This document shows, in pieces, positions 1 to 64,000 of a stretch of 64,000 nucleotides of DNA. The position numbers and the translations under genes were made by a program. Positions within the stretch are counted from its first letter, which is position 1. Each line of letters begins with the position of its first letter. Origin of the DNA: an uncultured Aquimarina sp. (GTDB lineage Bacteria; Bacteroidota; Bacteroidia; Flavobacteriales; Flavobacteriaceae); NCBI GenBank assembly GCA_947498765.1, contig CANMLG010000028.1, positions 1 to 64,000 on the forward strand, in the 5' to 3' direction. The notes below the pieces were generated by a model. It searched no databases and was not told the origin of the DNA. It saw nothing but the letters and a program-made list of their open reading frames with translations.

Positions 1-165
1 CCAGCCACATCACCGCTTTATTTATTCAAATGTCTACTAGACATTTGGTTTTATTTCATAAAACCTCATAAAAAAGTGTTCCTCAGAACCGACCACGCAG
101 TCTGGCTTACTTCCTCGTATCAGGGACTCACAGCCTTTGGGACATTCTTTAAATGAACTATATTT

Positions 166-381
166 ACCACTCAAAGTACACACAATGGCTATAATTAATA
201 AGGGTTTTTAGTGTTCAATCCAAAGTTTGGTGTATTTTTATAATGTCCGCCAAATCTTTTTGATTTGGCTTTTTAAAAGAGAAAAATTAAAAACAAAATA
301 TAAAAATTCGGCTCTGTGTTAACCCGAAAAGTTTGTGTCTTTTTATACGCTACGTTTCATACACAAGTCCGTTGTGTGTCA
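166..381 (+). repeat. Intergenic cassette-type repeat, copy 1
   Basis: Shares GTCCGCCAAAT...GATTTGGC...GAAAAATTAAAAACAAAATATAAAAA...GTGTTAAyCCGAAAA...GTGTCTTTTT...ACGCTACGTTT..ATACACAAGT.CGTT with 953-1154. Confidence 0.75.
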
Positions 382-947
382 TGAAAAATAATAATCAAAA
401 AATGAAGAAAATAGCAGTTTACTGTGGCTCTAACTTTGGAACCGACAAAGCATTTAAAACACAGGCTTATCTACTTGGAAAAACATTAGCAAAAGAAAAA
501 ATAGAACTTATATACGGAGGAGCTGAAATTGGTCTTATGGGGGTACTGGCAAATGGTGCTTTAGATGAAAATGGTAGAGTAATTGGAATTTTACCGAAAT
601 TTTTAAAATCACAGGAAAGTGCCCACGAAATGTTGTCTGAATTAATTTTAGTTGATACCATGCATGAAAGAAAACACATGATGAATGAATTATGTGATGG
701 AATAATTGCTCTTCCAGGTGGTATGGGAACATTGGAAGAACTTATTGAAATGTTAACTTGGAGACAAATAGGACTTCATCAAAAACCAATAGGAATTCTA
801 AATATTAATGATTTTTATAAATCACTAATTTCTCTATTTCAAACTATGGTGGATAACGATTTAATGAAGAAAGAAAACTTAGATAAGATTATTATAAGTC
901 ATGATATTGACGAATTATTAGATTTAATGAAGAATTATAGCGAATAA
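381..947 (+). CDS. LOG family / TIGR00730 Rossmann-fold protein (cytokinin riboside 5'-monophosphate phosphoribohydrolase-like)
   Basis: MKKIAVYCGSNFGTD...IYGGAEIGLMG...ALPGGMGTLEELIEMLTWRQIG; the PGGxGTxxE motif is diagnostic. Start likely at 381 or 402 rather than 333. Confidence 0.9.
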   Translation: MKNNNQKMKKIAVYCGSNFGTDKAFKTQAYLLGKTLAKEKIELIYGGAEIGLMGVLANGALDENGRVIGILPKFLKSQESAHEMLSELILVDTMHERKHMMNELCDGIIALPGGMGTLEELIEMLTWRQIGLHQKPIGILNINDFYKSLISLFQTMVDNDLMKKENLDKIIISHDIDELLDLMKNYSE

Positions 948-952
948 AAACG

Positions 953-1154
953 AACACACAACACGGTGCCCTATAAAACATAGCTAATAAGTACTTAACT
1001 GAAAGGTTTTCTATATTTAGAAAGTCCGCCAAATTTTTAATTTGACTTTTAAAATAGAAAAATTAAAAACAAAATATAAAAATTTGGCTCAGTGTTAATC
1101 CGAAAAATTAGTGTCTTTTTGCACGCTACGTTTTATACACAAGTACGTTCTACA
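953..1154 (+). repeat. Intergenic cassette-type repeat, copy 2
   Basis: Aligns with 166-381 across most of its length. Confidence 0.75.
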
Positions 1155-1185
1155 ATATTACATATTTTTAAATACCGATTAAAAA

Positions 1186-1659
1186 ATGAAAGGAAACACA
1201 TACGCTCCTAAAGAAACTATTGTAGGTCCTTCTAAACTAAAACCTTGGATTGAGAACTTTATTTGGATGGGACTTATGATTTTTTTCATTTTTAAATTGT
1301 TTACAGTTCAATCTGAAATAAGATACCTTTCAGTTATTTTAATTTTTGTAATGATCTATGGTATTTATAGCAACATCAAAAAGACTAATAAATCTCCAAA
1401 AATCTTATTAAAACTATCAGAAAAGGGAATAACTCCTCAAAATAGTCGCTTGATTAAATGGTCTAACATAGAAAAAGCAGAGATAATTGTGAAACCAAAT
1501 TATTCTAATTCAGTAATTCAAAAGGAGTACTTAATTATTAGCTCTAAACAAGGTAAAAGAGAAGTATTTATAAATGATTTAGACATAACAGCATTGAGAC
1601 TGGAGTATTTGATTAAAATTTACCGCAATAGATTTAACAAAAAATCGGAAAAACAATAA
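1186..1659 (+). CDS. Hypothetical membrane protein (PH-like, two N-terminal TM segments)
   Basis: ORF with hydrophobic segments WMGLMIFFIFKLF and YLSVILIFVMIYGIY; directly follows repeat copy 2. Confidence 0.6.
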   Translation: MKGNTYAPKETIVGPSKLKPWIENFIWMGLMIFFIFKLFTVQSEIRYLSVILIFVMIYGIYSNIKKTNKSPKILLKLSEKGITPQNSRLIKWSNIEKAEIIVKPNYSNSVIQKEYLIISSKQGKREVFINDLDITALRLEYLIKIYRNRFNKKSEKQ

Positions 1660-1660
1660 C

Positions 1661-2152
1661 ATGATAGACTTAAAGGAAAAGTTTAGAAGTACTACATTTA
1701 GATATGGAGTATTATTCATATTAACTGGTTTTTTAATACTTCTATACTCCAAAATGATTTTTTTAAATGTCCCAAATGTCAATCTGGGAAAAAGATTTAG
1801 TACAGGTGAATTTTATGAATCCGACTTTTTCAACCTGATAGCTATGCTACAAATAATAGTAGGAATTATATATCTCGTTATTGAATTCAAAGCTATCTTT
1901 TACTTAATCGACAGAAAAACTATCCTTAATTATTGGTTTGTAAATTCTTTTATTTTAGTAATTCTTTCAGTTCCAATTCTTAACAAATATTACCCTACTG
2001 ACGGATATGGAGGAACCAAAATTAGCCAATTAATAATGGTTTATATATTTGTTTCTCTAATTCTGTTTTTTGTAGGTATCTATCATTATTTAACAAATGT
2101 TATAAAATCTGTGTACTCCTACTTTGTCATTAAAAAAGGATGGAAAAACTAA
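1661..2152 (+). CDS. Hypothetical multi-TM membrane protein
   Basis: Starts 2 nt after the previous stop; four hydrophobic segments. Confidence 0.6.
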   Translation: MIDLKEKFRSTTFRYGVLFILTGFLILLYSKMIFLNVPNVNLGKRFSTGEFYESDFFNLIAMLQIIVGIIYLVIEFKAIFYLIDRKTILNYWFVNSFILVILSVPILNKYYPTDGYGGTKISQLIMVYIFVSLILFFVGIYHYLTNVIKSVYSYFVIKKGWKN

Positions 2153-2156
2153 CATT

Positions 2157-2240
2157 GTACAGTCGAGTAGGTAAAAATTAATTTCTCCCCTAAACCTCTT
2201 ACAGAACCATACGTGATAGCTTGCCGTAAGTGCAACTGCA
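2157..2240 (-). mobile_element. Group II intron 3'-end fossil (partial D5 + D6), no RT ORF
   Basis: Minus strand CTATCACGTATGGTTCTGTAAGAGGTTTAGGGGAGAAATTAATTTTTACCTACTCGACTGT; aligns with the better-preserved copy at 3011-3089. Confidence 0.6.
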
Positions 2241-2267
2241 AGAAAATTAGCTGTTTTTATATGGAAT

Positions 2268-2435
2268 ATGATTACTAAAAAAATGCAATCTCAACCGCCT
2301 AAAAAATACGTATTCCTAAACCAAAAAAGAAAACTCGGAATGATAAAAAAAATTAAAAAAAAAATTGATAAATTTGATTTAAAACCTGAAGATTTCGGAT
2401 TTAATAAAAAACTGATAATCAACAAACAAAATTGA
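2268..2435 (+). CDS. Small Lys-rich hypothetical protein (55 aa)
   Basis: MITKKMQSQPPKKYVFLNQKRKLGMIKKIKKKIDKFDLKPEDFGFNKKLIINKQN; not in the ORF track. Confidence 0.3.
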   Translation: MITKKMQSQPPKKYVFLNQKRKLGMIKKIKKKIDKFDLKPEDFGFNKKLIINKQN

Positions 2436-2483
2436 CGTTAATCAGAATTTGCGCAACTAACGAAAATAAATTAATTTTGGTTT

Positions 2484-2717
2484 ATGGAAATTAATATTCA
2501 AAGTGCTAAAATAGAGCTTATCCAATGGTTAACGACTTTAGAAGATAGTTCCGTGATTCAAAAAATAATGGACTTGAGAAAAAATGAAACCAAGGATTCG
2601 TGGAATGAAATATCAGAAGCTGAAAAAAAATCTATTGAACTGGGTTTAATGGATGCTGAAAAAGGAAAACTAAACCCAAATTCAGAAGCTGAAAAGATTT
2701 ATGGAAGGTGGTTATAG
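2484..2717 (+). CDS. Putative antitoxin of a type II TA module
   Basis: Short acidic ORF overlapping the downstream RelE/ParE-like ORF by 17 nt. Confidence 0.7.
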   Translation: MEINIQSAKIELIQWLTTLEDSSVIQKIMDLRKNETKDSWNEISEAEKKSIELGLMDAEKGKLNPNSEAEKIYGRWL

Positions 2718-3000
2718 AATTCTTTGGACTGACCACGCTCTGAAGGAATTGGCTGAAACCTATAATTATCTTGAAACACATTTTACAGAACGTGAAATGA
2801 GAAAGTTATCAACTGAAATTGACAAAACGCTTAAATTAATTTCTATAAACCCAAGCTTATTTCCAAAATCAGAATTAAAAGAAATTAGAAGAATTGTAAT
2901 TAAAAAGTTCAACACAATGTATTATCGAGAAAAGGAAAATACTATTGAAATACTATCTTTTTTCTCAAACAGACAAAATCCTGATAAAGGAAAAATATAA
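2701..3000 (+). CDS. RelE/ParE-family toxin
   Basis: ILWTDHALKELAETYNYLE...EIRRIVIKKFNTMYYREKENTIEILSFFSNRQNP is typical of the ParE fold. Confidence 0.8.
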   Translation: MEGGYRILWTDHALKELAETYNYLETHFTEREMRKLSTEIDKTLKLISINPSLFPKSELKEIRRIVIKKFNTMYYREKENTIEILSFFSNRQNPDKGKI

Positions 3001-3010
3001 AAAACTATGC

Positions 3011-3089
3011 ACAGTCGAATAGGTAAAAGGGAATTTTACCCCTAAACCTCTCACAGAATCCTACCTGATAGTTTCCCATCATACGGCTC
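3011..3089 (-). mobile_element. Group II intron 3'-end fossil (D5 + D6)
   Basis: Minus strand 3089-3056 is GAGCCGTATGATGGGAAACTATCAGGTAGGATTC: 34 nt, GAGCCGTAT start, GAUGG-GAAA-CUAUC stem with GNRA tetraloop, then TGTGAGAGGTTTAGGGG...CCTATTCGACTGT. Confidence 0.7.
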
Positions 3090-3168
3090 TTATTAGGCAG
3101 CCAATTCAACTAAGTTAAATGATAACCTAGTGACCAATGGTAAAATAGATTTGGAAAAACTTGATTGA

Positions 3169-3681
3169 CTATTTCTGCTGATCATATTCCACAAAAGCCA
3201 CAGATGATTTTTTCACATAAGCTGGAGACTCCTCAAACAATTGTTTCAACTTATTATCCCAATCATTAGCTATACTAAAATAATCCGAATTTACCACTGA
3301 CATTATATGGCCACAATCATCACAAACATGAGTTGAATACTCTAAAAAATAATGTGCAAATTCATGAAAAGCAACTACTTTTAAAATTTCTTTATCCAAT
3401 TGAGCTACCCAATTAATATCAATTGATACCACTTTTCCTTCTTCATTTCTACGAAGCATTCCTAAAGTAGAAGCCTGTTCAGATACTGTTAATGTGTTTA
3501 CTATATCAATTGACTTTAGTTTGAATAGTTTATCATAGTATGTTATATCGTATTTTTTACACATTGTAAAAAAATCATTCAATAAAGGTTGTAATCTACC
3601 ATCTATACTCACATCTTGTGCATTGATTGATGTAATTTTAACAAAAGCCAACACCAGTACTATCAAAATTTTCTTCAGCAT
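3169..3681 (-). CDS. Hypothetical secreted protein with HExxH zinc-metalloprotease-like motif
   Basis: Signal peptide MLKKILIVLVLAFVKITSINAQ; VAFHEFAHYFLEYSTH. Confidence 0.6.
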   Translation of the reverse strand: MLKKILIVLVLAFVKITSINAQDVSIDGRLQPLLNDFFTMCKKYDITYYDKLFKLKSIDIVNTLTVSEQASTLGMLRRNEEGKVVSIDINWVAQLDKEILKVVAFHEFAHYFLEYSTHVCDDCGHIMSVVNSDYFSIANDWDNKLKQLFEESPAYVKKSSVAFVEYDQQK

Positions 3682-3966
3682 TATTTTGTCATTTATCGAT
3701 TAAATACATTTTTAATCGTTTAAGTGCAAATATAATAATATAAAACTCTAATTTACAAGCAAGTAAATGTTAAAGTTTTGTATCTATAAGAAAAAGGGAA
3801 TTGCGAGTATTTCACAAAAAAAAACATAAACAACTAATAAACAACAAAATACAAACAAATATCACTTCTATACACGCCTAAGGAAGTCACTATTAATTAA
3901 AAGAAACACCAATAATTTAACTTTTACTTCATAAAAAATAAGATGACATACACATGAAAATAAAAA

Positions 3967-4000
3967 AAGCTCCCTATTTCTAGGCAGCTTTTTCTCTTCA
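3967..4000 (-). terminator. Probable intrinsic terminator downstream of lon
   Basis: aaaaaaagct ccctatttctaggc agctttttct. Confidence 0.5.
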
Positions 4001-4036
4001 GTTTGAATTAATCCTTATAAAATGTGGATAAGAATA

Positions 4037-6511
4037 CTATTTATTTGTTGCTTTTGGTAACGCTAATTTTTTAGCATTCTTTACTTTTTGATCTGTTACA
4101 GCAATTTCTAAGACTTGACTCATTTCGGAAACATAATGAAATGTTAATCCTTTTAAATAATCTTCTTTAATTTCAAGAATATCTCTTCGATTATCCTCAC
4201 ATAGGATTAATTCTTTGATTTTTGCACGTTTGGCAGCTAAAATCTTTTCCTTAATTCCTCCAACTGGCAATACCTTACCTCTAAGTGTAATTTCTCCAGT
4301 CATAGCAATACTTTTCTTAACTTTTTTCTGTGTAAGCAAAGAAACTAAGGAAGTTAACATAGTTATACCTGCACTTGGACCATCCTTAGGTGTGGCTCCT
4401 TCAGGTACATGGATATGAATATTATAACTAGAAATTATCTCAGGATCTATACCCAGTGATTCTGCATTAGCCTTAATATATTCTAAGGCAATGGTAGCCG
4501 ACTCCTTCATTACCTTTCCTAAATTCCCTGTAATATTCAACAAGCCTTTTCCTTTTGAAAGAATAGATTCTATAAATAAAATATCACCTCCTACTCTAGT
4601 CCAAGCCAATCCAGTTACCACACCTGCTACATCATTATTTTCATATTTGTCTCGCTCTAGTCTTGGCGGCCCTAATATTTCAATAACATCTTTAGCAGAA
4701 ATTTTAGCATCGTGTTCTAGCTCCATAGCAATATTTTTTGCTGTGTTTCTTACCACCTTAGCTATTTGTTTTTCCAAACCTCTAACTCCAGACTCACGAG
4801 TATAACCTTCTACTATTTTTTCCAAAACAGGTTTAGGCACTTTTAAATGTTCGTTTGAAAGTCCATGCTCTTTTAATTGCTTTGGTAGTAAATGCTTTTT
4901 ACCTATTTCAACTTTTTCTTCAATAGTATAACCAGATACATTGATAACTTCCATACGGTCACGTAATGCAGGTTGAATGCTCCCCATATTATTAGAAGTA
5001 GCAATAAACATTACTTTTGATAAATCGAATCCTAATTCAAGAAAATTATCATAAAACTCACTATTCTGCTCTGGGTCTAACACTTCTAACAAAGCTGAAG
5101 AAGGGTCTCCTTGATTACCTGCCGCTAATTTATCTATTTCATCTAATACAAATACAGGGTTACTTGTACCTGCTTTTTTCAAACTCTGAATAATGCGTCC
5201 TGGCATAGCTCCTATATAAGTTTTTCTATGCCCTCTAATTTCTGCTTCATCACGTAAACCTCCCAATGAAACACGCACATATTCCCTTCCTAAAGCTTCG
5301 GCTATTGATTTTCCTAATGATGTTTTTCCGACTCCTGGAGGTCCAAATAAACATAAAATAGGCGATTTCATATCATTACGTAACTTTAAAACAGCTAAAT
5401 ATTCAATAATACGCTCTTTTACATCTTCTAAACCATAATGATGTTTATCTAGTATTTTTTGGGCACGCTTTAGATCAAAATTATCGGTGCTGTACTCATT
5501 CCACGGTAATTCTAAAAATAATTCTAGATAATTACGTTGAATTCCATATTCTGCAACCTGAGGATTCATCCGTTGCATTTTACCTAATTCCTTTTCGAAA
5601 TGTTCCTTTACCTCTTTACTCCATTTTTTCTTTTTCCCTTTTTGACGCATTTGATCCAGTTCGTCATCATGAGAAACACCACCTAATTCTTCTTGTATTG
5701 TTTTTATTTGCTGATGTAAGAAGTATTCGCGCTGTTGCTTATTCATATCATGCTGCACCTTACTTTGAATATCATTTTTAAGCTCCAGCTTTTGATATTC
5801 TAAGTTCATAAATTTTAAGGTTGCTAAAGCACGATCTTGCAAACTATTTATTTCTAATAACTCTTGTTTTTCAACAAGAGATAAATTCATATTTGAAGAT
5901 ACAAAGTTGATTAAAAAAGAATTACTTTCTATATTTTTTATAGCGAACGAAGCCTCGCTAGGAATATTCGGACTCTCTTTTATTATTTTTAATGATAAAT
6001 CCTTTATAGAATCAATAATTGCGCCAAATTCTTTATCATCTTTATCTGGGCGGTGCTCTTCAACCTCGCTTACTTTTGCCATCATAAAAGGCTCATCTGC
6101 AATCATTTCATCAATTGCAAAACGTTTTTTTCCTTGAATAATCACTGTAGTATTTCCATCAGGCATTTTTAATACCTTCAAAATACGAGCTACAACTCCA
6201 ATAGTATTAATATCATTAACAGTAGGTTTTTCAACCGTTTCATCTTTTTGAGAAACAACTCCAATTACTTTATCGCCTTTATTAGCGGCATTAATCAATT
6301 TAATTGATTTATCTCGACCTGCTGTTATTGGAATTACAACTCCAGGAAAAAGCACAGTATTTCGTAATGGTAAAATAGGTAGGGCTTCGGGTAGACTTTC
6401 TTGTCTTATTTCTTCTTCATCTTCTGGAGTCATTAAAGGAATTAATTCTGCATCTTCATTCATATCCTGTAATGACAAATTGTCCAGACTTAATATTTTA
6501 GATTTGGCCAT
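4037..6511 (-). CDS. lon: ATP-dependent endopeptidase La (Lon)
   Basis: [53 protein letters not shown]; catalytic Ser motif [10 protein letters not shown]. Confidence 0.98.
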
Positions 6512-6522
6512 ATATATTTGTT

Positions 6523-6535
6523 TGCCAAAATGGCA
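6523..6535. promoter_or_regulatory. Palindrome TGCCAAAATGGCA in the lon 5' leader
   Basis: Perfect TGCCA-AAA-TGGCA inverted repeat, 12 bp upstream of the lon start. Confidence 0.5.
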
Positions 6536-6668
6536 CTAATAAAAGTGTATTTTGGGTATTCAATTAATAATAAATTAGTATAATTTCTGTTTTTCAAGCT
6601 ATTACAAAGATAGCTGAACTTTACGTATTAATAAAAATCAATAGTTGTGCCAGCTTAAATTAAAATAA

Positions 6669-6702
6669 AAAAAGTCTACTATACTTAGTAAACTTTTTTA
6701 GT
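6669..6702 (-). terminator. Intrinsic terminator
   Basis: aaaaaagtctactatacttagtaaacttttttagt just 3' of the lipoprotein ORF. Confidence 0.65.
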
Positions 6703-6735
6703 TCTTATTTTAGTATTAGATATTCGAATATCTAA

Positions 6736-7416
6736 CTATAATTCAACAACCTGTATATTATCAAAGTTACCTCCTGTAATTTCAGAAGATTCACTTCCTG
6801 TCTCTGTAAAAGCTTTAAATGTAAAAGATCCAGAAACAGTATTACCATCGTAAATTAGTTGCAAAAAACCAGTAGCACTGCTTGAAAACCCTGTGCTAAA
6901 TATTGCTCCCGCTTTATTAATATTACCTACAAAATCTTGTGCTGCTCCGACTGCAAATGGTTGGGTCATAGGATTATTAACTGACATAATAATTGAATTT
7001 CCTCCTATATCTATTAAGTTTATTGTTAATAAAGCTCCATCAAGTGTTGCAGAAAACGATCTAACTATAAACTCTTCATCATCTATAAGTCCTATAAAAT
7101 CACCTGCTTCTGCAAATATTTTATCTGGTGACGGTGTTCCTCCTCCGCTAGGATCAATAACTACACCGGTAACTGGATCTATTTCTAAACCTGTTGCTGG
7201 ATCTGTAATTACTCCTGTAGTTGGGTTAATTATCCCACCTGTTATTGGGTCAGTAAGTTCCCCTGTTACAGGATCTTTAATTCCTCGGGATATTATTTTT
7301 AGTTTCTCTATTTGATTTCCATCTAAAAAATCACTAGCAGTGGCATCTTTTTCACAAGAAACCATTAGTAAACTTAATATAGAGATTATAAAAGCTATCT
7401 TTTTCATACACAACAT
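6736..7416 (-). CDS. Putative lipoprotein with DPxTG repeat stretch
   Basis: Lipobox-like SLLMVSC; repeats DPVTGELTDPITGGIINPTTGVITDPATGLEIDPVTGVVIDP. Confidence 0.7.
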   Translation of the reverse strand: MLCMKKIAFIISILSLLMVSCEKDATASDFLDGNQIEKLKIISRGIKDPVTGELTDPITGGIINPTTGVITDPATGLEIDPVTGVVIDPSGGGTPSPDKIFAEAGDFIGLIDDEEFIVRSFSATLDGALLTINLIDIGGNSIIMSVNNPMTQPFAVGAAQDFVGNINKAGAIFSTGFSSSATGFLQLIYDGNTVSGSFTFKAFTETGSESSEITGGNFDNIQVVEL

Positions 7417-7459
7417 TAATTACTATTATAATGAAACAAAGTTACAGTTTATTGCATTA

Positions 7460-8770
7460 TCACACTATTTTTTTAGGAATCCTAAATAACAGCAATGCTC
7501 CGATAAAGAAAAACAGCGCAAAAAATAGAATTGAAAATCGTGGACTACCTGTGTAATCCCCTAAAATACCATACAATAACATTCCTATAACAATTCCTAT
7601 TTTTTCGGAAACATCATAAAAACTAAAATACGAGGTAGTATCCTTTGAATTAATCGGTAATAATTTAGAATAGGTAGAACGTGATAATGATTGGATTGCC
7701 CCCATTACCAAACCTACAAAAGCTGCCGTAATATAAAATTCCATAGGAGAATGTATGGTATAAGCGTATAAACAGATTAATAACCAGATAATATTTATAC
7801 CAATTAATGTATAGATATTTCCTACTTTTTTTGCTATTCGCGAAGTTATAAGCGCTCCCAAAATGGCGACTAATTGTATTAATAAAATACTAATTATTAA
7901 CCCCATGGTTGATCCTCCTTTTCCCCAATCTATTTCTTCAACCCCAAAATACGTAGCTACTAACATTACTGTTTGCACAGCCATGCTATATACAAAAAAA
8001 GCTCCTAAATAACGCTTTAAAGCCATATTCTGCTTTATTTGTAACCAAATAAATTTTAACTCTTTAAAACCTTTAAAAATAATATCACTAGTTATTTTAT
8101 TTTCATTTTTAAAACTAGGTAAAAAAGCGTAAGTATATTGACTAAAACCGATCCACCAAACTCCTACTAATCCAATTGATATACGTGTTGGTAAGGCTTT
8201 ACTTTCAAACTCAAAAAAACTATAGCCTTCTATTAAAAATAAACATATAACTAAGAGTATAACACTTCCAAAATATCCTAGTGAAAATCCTTTTGCACTT
8301 AACCTATCTTGATCTTCTGTACTCGCTATGTCGGGCAAGTAGGAATTATAAAACACTAAACTTGCCCAAAAACCGATAAGTGCTAAAAAATAACTGAGTA
8401 ATCCAAAAAATAAATTTTCGAGATTTATAAAACTTAAACCAATGCATGCTAATGCCCCCAAATAACAAAAAAGTTTCATAAAAAGCTTTTTATTACCAGC
8501 ATAATCTGCTATTCCTGATAAAATTGGACTAATAAAAGCCACCACCATAAAAGCTATTGCCGTTATATAACTTATTAAAGAATCATTGTTAAAATCAAAG
8601 CCTAAAAACTGAACCCTATCATTACCATACTCATCAGTGGTTAATCCACTCCAAAAAATAGGAAAAATAGCAGATACAATTACTAAAGCATATACAGAAT
8701 TTGCCCAATCATAAAATGCCCAAGCATTCATCACTTTTTTATTTCCTTTTTTAAAAACTTTTGCTGTCAT
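7460..8770 (-). CDS. MFS transporter, UMF1 (Atg22-like) family
   Basis: NAWAFYDWANSVYALVIVSAIFPIFW...GAIQSLSRSTYSKLLP, 11-12 TM. Confidence 0.85.
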   Translation of the reverse strand: MTAKVFKKGNKKVMNAWAFYDWANSVYALVIVSAIFPIFWSGLTTDEYGNDRVQFLGFDFNNDSLISYITAIAFMVVAFISPILSGIADYAGNKKLFMKLFCYLGALACIGLSFINLENLFFGLLSYFLALIGFWASLVFYNSYLPDIASTEDQDRLSAKGFSLGYFGSVILLVICLFLIEGYSFFEFESKALPTRISIGLVGVWWIGFSQYTYAFLPSFKNENKITSDIIFKGFKELKFIWLQIKQNMALKRYLGAFFVYSMAVQTVMLVATYFGVEEIDWGKGGSTMGLIISILLIQLVAILGALITSRIAKKVGNIYTLIGINIIWLLICLYAYTIHSPMEFYITAAFVGLVMGAIQSLSRSTYSKLLPINSKDTTSYFSFYDVSEKIGIVIGMLLYGILGDYTGSPRFSILFFALFFFIGALLLFRIPKKIV

Positions 8771-8803
8771 AAATCAATACTACAATTTTAGACAACATAA
8801 TGC

Positions 8804-8840
8804 AAAAAAAAGACTGTCTTTTTAAACAGCCTTTCTTTCT
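8804..8840 (-). terminator. Intrinsic terminator
   Basis: Minus strand AGGCTGTTTAAAAAGACAGTCTTTTTTTT. Confidence 0.6.
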
Positions 8841-8900
8841 CTTTTTCAATATTTGTCAGCAATTTTAATCCCATCGCTACGGGCGTTTTTTTACTTGTGG

Positions 8901-9836
8901 TTATTTTTTTATTATTCTTTTAAAAAATTCATTTTGTCCAGATTTTATTTTCACTAAATAACATCCAGTATTTAATTTACTAATGTCAAAATCCTTTGAT
9001 GCAGTCTTAGTGCTAAAAACATTATTTCCTGATATATCAAAAACATTAATTTCTCTTTCTCTCCTATTTATGTTGTTTCTTAAAGTTAAAATTCCAGTTG
9101 TAGGATTAGGATATAATTTTATTTCTTCAGCATCATCAATGTTTATTTGATTAACACTTAACACCGATTGATCTTCCTTTTCTTCACATTCATTTATTGA
9201 AAAAATTTGTTCAACATTACATGATAACCTTTCCGCCACTAGTAAATAAGGTACATTAGGCTTTATAAAATTTTTCACAATTACCCCTGATACTACATTA
9301 GTATTATTTATTAATTCTCTCGATCCATCATTTAAAACTTCATACAATGTCAATGTTCCTGGGACACTGCTTGGATTTGCAAAATTATAGACCAGCTCTC
9401 TTTTGTCTCTAGAGTTACATGTTGCTAAATCATTCGTGATTTTCAAACTTAAAAATGAAGAAATCACATTAACTTCTTCCAAAACTTCACATCCATTAGA
9501 TGCTGTAACCTTAACATTATATTGACCTGGAGAAAAAATATCAAATCCTTTATTATTTAACTCTAGATTCTCTCTATCAATTAAAATTTCACCTGTAACT
9601 TTATTTGAAATCACAACATCAAACGGACCAATACCTGAATCAATATTAAAGGCTATAACTCCATTAGTAATATTACAATCTGGTTTAGTTATATTTTTTA
9701 CTCTATATGATAAAGGATTAATCTCACAAGTACTCTCAACTTGAGCATGCGCAAAAAAAGAATTCAAGAAAAAGACCGATGTAACTATTAATTTAACAAT
9801 ACACTCGCTTTTTAAATATTGTAGCTTTTTAATCAT
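8901..9836 (-). CDS. T9SS type A sorting domain-containing secreted protein
   Basis: C-terminus KLYPNPTTGILTLRNNI...DISKLNTGCYLVKIKSGQNEFFKRIIKK; N-terminal signal peptide. Confidence 0.85.
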   Translation of the reverse strand: MIKKLQYLKSECIVKLIVTSVFFLNSFFAHAQVESTCEINPLSYRVKNITKPDCNITNGVIAFNIDSGIGPFDVVISNKVTGEILIDRENLELNNKGFDIFSPGQYNVKVTASNGCEVLEEVNVISSFLSLKITNDLATCNSRDKRELVYNFANPSSVPGTLTLYEVLNDGSRELINNTNVVSGVIVKNFIKPNVPYLLVAERLSCNVEQIFSINECEEKEDQSVLSVNQINIDDAEEIKLYPNPTTGILTLRNNINRREREINVFDISGNNVFSTKTASKDFDISKLNTGCYLVKIKSGQNEFFKRIIKK

Positions 9837-10110
9837 TAATCAGTTAATTTTATATTTGGTACTTATAAAACGATTAACTCTCAATATACCCTACCCATAA
9901 TTCTTAAAAAAAAACCATAAATAGACAAAAAGCATATAAACACCATCAAACACCTATTTTTATGCTAAAAAAATAGTTTCTTTTAATTTAATAATGATAA
10001 TTGCAACTAAAAATGCATATCAATTATACAGCATTATTCAATTATAAAAATGATCCTATATAGTATTATACATAAACCCCTACTTTTGTATTACATTTAA
10101 AATAATATAA

Positions 10111-10692
10111 ATGAGCATTGAAAGAGAACTAAAAAAGCGCAGTAATAATAGTTGCGAATTTTGTAGCAGCGCTGAAGAATTAACTATATACCAAGTCCCT
10201 CCAAAACAAAAAAAAACAACTAGCAACCAAAGTGTGTACGCTTGTCGTACATGTACAGGACAAATTGAAGACCCTAAAAAAACAAATGCTAACCACTGGC
10301 GTTGTTTAAATGATAGCATGTGGAGTGAATACAAAGCTGTTCAAATAGTAGCATGGAGAATGTTAAATCGTTTACGTAATGAAGGATGGCCACAAGATTT
10401 ACTTGATATGATGTATTTAGAAGAAAAGGATTTAAAATGGGCACAAGCCACCGGTGAAGGTGAAGACCCTGAAGAAAAAATAATTCATAAAGATAGTAAC
10501 GGTGTAGTTATAGAAGCTGGTGATAGCGTAGTACTTATAAAAGACTTACCTGTTAAAGGCTCTAGTATGATTGCTAAACGTGGTACTGCTGTTAGACGTG
10601 TATCACTAGACCATGAAAATGCTGAATATATTGAAGGCAAAGTTGATGGACAACAAATTGTGATTATCACTAAATACGTTAAAAAAATATAA
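10111..10692 (+). CDS. PhnA domain-containing protein
   Basis: Cys motifs CEFC...CRTC; DSNGVVIEAGDSVVLIKDLPVKGSS...KRGTAVRRVSL. Confidence 0.9.
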   Translation: MSIERELKKRSNNSCEFCSSAEELTIYQVPPKQKKTTSNQSVYACRTCTGQIEDPKKTNANHWRCLNDSMWSEYKAVQIVAWRMLNRLRNEGWPQDLLDMMYLEEKDLKWAQATGEGEDPEEKIIHKDSNGVVIEAGDSVVLIKDLPVKGSSMIAKRGTAVRRVSLDHENAEYIEGKVDGQQIVIITKYVKKI

Positions 10693-10699
10693 CTTTGAA

Positions 10700-10876
10700 A
10701 TGGCTAAATCAGGTAGTGCAAAAAACACTAAAAATAAAGCGCTACATTCAAAATTAATGGAGCGTAAAAAAAATAAAGCTCGAAAAGAAAAAGACAAAAA
10801 TAAAGAGCGTAAAAAAGAAATGGTTCGTAAATTTCAAGAGCAAATTAAAACTCAACAAAATATAGAAAAAAGCTAA
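10700..10876 (+). CDS. Small highly basic protein (58 aa)
   Basis: MAKSGSAKNTKNKALHSKLMERKKNKARKEKDKNKERKKEMVRKFQEQIKTQQNIEKS, between two codirectional genes; absent from the ORF track. Confidence 0.6.
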   Translation: MAKSGSAKNTKNKALHSKLMERKKNKARKEKDKNKERKKEMVRKFQEQIKTQQNIEKS

Positions 10877-10878
10877 AA

Positions 10879-11271
10879 ATGATTATTACTAATTGCCCTT
10901 GTGGTAGAAATAAGTACTTTAAAGATTGTTGTGAAATAATTCATAATAATATCAATTTAGCTAAAACTCCCGAAGATTTAATGCGTTCTCGCTATAGTGC
11001 TTTTGTAACAAATAATATTGATTACTTAATGCTTAGTTGGTATTCAAAGACAAGGGACTCTTCTACAAAATCTAAAAAGGATCTACTTTCATGGTCTAAA
11101 GCAATGACATGGGTAAAACTCGATGTTCTTAATGCTACATCTAAATCTCCTGAAACAGGTGAAGTGGAATTTAAAGCCTTTTTTTATGAGAATGGTATAT
11201 TAAATTGTATTCATGAAAATTCTCTTTTTATTATTGAAAATGCTCATTGGGTTTATGTGGATAAAACCTAA
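10879..11271 (+). CDS. YchJ family protein (SEC-C-like Cys motif)
   Basis: CPCGRNKYFKDCCEIIHNN...TPEDLMRSRYSAF...YLMLSWYSKTR. Confidence 0.9.
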   Translation: MIITNCPCGRNKYFKDCCEIIHNNINLAKTPEDLMRSRYSAFVTNNIDYLMLSWYSKTRDSSTKSKKDLLSWSKAMTWVKLDVLNATSKSPETGEVEFKAFFYENGILNCIHENSLFIIENAHWVYVDKT

Positions 11272-11316
11272 AAGTATTTACAAATGATATATCTATTTTC
11301 CTATATCTCCAGTTTA

Positions 11317-11359
11317 TAAAATCTAACAATAATTACTATAATTATTGTTAGATTTTATA
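11317..11359. terminator. Bidirectional terminator-like hairpin between convergent genes
   Basis: ATAAAATCTAACAATAATT actat AATTATTGTTAGATTTTAT. Confidence 0.7.
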
Positions 11360-11424
11360 CTATTACATAATCCTAAATAATTCAAACTCTTAAAACAAAT
11401 TTCTTATTTATTACCTATTAATGT

Positions 11425-12264
11425 TTATGGTAACCATTTCTTCTCAAAATTTGGCTTTCGTTTTTCTAAAAAAGCATTACGCCCTTCTTTTGCTTCATCT
11501 GTCATATAGGCTAAACGTGTTGCTTCACCGGCAAATACTTGTTGACCAACCATACCATCATCAGTCAAATTCATAGCAAATTTCAACATTTTTATAGATG
11601 TTGGTGATTTCGCTAGCACTTCTTGAGCCCACTCATAAGCGGTATCTTCAAGCTCAGCATGTGGAATTACTGCATTTACCATTCCCATTTCAAAAGCCTC
11701 TTGAGCTGAATAATTCCTTCCTAAAAAGAAAATTTCTCTAGCTTTCTTTTGTCCTACCATTTTTGCCAAATAAGCTGATCCGTAACCTCCATCAAAACTA
11801 GTTACATCGGCATCTGTTTGTTTAAAAATAGCATGTTCTTTACTCGCTAAAGTCATGTCGCAAACAACATGTAAACTATGACCTCCTCCAACAGCCCAAC
11901 CGGGCACAACACAAATAACAGCTTTTGGCATAAAACGAATTAAACGTTGTACATCAAGTATATTAAGCCTATGATAACCATCATCCCCTACATAGCCTTG
12001 GTGTCCTCTAGCTTTTTGATCACCTCCGCTACAAAAACTATATATGCCATCTTTTGATGATGGGCCTTCGGCACTAAGCAAAACTACACCAATACTCGTA
12101 TCTTCCTGCGCATCATGAAAAGCTTCCAATAACTCACTAGTTGTTTTTGGTCTAAAGGCATTTCTAACCTCGGGTCTATTAAATGCAATACGAGCAACTC
12201 CATTGCTTTTCTTATAGGTAATATCTTCAAACTCTTTTACTGTTTTCCATTCAATTAAACTCAT
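11425..12264 (-). CDS. menB: 1,4-dihydroxy-2-naphthoyl-CoA synthase
   Basis: YKKSNGVARIAFNRPEVRNAFRPKT...CSGGDQKARG...GWAVGGGHSLHVVCDMTLAS. Confidence 0.96.
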   Translation of the reverse strand: MSLIEWKTVKEFEDITYKKSNGVARIAFNRPEVRNAFRPKTTSELLEAFHDAQEDTSIGVVLLSAEGPSSKDGIYSFCSGGDQKARGHQGYVGDDGYHRLNILDVQRLIRFMPKAVICVVPGWAVGGGHSLHVVCDMTLASKEHAIFKQTDADVTSFDGGYGSAYLAKMVGQKKAREIFFLGRNYSAQEAFEMGMVNAVIPHAELEDTAYEWAQEVLAKSPTSIKMLKFAMNLTDDGMVGQQVFAGEATRLAYMTDEAKEGRNAFLEKRKPNFEKKWLP

Positions 12265-12561
12265 ACACTTTATTTTTTCTCCACACTGTGGTATTTAATT
12301 TTTTTGAGAGTTAACTCTATACAAAAATAATTAGTAGTCACCTAGGTAATATCAACTAGACAACTAGTTCAAAAATAACTCAAATAATAGCATTGCCCAT
12401 ACCAATAGTAGGTTTAATTATATTATAGCCCAAACAAAAATATGTTAATTAAATTTTCGTAAAACAAACTAGTAAAATTTTTGAATGCATTACCTTTGCT
12501 TTTGTAAGCAGTATGCTTTTATAATCACAAACAAAATATTAACTAATTAACTCTATAAATT

Positions 12562-12945
12562 TTGGAAAGTAAAAAAGCCCAAAAACTTATTACTAAGATT
12601 TTATCGGAATTGGATCACGCTGGGATTATCATTAACACTGTTACCGATGATTTAAAGGAACTACGACCTTATGCGCTAGAGGAAAAAAATCCATTACTTG
12701 TTAAAGTAATAAGACTTACATATGAACATATTGAGGCACATCAAACTTTTGCAATAGCCATTCCAGATGATGAACCTATTGAGATTGAAGAAGGTGAAGA
12801 GGTAATGGTTTCTGATTTAGATGAGAATCACGATCCTAAAGAAAGTTTAGCTTACTTAGTTTCCCTTTTTAAAGATTTAAATAATAAAATGAATATACTT
12901 GATCTTAAAGCTTATAGAAATGCTTTAAATGAATACAACAGTTAA
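12562..12945 (+). CDS. Hypothetical protein
   Basis: Isolated ORF, TTG start, followed by a strong terminator. Confidence 0.65.
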   Translation: MESKKAQKLITKILSELDHAGIIINTVTDDLKELRPYALEEKNPLLVKVIRLTYEHIEAHQTFAIAIPDDEPIEIEEGEEVMVSDLDENHDPKESLAYLVSLFKDLNNKMNILDLKAYRNALNEYNS

Positions 12946-12967
12946 CTATTTAAAATAAGTAACTATA

Positions 12968-13008
12968 ACAAAAAAACCGATATGCATTACATATCGGTTT
13001 TTTTGTTA
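12968..13008. terminator. Bidirectional terminator
   Basis: AACAAAAAAACCGATATG cattac ATATCGGTTTTTTTGTT between convergent ORFs. Confidence 0.8.
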
Positions 13009-13009
13009 T

Positions 13010-13267
13010 TTAAAATGTTGTTTGAATAGAAAAAGAAGCTAATTGAGGCTTTTTTTCTATTAATCTATTAATAAAAATTTTTAATTCCTCAATTTCATGA
13101 GGTAGTAAACGTTTGAATGCTTTTTCAACTTCTTTGGAAAATAAATTTACATCAAAGCTGACTTTTTCCAATACCGTTTTGGTATAGTCAAACATAGCTC
13201 TTGCCATATATATTTTTTTATTGTAGTTTATAATACTCGACCGTACAATGCCTACATTACTAAACAA
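13010..13267 (-). CDS. Hypothetical small protein
   Basis: Codes up to the terminator; likely start MARAMFDYTKTVLEKVSFDVNLFSKEVEKAFKRL. Confidence 0.65.
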   Translation of the reverse strand: MFSNVGIVRSSIINYNKKIYMARAMFDYTKTVLEKVSFDVNLFSKEVEKAFKRLLPHEIEELKIFINRLIEKKPQLASFSIQTTF

Positions 13268-13323
13268 TTATAGTTAAAAAAACGATATTTAGCAATTAGT
13301 TGTTGCAAAATATAATCATAAAA

Positions 13324-13779
13324 TTATTTTTTTAACCTCACAGTCCATTCAAATTTAAAATCTGAAACTACTACCCCTTTTTCATTAACACCTTGAGAAT
13401 CAAGCCAAAAAGTCTGCCCTTCACCAGTAGCTATGGTATGTTTGATTGCTTTTGAAATTTTTTCTTCTTCAGTACATAAAAAAGTGATTTTACCTGTAGC
13501 TTTTTTACTAAAACTGGCTTTATTTTGAGCCACAAGCATCGAAATTTTTTCTTCACTTTCTTTAATTCCCTTCATTACTAAAGCCCCTGTACTTAATTCT
13601 GCTGCCATAGCTTGTACCGCAAAATACATAGATTTAAAAGGATTTTGATTAATCCATTTATGTGTAACGGTTACTTCACAAATTGAAGCTGTAATTTTTT
13701 GAACTCTTACACCACACCACCATGCTGCTGGTAATTTAAAAAACAAAAAACGATTTAAATTCTTTTGAGTTATTTCCAT
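13324..13779 (-). CDS. DUF4442 domain-containing (thioesterase-like hotdog) protein
   Basis: LNRFLFFKLPAAWWCGVRVQKI...VTHKWINQNPFKSMYFAVQAMAAELSTG. Confidence 0.85.
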   Translation of the reverse strand: MEITQKNLNRFLFFKLPAAWWCGVRVQKITASICEVTVTHKWINQNPFKSMYFAVQAMAAELSTGALVMKGIKESEEKISMLVAQNKASFSKKATGKITFLCTEEEKISKAIKHTIATGEGQTFWLDSQGVNEKGVVVSDFKFEWTVRLKK

Positions 13780-14064
13780 AAAATAATTTTTACCCTTTGA
13801 AAGATATAAATAAAAATTCCCTAAACCTAGACTAAAAAATTGTTCAGCATTAATTAAATCTTACAAAACAACATTAAATACAAATCTAAAATCAATTGTA
13901 TTAGATTTTGTATGTTTGTCCCTAATATTTAATTGTAACATATTTGTAAAAATTAAGTTTTTAAACTTAATGCTTCACTTTTTAAAATCGCTTTTTTTAA
14001 ATAATAATAAAAAAAAAGCCTTATAAAATGTAAAAGTGTTAGATAAATTCGTAAAAATTGAGTT

Positions 14065-14925
14065 TTGAAAAAAATATTTATACTTGCTTTTTTATTACTA
14101 AATACTATTTGTAATGCTCAAAGTGTTACAAAAATAAAAGGAAATAAAATCCTAGAAACCAAAAGCATTGATATTCCCGAATTTAGAATATTAGAAATTG
14201 GTGAAAAGTTTGAAGTTGTTTTAGTTCCAACTACTCAACCTAGTATTTACATAGAAGCTGATAGTAATCTACTTGAATTTATTGAAGTTAAAGTAGAAGC
14301 GGAAAAACTAAATATTAAGAGTACTCGTACTATTACTCGATTCAAAAAATTAGCTATTGAGATTGGCTATACACCTAATTTATCAAAAATAATTTCTAGC
14401 GGTCGTACTTCCATACTATCTGAAGGAGATATAAAAGTAGAGCGTTTAGCTATTGAAGCCTATGAAAATGCCAATCTAACCATAAATACCAAAGCAGATC
14501 GGGTCGATATTTTAGGAAAAGATAATAGTCGTATTACATGTATTATAGCTGCTCCTTCTATTGGTATTCATAGTAATGATTCATCTAAAATAAGTGCAAA
14601 TATTGTTTCTGAAAATCTAAATATTGCTCAAAATCAACAGAGTAAAATTGAAATACAAGGTACCACAACTAAAAACACACTATTCTTATTAGACTCTTGT
14701 AATTTTTATGGTATTGACCTTATAACAACCAACGCCTCATTATCCATTGAAGGTAAAAGTTATGCCTACTTAAATGTAACCGATAAATTAGAGCTTAAAG
14801 TTACTGGCGAAAGTGAAGTTTCTTTACTTTCAAATCCTATGATTGACTTACAAAAATTTCAGGATGAGGCTGTATTTAAAAAAATAAAAAAAGCTCCAAG
14901 TACTTTTAAGCGCCTGTTTGATTAA
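14065..14925 (+). CDS. Secreted GIN domain (DUF2807) protein
   Basis: Signal peptide; repetitive short-strand adhesin-like sequence; TTG start. Confidence 0.65.
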   Translation: MKKIFILAFLLLNTICNAQSVTKIKGNKILETKSIDIPEFRILEIGEKFEVVLVPTTQPSIYIEADSNLLEFIEVKVEAEKLNIKSTRTITRFKKLAIEIGYTPNLSKIISSGRTSILSEGDIKVERLAIEAYENANLTINTKADRVDILGKDNSRITCIIAAPSIGIHSNDSSKISANIVSENLNIAQNQQSKIEIQGTTTKNTLFLLDSCNFYGIDLITTNASLSIEGKSYAYLNVTDKLELKVTGESEVSLLSNPMIDLQKFQDEAVFKKIKKAPSTFKRLFD

Positions 14926-14961
14926 TAATTATTTTAGCTACATGTAAAATCGTATATCTAT

Positions 14962-15630
14962 TTAAGACACATAAGTAATAATAAAAATACTATCCTTATT
15001 ACTTACTATTTTATTCATATTAGCTTCAAATAACACCCCCTCTTTGATCAATTCCCCTTCCACTTCAATAGCTCCCGAAACTACGTAAATTAAACTTTCT
15101 ACTGGTGCTATATACGATTGTTGATTTGTTAAATGACCTACTTCTATTTGAGTTGAATTATCATCTTCTACACCACCATACACTTTTGTTATTTTTCCTT
15201 TCTCTGCAATTCGAACTCTAAAACTTGCTTTCTCATCTTCCTTTTCTGGAACTAACCATAACTGAAGCATTCTGGTTGTATCCGTTCCTTTATTTATCTC
15301 ATTATGTATAAAACCTTCTTTTCCTGACTTTTGTACCTGAAAATCTAAAGATTTTAAATTTACGCCATGCTCAAGTGAACCCTCGTGACTCAACTCACCT
15401 TCTACTACAAAAGTTAATACATCAATAAACTTATGAGGATGCATACCTGTGGAAATTCCTTTTTTAAACCATGAATCTGCCAAGTAAATTAAATTTCCTA
15501 TACCTGGCCAAGTTCCTTGTCTTACTCCCATTCCTGGTCCATATTTAGGGTGAACAATTAATCTTTTTTGCACTATTCCATGAAAACCTCCTGTTTCTAT
15601 ACTATTTCTATCTAGTTTTATAAGTGACAT
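14962..15630 (-). CDS. Pirin family protein
   Basis: GMHPHKFIDVLTFVVEGELSHEGSLEHG. Confidence 0.9.
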   Translation of the reverse strand: MSLIKLDRNSIETGGFHGIVQKRLIVHPKYGPGMGVRQGTWPGIGNLIYLADSWFKKGISTGMHPHKFIDVLTFVVEGELSHEGSLEHGVNLKSLDFQVQKSGKEGFIHNEINKGTDTTRMLQLWLVPEKEDEKASFRVRIAEKGKITKVYGGVEDDNSTQIEVGHLTNQQSYIAPVESLIYVVSGAIEVEGELIKEGVLFEANMNKIVSNKDSIFIITYVS

Positions 15631-15752
15631 ATTATATATAATTATTAACTTTAGTAATATAGTCTAATTATCAAATAACAAATTACACCATTTAAAAGGA
15701 TTTTAAGCAACGCTTAAAAGAACTTATCTTTGCCATAAACTAAAAACTAACA

Positions 15753-16562
15753 ATGACAACAGAATCGCTAATTGCAGAAATTAAAAGAAAAAAATCATTT
15801 TTATGTATAGGACTAGATGTCGATCTAGACAAAATTCCGCCACATTTATTAAAAGACCCTGATCCAATTTTTGCATTTAATAAGGCGATTATTGATGCTA
15901 CGCATCACCTTGCTGTTAGTTATAAACCCAATACTGCTTTTTATGAAGCTTATGGCATGAAAGGATGGAAATCTCTTCAAAAAACAATTGAATACCTAAA
16001 TGCCGTACATCCCGAAATTTTCACTATTGCCGACGCCAAACGTGGTGATATTGGCAATACCTCAACCATGTATGCCAAAGCTTTTTTTAATGACTTATCA
16101 TTTGACTCTGTTACTGTAGCTCCTTATATGGGTAAAGATTCTGTCGAGCCCTTTTTGGCTTTTGAAAACAAACATACCATTATACTAGCCCTCACATCAA
16201 ATAAAGGTGCTTTTGACTTTCAAACCCAAAAAATTAATGATGTAGAAATCTATAAGCATGTATTAAAAACTTCGAAAACTTGGGAAAATGCTCAAAATTT
16301 AATGTATGTAGTAGGCGCTACCAAGGCCGAATATTTTGCTGAAATTAGAAAAATAGTTCCTAATAACTTTTTATTAGTACCAGGTGTGGGAGCTCAAGGC
16401 GGAAGTTTAGCTGATGTATGTAAATATGGATTAAACGATCAAGTGGGTTTACTTGTAAATTCATCACGTGGCATTATATATGCTTCTAATGAAACTGACT
16501 TTGCTTTACAGGCGGCTAAAGCAGCAGAAAAATTACAACAAGAAATGGCAATCTATCTTTAA
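15753..16562 (+). CDS. pyrF: Orotidine-5'-phosphate decarboxylase
   Basis: [13 protein letters not shown]...[19 protein letters not shown]...[10 protein letters not shown]. Confidence 0.97.
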
Positions 16563-16756
16563 TCCAACAAATCCAAAGTAGATCTTTTAAAACGTAAACG
16601 ATATTGGAGTTCCAAACACCTCCTAATTTTTATAGCTTCAAAATAATCATAATCACTAAGGGCCGCATCTGTCTGCATAAGATTATAGGCTTCTTCCATG
16701 AGTGCTTTATAACGACTCATTAATTGTTTTCTATTTTTGAAATTATAAATTTGCAT
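16559..16756 (-). CDS. Small hypothetical protein (Lacal_2735-like)
   Basis: [35 protein letters not shown]; overlaps the pyrF stop. Confidence 0.55.
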
Positions 16757-17313
16757 ACTTAAAAATAACTAATAAATTGATTATCAAGTGTTAAAACATC
16801 CATTAATCGACAAAAAGTAGTGTTAAAGTTTTTATAATATTAAATTAAGAATATATAATAGAATTTAGTTATGATTGTTGCATTATCAATAAAATGATTT
16901 GTTAATTTTAACATAGACTTCATTATTATTAATTAAAAAGCTCAAAGAAACCTTTGATTTTACATAAATTTTGATACTGAATAGATTTTTATTCCATATT
17001 CTAGGTTATACAATTTTCGGATAATTATTTTGTATAAATATGTTGAATTATTTTTTGTTAGTCTAAGACAAAAAAAATAATAAATAGCCTTATAGTTATT
17101 GTTTCATTTTTTAACGCGTGAATTATAAAAAAGAAACGAAATATATGCCAAGTATATTTTCGTTAATCGCATAAAATAGCACTAGCTTAATCACATAAGA
17201 GTGCCATGTATTTTATACCATACATGGCTCTTATTCCTACTATTTCAGAAATCATTAAAACAAGTTATTTACTGTAGCTTGATTGTACTCTTATAATTAA
17301 ATAAATGTTTTAA

Positions 17314-17345
17314 GATAAAAAGAGCTTATTAATGAGCTCTTTTTA
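17314..17345 (-). terminator. Intrinsic terminator
   Basis: ataaaaagagcttattaatgagctctttttat downstream of the GH ORF. Confidence 0.65.
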
Positions 17346-17388
17346 TGCTTATAATACTCTTATGAATGTAATCTAATATTATTTTCAG

Positions 17389-20298
17389 TTACAATTTTAC
17401 AATTTTAACTACTTTTTCAAGTGACGTCTCTTTTTGTTTTAACGCTACAAAATAAACCCCAGAAGCTAAGTTTTCCAGATTCACTTTTGTTTGTTTTTCA
17501 TTTAATACTCCTTCATCAAAACCTTGACCTTTCAAATCAAAAATTTGATATGTTAATTTTTTTTCAGGCACATCAATACTTAACACATCTATAAAAGGGT
17601 TTGGATAAATGTTAACTTTTCCAATAACTAATTCAAAATCGTTAGTGCTCAATGTATTTTCACAATCTGATTCTACAGTAACTCTTATTCCATTTTTAAT
17701 ATCAGCGACTGTCGATGCAAAACCTTTCCCCTCTTCTGTCATATATATATTTAATCGGTACTCCTCACCTACACGTAAAATTTCTTTAGCATCAAAATTA
17801 ATTACTATACTATCCTCTCCATTTACTGTTTGTTTAGCCTTACCAACAATTTTAAAATCCGATAAATCTTGAATATCAATATTGATATCTCTCATTGTAT
17901 TAGTTTTATAGTCTAACTTTACACTTCCCTCTCCCGAAGGTTTAATACATTTTGTAGCAACATTTAATTCAAGACTTTCAGGGTTGGAATTACTTACCTC
18001 TAAAAAAAGAACATTTTCTGGCTCTAATTCGAAACCATTTTTAATCGTTATTCCTTTTAATAAATCATAAATAACTAAATCATCACCTTCAATTCCGTTC
18101 ATTGCTAAATTTAATGTAGCTGTTGTTACACCTAAATTAACTAATGATATCACATTTTTACCAGTTGTTGTTCGCACGGAATGTTGTGCTACTCCTTTAA
18201 AATTTACTGCTTGCTTATTTATTTCTGTAACTTTTATTAAAGGCTTAAAGCCTTTTGATTCTGCTTGTGTTAATATTAACTGTTTTACATTTGCCGAACT
18301 TGTAGGAATAATAGTTCCAGCTCCTGCTCTAAGTGATTTAGAATGATTTTGTCCATATTCATTTTTTTTAAGACTCACATTATCTAGTAAAATAGTCCCC
18401 CCATTATTCAAATAATCTTGTAAAGCATCTAATTCACTTTCTAGCACAAATTCGGAATCCTTTACTACAATAAACTCCCAGTTCTTTTGGTTTTGTTTTT
18501 CAATAATATTTTTAGTCACAAACCCCAATCGATGTCCTTCAAAATAAAGACTTTCATAAAAACCTTTCAAATTAGTCATATGATTGGGCTTGTTTATAGC
18601 CGATGTTTCCGAATAAAAAATACGTATTGGACTTTCTACTTCCTGTAAATCAGTAATTTCCTGTCCGTAACTATTTATATCCATCATAGTCGAATGTAAC
18701 TCAAATAACACTCTTGGTTGCTGCCCCACCGTAGATGCATTTCTTGTTCCGTTCCTGTACGAACCATCTTCTCTCCTTGTCCATACCCAATTTGTTGTCA
18801 TATCTAGCCCATGCATCGTAGCTAACCATTGGGAAGCTCTTGCATATTCTGGCCTTAGGAAAGCTTCGCGAAAACGTACATTATATAACATGTGGGCTTC
18901 CGAATTATAATTTATGGCATTAGGCTTTATTGAATGAAAAAAATCATAAGCCATGGTTAAATGTACCCAATCAAGCTTATATAGTTTTTGCCATGGTTTT
19001 TCTCCAAATCTTCGTGAACCATCCATATGAGCATCATGTCCTATCACGTCAGACATTTCCATTAATGATTCAAAATCTAAACCACTACTCCTATCATCAT
19101 TACTCCATTGAAATGGTATTAATTTAATATGTGTTTTAGCTTCATTATCTAGCCGTTTAATCTCATCATTCATAAACTTAAAATACTCGTTCACTCTTTC
19201 TTGATTAAAGCGCATAAAATCATACCACTTTGGATCCCCTTGAATGTTTGATGGTACAGGTGTTGAAATACTATTGGAAGCATCATTAAAATTAACAAAT
19301 GATGAATTCCATAAATTATTTAAAGTTGCAATATTCCCATGTTTTTTTTGCAACCAGGTTACAAATTTAGCATGTGTATATTTTGTTATTTCAACAAGAT
19401 CCCAACTTCCTGCAGTATTCCAATGAGGTTCATTTGCCAATAAATATCCTAATTTACTCATATTTTTCCCTTTAAATTCAGACACATAGCCTTTAAATAA
19501 AGCTTTCAATAAGGGTTTTGTTTGGGGGTGATCAATATCATAACCTGTAAATGCAGCATGTCCGTCTGTAATATCGGGGTATTTTTGCGTAATAAAAGGA
19601 GCTAGTCTATTCCCGCCTAAAAAAGGAGAACCAAAATTACCCGTATTTAAATTTTTTATGGCATTTTTTTGAGCTGTATTGATTTCAATGCTTCCATTTG
19701 GCTTTTCTTCTAAAAAATGTAGATCATAATAATAGCCTCCTAAATTACCAAAGTATGTTGTTAAATCTAGGTTATCAGCTTTTTTAGGTTTAAAAGTCCA
19801 ATCATTCCCAAAAACTGGTTTTCCATTTTGAACAATACGGTTTCCACTAATATCTAATTGATCCCATATAATAGTTGTAGTCTCAGCCCTTTTACCTTTA
19901 TTATTAATTAAATCTTCTAGCACTGCTATTCGTTCATCTAACATAATTATGACTTCATTACGTTCATAATCTGGTAATTCCTTTGCAAATTGGTTAGCTG
20001 TTTTATTTAAAGGAATTATAGGCAATTGTGCTTCAAAATCTGCTTCAACTTCGTTAACGTTTTTTTCATCCCAATTAGCATAAAATAAGTATACTTCAGC
20101 TACACGAATACACATTTTTTCTTTTCGAGTATCAATTCCTTGAGAATCTGCTTGATTTATTAATGTATTAAGTTCCTTAATCTTATTTTTAGCAGTTGCT
20201 TCTAAATCTTGTGAAAAAGAAGAAAAGTAAGAGTGTAAAACTACTACTATTAAGAGTAATTTTTTCATAATTTTAATGTTATTAGAATTTGTGTTCAA
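17389..20298 (-). CDS. Secreted clan GH-A glycoside hydrolase (GH42/GH50-like agarase or beta-galactosidase) with T9SS sorting domain
   Basis: LLANEPHWNTAGSWDLVEITKYTHAKFVTWLQKKHGNIATLNNLW; INYNSEAHML; C-terminal KVNIYPNPFIDVLSIDVPEKK...VKIVKL. Confidence 0.75.
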   Translation of the reverse strand: MNTNSNNIKIMKKLLLIVVVLHSYFSSFSQDLEATAKNKIKELNTLINQADSQGIDTRKEKMCIRVAEVYLFYANWDEKNVNEVEADFEAQLPIIPLNKTANQFAKELPDYERNEVIIMLDERIAVLEDLINNKGKRAETTTIIWDQLDISGNRIVQNGKPVFGNDWTFKPKKADNLDLTTYFGNLGGYYYDLHFLEEKPNGSIEINTAQKNAIKNLNTGNFGSPFLGGNRLAPFITQKYPDITDGHAAFTGYDIDHPQTKPLLKALFKGYVSEFKGKNMSKLGYLLANEPHWNTAGSWDLVEITKYTHAKFVTWLQKKHGNIATLNNLWNSSFVNFNDASNSISTPVPSNIQGDPKWYDFMRFNQERVNEYFKFMNDEIKRLDNEAKTHIKLIPFQWSNDDRSSGLDFESLMEMSDVIGHDAHMDGSRRFGEKPWQKLYKLDWVHLTMAYDFFHSIKPNAINYNSEAHMLYNVRFREAFLRPEYARASQWLATMHGLDMTTNWVWTRREDGSYRNGTRNASTVGQQPRVLFELHSTMMDINSYGQEITDLQEVESPIRIFYSETSAINKPNHMTNLKGFYESLYFEGHRLGFVTKNIIEKQNQKNWEFIVVKDSEFVLESELDALQDYLNNGGTILLDNVSLKKNEYGQNHSKSLRAGAGTIIPTSSANVKQLILTQAESKGFKPLIKVTEINKQAVNFKGVAQHSVRTTTGKNVISLVNLGVTTATLNLAMNGIEGDDLVIYDLLKGITIKNGFELEPENVLFLEVSNSNPESLELNVATKCIKPSGEGSVKLDYKTNTMRDINIDIQDLSDFKIVGKAKQTVNGEDSIVINFDAKEILRVGEEYRLNIYMTEEGKGFASTVADIKNGIRVTVESDCENTLSTNDFELVIGKVNIYPNPFIDVLSIDVPEKKLTYQIFDLKGQGFDEGVLNEKQTKVNLENLASGVYFVALKQKETSLEKVVKIVKL

Positions 20299-20531
20299 AA
20301 AAGCCCCTAAATAAATACCAAAACAAAATTTATATATCTATTAAAAATTTAAGAAAATGACATATTCCTTGTCTACATTCTAAATATCCCAACACATAAT
20401 TATTTCGACATTTATTAGAAAACAAAACGCAAATCTGATATAGTAAATTGCTTACTACACCTTTATTTAGATAGAAATACAATATTTTAGACAAAAGAAT
20501 ATCTAATCTTTTTTTTCTTACAGAATCGTAC

Positions 20532-20575
20532 AAAAAAAGGCCATTCAGAAAATTTCCAAATGGCCTTTAATACAA
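20532..20575 (-). terminator. Intrinsic terminator of the aromatic operon
   Basis: aaaaaaggccattcagaaaatttccaaatggcctttaat. Confidence 0.65.
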
Positions 20576-20592
20576 ATAAGTTAACTACTAAG

Positions 20593-21669
20593 TTACTTAG
20601 CTATATTGTGTTGGTGACTAATTGATTCTTGGTGAATTGCCGAATATACTTTTTCAATAAATTCTTCACTTAAACCTACTTGACTACCGTCGTTAATCAT
20701 TTTATTTTTAATAGCATTCCAACGATCATTTTGTAAAATTTGAACGTTATTTGCTGCTTTTACTTTTCCAATTTCATCAGAAATTGACATTCGCTTTGCC
20801 AGTTGCTGTACAATACTTTCATCAGCAATGTCAATACGTGCTCTCAATTCATTTAAAGCACTTTCGTATGCTGCTGTACCACCTTCACTACGTACTTTCA
20901 AATCTTTCATGATTTGAATAAGTGTGTCCGGTGTAATTTGTTGCTTAGCATCACTCCATGCATTATCTGGATCGTAATGAGATTCAATAATCATCCCATC
21001 AAAATTTAAGTCTAAACCTGTTTGACATAAATCTTGAATAATATCTCTACGCCCTGCAATATGCGAAGGATCTAATATAATTGGTAAATCTGGAAACTTA
21101 GCTTGTAAGTCAATTGGAATTTGCCATTCTGGAATATTTCTGTACTTCGTTTTTTCGTAAGTTGAAAACCCTCTGTGAATAACTCCTAAGTTTTTAACAT
21201 CACAAGTATAAAAACGCTCGACCGCTCCTAGCCATAAAGCTAAATCTGGGTTAATTGGATTTTTTACTAATACTGGATTTTTAATACCTCGACAAGCCTC
21301 TGCAATATCTTGAACAATAAAAGGAGAAACCGTGCTACGCGCACCAATCCATAAAATATCAATATCATGCTCTAATGCCAATTCTACATGATGAGGATTT
21401 GCTACTTCTGTAGCCGTTAGCATTCCAGTTTCTTTTTTTGCGGTTTGTAGCCATTTTAATCCTAAAGCACCAACACCTTCAAAGTTTCCGGGGCGTGTTC
21501 TCGGTTTCCAAATTCCAGCACGTAATACCGATGCATCTGAATCCTTTAATTGATGTGCAATTTTAACTACCTGATCCTCTGTTTCTGCACTACAAGGTCC
21601 CGCAATTACTAAAGGGTGATCTAACTTGTAGGCATCTAACCAATTTCTAAGTTCCTTTTTGTTTTCCAT
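20593..21669 (-). CDS. Bifunctional DAHP synthase / chorismate mutase (type II)
   Basis: PLVIAGPCSAETEDQ...RAGIWKPRTRPGNFEG...DPSHIAGRR; C-terminal CM LRARIDIADESIVQQLAKRMSISDEIGKVK. Confidence 0.95.
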   Translation of the reverse strand: MENKKELRNWLDAYKLDHPLVIAGPCSAETEDQVVKIAHQLKDSDASVLRAGIWKPRTRPGNFEGVGALGLKWLQTAKKETGMLTATEVANPHHVELALEHDIDILWIGARSTVSPFIVQDIAEACRGIKNPVLVKNPINPDLALWLGAVERFYTCDVKNLGVIHRGFSTYEKTKYRNIPEWQIPIDLQAKFPDLPIILDPSHIAGRRDIIQDLCQTGLDLNFDGMIIESHYDPDNAWSDAKQQITPDTLIQIMKDLKVRSEGGTAAYESALNELRARIDIADESIVQQLAKRMSISDEIGKVKAANNVQILQNDRWNAIKNKMINDGSQVGLSEEFIEKVYSAIHQESISHQHNIAK

Positions 21670-21856
21670 TGTAAATGAGTTGTGTGTCGCTAGACACTTT
21701 TTATTCTTATTTGTATTTAATTATGTAAGAAAAAAGAAATTCGAATATAGATAATAGACTTACTATATATTTCAATAAAACTCATAAACTAACCCGTCTA
21801 TAATCTTTCTTCTTTTATCTTATGCTTTATGCTTCTTTTTTATCTATTCATTAAAA

Positions 21857-22735
21857 TCATTCAATACCCTGTAAAATTGTTTTAATTCTGTTGGTATCTT
21901 TCATTTCATTAAAAATATCCTCATCATTACCAGCTTCCATTAAGGCTTTAAACTCTGTTAAATTATCAATATATTCCTGTAATGCTCCTATTACATTTTC
22001 CTTATTTTGTTTAAAAATAGGTGTCCACATTGTTGGTGAACTTTTAGCTAAACGAACAGTAGATGCAAATCCACTACCTGCCATATCAAAAATATCACGT
22101 TCGTTTTTCTCTTTTTCAATAACCGTTTTACCTAACATAAATGAACTTACATGCGATAAATGCGATACATATGCTATATGTTTATCATGTGATGCCGCAT
22201 CCATATATCTAATACGCATTCCTAAACGATCAAAAATATCCAACGCAAATGCTACTTGTTTTTGCCCTGTTTTTTCAACTTCACAAATAATATTAGCTTT
22301 TCCTCTAAACAAATTAGTTAAAGCTGCTTTTGGACCCGAAAATTCTGTCCCTGCAATAGGGTGCGCCGCTAAAAAACAAGCTCTTTTTGAATGTTTCGAA
22401 ACTCGATTACACAGTTTTTCTTTAGTTGAACCTACATCAAAAACTAAGCAATCATCAGTCACTTTATCTAATACTTGCGGAAGTACAATTTGAGCAATAT
22501 CCACTGGAATAGCTAAAATTACTACATCTGCCTCATACAAGTTTGCAAAGGTAGCACTTTTATCCACAAAGCCCAATGAAATTGCTGTAGCCAAGTTGCT
22601 TTCATTAGCATCAATTCCATATATAATTGCATCTTTATATGCTATTTTTATATCAGTTACTAATGAACCTCCTATTAACCCTACCCCTATTACAAAAACT
22701 TTCATTGATCTGATTCGCTTGACACGAATTGCCAT
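21857..22735 (-). CDS. tyrA: Prephenate dehydrogenase
   Basis: MKVFVIGVGLIGGSLVTDIK...AAHPIAGTEFSGPKAA...HDKHIAYVSHLSHVSSF. Confidence 0.94.
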   Translation of the reverse strand: MAIRVKRIRSMKVFVIGVGLIGGSLVTDIKIAYKDAIIYGIDANESNLATAISLGFVDKSATFANLYEADVVILAIPVDIAQIVLPQVLDKVTDDCLVFDVGSTKEKLCNRVSKHSKRACFLAAHPIAGTEFSGPKAALTNLFRGKANIICEVEKTGQKQVAFALDIFDRLGMRIRYMDAASHDKHIAYVSHLSHVSSFMLGKTVIEKEKNERDIFDMAGSGFASTVRLAKSSPTMWTPIFKQNKENVIGALQEYIDNLTEFKALMEAGNDEDIFNEMKDTNRIKTILQGIE

Positions 22736-22806
22736 TAGCTTTAAATGCTAAGCAATTAGCTTACTTTAATACTTACTTAATTTTTACTATTTTAAACCTT
22801 TATTGT

Positions 22807-23967
22807 CTAAACAAATCCATTTAAACGCTCAATGGCTTCTTCTATTGCTTTTTCATCAATACACAGCGAAAAACGTATGTATCCTTTTCCTTGACTTCCA
22901 AAAATGGTTCCTGGTGTTATAAATATGGATTTCTCATACAAAATACGATCAATAAACGCTTCGGCATCCGTAATATGTTTTGGTAACTTAGACCATACAA
23001 ACATCCCTGTAGCATTTTCATCGTAAGTACAACCTAACAGTGTTGCTAATTTCCAAATTAACTTTCTGCGTTTGGCATATACAGCATTCATATTTGCAAA
23101 CCATTCTGTACCACATTCTAATGCAGCTATAGCTCCTTTTTGTAATCCCTGAAACATGCCGCTATCCATATTACTCTTTACTTTTAGAATAGCTTCAATT
23201 TTTTCTTTATCACCTAACACCATACCAACACGCCAACCAGCCATGTTAAAGGTTTTACTTAATGAGTTCAACTCTATAGCTATCTCTTTAGCTCCTTGTA
23301 TACTCAAAATACTCATTGGTTCTGGATTCAATACAAAACTGTATGGATTATCATTGACCAATAGTATATTGTGTTTCTTAGCGAAAGTGATCAAACTTTT
23401 AAACATTTCTTTTGATCCAGCAGCTCCAGTCGGCATATGTGGATAATTAATCCACATGATTTTTACTTTACTTAAATCTTGCTTTGATAAAGCTTCTAGA
23501 TTAGGATGCCAGTTATTCTCTGCTGATAAATCATAAAAAACAGGTTCTGCTCCTAATAATTTAGTTACCGATGTATAAGTCGGATAACCTGGATTCGGAA
23601 TAAGCACCTGATCTCCTTCATTTAAATACGCCATGGAAATATGCATAATACCTTCCTTTGATCCCATTAACGGAAGTACTTCAGTATCTTCATTCAAATC
23701 AACTCCATAATGTAACTCATAAAAATTTACAATAGCCTTACGCAACTCTGGTAAACCTTGATAACTTTGATATTTATGTGCTCCATTAACCAAAACAGCT
23801 TCAGTTATTGCTTTAATTACTGTTGTTGGAGGTTCCAAATCGGGGCTCCCAATTGCCATATTAATTACTGGTTTTCCTTGCAAAACTAAAGAGCGTACCT
23901 CTCTTAATTTTTTAGAAAAGTAATATTCCTCGACCGTTTCCAAGCGCTTTGCTGTTACTATGCTCAT
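22807..23967 (-). CDS. PLP-dependent class I/II aminotransferase
   Basis: NMAIGSPDLEPP...YQSYQGLPELRKAI...NSLSKTFNMAGWRVGMV. Confidence 0.95.
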   Translation of the reverse strand: MSIVTAKRLETVEEYYFSKKLREVRSLVLQGKPVINMAIGSPDLEPPTTVIKAITEAVLVNGAHKYQSYQGLPELRKAIVNFYELHYGVDLNEDTEVLPLMGSKEGIMHISMAYLNEGDQVLIPNPGYPTYTSVTKLLGAEPVFYDLSAENNWHPNLEALSKQDLSKVKIMWINYPHMPTGAAGSKEMFKSLITFAKKHNILLVNDNPYSFVLNPEPMSILSIQGAKEIAIELNSLSKTFNMAGWRVGMVLGDKEKIEAILKVKSNMDSGMFQGLQKGAIAALECGTEWFANMNAVYAKRRKLIWKLATLLGCTYDENATGMFVWSKLPKHITDAEAFIDRILYEKSIFITPGTIFGSQGKGYIRFSLCIDEKAIEEAIERLNGFV

Positions 23968-24794
23968 CCTTTTTGGTTTTTATATTCACCAAGTATTTTA
24001 AATTCCGTTGCCATAATTTCTAATATCGATGTGGCCTTTTCATAATTGATACTACTATCAAAAGTTACATCGACAAAAAAAGCATATTTCCAAGGTTTAT
24101 CAATTACAGGTAATGATTGTATTTTGGTTAAATTCATTCGACAATCGCTCAATACATTCAATACCGCGGCTAAACTGCCTCGCTTATGATCTAATACAAA
24201 TTTTAACGAAGCTTTATCTATCTCCTCCTTTTTAACACCTGAATCGTTCCTTGTATTTAAAATAAAAAAGCGCGTACTATTCGTTTTTATTGTTTGAATA
24301 TCTTCGGCTAAAACATTCAAACTGTATATATCTGCAGCTGTTTTTCCCGCAATAGCGGCAACACCTAATAATTTTTCATCTGTAATACGTTTAGCTACCT
24401 CAGCTGTATCCGCATCTTCAATCAACTTTATATGTGAATGTGCTCTAAAAAATTCTTTACATTGCAACAATGCCATTGGATGGGAATATACTTCCTTGAT
24501 ATCCGAAATAGCTTGTCCATCTAAAGCCATTAAACAATGATGTATAGGTAAATAAAACTCGCCACTTATAGTTAAATCATGCTCATCAATATAAGCGTAA
24601 TTAGGAATAATAGACCCTGCTATCGAATTTTCAATGGCCATTACAGCATCCGTACATATTCCTTTTTCTAAGTTATATACCAATTCTTGAAAAGACATAC
24701 ATTCATTTACCTCAATATCATTTCCAAAATAAGTTAAAGCCACACCATGATGATATGATCCTTTAACCCCCTGTATTCCTATTATTTGTTTCAT
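23964..24794 (-). CDS. pheA: Prephenate dehydratase
   Basis: GIQGVKGSYHHGVALTYFG...NSTRFFIL; ACT domain KFVLDHKRGSLAAVLNVLSDCRMNLTKIQSLP; 4-nt overlap with the next gene. Confidence 0.94.
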   Translation of the reverse strand: MKQIIGIQGVKGSYHHGVALTYFGNDIEVNECMSFQELVYNLEKGICTDAVMAIENSIAGSIIPNYAYIDEHDLTISGEFYLPIHHCLMALDGQAISDIKEVYSHPMALLQCKEFFRAHSHIKLIEDADTAEVAKRITDEKLLGVAAIAGKTAADIYSLNVLAEDIQTIKTNSTRFFILNTRNDSGVKKEEIDKASLKFVLDHKRGSLAAVLNVLSDCRMNLTKIQSLPVIDKPWKYAFFVDVTFDSSINYEKATSILEIMATEFKILGEYKNQKG

Positions 24795-24827
24795 TTACTA
24801 TACTAGTTACTTTCAATAACCACACAA

Positions 24828-24861
24828 AAAAATCCCGACTCTATTTCAGAATCGGGATTTT
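24828..24861 (-). terminator. Attenuator terminator upstream of pheA
   Basis: Minus strand AAATCCCGAttctgaaatagagTCGGGATTTTTTT; upper arm also complements GCGGGATTTT at 24902-24893. Confidence 0.85.
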
Positions 24862-24903
24862 ATATATTTAGCATTTTACTTTTTACATACCAAAATCCCG
24901 CTT

Positions 24904-24957
24904 CTATCTAAAAAAGAAGAAGAAATAAAATCGGTTATAAAAAAATAAATTGTTCAT
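24904..24957 (-). CDS. Phe/Tyr-rich leader peptide MNNLFFYNRFYFFFFFR
   Basis: ATG AAC AAT TTA TTT TTT TAT AAC CGA TTT TAT TTC TTC TTC TTT TTT AGA TAG; 8 Phe + 2 Tyr in 17 codons. Confidence 0.85.
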   Translation of the reverse strand: MNNLFFYNRFYFFFFFR

Positions 24958-24975
24958 TGACTTATTAATATGATA

Positions 24976-25005
24976 CAAATGTATTTAAACTTTTGATATT
25001 GCAAA
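24976..25005 (-). promoter_or_regulatory. Bacteroidota-type promoter of the aromatic operon
   Basis: TTTG (25005-25002), 18-nt spacer, TACATTTG (24983-24976), ending 18 nt before the leader ATG. Confidence 0.75.
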
Positions 25006-25095
25006 ATTTTTTTTAATATTTTTTTTAGAAAAGAAAAAATTAATAGCGTTATTCCTAATGATAAAAATTATTTTTGTCCATACAAAAAGTTCATA

Positions 25096-25983
25096 ATGTC
25101 AATAAAAGTATCTAACCTTTCCAAACATTACGGTAATCAAAAGGCCCTAAATAATATATCTTTTGATATCCCTAGTGGACAAATAGTAGGTTTTTTAGGA
25201 CCAAATGGTGCCGGAAAATCAACATTAATGAAATTGTTAACCACTTACCTAGCTCCTACCTCTGGTGAAGCTTTTGTGAATAACTTTAACATTAACACAC
25301 AAACAAAACAAGTACAGCAAAGTATAGGGTACTTACCAGAGCATAATCCCCTTTATTTAAATCAATACCCTAAAGAATATTTAAGTTTTAATGCTAATTT
25401 ATATAATGTTCCCAAGTCTAGCATTGAAGAAGTTATAGAATTAACAGGACTTCAAAATGAAACATCAAAAAAAATTGGAGCCTTGTCAAAAGGGTATCGA
25501 CAGCGAGTTGGACTAGCTTGCTCACTATTACATGACCCAAAAGTTTTATTACTAGATGAACCTACCACTGGATTAGACCCTAATCAATTGGTAGAAATTA
25601 GAGGTTTAATTAAAAGCTTAGGCAAGAACAAAACGGTTTTATTATCAACACATATTATGCAAGAGGTTGAAGCTATGTGCGATCGAGTACTTGTTATTAA
25701 CAAAGGAACTTTGGTTGCCGATCAACTTATCGATCTATCGAAAAAACAACAAAACTTACTGGTTACTTTTGATCAATCACCACATTTAGAATCTCTTAAA
25801 AAGCTACCTAATCTTACCCAAATAAAACAACTAAAAGATACTCAATTTTTAGTCTCTTTTGCAGATCAGCAAAACTGTGCTACACTCCTATTTGATTTTG
25901 CTGTTGCCAATAATTTGAAATTAACTCAATTACAACCACAGGAAATAAATATTGAAAATTTATTTAAAGAAGCCACCAATTAA
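25096..25983 (+). CDS. gldA: Gliding motility-associated ABC transporter ATP-binding subunit GldA
   Basis: GFLGPNGAGKSTLMKLLTTYLAPTSGEAFVNNFNI...SKGYRQRVGLACSLLHDPKVLLLDEPTTGLDPNQ. Confidence 0.88.
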   Translation: MSIKVSNLSKHYGNQKALNNISFDIPSGQIVGFLGPNGAGKSTLMKLLTTYLAPTSGEAFVNNFNINTQTKQVQQSIGYLPEHNPLYLNQYPKEYLSFNANLYNVPKSSIEEVIELTGLQNETSKKIGALSKGYRQRVGLACSLLHDPKVLLLDEPTTGLDPNQLVEIRGLIKSLGKNKTVLLSTHIMQEVEAMCDRVLVINKGTLVADQLIDLSKKQQNLLVTFDQSPHLESLKKLPNLTQIKQLKDTQFLVSFADQQNCATLLFDFAVANNLKLTQLQPQEINIENLFKEATN

Positions 25984-26089
25984 ACTTATTTTAATAGCTA
26001 CATAAACAATCAAAACAAGAAAAAGCTTAGTTTTTTTACAATAGCTTAATAATTTCTTATATTTCATGTCATATAACTAACTTATTACC

Positions 26090-28375
26090 ATGAAATTAAA
26101 AACTTTTGCAATTACAGTATTCTCTGTAAGTACTGTAATTACTACTGCTGCCACTAAAACGATGGTAGTAAATGGACCTCCTGTCCCTGTATTTTCTCAA
26201 TCATCACTCAATAAGGCTAAAAAATTACTTTCTTCACTTACGCTAGAAGAAAAAATTGGTCAAATGAATCAATTAACTATTACTTCATTTGAATCAAGTC
26301 CTGGTATACTCGATGAAGCTAAACTAGAAGAAGCTATTCTAAAATACAATATAGGTTCCATATTAAATGTTCCGGGTACAGGTGCCGTAACTCCAGAAGT
26401 TTGGGGAAAACTAATGGCTAAAATTGAAGCTATTTCAAATAAAACTGACAAAAAAATTCCTATCCTTTATGGTATCGATGCCATTCACGGATCTAGCTAT
26501 ACTGCTGGTGCTACGTTATTTCCTCAACAAATAGGAATGGCCGCTACATGGAATACTGATTTAGTAGAACAAGGTACTCGTGTTTCTGCATACGAAACCA
26601 GAGCCTCTTCAATTCCGTGGGTATTTTCACCAGATTTAGATTTACCCCGCTCCCCTGTATGGTCTCGTTTATGGGAATCTTTTGGTGAGGACACCTACCT
26701 TTCGAAATCTATGGGTGTTGCCATGGTTAAGGGTTTTGAAGGAGATAATGTAGGTGACAAATATAATGTAGCTACTTGCATAAAACATTTTGTTGGGTAT
26801 GGAAGCACCGTAACTGGACGTGATCGTACTCCTAGTATTATCCCAGACAGGATATTACAACAATTTGATTTACCTATTTTTAAAGCAGCAATTGATGCTA
26901 AAGCAAAAAGTATTATGATAAGCTCTGGTGAAATTAATGGTACACCAGTACATGCCAGTAAAAAATTATTGACTACTATTTTAAAGGAACAACTTGGTTT
27001 TCAAGGCATGGTATTAACCGATTGGCAGGATATTATTTATCTATATACACGTCACAAAGTAGCCAAAGACAACCGAGAAGCAGTAAAAATGGCTATAAAC
27101 GCAGGTATTGATATGAGTATGGTACCTGATAATTACACTTTTTATAATGATTTGCTTTCATTAGCTAAAAGCGGTGAAGTCGCTATGACTAGAATTGACG
27201 ATGCCGTACTAAAAATTTTAGCACTTAAATACGAATTAGGTTTGTTTGATCAATCTTTTGTGGCTAAAGCTAAAGACTACAAAAAATTTGGTTCTACTGA
27301 ATATGAAACTTTAGCTTATAACGCTGCTGCAGAATCCATCACGTTACTTAAAAATAATGCCGCCATTTTACCATTAAGTAAAAACAAAAAAATATTGGTT
27401 ACAGGACCAACAGCAAATAGTATGAAGTTTTTAAATGGAGGCTGGACATTTACGTGGCAAGGTGAAAAAGCAGATGAATTTGAAAAAGATGAGTTCACTA
27501 TTCTAGAAGCTTTTGAAAATAAAGTAGGTAAAGAAAACGTAATTTATGCGAAAGGAGTAGAAATTTTTAAAGAAGTCAATATTGCCGAGGCTGTTAAAAA
27601 AGCACAATCGGTCGATGTTATCATTTTATGTGTTGGCGAACATAATTATACCGAAACTCCAGGTGATATTATGGGCTTAGCTATTACTAAACCTCAGCAA
27701 AAATTAGCCGAAGCTTTACTAGCTACTGGAAAACCTGTTGTATTAGTTTTAAACGAAGGTAGACCAAGAACAATCACTAATTTTGAACCTAAATCAAAAG
27801 CAACCATTCAGTGCTATTTACCTGGTAGCGAAGGTTCACGAGCTTTAGTAGATATTATTTATGGAGACGTAAACCCAAGTGGTAAATTACCTTATAACTA
27901 CCCTCGTTTTACCAATTCATTACAAAAATACAATCGTAAATACACCGAAAGTTTAGGTGACGAAGAACAAAATGATGATGCCGATTACCAAAAAAGCTAC
28001 AATCCTTTATATGAATTTGGAACAGGCTTATCTTATACCACATTCGAATACAGCAATTTGATAGTAAATAAAAATACATTCAACTCATCTGATACTATTG
28101 AAGTTTCTGTAACTGTAAAAAATACTGGAAAAGTAACTGGAAAAGAAGTGGTTCAATTGTATCTAAGGGATGAAATTGCTAGTATTACTCCCGAAGTAAA
28201 ATCATTACGCGGATTTCAAAAAATCAATCTTAACCCTAGCGAAAGTAAATCAGTAAAATTTATCCTAAAACCTGCAGACTTTAAATTTGTTAATGAGGCA
28301 GAAAAATGGGTTTCCGAACCCGGTGAGTTCACTATAAAAATTGGTGATTTAACTAAATCAATTGAGTTAAAATAA
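26090..28375 (+). CDS. Glycoside hydrolase family 3 (beta-glucosidase-like)
   Basis: LTLEEKIGQMNQLT...PILYGIDAIHG...FPQQIGMAATWN...GMVLTDWQDI; C-terminal fibronectin III-like domain. Confidence 0.95.
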   Translation: MKLKTFAITVFSVSTVITTAATKTMVVNGPPVPVFSQSSLNKAKKLLSSLTLEEKIGQMNQLTITSFESSPGILDEAKLEEAILKYNIGSILNVPGTGAVTPEVWGKLMAKIEAISNKTDKKIPILYGIDAIHGSSYTAGATLFPQQIGMAATWNTDLVEQGTRVSAYETRASSIPWVFSPDLDLPRSPVWSRLWESFGEDTYLSKSMGVAMVKGFEGDNVGDKYNVATCIKHFVGYGSTVTGRDRTPSIIPDRILQQFDLPIFKAAIDAKAKSIMISSGEINGTPVHASKKLLTTILKEQLGFQGMVLTDWQDIIYLYTRHKVAKDNREAVKMAINAGIDMSMVPDNYTFYNDLLSLAKSGEVAMTRIDDAVLKILALKYELGLFDQSFVAKAKDYKKFGSTEYETLAYNAAAESITLLKNNAAILPLSKNKKILVTGPTANSMKFLNGGWTFTWQGEKADEFEKDEFTILEAFENKVGKENVIYAKGVEIFKEVNIAEAVKKAQSVDVIILCVGEHNYTETPGDIMGLAITKPQQKLAEALLATGKPVVLVLNEGRPRTITNFEPKSKATIQCYLPGSEGSRALVDIIYGDVNPSGKLPYNYPRFTNSLQKYNRKYTESLGDEEQNDDADYQKSYNPLYEFGTGLSYTTFEYSNLIVNKNTFNSSDTIEVSVTVKNTGKVTGKEVVQLYLRDEIASITPEVKSLRGFQKINLNPSESKSVKFILKPADFKFVNEAEKWVSEPGEFTIKIGDLTKSIELK

Positions 28376-28451
28376 ATTATCAATAATAGTTTTCAACAAG
28401 TGTGATTTAATTAAATAAAATTTTAATATCACGCTTAAATTTTTAATTAAG

Positions 28452-28495
28452 ACTATAAAAATACCCTAGCTACTTAGCTAGGGTATTTTTCTTGG
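28452..28495. terminator. Bidirectional terminator between convergent genes
   Basis: aaaataccctagctacttagctagggtattttt. Confidence 0.75.
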
Positions 28496-28596
28496 TAATA
28501 TTTATTACCTGACTTTATTGATATCTCCAAATAAATTTATTCAAGAAACATCAAAAAGCCATACTTTTAATTTTGAAAACCAAGACGAAGATTAAA

Positions 28597-30537
28597 CTAG
28601 TCTGCCCTTATTAAACGTGGAATAGGCATTGAAAAATTGAATACCTGTAAACTAACACTTGAAATCATTCCTCCTTCGTCTGGAAAAGTTATACTAATTT
28701 TATTTGATTTCTTTAGGTATTCATATGGTATAGGTATTTCAAAAACTCCAAAAAATTGATCTCTGTTCTTTTGGTCATAGCCTTTCCAATCCTTAACCAT
28801 TATTATTTGCTTTCCATTTATCTCTATTGATGGCGTTAACGCTAAGTTATGTGCCCTTCCCACACCAAGTCGCAATATAGCTTCTCCTTGAACACCTAGT
28901 GATACTCCCTTTACTGTAAATTCATTCTTTTTATTAGCTATTATTGTCTTAAGATAGCTTTCTGCATATACCTTTTGTTCTTCGGATGTATTTGTTAGCT
29001 TTATTTCGTTATTCAAATTATATTCTAATAGTACAGTAGCTTCTTTATCTAAAGTAATTTGTTTTGGATTAATTTGCTCACTGGCGTCAAGCACAGGCTC
29101 TCCTTTACTATCCGCATATAAATGCTTCACTAGAACAGTTCCGTTTAATGAATTTACTTTTAGCTCGGGAATATTTAATTTTACAGTGACTGAACTATGT
29201 TCTAAATTACTCAAAATAATGTATGTCTTTTTCCCTTTCACATAGGCATCAATTAATAAGTCTGGATCATTAGCATAGGTATCCACTCGTGTACCTTCCA
29301 CATTAGCCCAAAGCTCAAAAAACTTTAAAAAATCGGTATATACCCATTCCTCTCCTGTCTCTCCTTCTATTTCTTTATTTTGACGTAGTAATCGGTAACT
29401 GTATTTATAATTATCAGGATTTTGCCACCACTTTGCCTTTAAAATCATAAATGGAATAGCACTTATAATTTGATCTTGTCGTTCCATAAATTGCATCATC
29501 ATAGATGAAAATGTTCTTATATTAAACCAATCCCGAGGCTTATTATATGGGCCATTTAACGATCGACCTAACCAACCATACTCTGATATACTAAAGGGTT
29601 TTATCTTTCCTAATTTTATATAACTATACTGTTCTACCATATCTAAAATAGCTTCCGTATTACTCCCTTTTCGTTGTAATTCCTGACCATTATCTGCTAA
29701 AAAATCGTATAAGTGCAATGAAAAGAAATCCATATCATTACCAGCTTCATCAATAAAAAGCCTCCAATTATTTTTCCAATGATTAAAATTATTATCCTCA
29801 TACGCTGGGTGTGCCGCTGAATATCCTCCTACTTTTACATCTGGATTAAGCGCTTTTATTCTTTTTGCCACAACCTTATGCATTTGCGTTATCTTGGCAT
29901 TAGTTGTTCCTAACTTTCTTGATTTCACAAAAGGTTCATTTAATACCTCTACATATTTAGGCCTAGGTTTTCCTGTTTCCTTACCCGAACCAAAAAACTC
30001 TTTTAAATAAGTTGCGTAGTATTCAGCAACTGCTTCATAACTTTTATATGCCCATGGCTCAGAGGTTGAACAACATTTATTAGGTCTTGTAAGTTGACCC
30101 GAAGGGTACATTGGAGTAGGTTGTCCTCCAAAAACCATATTACTATAACGATCTTCAAAATTATGTGTACTTTTCTGTTTAGCATAACTACTTTTTGATG
30201 CTATTCCTTTTTCTTTTAGTATTTCAACATTAGGCCATCCCTTTTTATTTGGGTCTTCGGAAGATTGATCAAACTCCCAAACCATACTCCCATTATTCCT
30301 GCCTAAATACACATCATAAGTTTCCAAAAAATGTTTACGTTTTGCATCACTATCCCATTCATTATCGTCAATATCCCCATGGAGTATCATAAATTTACTT
30401 CTATCAAATTCAGCTATTCCATGTACAGCATGTTTTGTACTTAAATTTACCTCTGCTTGTATTATATTTTGAGCTTTGGTCTGAGTTCCACATAAAAAAA
30501 CGCCTAAAACTCCTAGTAGTAACATATGATGTTTCAT
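28597..30537 (-). CDS. GH86-family beta-agarase/beta-porphyranase-like
   Basis: MILHGDIDDNEWD...MVFGGQPTPMYPSGQL...YVEVLNEPFVKSRKLG...FSISEYGWLGR. Confidence 0.8.
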   Translation of the reverse strand: MKHHMLLLGVLGVFLCGTQTKAQNIIQAEVNLSTKHAVHGIAEFDRSKFMILHGDIDDNEWDSDAKRKHFLETYDVYLGRNNGSMVWEFDQSSEDPNKKGWPNVEILKEKGIASKSSYAKQKSTHNFEDRYSNMVFGGQPTPMYPSGQLTRPNKCCSTSEPWAYKSYEAVAEYYATYLKEFFGSGKETGKPRPKYVEVLNEPFVKSRKLGTTNAKITQMHKVVAKRIKALNPDVKVGGYSAAHPAYEDNNFNHWKNNWRLFIDEAGNDMDFFSLHLYDFLADNGQELQRKGSNTEAILDMVEQYSYIKLGKIKPFSISEYGWLGRSLNGPYNKPRDWFNIRTFSSMMMQFMERQDQIISAIPFMILKAKWWQNPDNYKYSYRLLRQNKEIEGETGEEWVYTDFLKFFELWANVEGTRVDTYANDPDLLIDAYVKGKKTYIILSNLEHSSVTVKLNIPELKVNSLNGTVLVKHLYADSKGEPVLDASEQINPKQITLDKEATVLLEYNLNNEIKLTNTSEEQKVYAESYLKTIIANKKNEFTVKGVSLGVQGEAILRLGVGRAHNLALTPSIEINGKQIIMVKDWKGYDQKNRDQFFGVFEIPIPYEYLKKSNKISITFPDEGGMISSVSLQVFNFSMPIPRLIRAD

Positions 30538-30650
30538 AATTGATATAGTTATCTTTATTAGAATAGCCCAATATATTTAGACTTATTAAATTACGATACA
30601 ACAAACAAGCATATTCCTGGTACAAATCGCTTTAACATAAAATTGGTATC

Positions 30651-30697
30651 TAAAAAAGCCACTCCTAAAAAATCAGGAGTGGCTTTGTTATTTTTTA
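30651..30697 (-). terminator. Intrinsic terminator
   Basis: aaaaaagccactcctaaaaaatcaggagtggctttgttatttttt. Confidence 0.75.
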
Positions 30698-30711
30698 AAT
30701 TTAACCCTTAC

Positions 30712-32859
30712 TTATTCCTTTATAAACAAACTTGATTTAACACTATTACTAAAATTTTTAAGTATCAATAAATAAGCATTTGCTGGCAATTCCTTTACAT
30801 CTATTGAACTACCAGATTCTACTATTCCTTCTTTTAAAATAGCCCCCTTTAAATCAACAACAGTGTATTCAACGGCTTTATCAATTCCCTGAATAGTAAT
30901 TTGTTCACTTGCTGGATTAGGATATATTACCACTTTTGTGTCAATATCAAATTGATTATCGGTTACAGAAAGTGAAGACTCTTTTTTCAATGTAAATTTA
31001 TCTAAATTCCACTGCCAAGTATCTGAACCACTAGCCACAACAGTTAAAGTATGAACGCCCACACTAAGTTCTACAACACTAGTACTCGATACAGCTTCAT
31101 AATTATCAAAACTTCCATTATTAGGCACTTGATCATCGGCTACCACTGTACCATTTAATAACAACTGAACTGCTGCATTATCCCCGGGAGCACTAATTAA
31201 ATACGAAAGAGAGTAAGAACCTGCTTCAGTTACTTCAATTTCATACTCGGCACTATCAGCTGCATTAACATAATTAATCCCTATATTACTTTCATTTACT
31301 CCTAATGGTACTTTTTCATCATCAAAATCACCATCGGTATTATTAAACTTTTCAGCTTCTATAACTAGTTCATCACCGGATTGAACAAATACAGTTTTTT
31401 GTCGATTTTTATTAATTAAATCAAAACGTCTTAAATACATCCATCCACCTCTAGCACCATTTGCTGCAGTAGAAAAATCTAAATGATGAGATAACCCCCA
31501 ACTTACTCCGAATTTTGGATCTGTCGTTGAAATGGTTTCTGGTCTAAAAATACCTAAAGCATCTGGCACTTCATTTTTTTCTCTACCTGATGTTCCTGAA
31601 GCTGTACCCATCATTTCAAAATTAACTCCATCAGGTGCAAATTGAATCGAACCTATTTCAGGACCATCTAATTTTTGTATAATAGCTATTCCATCATTGT
31701 AATTCCAAACACTAACCTCATGACCAGTATTGGTTATAGGATTATACTCTGATTTCACATAAGGGCCTTCAATATTATCTGCTATAGCCACTCCCCATCG
31801 AATCTCTCTTTCTCCACAAATAATTTCTTCGCCCATACGCTCCCCTTTGTAATATAAATAAAACTTGTCTTTATAAAACATTAAACAAGGATCATGTACT
31901 TTATGACTATCAAAATCACCTTTAACTTTTTTTCCATTTCTAGTTAAAACATCTTGTCTTCTTTTTGTATTTGGATCCCAAATACCATTATGAGACGGTC
32001 TCAAAATAGGTTCCGCTAACTTTCTCCATGGACCATTTGGCGAATCAGCTACAGCCATTGCTACATTATTTTTAACTCTTTCTATATAAGGTGATTTTAC
32101 TACTTGATATACCAAATAAAATTTATCATTATGAGCAAAAACTTCAGGAGTAAAAACAGACCGGTCATCAAATGAGCCTGCTGGCCCTCTTTCTACCGCT
32201 GGTCCTTCTTCTTTCCAATCAAAACCATCAGTGGATGTTGCATAATACACATCACTATAATCCCATGGAAATACATTAGCATCTGTATCTCCCAAATCAG
32301 TAGGCTTCTTAGGGTCTCCTGTATTAAAATAATTAGATGTTTGGGTTAATTTGCGAGTATACCAAACATAGTATTTGTCATTGTACTTGATTACCGAACT
32401 TGGGTCTCTCCTAGTAATTAATGAGTTTGCAGCTAAATCTCCTGTTAAAGGTGTTTCATCAAATCTTACATTCCAAAGTTCATTATCTGGAATTTGAGGA
32501 TTATTGTAACTATTGCAATTATCAGTAGGATCAGTATACCTATTCCAACGCACCGTAGCCGCACTAATTTTTTTTGCTCTTAATACAACCTCAATTGTTG
32601 TGGACGGAGTTTGATTGTAAATATCTTCAAAAACATAACCTTCTTTATTAAAATAAAGGGTTTTATTTCCTGCTATTGAACTATTAAAAGAAAACTGACC
32701 GTTTGAAGTAGTGCTTATATTAAGGTTGTCTTCAAGCAATGTAACTTCTACGTCGCTTAATGGATTTCCTGTTTCACTATCGGTAATTGTACCACTAAAG
32801 TTTTGAGCAAACAGTGCAGCTCCAACAAATAGGTGTACTAAAAATAATAAATTTTTCAT
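30712..32859 (-). CDS. GH117-like (neoagarooligosaccharide hydrolase-type) enzyme with CarboxypepD_reg-like, CBM6-like and T9SS domains
   Basis: FWDYSDVYYATSTDGFDWKEEGPAV...DFDSHKVHDPCLMFYKDKFYLYYKGE...GVAIADNIEGPYVKSEYNPITNTGHEVSVW; C-terminal VVIYPNPASEQITIQGIDKA. Confidence 0.85.
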   Translation of the reverse strand: MKNLLFLVHLFVGAALFAQNFSGTITDSETGNPLSDVEVTLLEDNLNISTTSNGQFSFNSSIAGNKTLYFNKEGYVFEDIYNQTPSTTIEVVLRAKKISAATVRWNRYTDPTDNCNSYNNPQIPDNELWNVRFDETPLTGDLAANSLITRRDPSSVIKYNDKYYVWYTRKLTQTSNYFNTGDPKKPTDLGDTDANVFPWDYSDVYYATSTDGFDWKEEGPAVERGPAGSFDDRSVFTPEVFAHNDKFYLVYQVVKSPYIERVKNNVAMAVADSPNGPWRKLAEPILRPSHNGIWDPNTKRRQDVLTRNGKKVKGDFDSHKVHDPCLMFYKDKFYLYYKGERMGEEIICGEREIRWGVAIADNIEGPYVKSEYNPITNTGHEVSVWNYNDGIAIIQKLDGPEIGSIQFAPDGVNFEMMGTASGTSGREKNEVPDALGIFRPETISTTDPKFGVSWGLSHHLDFSTAANGARGGWMYLRRFDLINKNRQKTVFVQSGDELVIEAEKFNNTDGDFDDEKVPLGVNESNIGINYVNAADSAEYEIEVTEAGSYSLSYLISAPGDNAAVQLLLNGTVVADDQVPNNGSFDNYEAVSSTSVVELSVGVHTLTVVASGSDTWQWNLDKFTLKKESSLSVTDNQFDIDTKVVIYPNPASEQITIQGIDKAVEYTVVDLKGAILKEGIVESGSSIDVKELPANAYLLILKNFSNSVKSSLFIKE

Positions 32860-32950
32860 ATTTTTTTTGTGATTTTGTCAATAGTAAATATAACTTAGCT
32901 AGGTATACCTACATCTAATTCAAAAAAATAAAAAGTAAGTAAAAAGCTAC

Positions 32951-35782
32951 TTAAAGATTTAGTTTTTCTTTTAAATATTTACCTGTATGCGATTCATTAA
33001 TTTTAGCGACTTCTTCTGGGGTACCTGATGCGACTAAACCACCTCCATTTTTGCCACCTTCGGGACCTAGGTCAATAACGTAATCGGCACACTTTATTAA
33101 ATCCAAATTATGCTCAATAACCAAAATCGAATGCCCACGATCCAATAACGCATTGAATGAATTAATTAATTTTTTAATATCATGAAAATGCAAGCCTGTC
33201 GTAGGTTCATCAAAAATAAACAACACCTTATCCTTAGTAGTGCCTTTTACTAAAAATGAAGCTAATTTTATACGTTGTGCCTCCCCACCAGAAAGTGTTG
33301 CCGAACTTTGACCTAATTGAACATAACCTAAACCAACATCTTGTAATGGCTTTAATTTACGCACAATCTTTTTTTGATTGTGATCTTCAAAAAATGAAAT
33401 CGCATTATCAATAGTCATACATAAAACATCATCAATGGACTTTTTATGAAATTGCACTTCTAAAACTTCTTTTTTAAAGCGTTTCCCTTTGCACTGATCA
33501 CATTCCAAATGCACATCTGCCATAAATTGCATTTCAATGGTTACCTCTCCTTCACCTTTACAATTATCACATCGCCCACCATCAACATTAAATGAAAAGT
33601 GTTTTGTTTGGTAGTTTCTCAACTGAGCCAAGCGTTGAGCTGCAAACAAACTACGTATATCATCATAGGCCTTTATATAGGTCACTGGATTTGATCGCGA
33701 AGATCGACCTATTGGGTTTTGATCAATAAACTCAACAGATTTTACACTTGAGTATTTTCCAGATATGCCAGTAAATTCACCAGCTTTATCTCCATGAATT
33801 CCTAGCTCTTTTCTTAGCGCAGGGTACAAAATCTCTTTAACCAATGTACTTTTTCCACTTCCTGAAACTCCTGTAATGGCTGTCATTATACCAAGAGGTA
33901 TTCTTACATCAATATTTTTTAAATTATTAGCTCGTGCTCCTTTAATATTTATGTATTCAACTCCTTTGTTTCTTTTTTTTGGTATTTCTATAACTTCCTT
34001 CCCCGATAAATATCCTGCTGTTAATGTTTTCGCTTTTACTATTTCTTTAAAAGTACCTTGAGCCACTAATTCTCCACCAAAAGTTCCTGCTTCGGGACCA
34101 ATATCTATAATTTGATCAGCTGCCTTCATAATTTCTTCATCATGCTCTACAACTATTACAGTATTTCCTAAATCTCGTAATGATAAAAGAACTTTAATTA
34201 ACTTTTCATTATCTTTAGAATGCAAACCAATACTTGGCTCATCTAAAATATACATAGAGCCCACCAGACTACTACCTAACGAAGTGGCTAAATTTATACG
34301 TTGCGATTCTCCACCTGACAGTGTATTAGATTTTCTATTTAAAGTTAAATACTGCAAGCCTACCAAATCTAAAAACTGCAGTCGGCTGTTAATTTCTTTT
34401 AATAACCTTTCAGCTATAGTTTTATCATGAGTAGATAATTTTAGGTTATTAAAAAATGGAATCAATTCAGAAATAGGCAATTCTACTAAATCATTTAAAC
34501 TCACTCCATCGATTTTAACATAATTAGCTTCAACTCTTAATCTTTTCCCTTTACAGGAAGCACATTTGGTTTTCCCGCGATAACGAGATAGCATTACTCT
34601 ATTTTGTATTTTGTAGGCTTTGGCTTCTAAAAATTGAAAAAAACTATGAATTCCTTCAAAAAAACCATTTCCTTGCCATACCAAATTTTGTTGTTCTTCA
34701 GTTAATTCAAAATAAGGTTTATGTATTGGAAAATCAAATTTATAAGCATTATTAACTAATTGATCTTTATAAGATCCCATGGTTTCTCCTTTCCAAGGAA
34801 GTATAGCACCTTCATATATACTTTTTGAAGTATCGGGAATTACTAAATCCTCATCAATACCAATGACATCTCCATAACCTTCACATTTTGGACAGGCTCC
34901 ATATGGATTATTAAAACTAAACAAATGTACATTAGGTTCTAAAAACTCTTTATCATCTAATTCAAACTTATTACTAAACTCATAAATTTTATTAGTCGCC
35001 AGTTCTTCAATAAAACACCTCCCCTTTCCTTCATAAAAAGCAGTACCAATGGCATCTGCCAAACGATTAAAAAAGTCTTCATTATTTTTTATTACTATTC
35101 TATCAATTACAACAAAACAAGGTATATTTTCATCTAATACAATTTCTGTGCTTAAACGCTCAATTTTGTCGTTTTGTTTAACGCGAACAAATCCTTGCTG
35201 CAGTAATACTTGTAATTTTTCATTTAGCGTTCTTCCATTTTCAACATGAACTGGTGCCAATAAAAGTAATTTTGTTTTTACATCATATCCTTTAATATGG
35301 CTTACAACATCTGAAACACTATGCTTTTTTACTTCATTACCCGAAATAGGTGAAAAAGTTTTTCCAATACGAGCAAATAATAATTTTAAATAATCATAAA
35401 TTTCTGTAGTAGTCCCTACGGTTGATCTTGGATTTGTTGAATTCACCTTTTGCTCAATAGCAATTGCTGGAGCAATTCCTTTTATATAATCTACTTTAGG
35501 TTTATTTAAACGTCCCAAAAACTGTCGAGCGTATGATGATAAACTTTCTACATACCTACGTTGCCCTTCTGCATAAAGTGTATCAAAGGCTAAACTTGAT
35601 TTCCCTGACCCAGAAAGCCCCGTAATAACCACCAATTTATTCCGAGGAATAACAACATCAATATTTTTTAAATTATGAAGCTTTGCCCCTTTTATTATTA
35701 TATTTTTTTTAGGATCTAAAGATCCTAACTCTTTTTTGCTGCTTGCTTTAACCATAAGCTCCAAATATAAATATAAGTACAC
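32951..35782 (-). CDS. uvrA: Excinuclease ABC subunit A
   Basis: [54 protein letters not shown]; zinc motifs. Confidence 0.98.
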
Positions 35783-35944
35783 AAAAAGTGAAGAGTATCC
35801 TGAACTGCTTTTTTGTTAAAATTTTAAGAAAATTAGCTATTTCTAAATTTATTTATATATTTACATCATTCTTAATCAAAATTATAAGGCCTATAGCATA
35901 ATATTACTTAATACATTTTATACTCTTTTAAGAAAGTAATATTT

Positions 35945-36529
35945 ATGATTTTAAGAAAACAGCAAGATTCAGTTTTGGTTTCTGAATATATTAAAGGAAA
36001 CGAACACGCATTAGGTATTCTAATAGATAGACATAACCAACGTATTTTTAGTTTTATTTTTTCTAAGGTACTTGATAAAGATGTTGCTAATGATGTTTTT
36101 CAAGATACTTTTGTCAAAGTAATTAACACCCTTAAAAGAGGGCGTTATAATGAAGAAGGTAAATTTTTACCATGGGTTATGCGTATTGCTCATAATTTAG
36201 TAATTGATCATTTTAGAAAAGGAAATCGCTTGCCCAAATTTGATGATAACGGCGAATTTAGTATTTTTTCGATATTAAGTGATAATACCCTTAACGCAGA
36301 AAAACAGCTTATAAAAAATCAAGTAGAAAATGATGTTCGCAACTTAATACACGAACTTCCTGATGACCAAAAAGAGGTATTGATGTTGCGTATATATAAC
36401 GAAATGAGCTTTAAAGAGATTTCTGATAAAACTGGAGTTAGCATTAATACTGCTTTAGGTAGAATGCGTTACGCCTTGATTAATCTTAGAAAATTAATTG
36501 ACAAGCATCAAATAGTTTTAGTTAATTAA
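35945..36529 (+). CDS. RNA polymerase ECF-type sigma factor, copy 1
   Basis: DVFQDTFVKVINTLKRGRYNEEGKFLPWVMRIAHNLVIDHFRK; region 4 EMSFKEISDKTGVSINTALGRMRYALINLRK. Confidence 0.95.
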   Translation: MILRKQQDSVLVSEYIKGNEHALGILIDRHNQRIFSFIFSKVLDKDVANDVFQDTFVKVINTLKRGRYNEEGKFLPWVMRIAHNLVIDHFRKGNRLPKFDDNGEFSIFSILSDNTLNAEKQLIKNQVENDVRNLIHELPDDQKEVLMLRIYNEMSFKEISDKTGVSINTALGRMRYALINLRKLIDKHQIVLVN

Positions 36530-36546
36530 TGCAATAAAGGCTTTTT

Positions 36547-36578
36547 TTTATCGTTAAAAAGTAAATGTAAACGATAAA
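36547..36578 (+). promoter_or_regulatory. Conserved palindrome/hairpin copy 1
   Basis: TTTATCGTT-aaaaagtaaatgta-AACGATAAA. Confidence 0.65.
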
Positions 36579-36588
36579 AGATATATTC

Positions 36589-36735
36589 ATGGCTAAAATT
36601 TACTCAAGAGCAACTTCTAATAATTTCCAAAAATTGAAGCCAAAAGCTGAAACCATTAGTTTTATATTAAATTATTCAAAAGCTATAAATATTATTGCTA
36701 CGGATAAATTTATTATTCAAATTCACAAAAACTAA
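36589..36735 (+). CDS. 48-aa microprotein downstream of ECF sigma copy 1
   Basis: MAKIYSRATSNNFQKLKPKAETISFILNYSKAINIIATDKFIIQIHKN; paralogous to 37899-38045. Confidence 0.8.
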   Translation: MAKIYSRATSNNFQKLKPKAETISFILNYSKAINIIATDKFIIQIHKN

Positions 36736-37179
36736 AAACTTTCGTATGTATAGTTCTTTTTAATAACTCTTTCCAAATAGGATAATTATTACTTAAAACT
36801 TACAGCTTATTACTATACGATAAGTTACTACAAGTAAATTCATTTCACAAAAAAAATCATAACAGACTATATTTCAATTAAATACAATAAATATCATTAA
36901 TCCTAAACAAAAATTATAGTTTTATATGCTTATTTTTTAGCTAAAGCAGTCCTTTTGTAAGATTAAACCTACTCATTTTTATGCTTTTACATTTAATTCC
37001 ACAAAAATAAAAGTCAAGCCGATATTTTGACACAGTACACCCTTTTTTGTTTTTTTCTCTCACACAAAACCAGCAAACTACTCTTAAATTTATTTATATA
37101 TTTACCATGTAGTCAATGAAATAATTAGAACCACAGTAATATTCATCTCATTTCATACTCTTTATAAAAATTTATATTT

Positions 37180-37764
37180 ATGGTTTTAAAAAAACAGGAT
37201 GATTCGGTTTTAGTTTCTGAATATATTAAAGGAAACGAACAAGCTTTAGGTGTTTTAATCAACAGACACAATCAACGTATTTTTAGTTTTATTTTTTCTA
37301 AAGTACTTGATAAAGACATTGCAAATGATGTTTTTCAGGACACTTTTATTAAAGTAATTAATACTTTAAAAAAAGGACGCTATAATGAAGAAGGTAAATT
37401 TCTCCCTTGGGTTATGCGTATAGCTCATAATTTAGTAATTGATCATTTTAGAAAGAGCAATCGTTTACCCAAATATGATGATAATGGTGAGTTTAGTATT
37501 TTTTCTATATTAAGCGACAATTCTCTTAACGCCGAAAAACAACTTATAAAAAATCAAGTTGAAGATGATGTACGTAATTTAGTTTATGAGCTTCCTGATG
37601 ACCAAAGAGAGGTATTAACTTTACGTATCTACAACGAAATGAGCTTTAAAGAAATTTCAGATAAAACTGGTGTAAGCATAAATACAGCTTTAGGAAGAAT
37701 GAGATATGCTTTAATAAATTTGAGAAAATTAATTGACAAACATCAAATTGTTCTAGTTAATTAA
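37180..37764 (+). CDS. RNA polymerase ECF-type sigma factor, copy 2
   Basis: Nearly identical 194-aa paralog of copy 1. Confidence 0.95.
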   Translation: MVLKKQDDSVLVSEYIKGNEQALGVLINRHNQRIFSFIFSKVLDKDIANDVFQDTFIKVINTLKKGRYNEEGKFLPWVMRIAHNLVIDHFRKSNRLPKYDDNGEFSIFSILSDNSLNAEKQLIKNQVEDDVRNLVYELPDDQREVLTLRIYNEMSFKEISDKTGVSINTALGRMRYALINLRKLIDKHQIVLVN

Positions 37765-37854
37765 AGTTGATATATTTCTTTTAATATTTTTACCTATACA
37801 TCACACAACTGTTAATTACTTTTTTTTAATTGATGGTTATACAATAAATATATA

Positions 37855-37890
37855 TTTTTATCGTTTAAAAGTAAATGTAAACGATAAAAA
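37855..37890 (+). promoter_or_regulatory. Conserved palindrome/hairpin copy 2
   Basis: TTTTTATCGTTT-aaaagtaaatgt-AAACGATAAAAA, perfect 12-bp arms. Confidence 0.7.
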
Positions 37891-37898
37891 TATATTAA

Positions 37899-38045
37899 AT
37901 GGCAAAAATTTACTCTAAAAATATTTCAAAAGAAAACCAAACAGTGAAGCCAAAAGCTGAAACTATAGACTTTATATTAAACTATTCCAGATCATTAAGT
38001 ATTTTAAAAACGGATAATTTTGTTATTGAAGTAAACAAAAATTAA
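37899..38045 (+). CDS. 48-aa microprotein downstream of ECF sigma copy 2
   Basis: MAKIYSKNISKENQTVKPKAETIDFILNYSRSLSILKTDNFVIEVNKN; same length and core KPKAETIxFILNYS as copy 1. Confidence 0.8.
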   Translation: MAKIYSKNISKENQTVKPKAETIDFILNYSRSLSILKTDNFVIEVNKN

Positions 38046-38087
38046 CACAAAACTAGCTTTACGTAAATACCTACAAAAAATTTATAA

Positions 38088-38738
38088 TTATTTTTTATAA
38101 TAATCATTTATCACAGTTTTACGTCCAATTTGATTAGTTATAATATCCTTTTCTAAATCCCATGCTCTTGCTGGTGAATATTCGCGTCCGTACCATATAA
38201 TTTGCAAATGCAAATCATTCCAAAGCTCCTTGGGAAACAAACGTTTTGCATCTTTTTCAGTTTGCATTACATTTTTCCCATTGGTAAATCCCCATCTATA
38301 CATTAATCTATGTATATGTGTATCTACAGGAAATGCCGGTATGCCAAAAGCTTGAGAAATAACCACGCTTGCTGTTTTATGCCCTACAGCTGGTAATCTT
38401 TCTAAAGCCTCTAAATCCATAGGTACTTTACCATTGTGCTCTTCAATTAAAATTTTGGATAAGCCATGTATTCCTTTTGATTTCATAGGAGACAAACCAA
38501 CAGGCCTTATAATATCCTTTATTTCTTCAACTGTTAATTTTACCATATCATATGGGTTATCTGCTTTTTCAAATAATAATGGAGTTATTTTATTAACACG
38601 CACATCCGTACTTTGCGCACTTAACAAAACAGCCACTAATAAAGTATAAGGATCTTTATGGTCTAAAGGTATTGGTATTTCAGGGTATAAGTCTTGTAAT
38701 GTTTTTATAACAAAGGTTACTTTCTCCTTCTTGTTCAT
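38088..38738 (-). CDS. nth: Endonuclease III
   Basis: LLSAQSTDVRVNKITPLLF...LERLPAVGHKTASVV...PVDTHIHRL. Confidence 0.95.
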   Translation of the reverse strand: MNKKEKVTFVIKTLQDLYPEIPIPLDHKDPYTLLVAVLLSAQSTDVRVNKITPLLFEKADNPYDMVKLTVEEIKDIIRPVGLSPMKSKGIHGLSKILIEEHNGKVPMDLEALERLPAVGHKTASVVISQAFGIPAFPVDTHIHRLMYRWGFTNGKNVMQTEKDAKRLFPKELWNDLHLQIIWYGREYSPARAWDLEKDIITNQIGRKTVINDYYKK

Positions 38739-38770
38739 TTTTTTGTAGTTTTATGGTAAAAATAAGAATT

Positions 38771-39226
38771 ATGACAACATTAAAGGTTGGAGACAGTGCT
38801 CCAAATTTTTCAGCAATAGATGAGAGTGGAAATAATCATAGTCTTTCGGACTTTAAAGGCAAAAAATTAATCCTTTTCTTTTACCCCAAGGCAAGTACCC
38901 CTGGTTGTACTAATGAGGCTTGTAATTTAAGAGACAACTACAAAGAATTACAAGAAAAAGGATATGAAATTTTAGGCGTGAGTGCTGATAGCGCTAAAAG
39001 GCAATCTAATTTTAAAAATAAATATGAATTTCCTTTTCCATTATTGGCCGATGAAGAGAAAGAAGTTATAAATGCCTTTGGTATTTGGGGGCCTAAAAAA
39101 TTTATGGGAAAAGAATACGATGGCATACACAGAACTACTTTTGTTATAAATGAGAATGGCATATTAGATCAGGTGATTACCAAAGTTAAAACCAAAGATC
39201 ATGCCGCCCAAATATTAAACAACTAA
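38771..39226 (+). CDS. bcp: Thioredoxin-dependent thiol peroxidase (peroxiredoxin, BCP)
   Basis: LKVGDSAPNFSAIDESG...LFFYPKASTPGCTNEACNLRD. Confidence 0.95.
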   Translation: MTTLKVGDSAPNFSAIDESGNNHSLSDFKGKKLILFFYPKASTPGCTNEACNLRDNYKELQEKGYEILGVSADSAKRQSNFKNKYEFPFPLLADEEKEVINAFGIWGPKKFMGKEYDGIHRTTFVINENGILDQVITKVKTKDHAAQILNN

Positions 39227-39235
39227 CTATATAAT

Positions 39236-39272
39236 GCAAAAAATCCCTTGAAGTTCAAGGGATTTTTATTTT
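39236..39272. terminator. Bidirectional terminator
   Basis: aaaaaatcccttgaagttcaagggattttta. Confidence 0.75.
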
Positions 39273-39290
39273 GAAATATTTTATTACTTC

Positions 39291-39920
39291 CTAAAAGGCA
39301 ACTTTTGTTAAACCTGCATCTGTAGCTAAAATATATACACCGCTAGATAAACCAGAAACATTAATTGATCCATCAGCCTTTTGATCAATCACTTTAGTTC
39401 CACTTAAATCATATAATTCATAAGTTTCCGTTACTATATCACTACCAATAGTAATAACACCTTCAGACTGACTTATTGATGCTGAAATATTGTCTTTATT
39501 AATTTCATTTGTAGATAATGTAGAATCAATTGTTACAGCTGTATTTGCATTTGCCGGGAAAGTAGTCCCTGCTGCTGTATTAACTTGGAAAATTAATTCT
39601 AAAAAAGTATCTCCATCAGCTACTCCAACTGGAATTGTATACGTATATACTTCATTAGCCGTACCAGACGGCCCTGAGTTTGCATCCGAATCTTGATCAT
39701 AAAATAAAGGCGACTGACCTGTTATTCCTGTCTGGATAGTTCTAAATGTATCTGGAGCTACAACACCCGCCCAAGTAACATCAATAGTTATTACATCTCC
39801 AGGCAAAAAAGTAGTTGTCTCATCTCCATCAGAGTTTTTTAAGCTATTTAGTGTTAAAGTTTGCGAAAATGCAAATGATGCTAAAAATAATGCTAATACT
39901 AATAAGGTAATTTTTTTCAT
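39291..39920 (-). CDS. Secreted protein with T9SS type A-like C-terminal domain
   Basis: Signal peptide; C-terminus YELYDLSGTKVIDQKADGSINVSGLSSGVYILATDAGLTKVAF. Confidence 0.75.
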   Translation of the reverse strand: MKKITLLVLALFLASFAFSQTLTLNSLKNSDGDETTTFLPGDVITIDVTWAGVVAPDTFRTIQTGITGQSPLFYDQDSDANSGPSGTANEVYTYTIPVGVADGDTFLELIFQVNTAAGTTFPANANTAVTIDSTLSTNEINKDNISASISQSEGVITIGSDIVTETYELYDLSGTKVIDQKADGSINVSGLSSGVYILATDAGLTKVAF

Positions 39921-40353
39921 GATAAATGTTTTAATTTTTAATTTTAACTAAATGTAAGTAAAATACTTCTACATGTAAAATATCTAACAAAATTTTAATA
40001 TTAATTGCATATTAAAAAAACACTCAAACCACTAATAATCAATTATTTAAAATGTTAATAAATATATCAAATTTTATTTAATCGATTAAAACAAACACTA
40101 CGTCGTTAAACCAAAAGTGAAATCAACATTTTACATGTTAAATAAGTAAGAATAAAAAAACTAAGACTATTTCTTAAAACTATCACAAGCTAACAATAAA
40201 AATTATCAAATTAGTTAGCATTTAATTTAAAACTACACAAGGCACTCTTACACATGTAAAAAACTAGTAAACAATTATTTACAATAAAAAAAAAGCATTG
40301 TCATTTTGTAAATAACAACTATCAACTCACAAATAAAAGTTAAACCACTTTTA

Positions 40354-40378
40354 TTTAATAGTAATACTATTAAATTTG
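40354..40378 (+). promoter_or_regulatory. 21-bp palindromic operator overlapping TAnnTTTG promoter element
   Basis: TTTAATAGTA-A-TACTATTAAA (40354-40374) overlapping TAAATTTG (40371-40378), about 20 bp upstream of the TetR ATG. Confidence 0.7.
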
Positions 40379-40396
40379 TTAGCATAACATATTAAT

Positions 40397-41071
40397 ATGG
40401 ATAGATTACTAACAAATATTAAAATCAGTGTAAACGAAAAAATTTACATCAAAGACCCTGAAAGTTCCGATCTAGGAAAACGCATTTTAAAACACAGTAT
40501 AGAATTAATCCACTCCATAGGTTTTGAAAGTTTCAATTTTAAAAAATTAGGTTTAGAAATTGGATCAAATGAGAGCTCACTTTATAGGTATTTTGAAAAT
40601 AAACACAAACTACTCTTATATCTTACTTCGTGGTATTGGGGTTGGTTGGAATATAAATTGGTTTTTTCCACCAATGGAATTTCCAATTCCAATGACAAAT
40701 TAATAAAAGCTATTGAAATTATTTGCGATGTGATACGAGAAGATTCAAGATTTTCTCATATAAACGAAGTTAAATTAAGTAAAATCCTTATTGCCGAATA
40801 CAGTAAGTCCTATTTAACCAAAGAAGTAGATACAGAAAATAAAGAAGGTTATTTTTCCATTTATAAACGACTTATTATTCGTGTAAAAGAAATGATCGAG
40901 CAGGTCAATACTGAATATCAATATCCAGCATCATTAGCTAGCTCAATTGTTGAAGGTGCATTACATCAACATTTTTTAAGGGAACATTTCCCTTCAATAA
41001 CGGATTGTTCTGATACTAAATCAACTACTTCATTTTATAGTGACTTAGTTTTAAAAACTATTCAAAATTAA
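40397..41071 (+). CDS. TetR/AcrR family transcriptional regulator
   Basis: N-terminal HTH ILKHSIELIHSIGFESFNFKKLGLEIGSNESSLYRYFENKHKLLLYL. Confidence 0.88.
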   Translation: MDRLLTNIKISVNEKIYIKDPESSDLGKRILKHSIELIHSIGFESFNFKKLGLEIGSNESSLYRYFENKHKLLLYLTSWYWGWLEYKLVFSTNGISNSNDKLIKAIEIICDVIREDSRFSHINEVKLSKILIAEYSKSYLTKEVDTENKEGYFSIYKRLIIRVKEMIEQVNTEYQYPASLASSIVEGALHQHFLREHFPSITDCSDTKSTTSFYSDLVLKTIQN

Positions 41072-41076
41072 ATTAT

Positions 41077-42756
41077 ATGGCTGTAGAAACCAAAACCCCA
41101 TGGCAACGTTTTACTGGTTTACTGGAATTAGATCGTAAAGATATTCGTCAAATTTTTTACTATGCTATTTTTGCTGGCTTAGTTGCATTAACGCTTCCTT
41201 TAGGAATTCAAGCAATTATAAATTTAATACAAGGCGCACAAGTAAGTAGTTCTTGGATAATACTTGTTATACTAGTTACTGTAGGTGTTGCTTTTCAAGG
41301 CATATTGCAACTTATGCAAATGCGTATTCTTGAAAATATGCAACAAAAAATATTTGCTCGAGCTTCTTTTGAATTTACATACCGATTTCCCAAAATTAAA
41401 TTAGATGAGCTAAGGGATCATTATCCTCCAGAATTAGCCAATCGTTTTTTTGATATACTTACGGTACAAAAAGGCTTATCAAAAATTTTAATTGATTTTC
41501 CTGCTGCAGGTTTACAAATAATATTTGGGTTAATTTTATTATCATTTTATCACCCCTTTTTTATTTTATATGGTTTTCTTTTAATTGGCTTAATTTATAT
41601 CGTATTTAAGCTTACTGCAAAAAAAGGTATGGATACTAGTTTAAAAGAATCTAAAGGAAAGTATAAAGTAGCCCATTGGATTCAAGAAGTAGCTCGTTCC
41701 TTAATTAGTTTTAAAATTTCAAGTAAAACAAGCCTAGTATTAGAACGTAATGATAAATTAACACTGGATTATATTAATGCCCGAGAAAGTCATTTTAAAA
41801 TACTTATGCTTCAATTTGCTCAAATGATTGGCTTCAAAGTACTCGTAACAGCGGGGCTTTTAGTTATTGGTGGCTTGTTAGTTTTAAATCAAAAAATGAA
41901 TATCGGACAATTTGTTGCTGCAGAAATTATTATTTTATTGGTTATTGGATCAGTAGAAAAATTAATCAAAGGGCTAGAATCTTTTTATGATGTACTTACA
42001 TCTCTAGAAAAAATAGGACAAGTTGTTGATAAAGATTTAGATATAGATTCTGGTGTGAATCCTTTTATAACTGGTAATGAAAAATTAAATATCGAACTAG
42101 ATGAGATAAAGTATACAACTCTTGATAAAAAAAATATTATACGCTCTGCTAATTTAACGATTACCGAATCGGACCGTATATTACTCCTGGGCGCTACTGG
42201 TTCCGGAAAAGCTACATTATTTAAAATTATTTCGGGACTTATACCTCCTACAAATGGTGCTTTGTATGTCAATGACACTTCTATTAGAGCTATTTCATTA
42301 GACGATTACCGTACAGAAATTGGTGTTGTGCTTCCTGAGCAACTTCCCTTTGAAGGTACTATTCTTGAAAATATTACTTTAGGAAACGAAAATATTTCTC
42401 AAGAACGTATACACTGGGCTTTAAAAAATACAGGCTTACTTAATTTTATAAAAGAGCAACCCAAAGGAATACATAGTCAAATCCAATCAGATGGCTTGCA
42501 TATTCCTTACAAAATTGCAAAACGACTTGTTCTTGCTCGTGCAATTGTAACTAAACCTAAACTTTTATTATTAAAAGATGCATTAGAGGATTTTGAAACT
42601 AATGAAGCTAGAGAAATTATTGCATTCTTAATTGATCCTAAACGACCATGGGCACTATTTGTTTCCAGTCGAAGCTCGCTATGGAATAATAAATGTAATA
42701 AAACAGTTGAACTAAAAGATGGGGTTTTAACATACAAAACAGATTCAAATGCTTAA
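41077..42756 (+). CDS. ABC exporter-type protein (TMD-NBD) with degenerate NBD motifs
   Basis: Six-TM exporter fold then LLGATGSGKATLFKIISGLIPPTNGALYVND; no LSGGQ; Walker B position LLLLKDALED. Confidence 0.85.
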   Translation: MAVETKTPWQRFTGLLELDRKDIRQIFYYAIFAGLVALTLPLGIQAIINLIQGAQVSSSWIILVILVTVGVAFQGILQLMQMRILENMQQKIFARASFEFTYRFPKIKLDELRDHYPPELANRFFDILTVQKGLSKILIDFPAAGLQIIFGLILLSFYHPFFILYGFLLIGLIYIVFKLTAKKGMDTSLKESKGKYKVAHWIQEVARSLISFKISSKTSLVLERNDKLTLDYINARESHFKILMLQFAQMIGFKVLVTAGLLVIGGLLVLNQKMNIGQFVAAEIIILLVIGSVEKLIKGLESFYDVLTSLEKIGQVVDKDLDIDSGVNPFITGNEKLNIELDEIKYTTLDKKNIIRSANLTITESDRILLLGATGSGKATLFKIISGLIPPTNGALYVNDTSIRAISLDDYRTEIGVVLPEQLPFEGTILENITLGNENISQERIHWALKNTGLLNFIKEQPKGIHSQIQSDGLHIPYKIAKRLVLARAIVTKPKLLLLKDALEDFETNEAREIIAFLIDPKRPWALFVSSRSSLWNNKCNKTVELKDGVLTYKTDSNA

Positions 42757-44116
42757 TATTTCTAACAATAAACTTGGAAAAAAAATTCCTTTAGATGGTT
42801 TTGATGCCTATCAAGCAGCTCACAAAACTAGACATTTTAAATACTTTAATCGTTTTTTAGGTTTAACTGCTATTGTAGGTTTTATTTGTTTATTTCTACC
42901 TTGGACACAAAATGTTTCGGGTAAAGGCTATGTAACTACACTAACCCCCGATCAACGCCCGCAAACCATCCAATCTCCTATTCCTGGTAAAATAGAAAAA
43001 TGGTTTATACGCGAGGGAGATTTTGTAAAAAAAGGGGATACTATTCTTTTTATTTCTGAAATAAAAAATGAGTACATGGATCCCCAATTAGTAGAACGTA
43101 CCAATACACAGCGAGAGGCTAAAAGCAAATCGGTACTTTCATACATTGAAAAAACAAAAGCGCTTGACAATCAAGTAAACGCTCTTCAAAATGAATTGAG
43201 GTTAAAATTAAATCAAGCTAAAAATAAATTACAACAAGCAAAATTAAAAGTAATTAGCGATAGTACTGATTTTATAGCGGTAAAAAATAATTATGATATT
43301 GCCAAAAAGCAATATGACCGTACATTAACACTACAATCCGAAGGCTTAAAATCAGTTACAGCTGTTGAACAAAAGCGCTTAAAATTGCAAGAAATGCAAG
43401 CTAAACTGATTTCGCAAGAGAATAAATTACTAGTAAGCAAAAACAACATTTATAATGCTCAAATTGAAATTAGTCGAATTTCGAACGAATATGCCAATAA
43501 AATATCAAAATCAAGAAGCGACAAATTTTCTGCTGAATCAAATCAATACGAAGCTGAAGCGCAGGTTTCAAAACTTGAAACACAATCCACAAATTATAGT
43601 TTACGAAACAAGCTCTATTATATTACCGCTCCACAAGATGGTTTTATAAACAAAGCCATTCGCAGCGGTATTGGTGAAACTTTTAAAGAAGGTGAAAAAT
43701 TAGTAAATATTATGCCTTCTAAATACGATTTAGCTGTTGAAACTTTTGTGAATCCTATTGATTTACCACTCATCCACCTAGGAGAAAAAATTCGTGTCCA
43801 ATTTGATGGATGGCCTGCTATCTTTTTTAGCGGATGGCCAAACGTTTCATATGGTACCTATGGAGGTAAAGTTGTTGCTGTGGAAACTTTTATAAGTGAC
43901 AATGGCAAATTTAGAATATTAATTGCTCCAGATTCTAACGACCATAAATGGCCCAATAAGTTGCGCCCCGGCTCTGGTGCTTATACCATTGCATTGCTAG
44001 AAAATGTTCCTTTATGGTATGAATTATGGAGACAGTTAAATGGATTTCCTCCCAACTATTATACTCCTGAAAAAAATAAAAATAAGCTTGATAAAAATGA
44101 TAAAATAAAAAAGTAA
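42749..44116 (+). CDS. HlyD family periplasmic adaptor
   Basis: Single N-terminal TM, PIPGKIEKWFIREGDFVKKGDTILFISE, coiled coil, YYITAPQDGFINKAI. Confidence 0.92.
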   Translation: MLNISNNKLGKKIPLDGFDAYQAAHKTRHFKYFNRFLGLTAIVGFICLFLPWTQNVSGKGYVTTLTPDQRPQTIQSPIPGKIEKWFIREGDFVKKGDTILFISEIKNEYMDPQLVERTNTQREAKSKSVLSYIEKTKALDNQVNALQNELRLKLNQAKNKLQQAKLKVISDSTDFIAVKNNYDIAKKQYDRTLTLQSEGLKSVTAVEQKRLKLQEMQAKLISQENKLLVSKNNIYNAQIEISRISNEYANKISKSRSDKFSAESNQYEAEAQVSKLETQSTNYSLRNKLYYITAPQDGFINKAIRSGIGETFKEGEKLVNIMPSKYDLAVETFVNPIDLPLIHLGEKIRVQFDGWPAIFFSGWPNVSYGTYGGKVVAVETFISDNGKFRILIAPDSNDHKWPNKLRPGSGAYTIALLENVPLWYELWRQLNGFPPNYYTPEKNKNKLDKNDKIKK

Positions 44117-45534
44117 TGAACAAATTTACACCCCATTATATATTTATTAGTGCTTTATTATTCGTTTCATTTAGTTTTGCTCAAAACAAATTTACTCCAA
44201 ACAAAGCTACTTTTAGCTATCAAGAATTTTTGGGTTTTGTAAAAAAACATCACCCAATACTAAAACAAGCCAATTTAAACTTAAGCATTGGTGAAGCCAA
44301 TTTATTAAAATCACGAGGCGGTTTTGACCCTAAAATTGAAGTTGATTATAAAACTAAAGAGTTCAAAAAACTAGAGTACTTCGATATTTTAAATGCTACA
44401 TTTAAAATCCCTACATGGTATGGGATTGAGTTTAAAGCTAATTTTGAAGAAAACACTGGAGTTTTTTTAAACCCGCAAAACAATGTGCCCAAAAATGGCT
44501 TATATAGTGCTGGTGTTAGTGTTTCTGCTTTAGAAGGCTTTTTAATTAATGACCGCATGGCTACATTAAAAAAAGCGAAATTTTATTTAGAACAAACAAA
44601 AGCAGATCGTACATTACTTGTAAATGAACTTATTTACCAAGCCACCATAGCTTATTTTAACTGGATAAAAGCCACTACTGAAGAAAGTATTTTTAAAAAT
44701 TCATTAAAAAATGCCGAAACACGTTTTAAAGCTACTAAAAGAAGTGTAGAAACTGGCGATAAAGCTGCTATTGACTCTATTGAAGCAAAAATAACTCTTC
44801 AAAATAGAACTTTAGGTTTGGAAGCTGCACGTTTAAAAAGAATAAAAAGCACATTTAAAGTAAGTAATTTTTTATGGTTAAATGATATTCCTTTGGAGCT
44901 ACAACCCAACGTAAAACCTAATACACCTGATATTAATGCACTAACATCAATACTTGCTATTGACCAAGCTAACGTAGATAATTTACAATTAGATTTCCAC
45001 CCAAAAATTCAATTTTTAAGCTATAAAATTAAAAGTTTAAATGTAGACAAAAGACTCAAATTAAATAAATTACTACCTAAACTAGATTTAAATTATAACT
45101 TTATAAGTAGTTCTCCTGAACGCATAGACACATTTAATCAAAGAGAATTTAAAGCAGGCATAAAATTTAGTACGCCTTTATTTTTACGTAAAGAAAGAGG
45201 CGATTTAAAGTTAGCAAAATTCAAATTACAAGATGCTAATTTTGAACGTAGCTCGCAAACACTTCAAATTCGAAATAAAATTAATATTGCTTATGCAGAA
45301 ATTAATTCTTTAGACAAACAATTTAATCTTATTAAAGATATAATAGTTAATTATAAAGTAATGTTAGCTGCCGAGGAACGTAAATTTTTTTTAGGTGAAA
45401 GTTCATTGTTTTTAGTAAACTCACGTGAACAAAAACTGATTAACACACAAATAAAACAAAATGAAATACAAGTCAAATTATTAAATACCAGAGCAAAATT
45501 ATTCAATAGTTTAGGGATATCACTACCGGAATAA
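44116..45534 (+). CDS. TolC family outer membrane protein
   Basis: Signal peptide; two coiled-coil repeats; overlaps the HlyD stop. Confidence 0.88.
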   Translation: MNKFTPHYIFISALLFVSFSFAQNKFTPNKATFSYQEFLGFVKKHHPILKQANLNLSIGEANLLKSRGGFDPKIEVDYKTKEFKKLEYFDILNATFKIPTWYGIEFKANFEENTGVFLNPQNNVPKNGLYSAGVSVSALEGFLINDRMATLKKAKFYLEQTKADRTLLVNELIYQATIAYFNWIKATTEESIFKNSLKNAETRFKATKRSVETGDKAAIDSIEAKITLQNRTLGLEAARLKRIKSTFKVSNFLWLNDIPLELQPNVKPNTPDINALTSILAIDQANVDNLQLDFHPKIQFLSYKIKSLNVDKRLKLNKLLPKLDLNYNFISSSPERIDTFNQREFKAGIKFSTPLFLRKERGDLKLAKFKLQDANFERSSQTLQIRNKINIAYAEINSLDKQFNLIKDIIVNYKVMLAAEERKFFLGESSLFLVNSREQKLINTQIKQNEIQVKLLNTRAKLFNSLGISLPE

Positions 45535-45539
45535 GATTT

Positions 45540-45960
45540 AGTACTACAACATAACAGAATACATCATATTCAAACATTCTATTGTATTGAAAATGATTGT
45601 CAATTGTTATGTATTGATTACCAGTTTCAGGGTCTTTTTCTTGTCGTTGGTACGCATACCTGTAATCACTTAAGCTGTTACGCAGTGGCATTGGCATACC
45701 AAATGGATAGTAGTCCGTTCCGGTTTTGGTTATTTCACTTTCACTCCATGAAACTACCGCAAGTACATTACCTAAATGATCCGTAAGCTCATAATTGGTT
45801 TTTCCTCTTTGGCGTTTGGTTTTGGGTAAGTGGCATATCTGTAGCCACAACCCCTGTTTCCTGTAATCCTAATCGGCTGCTACCATAAATATGGTGTTCC
45901 TTAAGTACTACGCCTTCAACTGTCTGTGATGTAAACGGATTATTTTATCAATATCTTCAA
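45540..45960 (-). pseudogene. RHS-repeat C-terminal core fragment, frameshifted
   Basis: EHHIYGSSRLGLQETGVV... then frameshift to KTNYELTDHLGNVLAVVSWSESEITKTGTDYYPFGMPMPLRNSLSDYRYAYQRQEKDPETGN. Confidence 0.8.
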
Positions 45961-46122
45961 GTGATGCCGAATTTATTTGTCAAGCAGCATTTCTAAATGC
46001 TTATTTATATGAATGTATAATTATATTCAAATATATTATTTTTGGTATAAGTATTGTTTAACATTTATCAATTTTCTTTATTTAATCAATAAGGCGTATA
46101 TTTGCACCATCAAGTGTTTTTT

Positions 46123-46257
46123 ATGAAAAACTCAACTTTACATATTAAAAGCCCTTCTAAAGAATTACTTTCTTTGGTTAGAAAACTTGGTAACGATAAA
46201 GACGTTAAGAAAAAAATTGCTCAAAAAAATATAAGCAAATACTTTAAAAAATCTTAA
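46123..46257 (+). CDS. 44-aa basic protein upstream of DUF6169-like gene
   Basis: MKNSTLHIKSPSKELLSLVRKLGNDKDVKKKIAQKNISKYFKKS; preceded by TATATTTG (46097-46104); 13-nt gap to next ORF. Confidence 0.65.
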   Translation: MKNSTLHIKSPSKELLSLVRKLGNDKDVKKKIAQKNISKYFKKS

Positions 46258-46270
46258 ACGTATTTAGTTT

Positions 46271-46738
46271 ATGAATTACTACAGGGAATATCCCTTTACT
46301 ACCTCTATATCAGGTGTTCGCTATGTTTTAATATTTAGTGAATTTGATAATCAAGATTATAACACCCCCGTAATTGATATTACTCTTGTTTGTGAAGATA
46401 ATTTGGAACAAGCTAACGACGTAGACGTTCTAATCAATATAAATAACTTTATAAAAGATTACTTATCTCAATTCAAAAATGTTATTATCTATTATTATTG
46501 TGATAAAGCTCCTATTGTTAAAAGTAAGAAAAATCAAAACCTTTCAAATCAAGAATATAGGCACATCTTATTTAATAGAATGTTTGAGTTTTCAAAATTT
46601 AATTCCGTTATAAAAAAGAGTATTATAATCAACGACCCTGAAGAAGGAAACCATTACATCAATTTAATCGGCAATACTTCTCTTTATGATACTATCGAAA
46701 AAATTGCTCTTGATATTAATAAGATTAACAATAAATAG
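46271..46738 (+). CDS. DUF6169-like protein
   Basis: MNYYREYPFTTSISGVRYVLIFSEF...RHILFNRMFEFSKFNSVIKKSI. Confidence 0.55.
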   Translation: MNYYREYPFTTSISGVRYVLIFSEFDNQDYNTPVIDITLVCEDNLEQANDVDVLININNFIKDYLSQFKNVIIYYYCDKAPIVKSKKNQNLSNQEYRHILFNRMFEFSKFNSVIKKSIIINDPEEGNHYINLIGNTSLYDTIEKIALDINKINNK

Positions 46739-46746
46739 ATAGCCTA

Positions 46747-47039
46747 CAAAAGCGGATGAAAATTATTTACAATACTATGTAAATCCTCTAAATCATTTGC
46801 CTTGTAAGCTTCCGTAGAAGATATAAACCGATGACCTGCTAGTACTTGTGTTTTCTAAGTCCGTACTGTTTCAACCAATTGGTAATAACTGAAGTTCGTA
46901 TCTGCTTTGTAGAAGTTATATAAGTGTTTAGTCCTTTTAAATGTCTAATAATCATAGCCAAAATATTTCCTATAGATCCGACAATTAATACTTCTTTATC
47001 ATTATTATTAAGCAAGTTACTTAATGCTGTACAATACAT
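46747..47039 (-). pseudogene. Tyrosine recombinase/integrase C-terminal fragment (copy A), frame broken
   Basis: GSIGNILAMIIRHLKGLNTYITSTKQIRTSVITNWLKQYGLRKHKY then other frame KTQVLAGHRFISSTEAYKANDLEDLHSIVNNFHPLL. Confidence 0.7.
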
Positions 47040-47205
47040 ATCTGGTCACAAACACATCAGCTCCACCGAAAACTACCTTACTACAAACATTGAATAGTTA
47101 AAAAGTAGTGTTGTTAAGTTACATCCGTTTTAGAACAACAAAAGCTACTCTTTTTGTAGAATAGCTTTGTTTTACACTCCTTGTTGGCACAGAAAACATT
47201 TCTGC

Positions 47206-47293
47206 GCTATCACTTTTGTTTTTTATTCTTTAAATCCGAGCGGTCGGGAGCTATCACTTTTGTTTCTTATTCTTTAAATCCGAGCGGTCGGGC
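47206..47293 (+). repeat. Two 44-bp tandem copies
   Basis: GCTATCACTTTTGTTT[T/C]TTATTCTTTAAATCCGAGCGGTCGGG at 47206-47249 and 47250-47293. Confidence 0.9.
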
Positions 47294-47322
47294 GCTCGCG
47301 CCAGCCTGGGAAAAGGTTAAAT

Positions 47323-47826
47323 TTATAAAATATTGATTTTAGTTTTCTTAGTGTTTTCAATACTATCAAAATCAAAACAAATAATACATATATTTTCAAG
47401 GACTTCTTCATTTTTTAAATAATAAAGAAAAGAATAAAATTTATTTATACTTACTATAGCCATAGCGTCATTCGTATTTATTATAAACTCATAGTCTTTT
47501 TTTAAATTTATTAAGAAATCAAGGCATTTAATCTCAAAATAAGAAAAGCTTTTTATTTTTCTGTTTATATCAATATTATAATACTTAATAAAATAAATTA
47601 ATTCAAATTTATAAATGCCTATTAATTCCTTGATTGATAACTCCCCTATTTTTTCATAATATGAATTTATATGAACAATATCTATAACTAATATTTTTTT
47701 AAATTTTTTTTTAAAAAAAATATTAAACTCATGTATTTCATAATATTTTTTGAATATTATTTTATAAATATTTTTTTTTTCAAAAATTTGATTACTTAGA
47801 ATTTCGTTATCTTCTTTATCTAACAT
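47323..47826 (-). CDS. Putative immunity protein for the adjacent RHS C-terminal toxin
   Basis: Very AT-rich ORF immediately 3' of the RHS-CT ORF, same strand. Confidence 0.5.
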   Translation of the reverse strand: MLDKEDNEILSNQIFEKKNIYKIIFKKYYEIHEFNIFFKKKFKKILVIDIVHINSYYEKIGELSIKELIGIYKFELIYFIKYYNIDINRKIKSFSYFEIKCLDFLINLKKDYEFIINTNDAMAIVSINKFYSFLYYLKNEEVLENICIICFDFDSIENTKKTKINIL

Positions 47827-47871
47827 AGCGGCTATACATTCAATCGTTCTGTTTTTGTATTCTTTAAAAAT

Positions 47872-48966
47872 TTACAACCCTGAATTAAAATCAAAAGTTC
47901 TCGCTCCACTATTAGTTCTTGTTCTAATTTTATTAGGCGAAGCTTTCAATATACTATTAATAAATGTATCATCTCCTGTTTCTATGAAAAATTTTATTGC
48001 TGCAGTTGTAGCGTGATTTCCTTCATTGATTACTATTTTTCCATCAAATCTAAATGCTCCTATCTTATCAAGGAACCCTTTCTTACTTAATCCATTATGC
48101 ATTTGATCTACAATAAAATCAACAGTTTCATGACTCCTTAATCCATTTTGAATAGATAAAATTCCTTTTTCTCGAGCAATTGTATTAATTTGATCTATAA
48201 CAGCATCATCAATAGTCTGACCTTGTTGCATTTCTATCAAAGGTCCAGTTTGAATTTTTCCTCTCCTAAATACTTTACTTAGACCTCTTCCTATAATTGG
48301 ACCTAAACCGGCTGTAACACCTCCTAATGTACCTTGAAAAAGTGCTTTATTAGTGTTAATCTTACCTCCATTTTGTATACGTTGATAAACTCCACTTCCA
48401 ATAAATCCTCCTGCTATACCTCCTAATACTGCTGCTGAAGCTCCTCCTGTTTCTATGGCAAGACCGACAAATGCTCCATCAACAGCCCCCGAAGCTACAC
48501 TTGCCCAAAAATCATCCCCACCAGTTGCTAAAGATACTGCCCCTCCAACTACTGCTCCTACAAGAGTAGAACCTAAAGTAATCGCTCCAAAAAAACCTCC
48601 ATCAGGATCAATACCATTAATAGGGTTATTACCCATCCCTAGATATGGTGAGTGATACTGCCCATACGGATCCGTAGTCAACCACCTTCCAATACGTGCA
48701 TCCCATAATCTAAGTTCAAAAGCTTCTTTACCCGTTTCAGGATCTTTTTCTTGTCCTTGGTAGGCGTAGCGGTAATCACTTAGTGAGTTACGTAATGGCA
48801 TTGGCATACCAAAGGGATAGTAGTCCGTTCCGGTTTTGGTAATTTCACTTTCACTCCATGAAACTACCGCACGTACATTACCTAAATGATCCGTAAGCTC
48901 GTAATTAGTTTTAGCGTTTGCTCGTTTGTATACGCCTAATCGGCTTGCGCCGTATATGATGTGCTC
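47872..48966 (-). CDS. Orphan RHS tip: core fragment plus C-terminal toxin domain
   Basis: ALKEHIIYGASRLGVYKRANAKTNYELTDHLGNVRAVVSWSESEITKTGTDYYPFGMPMPLRNSLSDYRYAYQGQEKDPETGKEAFELRLWDARIGRWLTTDPYGQYHSPYLGMGNNPINGIDPDGG, then a variable tail; open back to an in-frame TAA near 48969. Confidence 0.8.
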   Translation of the reverse strand, partial: EHIIYGASRLGVYKRANAKTNYELTDHLGNVRAVVSWSESEITKTGTDYYPFGMPMPLRNSLSDYRYAYQGQEKDPETGKEAFELRLWDARIGRWLTTDPYGQYHSPYLGMGNNPINGIDPDGGFFGAITLGSTLVGAVVGGAVSLATGGDDFWASVASGAVDGAFVGLAIETGGASAAVLGGIAGGFIGSGVYQRIQNGGKINTNKALFQGTLGGVTAGLGPIIGRGLSKVFRRGKIQTGPLIEMQQGQTIDDAVIDQINTIAREKGILSIQNGLRSHETVDFIVDQMHNGLSKKGFLDKIGAFRFDGKIVINEGNHATTAAIKFFIETGDDTFINSILKASPNKIRTRTNSGARTFDFNSGL

Positions 48967-49062
48967 TTTTAAGGCTTAATCAATCAGTATCTAAAATGCT
49001 TATGTATATGAACTTAAATTGAACAAGCGATGACTATAAAATCACTGCTTGTTTCAAATTAA

Positions 49063-49371
49063 TTATAAATTTTGTAATACTTTTTTTAATTCTTTAGGGT
49101 CTCTCTTATTATTCCAAAAAAGTAATAATTCAATTCTGTTTTCTTTTTTATTTATATCAAAAAATAAAGTTGTTTGTTTTGATACAACTACACTTCTTAT
49201 TTGACTTCTTTTTGAAATTCTACCTTCTAATTTACCAGTCTTTAACACTTCAAGTTTACTATTAACTAGCAATGTGAATTTCTTAACTTCTTTTAAGTTC
49301 CATTTTACTAAAATAAATTCAAGTTCTTCGGTATAGCTAACTTTAGCTTTTTTACCCCAAATAATATCCAT
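49063..49371 (-). CDS. RelE/ParE-like toxin
   Basis: DIIWGKKAKVSYTEELEFILVKWNLKEVKKF...SKQTTLFFDINKKENRIELLLFWNNKRDPKEL. Confidence 0.75.
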   Translation of the reverse strand: MDIIWGKKAKVSYTEELEFILVKWNLKEVKKFTLLVNSKLEVLKTGKLEGRISKRSQIRSVVVSKQTTLFFDINKKENRIELLLFWNNKRDPKELKKVLQNL

Positions 49372-49377
49372 TTTTGT

Positions 49378-49638
49378 CTAGTCAGTGATATTAAATTTCT
49401 GATTTATTTCAGACATCACTTGTTTATGTGAAAAGAAATCTCCTTTACTAATATCTTTTCTACTTTCAAATAATAAATCTTGTATATCTACAGGAAGTTC
49501 ATCATAAAAATCAACATCTTTATTTTCTTCTCTGTAACTTTCAAAAACAGCCTTCACTATTCTCAATACTTTTTCGTCAGCATCAATCATATACTGGCTT
49601 ATCATATTTCTTAATTCTGCTGCTCCCATAATACTCAT
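49378..49638 (-). CDS. Cognate antitoxin-like protein
   Basis: Likely start MSIMGAAELRNMISQYMIDADEKVLRIVKAVFESY; 6 nt upstream of the toxin ORF. Confidence 0.7.
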   Translation of the reverse strand: MSIMGAAELRNMISQYMIDADEKVLRIVKAVFESYREENKDVDFYDELPVDIQDLLFESRKDISKGDFFSHKQVMSEINQKFNITD

Positions 49639-49689
49639 ATTATAAACTATTACAAATATAATCAATTCAAAACCCATTCCATAATATTA

Positions 49690-50190
49690 CAAAAGCGGAT
49701 GAAAATTATTCACAATATCGTGCAAATCCTCTAAATCATTTGCCTTGTAAGCTTCCGTAGAAGATATAAACCGATGACCTACTAGTACTTGTGTTTTCTA
49801 AGTCCGTACTGTTTCAACCAATTGGTAATAACTGAAGTTCGTATCTGCTTTGTAGAAGTTATATAAGTGTTTAGTCCTTTTAAATGTCTAATAATCGTAG
49901 CCAAAATATTTCCTATAGATCCGACAATTAATACTTCTTTATCATTATTATTAAGCAAGTTACTTAATGCTGTATAATACATATCTGGTCACAAATACAT
50001 CAGCGCTACCGAAAACTACCTTACTACAAACATGGAACAGTTAAAAACTACTATTGTTAAGTTGCATCCGTTGTAAACAACAAAAGCTACTCTTTTTATA
50101 GAATAGCTTTGTTTTACGCTCCTTGTTGGCACAGAAAACATTTCTGCGCTATCACTTTTGTCTTTATTCTTTAAATCCGAACGGTCGGGT
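49690..50190 (-). repeat. Long direct repeat copy B with recombinase fragment
   Basis: Near-identical to 46747-47249, including MYYTALSNLLNNNDKEVLIVGSIGNILATIIRHLKG. Confidence 0.85.
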
Positions 50191-50279
50191 TCCTGTAATC
50201 TATTATACACACAAAAAGCTACCTAATTTTCATTAGATAGCTTTCTTTTACTTTATATTATTTATTCTCTTTGTTTTGG

Positions 50280-50310
50280 TTCACGAGCGGGACGCTCGCG
50301 CCAGCCTGGT
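50280..50310. repeat. GC-rich palindromic repeat CGAGCGGGACGCTCGCGCCAGCCTGG
   Basis: CGAGCG-gga-CGCTCG plus GCGCCAGCCTGG; related copy CGAGCGGTCGGGCGCTCGCGCCAGCCTGG at 47281-47309. Confidence 0.7.
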
Positions 50311-50469
50311 TTATACCAAATTTACTAGGTAGTCCAATCTACGAACTGCAATTACAGGATTATGATTGAAAACGGATATTCATATTTTTTTGTTAAAATA
50401 TTATTAAAATCAACAACATAACTAATTAATCGCTTGAATTGTTAATTAAATGTTAAATATATATTTACT

Positions 50470-51777
50470 CTATTGATACTGCTCATAACTATCCACAACG
50501 ATCTCTGCTTTTAAATCGTGTAATAAGTTATACAGTCCGAAAAAAGTACGATTGATATACAAAAAATGTCTACTTCCTCTACTTCCGTTCATTTTTCTGA
50601 GTTCTTTATCATTAGAATATTTTTCACTCAATTCTGTAATGCTATTCCAAAACGATTCATCTGAAAAATCAAAGGTTTTGTTATGAAATGGTGAGGTAAA
50701 CAACGACAACATTTCATGAAATAATGCTGAAAAATATTTTGACTCTTTTGGTGTATCGGTTGGAAGTAAAATTTCCAATTCAAACATTTTTTGTTTGAAA
50801 ATTTCAGGATTATTAATGTTTTCAATTTTAGCCAATTCAAAATAAGGTGTATAAAACTCTATAGGTACTTTTTTGATACACCCAAAATCAATAGCAATTA
50901 AATTGACCTCTTTATCTACTAAAAAATTACCCGGATGTGGATCCGCATGTACTGCCTTTAACACATGCATTTGATACATATAAAAATCCCAAAGTGCTTG
51001 CCCTAATTTATTCCCTTCTGCTTGCGTAAAACTTTTAGCGGTAAACTCACTCAAGTGCTCCCCTTCCATCCAATCCATGGTAATAATTCGCTCGCTTGAA
51101 TATTCTTTGTAATACTTAGGAAACTTTAAATTCGGTATTTTACTACAAGCATTAGTAATTTCTTTACTTTGTTCCACTTCCAGTATATAATCGGTTTCCT
51201 CTAAAAGCTTCCCCTCTATTTCCTTAAAGTACTTTTCGGTTTCTTTACCTTTTAAATTGAACATTCGAATAGCAATTGGCTTTACCATAGCCAGATCCGA
51301 TCCAATACTATCGGCCACTCCTGGGTATTGAATTTTTACGGCCAATTGGTTACCATCTTTTTCTGCCTTATGTACTTGACCAATACTAGCTGCATTAACG
51401 GAATTTGCTGTAAATACATCAAAAATGTCTTCAGGATATTGACCAAAATAGGTTTTAAAAGTTTTTCGAACCAATGGTGCCGATAAAGGAGGTACACTAA
51501 ATTGTGCCAATGAAAAACGCTCTACATAAGCTTTGGGCAGTAAGCTTTTTTCCATGGAAAGCATTTGCGCTACTTTTAAAGCACTTCCTTTCAAACTTTT
51601 TAAACCATCATAAATATCAGTGGCATTATCCTCATTCAACTCGTCTTTTGATATTTCTGGATTTAAGGCTTTTTTACCATAATATTTTAAATAATTACCT
51701 CCAACTTTTACTCCTGTTTTTACTAACTCCGTAGTACGCCCCAACTTTGAGGTGGGTATGCTATCAATTGTCTTCAT
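50470..51777 (-). CDS. ABC1/AarF (UbiB-like) atypical kinase family protein
   Basis: LKGSALKVAQMLSMEKSLLPKAY...NAASIGQVHKAEKDGNQLAVKIQYPGVADSI...HADPHPGNFLVD...AIDFGCIK. Confidence 0.93.
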   Translation of the reverse strand: MKTIDSIPTSKLGRTTELVKTGVKVGGNYLKYYGKKALNPEISKDELNEDNATDIYDGLKSLKGSALKVAQMLSMEKSLLPKAYVERFSLAQFSVPPLSAPLVRKTFKTYFGQYPEDIFDVFTANSVNAASIGQVHKAEKDGNQLAVKIQYPGVADSIGSDLAMVKPIAIRMFNLKGKETEKYFKEIEGKLLEETDYILEVEQSKEITNACSKIPNLKFPKYYKEYSSERIITMDWMEGEHLSEFTAKSFTQAEGNKLGQALWDFYMYQMHVLKAVHADPHPGNFLVDKEVNLIAIDFGCIKKVPIEFYTPYFELAKIENINNPEIFKQKMFELEILLPTDTPKESKYFSALFHEMLSLFTSPFHNKTFDFSDESFWNSITELSEKYSNDKELRKMNGSRGSRHFLYINRTFFGLYNLLHDLKAEIVVDSYEQYQ

Positions 51778-51836
51778 TCATTTGTAGGTTTATTCTGTTT
51801 TGTTGTAATACAACATCACTCTAAATTTGAGTACTA

Positions 51837-52496
51837 TTATGCCATCCGCTCTTTCCATAAAAACTTTCCTAAGTCTAAAATATTATCCAATGGTGTATTA
51901 TCAAATATATCAAAAACAGTATTCACAGATTTTTCAATGGCTACATCTGTTTTTTCGAAACCTGCCGATTCATCATCCTTCCAAAATTTCAATAAAAACA
52001 AAAACTGAACCCAAGTTGCTTCACTCACAATTAAAACAGGCTTTTTGGTAATTTTTAATTTTTTATCTTCATTATCTAACTCCACTAGCTCTTTTCCGTA
52101 AGCAACTACTTTTTTACGTAAACCTGATAATTGCTTTAAATTTTCTAATTTATTTTCCGTTTGGCTTAATGCCCACAATACATAACTTCTATTAGCGGTT
52201 AACATTTCAAAAAAAGTAAAGTAAAATGTAAGTAATTTTTCTCTGCTCGAATAGTTTTCATAATCTGCATTTTTACCCAATAAATCTTCAACATATACAT
52301 AAAAATCTATCCATATGCTTTTTTTTAATCCTTCAAGACTTCCAAAATATTGATAAAAAACAGCTTCTTCTATTTCATTTTCCTTGCAGAAAGAAAAAAC
52401 ACTTTTAGGAACTCCCTCCATCAATACATATTCCATGTATAATGAAACAATATCCGATTTAGTTATTTTTTTTGTTGCTTTTGCTTTGGTTGCCAT
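51837..52496 (-). CDS. TetR family transcriptional regulator
   Basis: DIVSLYMEYVLMEGVPKSVFSFCKENEIEEAVFYQYFGSLEGLKKSIW; upstream of and codirectional with the AarF gene. Confidence 0.8.
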   Translation of the reverse strand: MATKAKATKKITKSDIVSLYMEYVLMEGVPKSVFSFCKENEIEEAVFYQYFGSLEGLKKSIWIDFYVYVEDLLGKNADYENYSSREKLLTFYFTFFEMLTANRSYVLWALSQTENKLENLKQLSGLRKKVVAYGKELVELDNEDKKLKITKKPVLIVSEATWVQFLFLLKFWKDDESAGFEKTDVAIEKSVNTVFDIFDNTPLDNILDLGKFLWKERMA

Positions 52497-52859
52497 AAAT
52501 TAATGATTTGTGGTAAAGATAGTAAGTGTTTAACATTATACACGTAAACATAAACAAAATGATTTGTTAAAATTATACGAAATCAAACCAAAAGTGAATC
52601 CCCTACTAAAGTAAGGTTGTGATAAATATGTAAGATTAAACTTTCATTAAATAAAAATTAAAGCCATTATCTTAGATAAAAAGCACATTGTAACACATAA
52701 AAATTAAAAACAATTTATAAAATGGCCTTAAATTTGATTAAATTTTATTAAATTGACAGAAATAAGCTATACAAATAAAATTTACTAAATAGCTTATAAT
52801 AAAATCAGTACCATTTATCTACCCCAAATTGATAAAGGGTACTATTAAAATCTTAGCCT

Positions 52860-53402
52860 ATGAAAATAAAATTTTTACCCTACGTTTTATTTTTGGTTAC
52901 TTTTTTAAGTAACGCTCAAAGCAATAACACAGCACTCAGAGTTGGTGATGAATTTCCCTACTTTGAACTTGAAACCATTGATGGTGAAACAATAACATCT
53001 GATGATATTAGAGGTAAATTAGTGTTTTTTAATTTATGGTTTATTCACTGTAAACCTTGTATTGATGAGCTACCTGAATTAAATACATTAAAAGATTTTT
53101 ATGAAGATGATGTGGTGTTTATATCTGCTACATTTGAAAATAAAAATGATGTAAAACAATTTTTATTACATACTAAATTCAATTTTGAACATATCATAAC
53201 TGATGCAGGTCCTTTTCTTAAAAACAAAATAGGCAATATAAGTTATCCTAAAAACTTTATTATTGATTATGACGGCACCATAAAAGCCATAAAAGGCGGA
53301 TTACCTGTAAAAACAGTAACTACACTGGATAATAAAATAGTAAAAAAGAAAAGTGATTACACTCATTTTTCCAGATACTTAGATGATTTAATTAATTATT
53401 AA
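52860..53402 (+). CDS. TlpA/ResA-like thioredoxin-fold protein
   Basis: RVGDEFPYFELETIDGETITSDDIRGKLVFFNLWFIHCKPCIDELPELN. Confidence 0.9.
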   Translation: MKIKFLPYVLFLVTFLSNAQSNNTALRVGDEFPYFELETIDGETITSDDIRGKLVFFNLWFIHCKPCIDELPELNTLKDFYEDDVVFISATFENKNDVKQFLLHTKFNFEHIITDAGPFLKNKIGNISYPKNFIIDYDGTIKAIKGGLPVKTVTTLDNKIVKKKSDYTHFSRYLDDLINY

Positions 53403-53426
53403 AACAAACAAACCTATATTCTTTTT

Positions 53427-53467
53427 TGACACTTTGTCAGCATGCACACATTGGTATTTTTTTTGAA
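53427..53467 (+). promoter_or_regulatory. htpG regulatory region: palindrome plus sigma54-spaced element
   Basis: TGACA-CTT-TGTCA (53427-53439); TTGGTATTTTTTTTGAA (53451-53467). Confidence 0.5.
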
Positions 53468-53513
53468 ACACACTAGTTACATTAATTAGTTTAACATTTA
53501 AAAAATATACCTT

Positions 53514-55397
53514 ATGGCTACTGGAAATATTAATGTTTCGGTTGAAAATATTTTTCCACTTATAAAAAAGTTTTTATACTCAGATCACGAAATTTTTCTT
53601 CGTGAACTAATTTCGAATGCTACTGATGCTACTTTAAAATTAAAGCATTTAACCAGTATCGGTGAGTCTAAAACCGAATACGGAAATCCTTTTATTGAAG
53701 TAAAAGTTGATAAAGAAGGAAAGAAAATTCACATCATTGACCAAGGTTTAGGAATGACTGCTGACGAGGTTGAAAAATACATCAACCAAGTTGCCTTTTC
53801 TGGAGCCGAAGAGTTTTTAGATAAATATAAGGACAGTGCTAAAGATGCTGGAATTATCGGACATTTTGGTCTTGGTTTTTATTCGGCCTTTATGGTTGCT
53901 GACAAGGTTGAAATTATTACCAAGTCACATACCGATGCTCCTGCAGCCTACTGGGTTTGTGATGGATCGCCAACTTTTATTTTAGAAGAATCGGATAAAA
54001 AAGAGCGCGGTACCGAAATTATTCTACACGTTAGTGAAGAAGAAACGGAATTTTTAGAAGATTCAAAAATTAGCGAGTTACTTGTAAAATATAACAAGTT
54101 TATGCCTGTACCAATCAAATTTGGTACTAAAACAGAAACTCTTCCAAAGCCCGAAGATGCAAAAGAAGAAGATCCTGCACCTACTCAAGAAGTAGACAAC
54201 TTTATCAACAACCCTACTCCAGCTTGGACAAAACAACCTGCTGATTTAGAAGATAAAGATTATAAGGATTTTTACCGCGAGTTGTATCCAATGCAATTTG
54301 AAGAACCTTTGTTTAACATTCACTTAAACGTAGACTATCCTTTTAATTTAACAGGTATTTTATACTTCCCTAAATTAGATCCAAGTGTTGGAATACAAAA
54401 GGATAAAATTCAATTATATCAAAATCAGGTATTTGTAACGGATAATGTTGAGGGTATTGTACCTGAGTTTTTAACCATGTTACGTGGTGTAATTGACTCA
54501 CCAGACATTCCATTAAACGTATCACGTTCATACTTACAGGCTGATGGAGCTGTTAAAAAAATATCAAGCTACATTACACGTAAAGTGGCAGATAAACTGA
54601 ACTCGTTATTTAAAAATAACCGCGAGGATTTTGAAGCTAAATGGAATGATATCAAAATTGTTATCGAATACGGAATGCTTTCTGAGGATAAGTTTTTTGA
54701 TAAAGCTAAAAACTTTGCCCTTATTCCAACGGTTGACAATGCCTATTTTACTTTTGATGAATTAAAAGAAAAAATTGAAGCTACTCAAACCGATAAGGAT
54801 GGAAAACTTGTGGTATTATATGCTTCTGACAAAGATGCACAACACAGTTACATTCAATCTGCCAAAGAAAAAGGTTACGAAATAGTATTATTAGACTCGC
54901 CAATTGTTTCTCACTTAATCCAAAAATTAGAAACTACCTACGAAAACACCACTTTTGTACGTGTGGATGGAGATCATATTGACAACTTAATCAAAAAGGA
55001 AGACACTGCCGTTTCTAAACTTAATGATGAAGAAAAAGAAGCTTTAAAAACCACTATTGAAGGAGTGGTTCCTAAAGAAACCTATACCGTTCAGGTAGAA
55101 GCTATGGACAGCCAAGCATCACCTTTTATTATAACGCAACCTGAGTTTATGCGTCGTATGAAAGAAATGCAACAAACTGGTGGTGGCGGAATGGCTATGT
55201 TTGGAAACATGCCCGAGACTTACAATTTGGTAGTTAATTCCAACCACAGCTTGGTTGAAAAAATTAATAGTGCCGAAAATGACGAATCAAAAGCTGCCTT
55301 AATCAAACAAGCATTGGATTTAGCAAAGCTGTCACAAAACTTACTTAAAGGTGAGGATTTAACCAACTTTGTGAAACGTAGTTTTGATCTTATTTAA
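53514..55397 (+). CDS. htpG: Molecular chaperone HtpG (Hsp90)
   Basis: YSDHEIFLRELISNATDATLKLKHL...IGHFGLGFYSAFMVADKVEI. Confidence 0.98.
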   Translation: MATGNINVSVENIFPLIKKFLYSDHEIFLRELISNATDATLKLKHLTSIGESKTEYGNPFIEVKVDKEGKKIHIIDQGLGMTADEVEKYINQVAFSGAEEFLDKYKDSAKDAGIIGHFGLGFYSAFMVADKVEIITKSHTDAPAAYWVCDGSPTFILEESDKKERGTEIILHVSEEETEFLEDSKISELLVKYNKFMPVPIKFGTKTETLPKPEDAKEEDPAPTQEVDNFINNPTPAWTKQPADLEDKDYKDFYRELYPMQFEEPLFNIHLNVDYPFNLTGILYFPKLDPSVGIQKDKIQLYQNQVFVTDNVEGIVPEFLTMLRGVIDSPDIPLNVSRSYLQADGAVKKISSYITRKVADKLNSLFKNNREDFEAKWNDIKIVIEYGMLSEDKFFDKAKNFALIPTVDNAYFTFDELKEKIEATQTDKDGKLVVLYASDKDAQHSYIQSAKEKGYEIVLLDSPIVSHLIQKLETTYENTTFVRVDGDHIDNLIKKEDTAVSKLNDEEKEALKTTIEGVVPKETYTVQVEAMDSQASPFIITQPEFMRRMKEMQQTGGGGMAMFGNMPETYNLVVNSNHSLVEKINSAENDESKAALIKQALDLAKLSQNLLKGEDLTNFVKRSFDLI

Positions 55398-55429
55398 AAC
55401 ATGTTAAGGAATTAATTTTTCTTTTTTAT

Positions 55430-55484
55430 AATAAAAAATAACCTGAGTTTGATTTGTAAAATTAAGCTCAGGTTATTTTTTGCA
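55430..55484 (+). terminator. Intrinsic terminator after htpG
   Basis: aaaaaataacctgagtttg...aagctcaggttattttttg. Confidence 0.75.
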
Positions 55485-55679
55485 CTTTATTAAACCCTAA
55501 TTATGTATTGAAACTTTGTCATGAGGCTGTGATATACAATAAATACTAGTGTTTTCTTGATTTCAGCATAGCACCCGTTATGGTTAAATTAAAAAATACA
55601 GTTTACAATAGTATTTGAAGTAGATCGCAGACGTAATAGATTTTTTAATGCATAATTCGGGTTAAACAAACAATAAAAT

Positions 55680-55772
55680 TTTGGGCGTGCCCTAAAGGTA
55701 GGGCTTTCCGTTACAATTCCTCGCTCTTCCTAACGTCAGGCTGTGGGATTTCCACTGCAATCCCTCACGTAA
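55680..55772. repeat. GC-rich intergenic REP-like element
   Basis: GGGCGTGCCCTAAAGGTAGGGCTTTCCGTTACAATTCCTCGCTCTTCCTAACGTCAGGCTGTGGGATTTCCACTGCAATCCCTCACG; internal sub-repeat GGGmTTTCCryTrCAATyCCTC. Confidence 0.65.
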
Positions 55773-55948
55773 AAAAATCATAGCCACAAATGTTATAAAT
55801 TAGTATTTCATATCGAACATCATCTTTTTCATATCAAAATTTCTCTTCTCGATACAATTTTCTATTGAAAATTACTCGAATCTACAATTTTGACACTTGA
55901 ATATAATTATGACTAATAAATTCAAAATACACACCTCAAATATCAATT

Positions 55949-57535
55949 ATGAAACAAATTACATTACTAGTTACTATTCTCTGTTTCACTTCTTGCGTAA
56001 GCACTAAACGTTTTAATACACAAATAGCAAAAGAACACAACCTAATTGAACTTCATAAAGATATTGATAAAGCCTACCATGAATTAAAAAAGCTACACCC
56101 AAAACTTTACCAATACATTTCAAAAAAAGACTTAGACTATAAATTCGATAGTTTAAAACAACATATTAATCAGCCTTTAAAAAGTCATGAATTTTACAAA
56201 AAATTAGCTCCAGTTATTGCTTCCATTAAACAAGGTCATATCTCAGTCTCCCCTCCTTTTAAAAAACGTACTACAAAAGAAAAAAAACACCGTAAAAAAA
56301 CATCTTTTGATTTTAATAAACTTGATTTTGAATATGTAAACAGTGCTTTTTTAATTAGTGCTAATTACAACAAAACTGATAAAGAAATTGTGGGTAGCGA
56401 GGTGATTAGTGTAAATAATGAACCTATTCAACAGATTATTCAGCAATCAAAAAAACGCTTTGCCTCCGATGGTTATAACACTACTTTCCATAACCGAATT
56501 ATAGCACATCATTTTTCGGGTATGTATCTAAAGTATAAAGGTGTGGTTATGGATAGTATTTGCTTGCAACTTAAAAACAAGGATTCTATTTATTACAAAA
56601 CCTTTACGCGTATTTTAAAAGAAAAATACCGAAAAAAGGACAGTACGATCACGCCTATCAAAAAAGTAAAATTAACTCCAGAACAAAGATTAGCGCATCG
56701 CAAAAAAAAGCGTTTCCAAAAAAAATATAACAAACAGCATGGTTTTATAAAATCGAAAAAATTATACCAACGCAATTTTAACTTTATAGGCAAAGATAGT
56801 TCCATTGCTTATTTAAAAATAAGAGGTTTCCATAATGGCAACTATAAAAAGTTTTATGAAAATAGTTTTAAAAAAATAGAGGCTGCCAAAACCAACACTT
56901 TAATTATTGATTTGCGTAATAACACTGGTGGTAGATTAAACGAAATTTACAAGCTTTACTCCTATTTAACCGATCAAGAGTTTCAGTTTGTAAATAAAGC
57001 CGAAAGCCGAACTCGGATTCCTGTTTTTAAAGCTGCTGCAACTGGAAATATCCCTTTATCTGTCAAATTTTTTAGCTATTTATTTAGCCCTATTTTAATT
57101 ACGCACGATCTATTAAAAACTTCTAAAAAAGGAAACAACATTTACTATAAACTCTCTAGTTCCAAAAGCAATAGTAAACCAAACCCCTTAAATTTTAAAG
57201 GAAAAATTTATGTGTTAATCAATGGCAATTCCTTTTCTGCGTCATCCATATTAGCCACAAATTTACATGCTACCAACAGAGCTACTTTTGTTGGCGAAGA
57301 AACTGGCGGCGGATATAATGGAACCGTTGCTGGTATTTATAAGTCGGTCTTACTTCCAAATTCGAAAATAAAATTTAATTTTGGATTAATGCAAATTGAG
57401 TCGCCTTATAAAAGTCAGCAAATTGGTCGAGGTATTATTCCAGATATTAAAATTACGCCTACCAAAAATGATAGATTACAAAAAATTGACCCTGAGCTAG
57501 AATGGATACTTACAAAGGAAAAACATAATTACTAA
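55949..57535 (+). CDS. S41 family (C-terminal processing-like) peptidase, lipoprotein
   Basis: Lipobox FTSC; LIIDLRNNTGGRLNEIYKLYSYL; GKIYVLINGNSFSASSILATNL; GEETGGGYNG. Confidence 0.88.
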   Translation: MKQITLLVTILCFTSCVSTKRFNTQIAKEHNLIELHKDIDKAYHELKKLHPKLYQYISKKDLDYKFDSLKQHINQPLKSHEFYKKLAPVIASIKQGHISVSPPFKKRTTKEKKHRKKTSFDFNKLDFEYVNSAFLISANYNKTDKEIVGSEVISVNNEPIQQIIQQSKKRFASDGYNTTFHNRIIAHHFSGMYLKYKGVVMDSICLQLKNKDSIYYKTFTRILKEKYRKKDSTITPIKKVKLTPEQRLAHRKKKRFQKKYNKQHGFIKSKKLYQRNFNFIGKDSSIAYLKIRGFHNGNYKKFYENSFKKIEAAKTNTLIIDLRNNTGGRLNEIYKLYSYLTDQEFQFVNKAESRTRIPVFKAAATGNIPLSVKFFSYLFSPILITHDLLKTSKKGNNIYYKLSSSKSNSKPNPLNFKGKIYVLINGNSFSASSILATNLHATNRATFVGEETGGGYNGTVAGIYKSVLLPNSKIKFNFGLMQIESPYKSQQIGRGIIPDIKITPTKNDRLQKIDPELEWILTKEKHNY

Positions 57536-57560
57536 ATACGAACACCCATAAGGAATACCT

Positions 57561-59129
57561 ATGAAATTGAATGTGAATAGTATTGACCGATTTACGAAAG
57601 AGCTTCCAGCTGACAAGGATGTAGATAATAGCAGAAGACAAGTGGAAAAAGCTTGTTTTTCATATGTTACTCCCAAGTCTCCCAAAGCCCCTTCTTTAAT
57701 TCATGTTTCGACAGAAATGTTAACAAATTTAGGGCTTAAAGAAGAAGATGGAAAGCATTCCGAATTTCTTGATGTCGTTTCGGGAAAAACAGTGCTGCCC
57801 AATACAAAACCTTATGCGATGTGTTATGGAGGACATCAATTTGGTAATTGGGCAGGTCAGTTAGGAGATGGTAGAGCTATTAACCTCACTGAGATCAAAC
57901 ATAATAGTAAAATATGGGCATTACAATTAAAAGGAGCAGGAGAAACTCCCTATTCTAGAACTGCAGATGGATTAGCCGTATTGCGATCCTCAATCCGTGA
58001 GTATTTGTGTAGTGAGGCCATGTATTATTTGGGTGTACCGACTACCAGAGCTTTGTCTATAGTTTTATCCGGGAACAAGGTACTGCGCGATGTTTTATAC
58101 AATGGGAATCCTGCTTACGAAAAAGGGGCTATTGTATCGAGAGTTGCTCCATCATTTCTTCGTTTTGGTAATTACGAAATTTTTGCTTCAAGGGGTGATA
58201 AAACTACTTTGAAAACACTGGTAGATTATACCATAAAAAATCATTTTCCCCATTTAGGAATACCTTCCAAAAAAACTTATTTGGATTTCTTTCAAGAAGT
58301 AACAACGAAAAGTATGGATATGGTGATCCATTGGCAACGAGTAGGTTTTGTGCATGGAGTTATGAATACAGATAATATGTCCATTTTAGGACTTACTATT
58401 GATTATGGTCCTTACGGATGGTTAGAAGGCTATGATCATAATTGGACCCCTAACACTACAGATAGTAGACACAAAAGGTACCGTTACGGAACTCAACCTC
58501 AAATTGTATTGTGGAATTTATTACAATTGGCAAAAGCTCTTTATGTATTAATTGAAGATGCCACTGCCTTGGAAACAATTTTAGACACCTATCGCATTGA
58601 CGTTAAAGTGGGTCAATTAGCTATGATGAGAAGTAAACTTGGTTTACACAACACAGAGAATTTTGATGATCAGCTTATTGAGGATTTAGAAAAAGTATTG
58701 CAGCTAACAGAAACTGACATGACTATTTTTTTTAGAAACTTAGCAAACCTAAAAAAAGAACAATCAAATAATTGGTTTAATACCATTGAAGATGCTTTTT
58801 ATAAACCACAAGAAGTTGTTGGTGCTATAAAAGAAAACTGGACAAATTGGTTTAAAAACTATGAGAAGCGTTTATCCGTAGAAATATGGACAAATGAAGA
58901 ACGGAAAAATGCTATGAATAAAGTAAACCCCAAATATGTACTACGGAATTATATGGCACAATTAGCGATTGACGCCGCTGATAATGGAGATTATAAGGTA
59001 TTAGATGAGCTTTTCGTACTTTTAAAAAAACCTTATGACGAACAGCCAAAATCCTTAAAATGGTTTGCTAAACGCCCTGAATGGGCCCGACATAAAGTAG
59101 GCTGTTCTATGCTTTCTTGTAGTTCGTAG
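57561..59129 (+). CDS. selO: SelO/YdiU family protein adenylyltransferase
   Basis: KPYAMCYGGHQFGNWAGQLGDGRAINL...LQLKGAGETPYSRTADGLAVLRSSIREYLCSEAMYYLGVPTTRAL; C-terminus CSMLSCSS. Confidence 0.95.
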   Translation: MKLNVNSIDRFTKELPADKDVDNSRRQVEKACFSYVTPKSPKAPSLIHVSTEMLTNLGLKEEDGKHSEFLDVVSGKTVLPNTKPYAMCYGGHQFGNWAGQLGDGRAINLTEIKHNSKIWALQLKGAGETPYSRTADGLAVLRSSIREYLCSEAMYYLGVPTTRALSIVLSGNKVLRDVLYNGNPAYEKGAIVSRVAPSFLRFGNYEIFASRGDKTTLKTLVDYTIKNHFPHLGIPSKKTYLDFFQEVTTKSMDMVIHWQRVGFVHGVMNTDNMSILGLTIDYGPYGWLEGYDHNWTPNTTDSRHKRYRYGTQPQIVLWNLLQLAKALYVLIEDATALETILDTYRIDVKVGQLAMMRSKLGLHNTENFDDQLIEDLEKVLQLTETDMTIFFRNLANLKKEQSNNWFNTIEDAFYKPQEVVGAIKENWTNWFKNYEKRLSVEIWTNEERKNAMNKVNPKYVLRNYMAQLAIDAADNGDYKVLDELFVLLKKPYDEQPKSLKWFAKRPEWARHKVGCSMLSCSS

Positions 59130-59201
59130 TAAACTACCACGGAGCATTATAAGCTTTTGAGGTGCCAATAAAAAAAGACGTGTTTTTTTTAAATTAAAGC
59201 G

Positions 59202-59471
59202 ATGTTGCTAAGCATTTTAATGAATTTTCAAGAAGGCTATACTGAAGGTATTTATAATAATAAAAAGTATGGCTTAACAAAAACAACATTCAATAAAGGA
59301 AAATCTATAAAATTTTATGCTAAAGAATTAGGCGGAAAAGATTTTATAAGTCTTAATTATTATATTACAAAAAGCAAAGAATTGTTAAAACCATGCGAAA
59401 TGCCCGAAAAAAAAGTAATTCACTTTTTAAATAATGTGAAGCTTATAGCCATTGAGAAAAATAACACTTAA
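59202..59471 (+). CDS. Small hypothetical protein
   Basis: Likely start MNFQEGYTEGIYNNKKYGLTKTTFNKGKSIKFYAKELGGKDFISLNYY. Confidence 0.65.
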   Translation: MLLSILMNFQEGYTEGIYNNKKYGLTKTTFNKGKSIKFYAKELGGKDFISLNYYITKSKELLKPCEMPEKKVIHFLNNVKLIAIEKNNT

Positions 59472-59561
59472 AAAAGGGTTAATGTATAAATGAAAAAGAG
59501 GTGTTTTAGCATAGTTTTACATTATAAATAAAATTAAGTAACTCATATTAAAATTCACATT

Positions 59562-60062
59562 ATGGAAGATTTGAAGAGAGCCTATATCGCAGGGGGATGC
59601 TTTTGGGGAATGGAAGATTTATTTAGATCAAGACCTGGTATTAAAGATACAGAAGTCGGTTACCAAGGAGGAAAAAATGATAATCCAACCTACAAGAATC
59701 ATCCAGGGCATGCCGAGAGTATCGAATTAACTTATGCTCCAAGTGAGACATCATTTAAAGAAATTTTAGATTTCTTCTTTAGAATTCATAATCCTACCAC
59801 CATTGATCAACAAGGTAATGATCTAGGTTCAAGTTACCGATCTGTCATTTTTTATCAGAACGAAGAAGAGAAATCTATTGCCTCTGATATGATTTCACTA
59901 GTCAATACTTCGGGCAAATGGGAAGCTGATGTAGTTACTACGTTGGAACCTTATTCTACATTTTGGAAAGCTGAAGAAAGTCATCAAGATTATTTAGTTA
60001 AACACCCTAATGGCTATACTTGTCATTTTTTAAGATTTGAAGAAAGTTTTATTTCAGAATAA
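59562..60062 (+). CDS. msrA: Peptide-methionine (S)-S-oxide reductase
   Basis: AYIAGGCFWGMEDLFRSRPGIKDTEVGYQGG...GHAESIELTYAP...HNPTTIDQQGNDLGSSYRSVIFY...ESHQDYL. Confidence 0.95.
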   Translation: MEDLKRAYIAGGCFWGMEDLFRSRPGIKDTEVGYQGGKNDNPTYKNHPGHAESIELTYAPSETSFKEILDFFFRIHNPTTIDQQGNDLGSSYRSVIFYQNEEEKSIASDMISLVNTSGKWEADVVTTLEPYSTFWKAEESHQDYLVKHPNGYTCHFLRFEESFISE

Positions 60063-60165
60063 AAGAAAACATTACAAGTAATCGATTATGCATTTTATTG
60101 AACTTACACAAAAAAATTATAGGACTTCATTTCATTAAATTTCGGAAATTCCAAACATTTACTTT

Positions 60166-60213
60166 TACCTAAAAAACCCAAGATTTAAAAAATTTAAATC
60201 TTGGGTTTTTTAA
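60166..60213. terminator. Bidirectional terminator
   Basis: aaaaaacccaagatttaaaaaatttaaatcttgggttttttaa. Confidence 0.8.
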
Positions 60214-60289
60214 TGAACTAACTAATGCTACTCTACAAATGTATTTCTTTTGGCCATTTGCTTATGCATTCTTTATAAAAATTTTTCAT

Positions 60290-63200
60290 TTATCTAATTA
60301 AACTAAAATGCCCTGTTTCTTGCTTACCATCAATCAATTTTGATACAAACCAATAATCATCGGCTGGCATATCTGTATTATTATAAATTCCATTCCATCG
60401 ATCCGTTGGTCTAAAACTTGCTAATAATTTTCCGTACCTATCATATATCTCAATATATTCAATAAGTGACATTGCTTTTGTACTTACTTGCCAAAAATCA
60501 TTCTCTGTATCTCCATTAGGAGTAAAAAACAAAGGATAATCCCTCTCTTTAGGAGGATTAACTCTAACTGTGAGTGTCGAATTTAATGTTGGACAACTGG
60601 TAATTGTTTCTATAATTTCATATACTATTTCCTGAACTTGATCTGAACTGTTGGTCAATACATCTGATATAATAATTGAGTTATTTCCAATAGTATTTTC
60701 ACCTTCAATAAAAATCCCATCACTTGTTGCTAGCCACGTAATATTATTGGGTAAAATGCTCATATTAGAAACTATATCATAATTTACCGATGTTCCACTT
60801 TCAATAGTAATTGTATCAAATTGAGGGACCTTTTCGGGAGTTACCGTAATAGTTAATGAAACTCTTTCACTTTCACAATCTGTAACATCTTTTTGAGATA
60901 CAAAATAGATATTTTCCGAAGCTACAGAAGTATCTATAATTGGTTTCGCAATTGGAGTGATTGAAAGCGCACTTGAATACCATACTACAGTTTCTGTAGC
61001 CGATATAAAAGTATCAATATCTAAAGGAGTATCTCCAAAACAAAATGATGGATCAGTAACAAAAGGAGCTTTAACGCTTGTACATGCCACAGGAACATCA
61101 TTATCCAAAATAGTTCCAATGGCTGTTTGCGCTATTGGATTGACAATTCCATCAACATTCACTATCGCTAATTCTAAAGTTTCCGTGTCTTCTTCAATAA
61201 AATCGTCTATTGTTTCTAACTCAAAATTTCCTGAACTCAAGCCTGCAGGAATTATAAGACTTAGTGGTTTTCTGATATAATCTCTAGGTAATGCCGTAAT
61301 ATTAGTAATTGAAAAGGTTACTTCAATATCTTTTGTAGGCACTTCTGTTAAGGTTATGGGAAATACCAAATTGCCTCCTTCAACAACACTATCTCCATTA
61401 TTAATAATTGCTGTTAACACACTTGATGTTGGCAAAACTGTAACTTCTAACTCTGAAGTTTGAGGAACACAACCCACTGATGGTATAGAAGCTATCCTAT
61501 AAGTAACCACTTCGGGTATATTTGATGTATTAGTCAATATATCTGAGATTACATCTAAGCTACTATTAATCAATGTTTCTCCAACAACATTATTGTTATT
61601 AGTCACTACACTCCAACTCAATGTACCGGACTCTAAGCCCATTTCAGCAACAATATCAAAACTGACATTAGCACCATTTATAATTGTTTTTGCATCAAAT
61701 TTCCCTGCATCTCCCTCTTTTATATTCACAACAACTTGTACCCTATCACTTTCACAATTAGTTGCAGTTCTTTGGGCAACATAATAAAAAGTAGTTGCCG
61801 CTACTGAAGTATCTATAATTGGTGCACTAATTGATGTACTACTCAACGCTGTATCATACCAAACAATAGTTTCTGTTGCAGTAACAAAAGTATTTATATC
61901 TGCTACTGTTTCTCCAATACAAAACTCTATATTTGCTACATTTGGTTTATCAATTGTTGGACAAGCCATATCATTATCTTCAATGGCTCCAATAGCTGTC
62001 GAAGTTATTGAATTGGGTACTCCATTTACATTTACAATAGCAACCTCTAGTTCCTCCACTAATTCTACTTCAACATCATCAATTGTAGAAATTACAAAAA
62101 CACCTTTATTAGTACCTGTTGTAATAGTTAGACTTGTTTCTAAAACTCCATAATCAGCTGGTAATGTTGAAATATCTGCAATAGCAAAAGTAATTTCAAC
62201 ATCGGTGGCGGCTAATTCGGTTAAGGTAACTTCAAATTCAAGATCATTTCCTTCAATAGTTGAAGTATCTGTTATAAATGCTGATAATACCGTGACTGGA
62301 GGCAAAATTGTAACCACCAATTCTGATGATTCTGGCGGACAACCTGTACTTGGAATTGATGTTATTTTATAAGTAACTGTCTCATTTAAATCAGTTGTAT
62401 TCACTAATATATCAGAAATAGTATCTGAGGTAACCGAAGTTATTGACTCACCAGTAATATTTGTGTTATCTACTGTTTCCCAACTAATAGTTCCTGCTTC
62501 TAATCCCATTTCGGCTACAATATCAAAATCAATATTACCACCACTTTGAATTGTTTTAGTTTCTGATTGAGAAACTCCACCTGCTTTCACCTCTACAACT
62601 ACCTCAACTCGATCACTTTCACAATCATCGGCGGTCTTTTGAGCTACATAATAAATTGTACTAGATGCCAAAGAAGTATCAATTATCGGTTTTGCTATCG
62701 CTGAAGTACTCAGCTCATCCACATACCAAACTATAGTTTCTGTTGCAGTAATATAAGTATCAATATCACTTACTGCATCTCCTATACAAAATTCAGGTAC
62801 ATTTTGTGTTGGTTCATCAACATCTATCAAAGCACAAAGATCCACTCCACTACAATCCAGAATAGCCTGAGCACTCACAAAATCCTTAGGTAAGCCTAAG
62901 GCATTGGTAAAAGCTAAGTTTACAATTTTAGAAGTGGCAGATGGACACGACGCTATTTCTCCCTTCCATGAATAGGTTATTTCTGTATCAGCTAAAACTG
63001 GTCCTGTTATTTTAGGATAGGTCACCACTCCTGAAGTGTTTACTCCTGAGCCATCAGCAGATATAAATGTAATCTCTGTAGGAATTGGATCTGTAATTTG
63101 TAAATCAAAAGCAGAATCTAAACTAGACTTATAAGCTATCAATTGATGTACCCCTGATGTTGAAGAACCATCTGGGCTTCCATTAATCACACCAGCATAA

Positions 63201-64000
63201 CCTGCTCTTATCGGCAAACCTGTCACTGTCCAAGTAGGTGTTGGACTAGCTGTATTTCCCATCCATACTTGTAATTGATCATCTGCCAATTGTAATTTAA
63301 TTTTTGCAGGATTCCCCGAAGGTGTTATCCCAGTTGCTTTTACCGATGTAGTTCCATCAAATACTTCAGTCTCTATATTACCTCCACCAAAATTAGGTTT
63401 AAAAAGAATATAAATTCCATTATCAATAGCTCCTCCTGTATGTCGTAAGGCAAATCCATAAGCTTGACTATCTGCAAAATTAACTTCGGCTTCAATAGTT
63501 CCATTTGTTCCATGGGAATAATCATGTGTAGAAACGGCTAAACTATTAGATGCATTAGAAACACCAACATTAGGAGTCACTGTCATTGCCGGACCACTTT
63601 GAGCTGTCCATGACCTTGTGAAATCAGCCTCAAATGGTGATCCATCGGTATTTTTATAACTTAAGGTATAAGTTACCTCATCACCCACTACAGCCGATTT
63701 TGGAACTACCGTTTTTGTCATTGACGAAGGCGGCGGAGGTAATATTACTGGAGTACAGGTTATGGTAACTTCGGCCGTATCAATTACTGGCGACTCATTT
63801 TTAGCTTCTATTGAAGCCGTATTGATTTGAATTTCATCGGCTCTCGGACAAGTCCCTGAAGAAAAATTAGCAGTAGCCAAATAACTAAATGAACCTTTTT
63901 CTTTTACTTGTAAAGCTTTTTTCTTCCAAGTAATTGTTCTGGTGGCTTTGTCATAGGTCGCTTTTTCTCCTAGAATCTCTACAGAGTCTCCTAAGTTTTT
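60290..64000 (-). CDS. Large secreted protein with Calx-beta-like repeats and gliding-motility (T9SS type B) C-terminal domain; 5' end outside window
   Basis: C-terminus YPLFFTPNGDTENDFWQVSTKAMSLIEYIEIYDRYGKLLASFRPTDRWNGIYNNTDMPADDYWFVSKL; frame stays open to 64000 (KNLGDSVEILGEKATYDKATRTITWKKK...), so the ORF-track TTG start at 63880 is not real. Confidence 0.9.
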   Translation of the reverse strand, partial: KNLGDSVEILGEKATYDKATRTITWKKKALQVKEKGSFSYLATANFSSGTCPRADEIQINTASIEAKNESPVIDTAEVTITCTPVILPPPPSSMTKTVVPKSAVVGDEVTYTLSYKNTDGSPFEADFTRSWTAQSGPAMTVTPNVGVSNASNSLAVSTHDYSHGTNGTIEAEVNFADSQAYGFALRHTGGAIDNGIYILFKPNFGGGNIETEVFDGTTSVKATGITPSGNPAKIKLQLADDQLQVWMGNTASPTPTWTVTGLPIRAGYAGVINGSPDGSSTSGVHQLIAYKSSLDSAFDLQITDPIPTEITFISADGSGVNTSGVVTYPKITGPVLADTEITYSWKGEIASCPSATSKIVNLAFTNALGLPKDFVSAQAILDCSGVDLCALIDVDEPTQNVPEFCIGDAVSDIDTYITATETIVWYVDELSTSAIAKPIIDTSLASSTIYYVAQKTADDCESDRVEVVVEVKAGGVSQSETKTIQSGGNIDFDIVAEMGLEAGTISWETVDNTNITGESITSVTSDTISDILVNTTDLNETVTYKITSIPSTGCPPESSELVVTILPPVTVLSAFITDTSTIEGNDLEFEVTLTELAATDVEITFAIADISTLPADYGVLETSLTITTGTNKGVFVISTIDDVEVELVEELEVAIVNVNGVPNSITSTAIGAIEDNDMACPTIDKPNVANIEFCIGETVADINTFVTATETIVWYDTALSSTSISAPIIDTSVAATTFYYVAQRTATNCESDRVQVVVNIKEGDAGKFDAKTIINGANVSFDIVAEMGLESGTLSWSVVTNNNNVVGETLINSSLDVISDILTNTSNIPEVVTYRIASIPSVGCVPQTSELEVTVLPTSSVLTAIINNGDSVVEGGNLVFPITLTEVPTKDIEVTFSITNITALPRDYIRKPLSLIIPAGLSSGNFELETIDDFIEEDTETLELAIVNVDGIVNPIAQTAIGTILDNDVPVACTSVKAPFVTDPSFCFGDTPLDIDTFISATETVVWYSSALSITPIAKPIIDTSVASENIYFVSQKDVTDCESERVSLTITVTPEKVPQFDTITIESGTSVNYDIVSNMSILPNNITWLATSDGIFIEGENTIGNNSIIISDVLTNSSDQVQEIVYEIIETITSCPTLNSTLTVRVNPPKERDYPLFFTPNGDTENDFWQVSTKAMSLIEYIEIYDRYGKLLASFRPTDRWNGIYNNTDMPADDYWFVSKLIDGKQETGHFSLIR

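Follow-up and report, generated by a model that had tools for sequence, protein, structure and literature searches.

What sets transcription of the phenylalanine and tyrosine genes in Bacteroidota, a phylum in which control of amino-acid operons is poorly described and in which short leaders of the kind discussed here escape gene annotation? Leader-peptide attenuation is a textbook mechanism, and a preliminary description of a stretch of DNA from an uncultured Aquimarina sp. had placed such an attenuator, with the logic of enterobacterial pheL, in front of pheA. We analysed this stretch at its full length of 64,000 nucleotides (hereafter the window) and compared its pheA upstream region with those of related genomes. 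The window belongs to the genus Aquimarina, its PheA sharing 98% identity with the A. agarilytica protein.

Layout of the pheA locus

Between the divergent genes gldA and pheA, the minus strand carries a promoter motif, a 17-codon leader ORF and three alternating arms. These features and the genes around them are:

25096, plus strand: gldA, divergent from pheA
24976..25005, minus strand: putative promoter, Bacteroidota-type motif TTTG-N18-TACATTTG, read directly
25005-25002, minus strand: TTTG, followed by an 18-nt spacer
24983-24976, minus strand: TACATTTG, the -7 part of the promoter motif
24904..24957, minus strand: leader peptide gene MNNLFFYNRFYFFFFFR*, 17 codons, of which 8 Phe and 2 Tyr
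24892..24900, minus strand: arm A, paired part CGGGATTTT, 5' half of the antiterminator, pairing with B
24847..24861, minus strand: arm B, AAAATCCCGATTCTG, common to the antiterminator A:B and the terminator B:C
24829..24843, minus strand: arm C, TAGAGTCGGGATTTT, forming the 3' side of the intrinsic terminator
23964..24794, minus strand: pheA, prephenate dehydratase with ACT domain (Pfam PDT, 1.6e-55, and ACT)
22807..23967, minus strand: class I/II aminotransferase (Pfam Aminotran_1_2, 4e-64)
21857..22735, minus strand: tyrA, prephenate dehydrogenase (NCBIfam PRK08507, 371 bits against a cut-off of 295)
20593..21669, minus strand: DAHP synthase-chorismate mutase fusion (Pfam DAHP_synth_1 and CM_2)
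20536..20568, minus strand: strong intrinsic terminator closing the operon, ~25 nt past the final stop codon, with a T run and a stem of 15 bp

Pfam and NCBIfam assign all four genes to Phe/Tyr biosynthesis, in agreement with the pheA-aminotransferase-tyrA-DAHPS/CM operon named in the preliminary description. The pheA and aminotransferase genes overlap by 4 nt, while gaps of 71 nt before tyrA and 187 nt before the DAHP synthase gene make internal promoters possible. This four-gene order was kept in 9 of 10 relatives examined, a set that reaches into other families of the class. The exception was L262, where just pheA and the DAHPS-CM gene were found in the stretch examined. Flanking the operon and gldA, at 17389-20298 and 26090-30537, are large ORFs whose translations resemble secreted polysaccharide-degrading enzymes, one of them with what its translation suggests is a C-terminal sorting-like domain. 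Elsewhere in the window, Rfam matched a group II intron (RF00029, 46.5 bits) at 3014-3091 on the minus strand.

The leader reads ATG AAC AAT TTA TTT TTT TAT AAC CGA TTT TAT TTC TTC TTC TTT TTT AGA TAG, from an ATG at 24957 to a stop codon at 24906-24904. Ten of its 17 codons specify Phe or Tyr, ahead of the pheA-tyrA operon, and five Phe stand in a row; this composition and the TTTG-N18 promoter motif, both part of the preliminary description, were confirmed on the sequence. Taken by itself, the TANNTTTG motif is not significant in the AT-rich window (127 found versus 118 expected); among the relatives, 188 of 203 have a -7-like motif (mostly TACTTTAG) 5' of the leader ATG, at a median distance of 19 nt. 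Arm A had been noted at 24902-24893 and is present, though GCGGGATTTT lies at 24901-24892 of the minus strand; beyond such shifts of 1-2 bases, the earlier description of the layout is accurate.

Arms B and C form a 15-bp stem (24861-24829) upstream of pheA, with a computed hairpin energy of -18.7 kcal/mol and a run of seven T at 24832-24826 that arm C reaches. This intrinsic terminator, standing before the first gene of the operon, was the sole one detected in 24600-25200, where shuffles give 0.1 expected. The folding energy of the leader region is lower than that of shuffled sequences by 5.2 sd. When the window was cut into 480-nt tiles, 1 of 530 satisfied a strict rule for a Phe/Tyr leader with terminator, namely the pheA leader.

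Conservation and coding content of the leader

We assembled 213 pheA upstream regions, comprising the window, 79 named GTDB-genome loci, 100 Flavobacteriaceae genomes (nearly all of separate genera) and 33 more distant Bacteroidota, and searched them with an automated rule, which asked for an ORF of 8-45 codons that opens with ATG, has a Phe+Tyr share of 20% or more and has an intrinsic terminator no more than 120 nt downstream. A Phe/Tyr-rich leader with terminator was detected in 203 of these regions, and a stricter rule was satisfied by 200; on the window, the stricter rule selected 1 of the 42 upstream regions of ORFs of at least 150 aa, that of pheA itself. Reading by eye restored five of the ten regions that had failed. 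One leader has a GTG start (L062) and another probably a TTG start (L093), both possible natural down-variants of leader translation; in the remaining three (L232, L234, L249) leaders are present and the start codon or the terminator just missed the automated rule. No element was found by eye in L203, L222 and L226-L228. The last three form one family-level group in which, judged from the L226 and L228 sequences, an aroA-like ORF apparently extends up to pheA, which suggests a rearranged aromatic operon under other control. None of seven more distant phylum members (L252-L258) had leader and terminator. The B:C hairpin carries a T tract in nearly every genome, and its distance to the pheA gene downstream is 8 to 115 nt (5th to 95th percentile). 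The presence of the element in nearly all relatives checked points to what may be an ancient, general control in Bacteroidota.

Across the 203 leaders, the Phe+Tyr share is 39% in the leader frame, compared with 14 and 18% in the two alternative frames. Their median length is 25 codons, with a mean of 5.9 Phe and 3.1 Tyr, and in the 54 Aquimarina-type leaders changes within the aromatic run are mostly synonymous (TTT/TTC and TAT/TAC). The stalling in the Phe run proposed in the preliminary description is to be refined, as Tyr, and in 68% of genomes Trp, also occur in the leader.

The abutment of arm A on the leader stop codon, described earlier as part of the device, holds for the window but not for most relatives, in which the leader is translated through A and stops just past it (GIAM* and similar). 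In the subclade of the window, an in-frame TAG (24880-24907; AGA TAG AAG CGG GAT TTT GGT ATG TAA) truncates the leader 3 nt ahead of A, and the former ATG TAA persists as a relic; the short leader of the window is therefore probably a derived state. In either form, a ribosome at the stop codon (TAG or the older TAA) would be expected to cover arm A, and one finishing a longer leader would sit on it.

Covariation, spacing and folding of the arms

Covariation between A and B was assessed in 126 genomes, nearly one per genus, by comparing own pairs with permuted partners. The best A:B helix had a mean score of 17.8 for own pairs against 14.2 for permuted ones (sd 0.24; z = 15, which is not an exact probability because related genomes are non-independent), and none of 20,000 permutations matched the own pairing. 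This contrast of mean scores is conservative, since many permuted partners share arms by descent. Arm pairs that change together include GGGATT/AATCCC, GAGGCT/AGCCTC, GAGCGGTC/GACCGCTC and GCCGGG/CCCGGC, of which the second and third occur in other families; further matched changes were seen in Leeuwenhoekiella (GGGACC/GGTCCC), Lacinutrix (GAGACT/AGTCTC) and Flavobacterium (GGATT/AATCC). The A arm is short (5-6 bp) in some relatives. The alternation proposed for arms A, B and C is thus upheld, with B:C found as a terminator and A:B as a covarying antiterminator that excludes it; conservation in relatives, suggested earlier as a check, was likewise seen: relatives keep each of the arms, which change together, as well as the leader and the aromatic run within it.

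Spacing was counted up to the start of A, beginning at the first nucleotide of the final codon in the longest aromatic run. The median is 13 nt (12 nt in the window, from the start of its last Phe codon), and the distance falls between 10 and 16 nt in 90% of genomes, compared with 18% when A is placed at random in the searched region. It is also less variable than the distances from the stop codon or the ATG to A. The leading edge of a bacterial ribosome stalled at this codon would lie about where A starts; the ribosome dimensions behind this and the folding argument are those of E. coli.

We modelled folding with a ribosome that shields 13 nt past the first nucleotide of the codon in its A site and with RNA that includes B and not C. 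For the window RNA, stalls at codons 10-15 leave an A:B fold with a computed energy of -18.7 to -15.0 kcal/mol, which weakens to -8.8 kcal/mol at Phe16 and -4.6 kcal/mol at Arg17; with the ribosome at the stop codon no A:B forms, and the computed energy is -2.9 kcal/mol. The computed change-over coincides with the end of the Phe run and, together with the fixed spacing, suggests that ribosome position decides which hairpin forms. In a shuffling test of pairing strength, as distinct from in-cell RNA structure, the A:B duplex reached a mean z of -3.24, whereas the leader:A duplex was no stronger than with shuffled leaders (mean z -0.31). A protector arm was thus not detected by this test, and on this ground we rejected the enterobacterial four-arm design for the element.

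Proposed attenuation mechanism and related leaders

Taken together, the computed parts, their conservation, the arm covariation, the spacing and the folding switch make us highly confident that the element is a ribosome-mediated transcription attenuator, which would sense charged tRNA-Phe (and tRNA-Tyr) and set read-through into the four-gene Phe/Tyr operon. From these parts we infer a transcription start, a stalling ribosome and a starvation response as follows. RNA polymerase would start ~13 nt upstream of the leader, with a ribosome trailing. When Phe or Tyr is scarce, the ribosome would stall in the aromatic run and leave arm A free just ahead; A would then pair with the emerging B, keeping C single-stranded, and the polymerase would proceed into pheA. 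When both are ample, a ribosome at the stop codon would mask A, B:C would pair, and transcription would terminate before pheA. With a protector arm looked for and not detected, we predict a device of three arms whose default, when the leader is left untranslated, is read-through.

One alternative is an ordinary terminator hairpin next to a short ORF that arose by chance in AT-rich DNA. The region is indeed very AT-rich and poly-T translates to Phe in any frame, yet the aromatic content is confined to one frame, and leader with terminator recurs in almost all pheA regions as opposed to 1 of 42 in the window; nor, with gldA divergent, is there an upstream same-strand transcript to end here. On the strength of the frame specificity, the background counts and the conservation in more than 200 genomes, we rejected this explanation, to which we attach a practically negligible probability. 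It could also be that the terminator is worked by a 5' element binding a metabolite, tRNA or protein (a T-box, a riboswitch or a TRAP- or TyrR-like site), the ORF being incidental, given that terminator/antiterminator alternation alone occurs in riboswitches and T-boxes too. We hold this to be very unlikely: neither the window nor any of 11 relatives had, in the pheA region, a match to a T-box, riboswitch or other leader family at the gathering score, arm A keeps its distance from the aromatic run, and the ~59 nt from leader ATG to A are occupied by coding sequence, so that an aptamer would not fit. Stalling uORFs that act on translation are known, and conservation of the leader itself would equally suit a translational device in which stalling alters translation or stability of the pheA mRNA; the B:C hairpin with its T tract speaks against this, as does its distance from pheA, which leaves the start free in most genomes, and we judge such a device just as improbable as a binding element.

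The attenuator that we favour resembles enterobacterial pheL-pheA (RF01859, Phe_leader) in having a Phe-rich leader and a mutually exclusive antiterminator and intrinsic terminator 5' of pheA. The RF01859 covariance model aligns over the whole element but scores 17.6 bits, far short of its gathering score (55), and the element is therefore a non-member. It differs from pheL in that no protector (1:2) hairpin was detected between leader coding region and arm A, in that arm A overlaps or abuts the leader end, in the Tyr and often Trp codons of its leader, and in preceding four Phe/Tyr genes and not pheA alone. The earlier appeal to pheL logic therefore stands as regards a ribosome-dependent switch, which the computations support, and not as regards a copy of the pheL arms. 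Unlike the E. coli trp design, the untranslated leader here is predicted to default to read-through.

In Rfam, at gathering and relaxed thresholds, the pheA element had no significant match, and no Rfam family covers it. In its main text, a 2021 transcriptome study of Flavobacterium psychrophilum reports strong clues of leader-peptide attenuation ahead of amino-acid operons; it lists separately, for pheA and hisG, upstream 5' elements that are conserved in Flavobacteriaceae and lack Rfam hits (PMC9723704). As described there, the structured pheA element is very probably the same as the Aquimarina leader; its leader sequence and arms, their covariation and spacing, and any distribution wider than the family are absent from the main text (PMC9723704). 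The open-access literature searched yielded no detailed description of the pheA leader, and nothing on its distribution across the class, the covariation, the spacing rule or the lack of a protector arm. Systems of this type are known, but are little described in this lineage.

We lean, with some reserve, towards a three-arm Phe/Tyr attenuator that has no protector and places A ~13 nt from the last aromatic codon as the ancestral control of the Phe/Tyr operon in the class Bacteroidia, alongside similar His and Trp leaders. If so, it would imply early coupling of transcription and translation in a phylum mostly devoid of Shine-Dalgarno initiation, since a three-arm attenuator works only with a ribosome close behind RNA polymerase; an untranslated leader would then mean read-through by default. 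A conserved switch that depends on the ribosome provides a ready-made natural reporter of this coupling in the phylum, with shortened leaders, GTG or TTG starts and Trp loss as natural variants for comparison, and it makes testable predictions about its default state and the amino acids sensed.

Elsewhere in the source genome, ilvD has no obvious leader. The Bacteroid-trp motif (RF01692, Weinberg 2010), a cis-regulatory candidate RNA of Bacteroidetes that is linked to trp by name and so concerns a different operon, had no match in the window or at the trp leader of this genome. Upstream of trpE (L216, contig C16) lie a Trp leader, MKNLNFNIWWWISLVN*, and after it a strong terminator (AGGCTTGTC/GACAAGCC). 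Upstream of hisG (L214, contig C24), a His leader, MNYSCAHPHHYYLIAQAG*, is accompanied by A/B/C-like arms (CTCAAGCGGG, AAACCCGTTTGAG and CTCAAACGGGTTT) and a T tract, and the 5' arm of the terminator is able to pair with the end of the leader; this element is likely a his attenuator. With His and Trp leaders present, leader-peptide attenuation looks like a general method in this genome.
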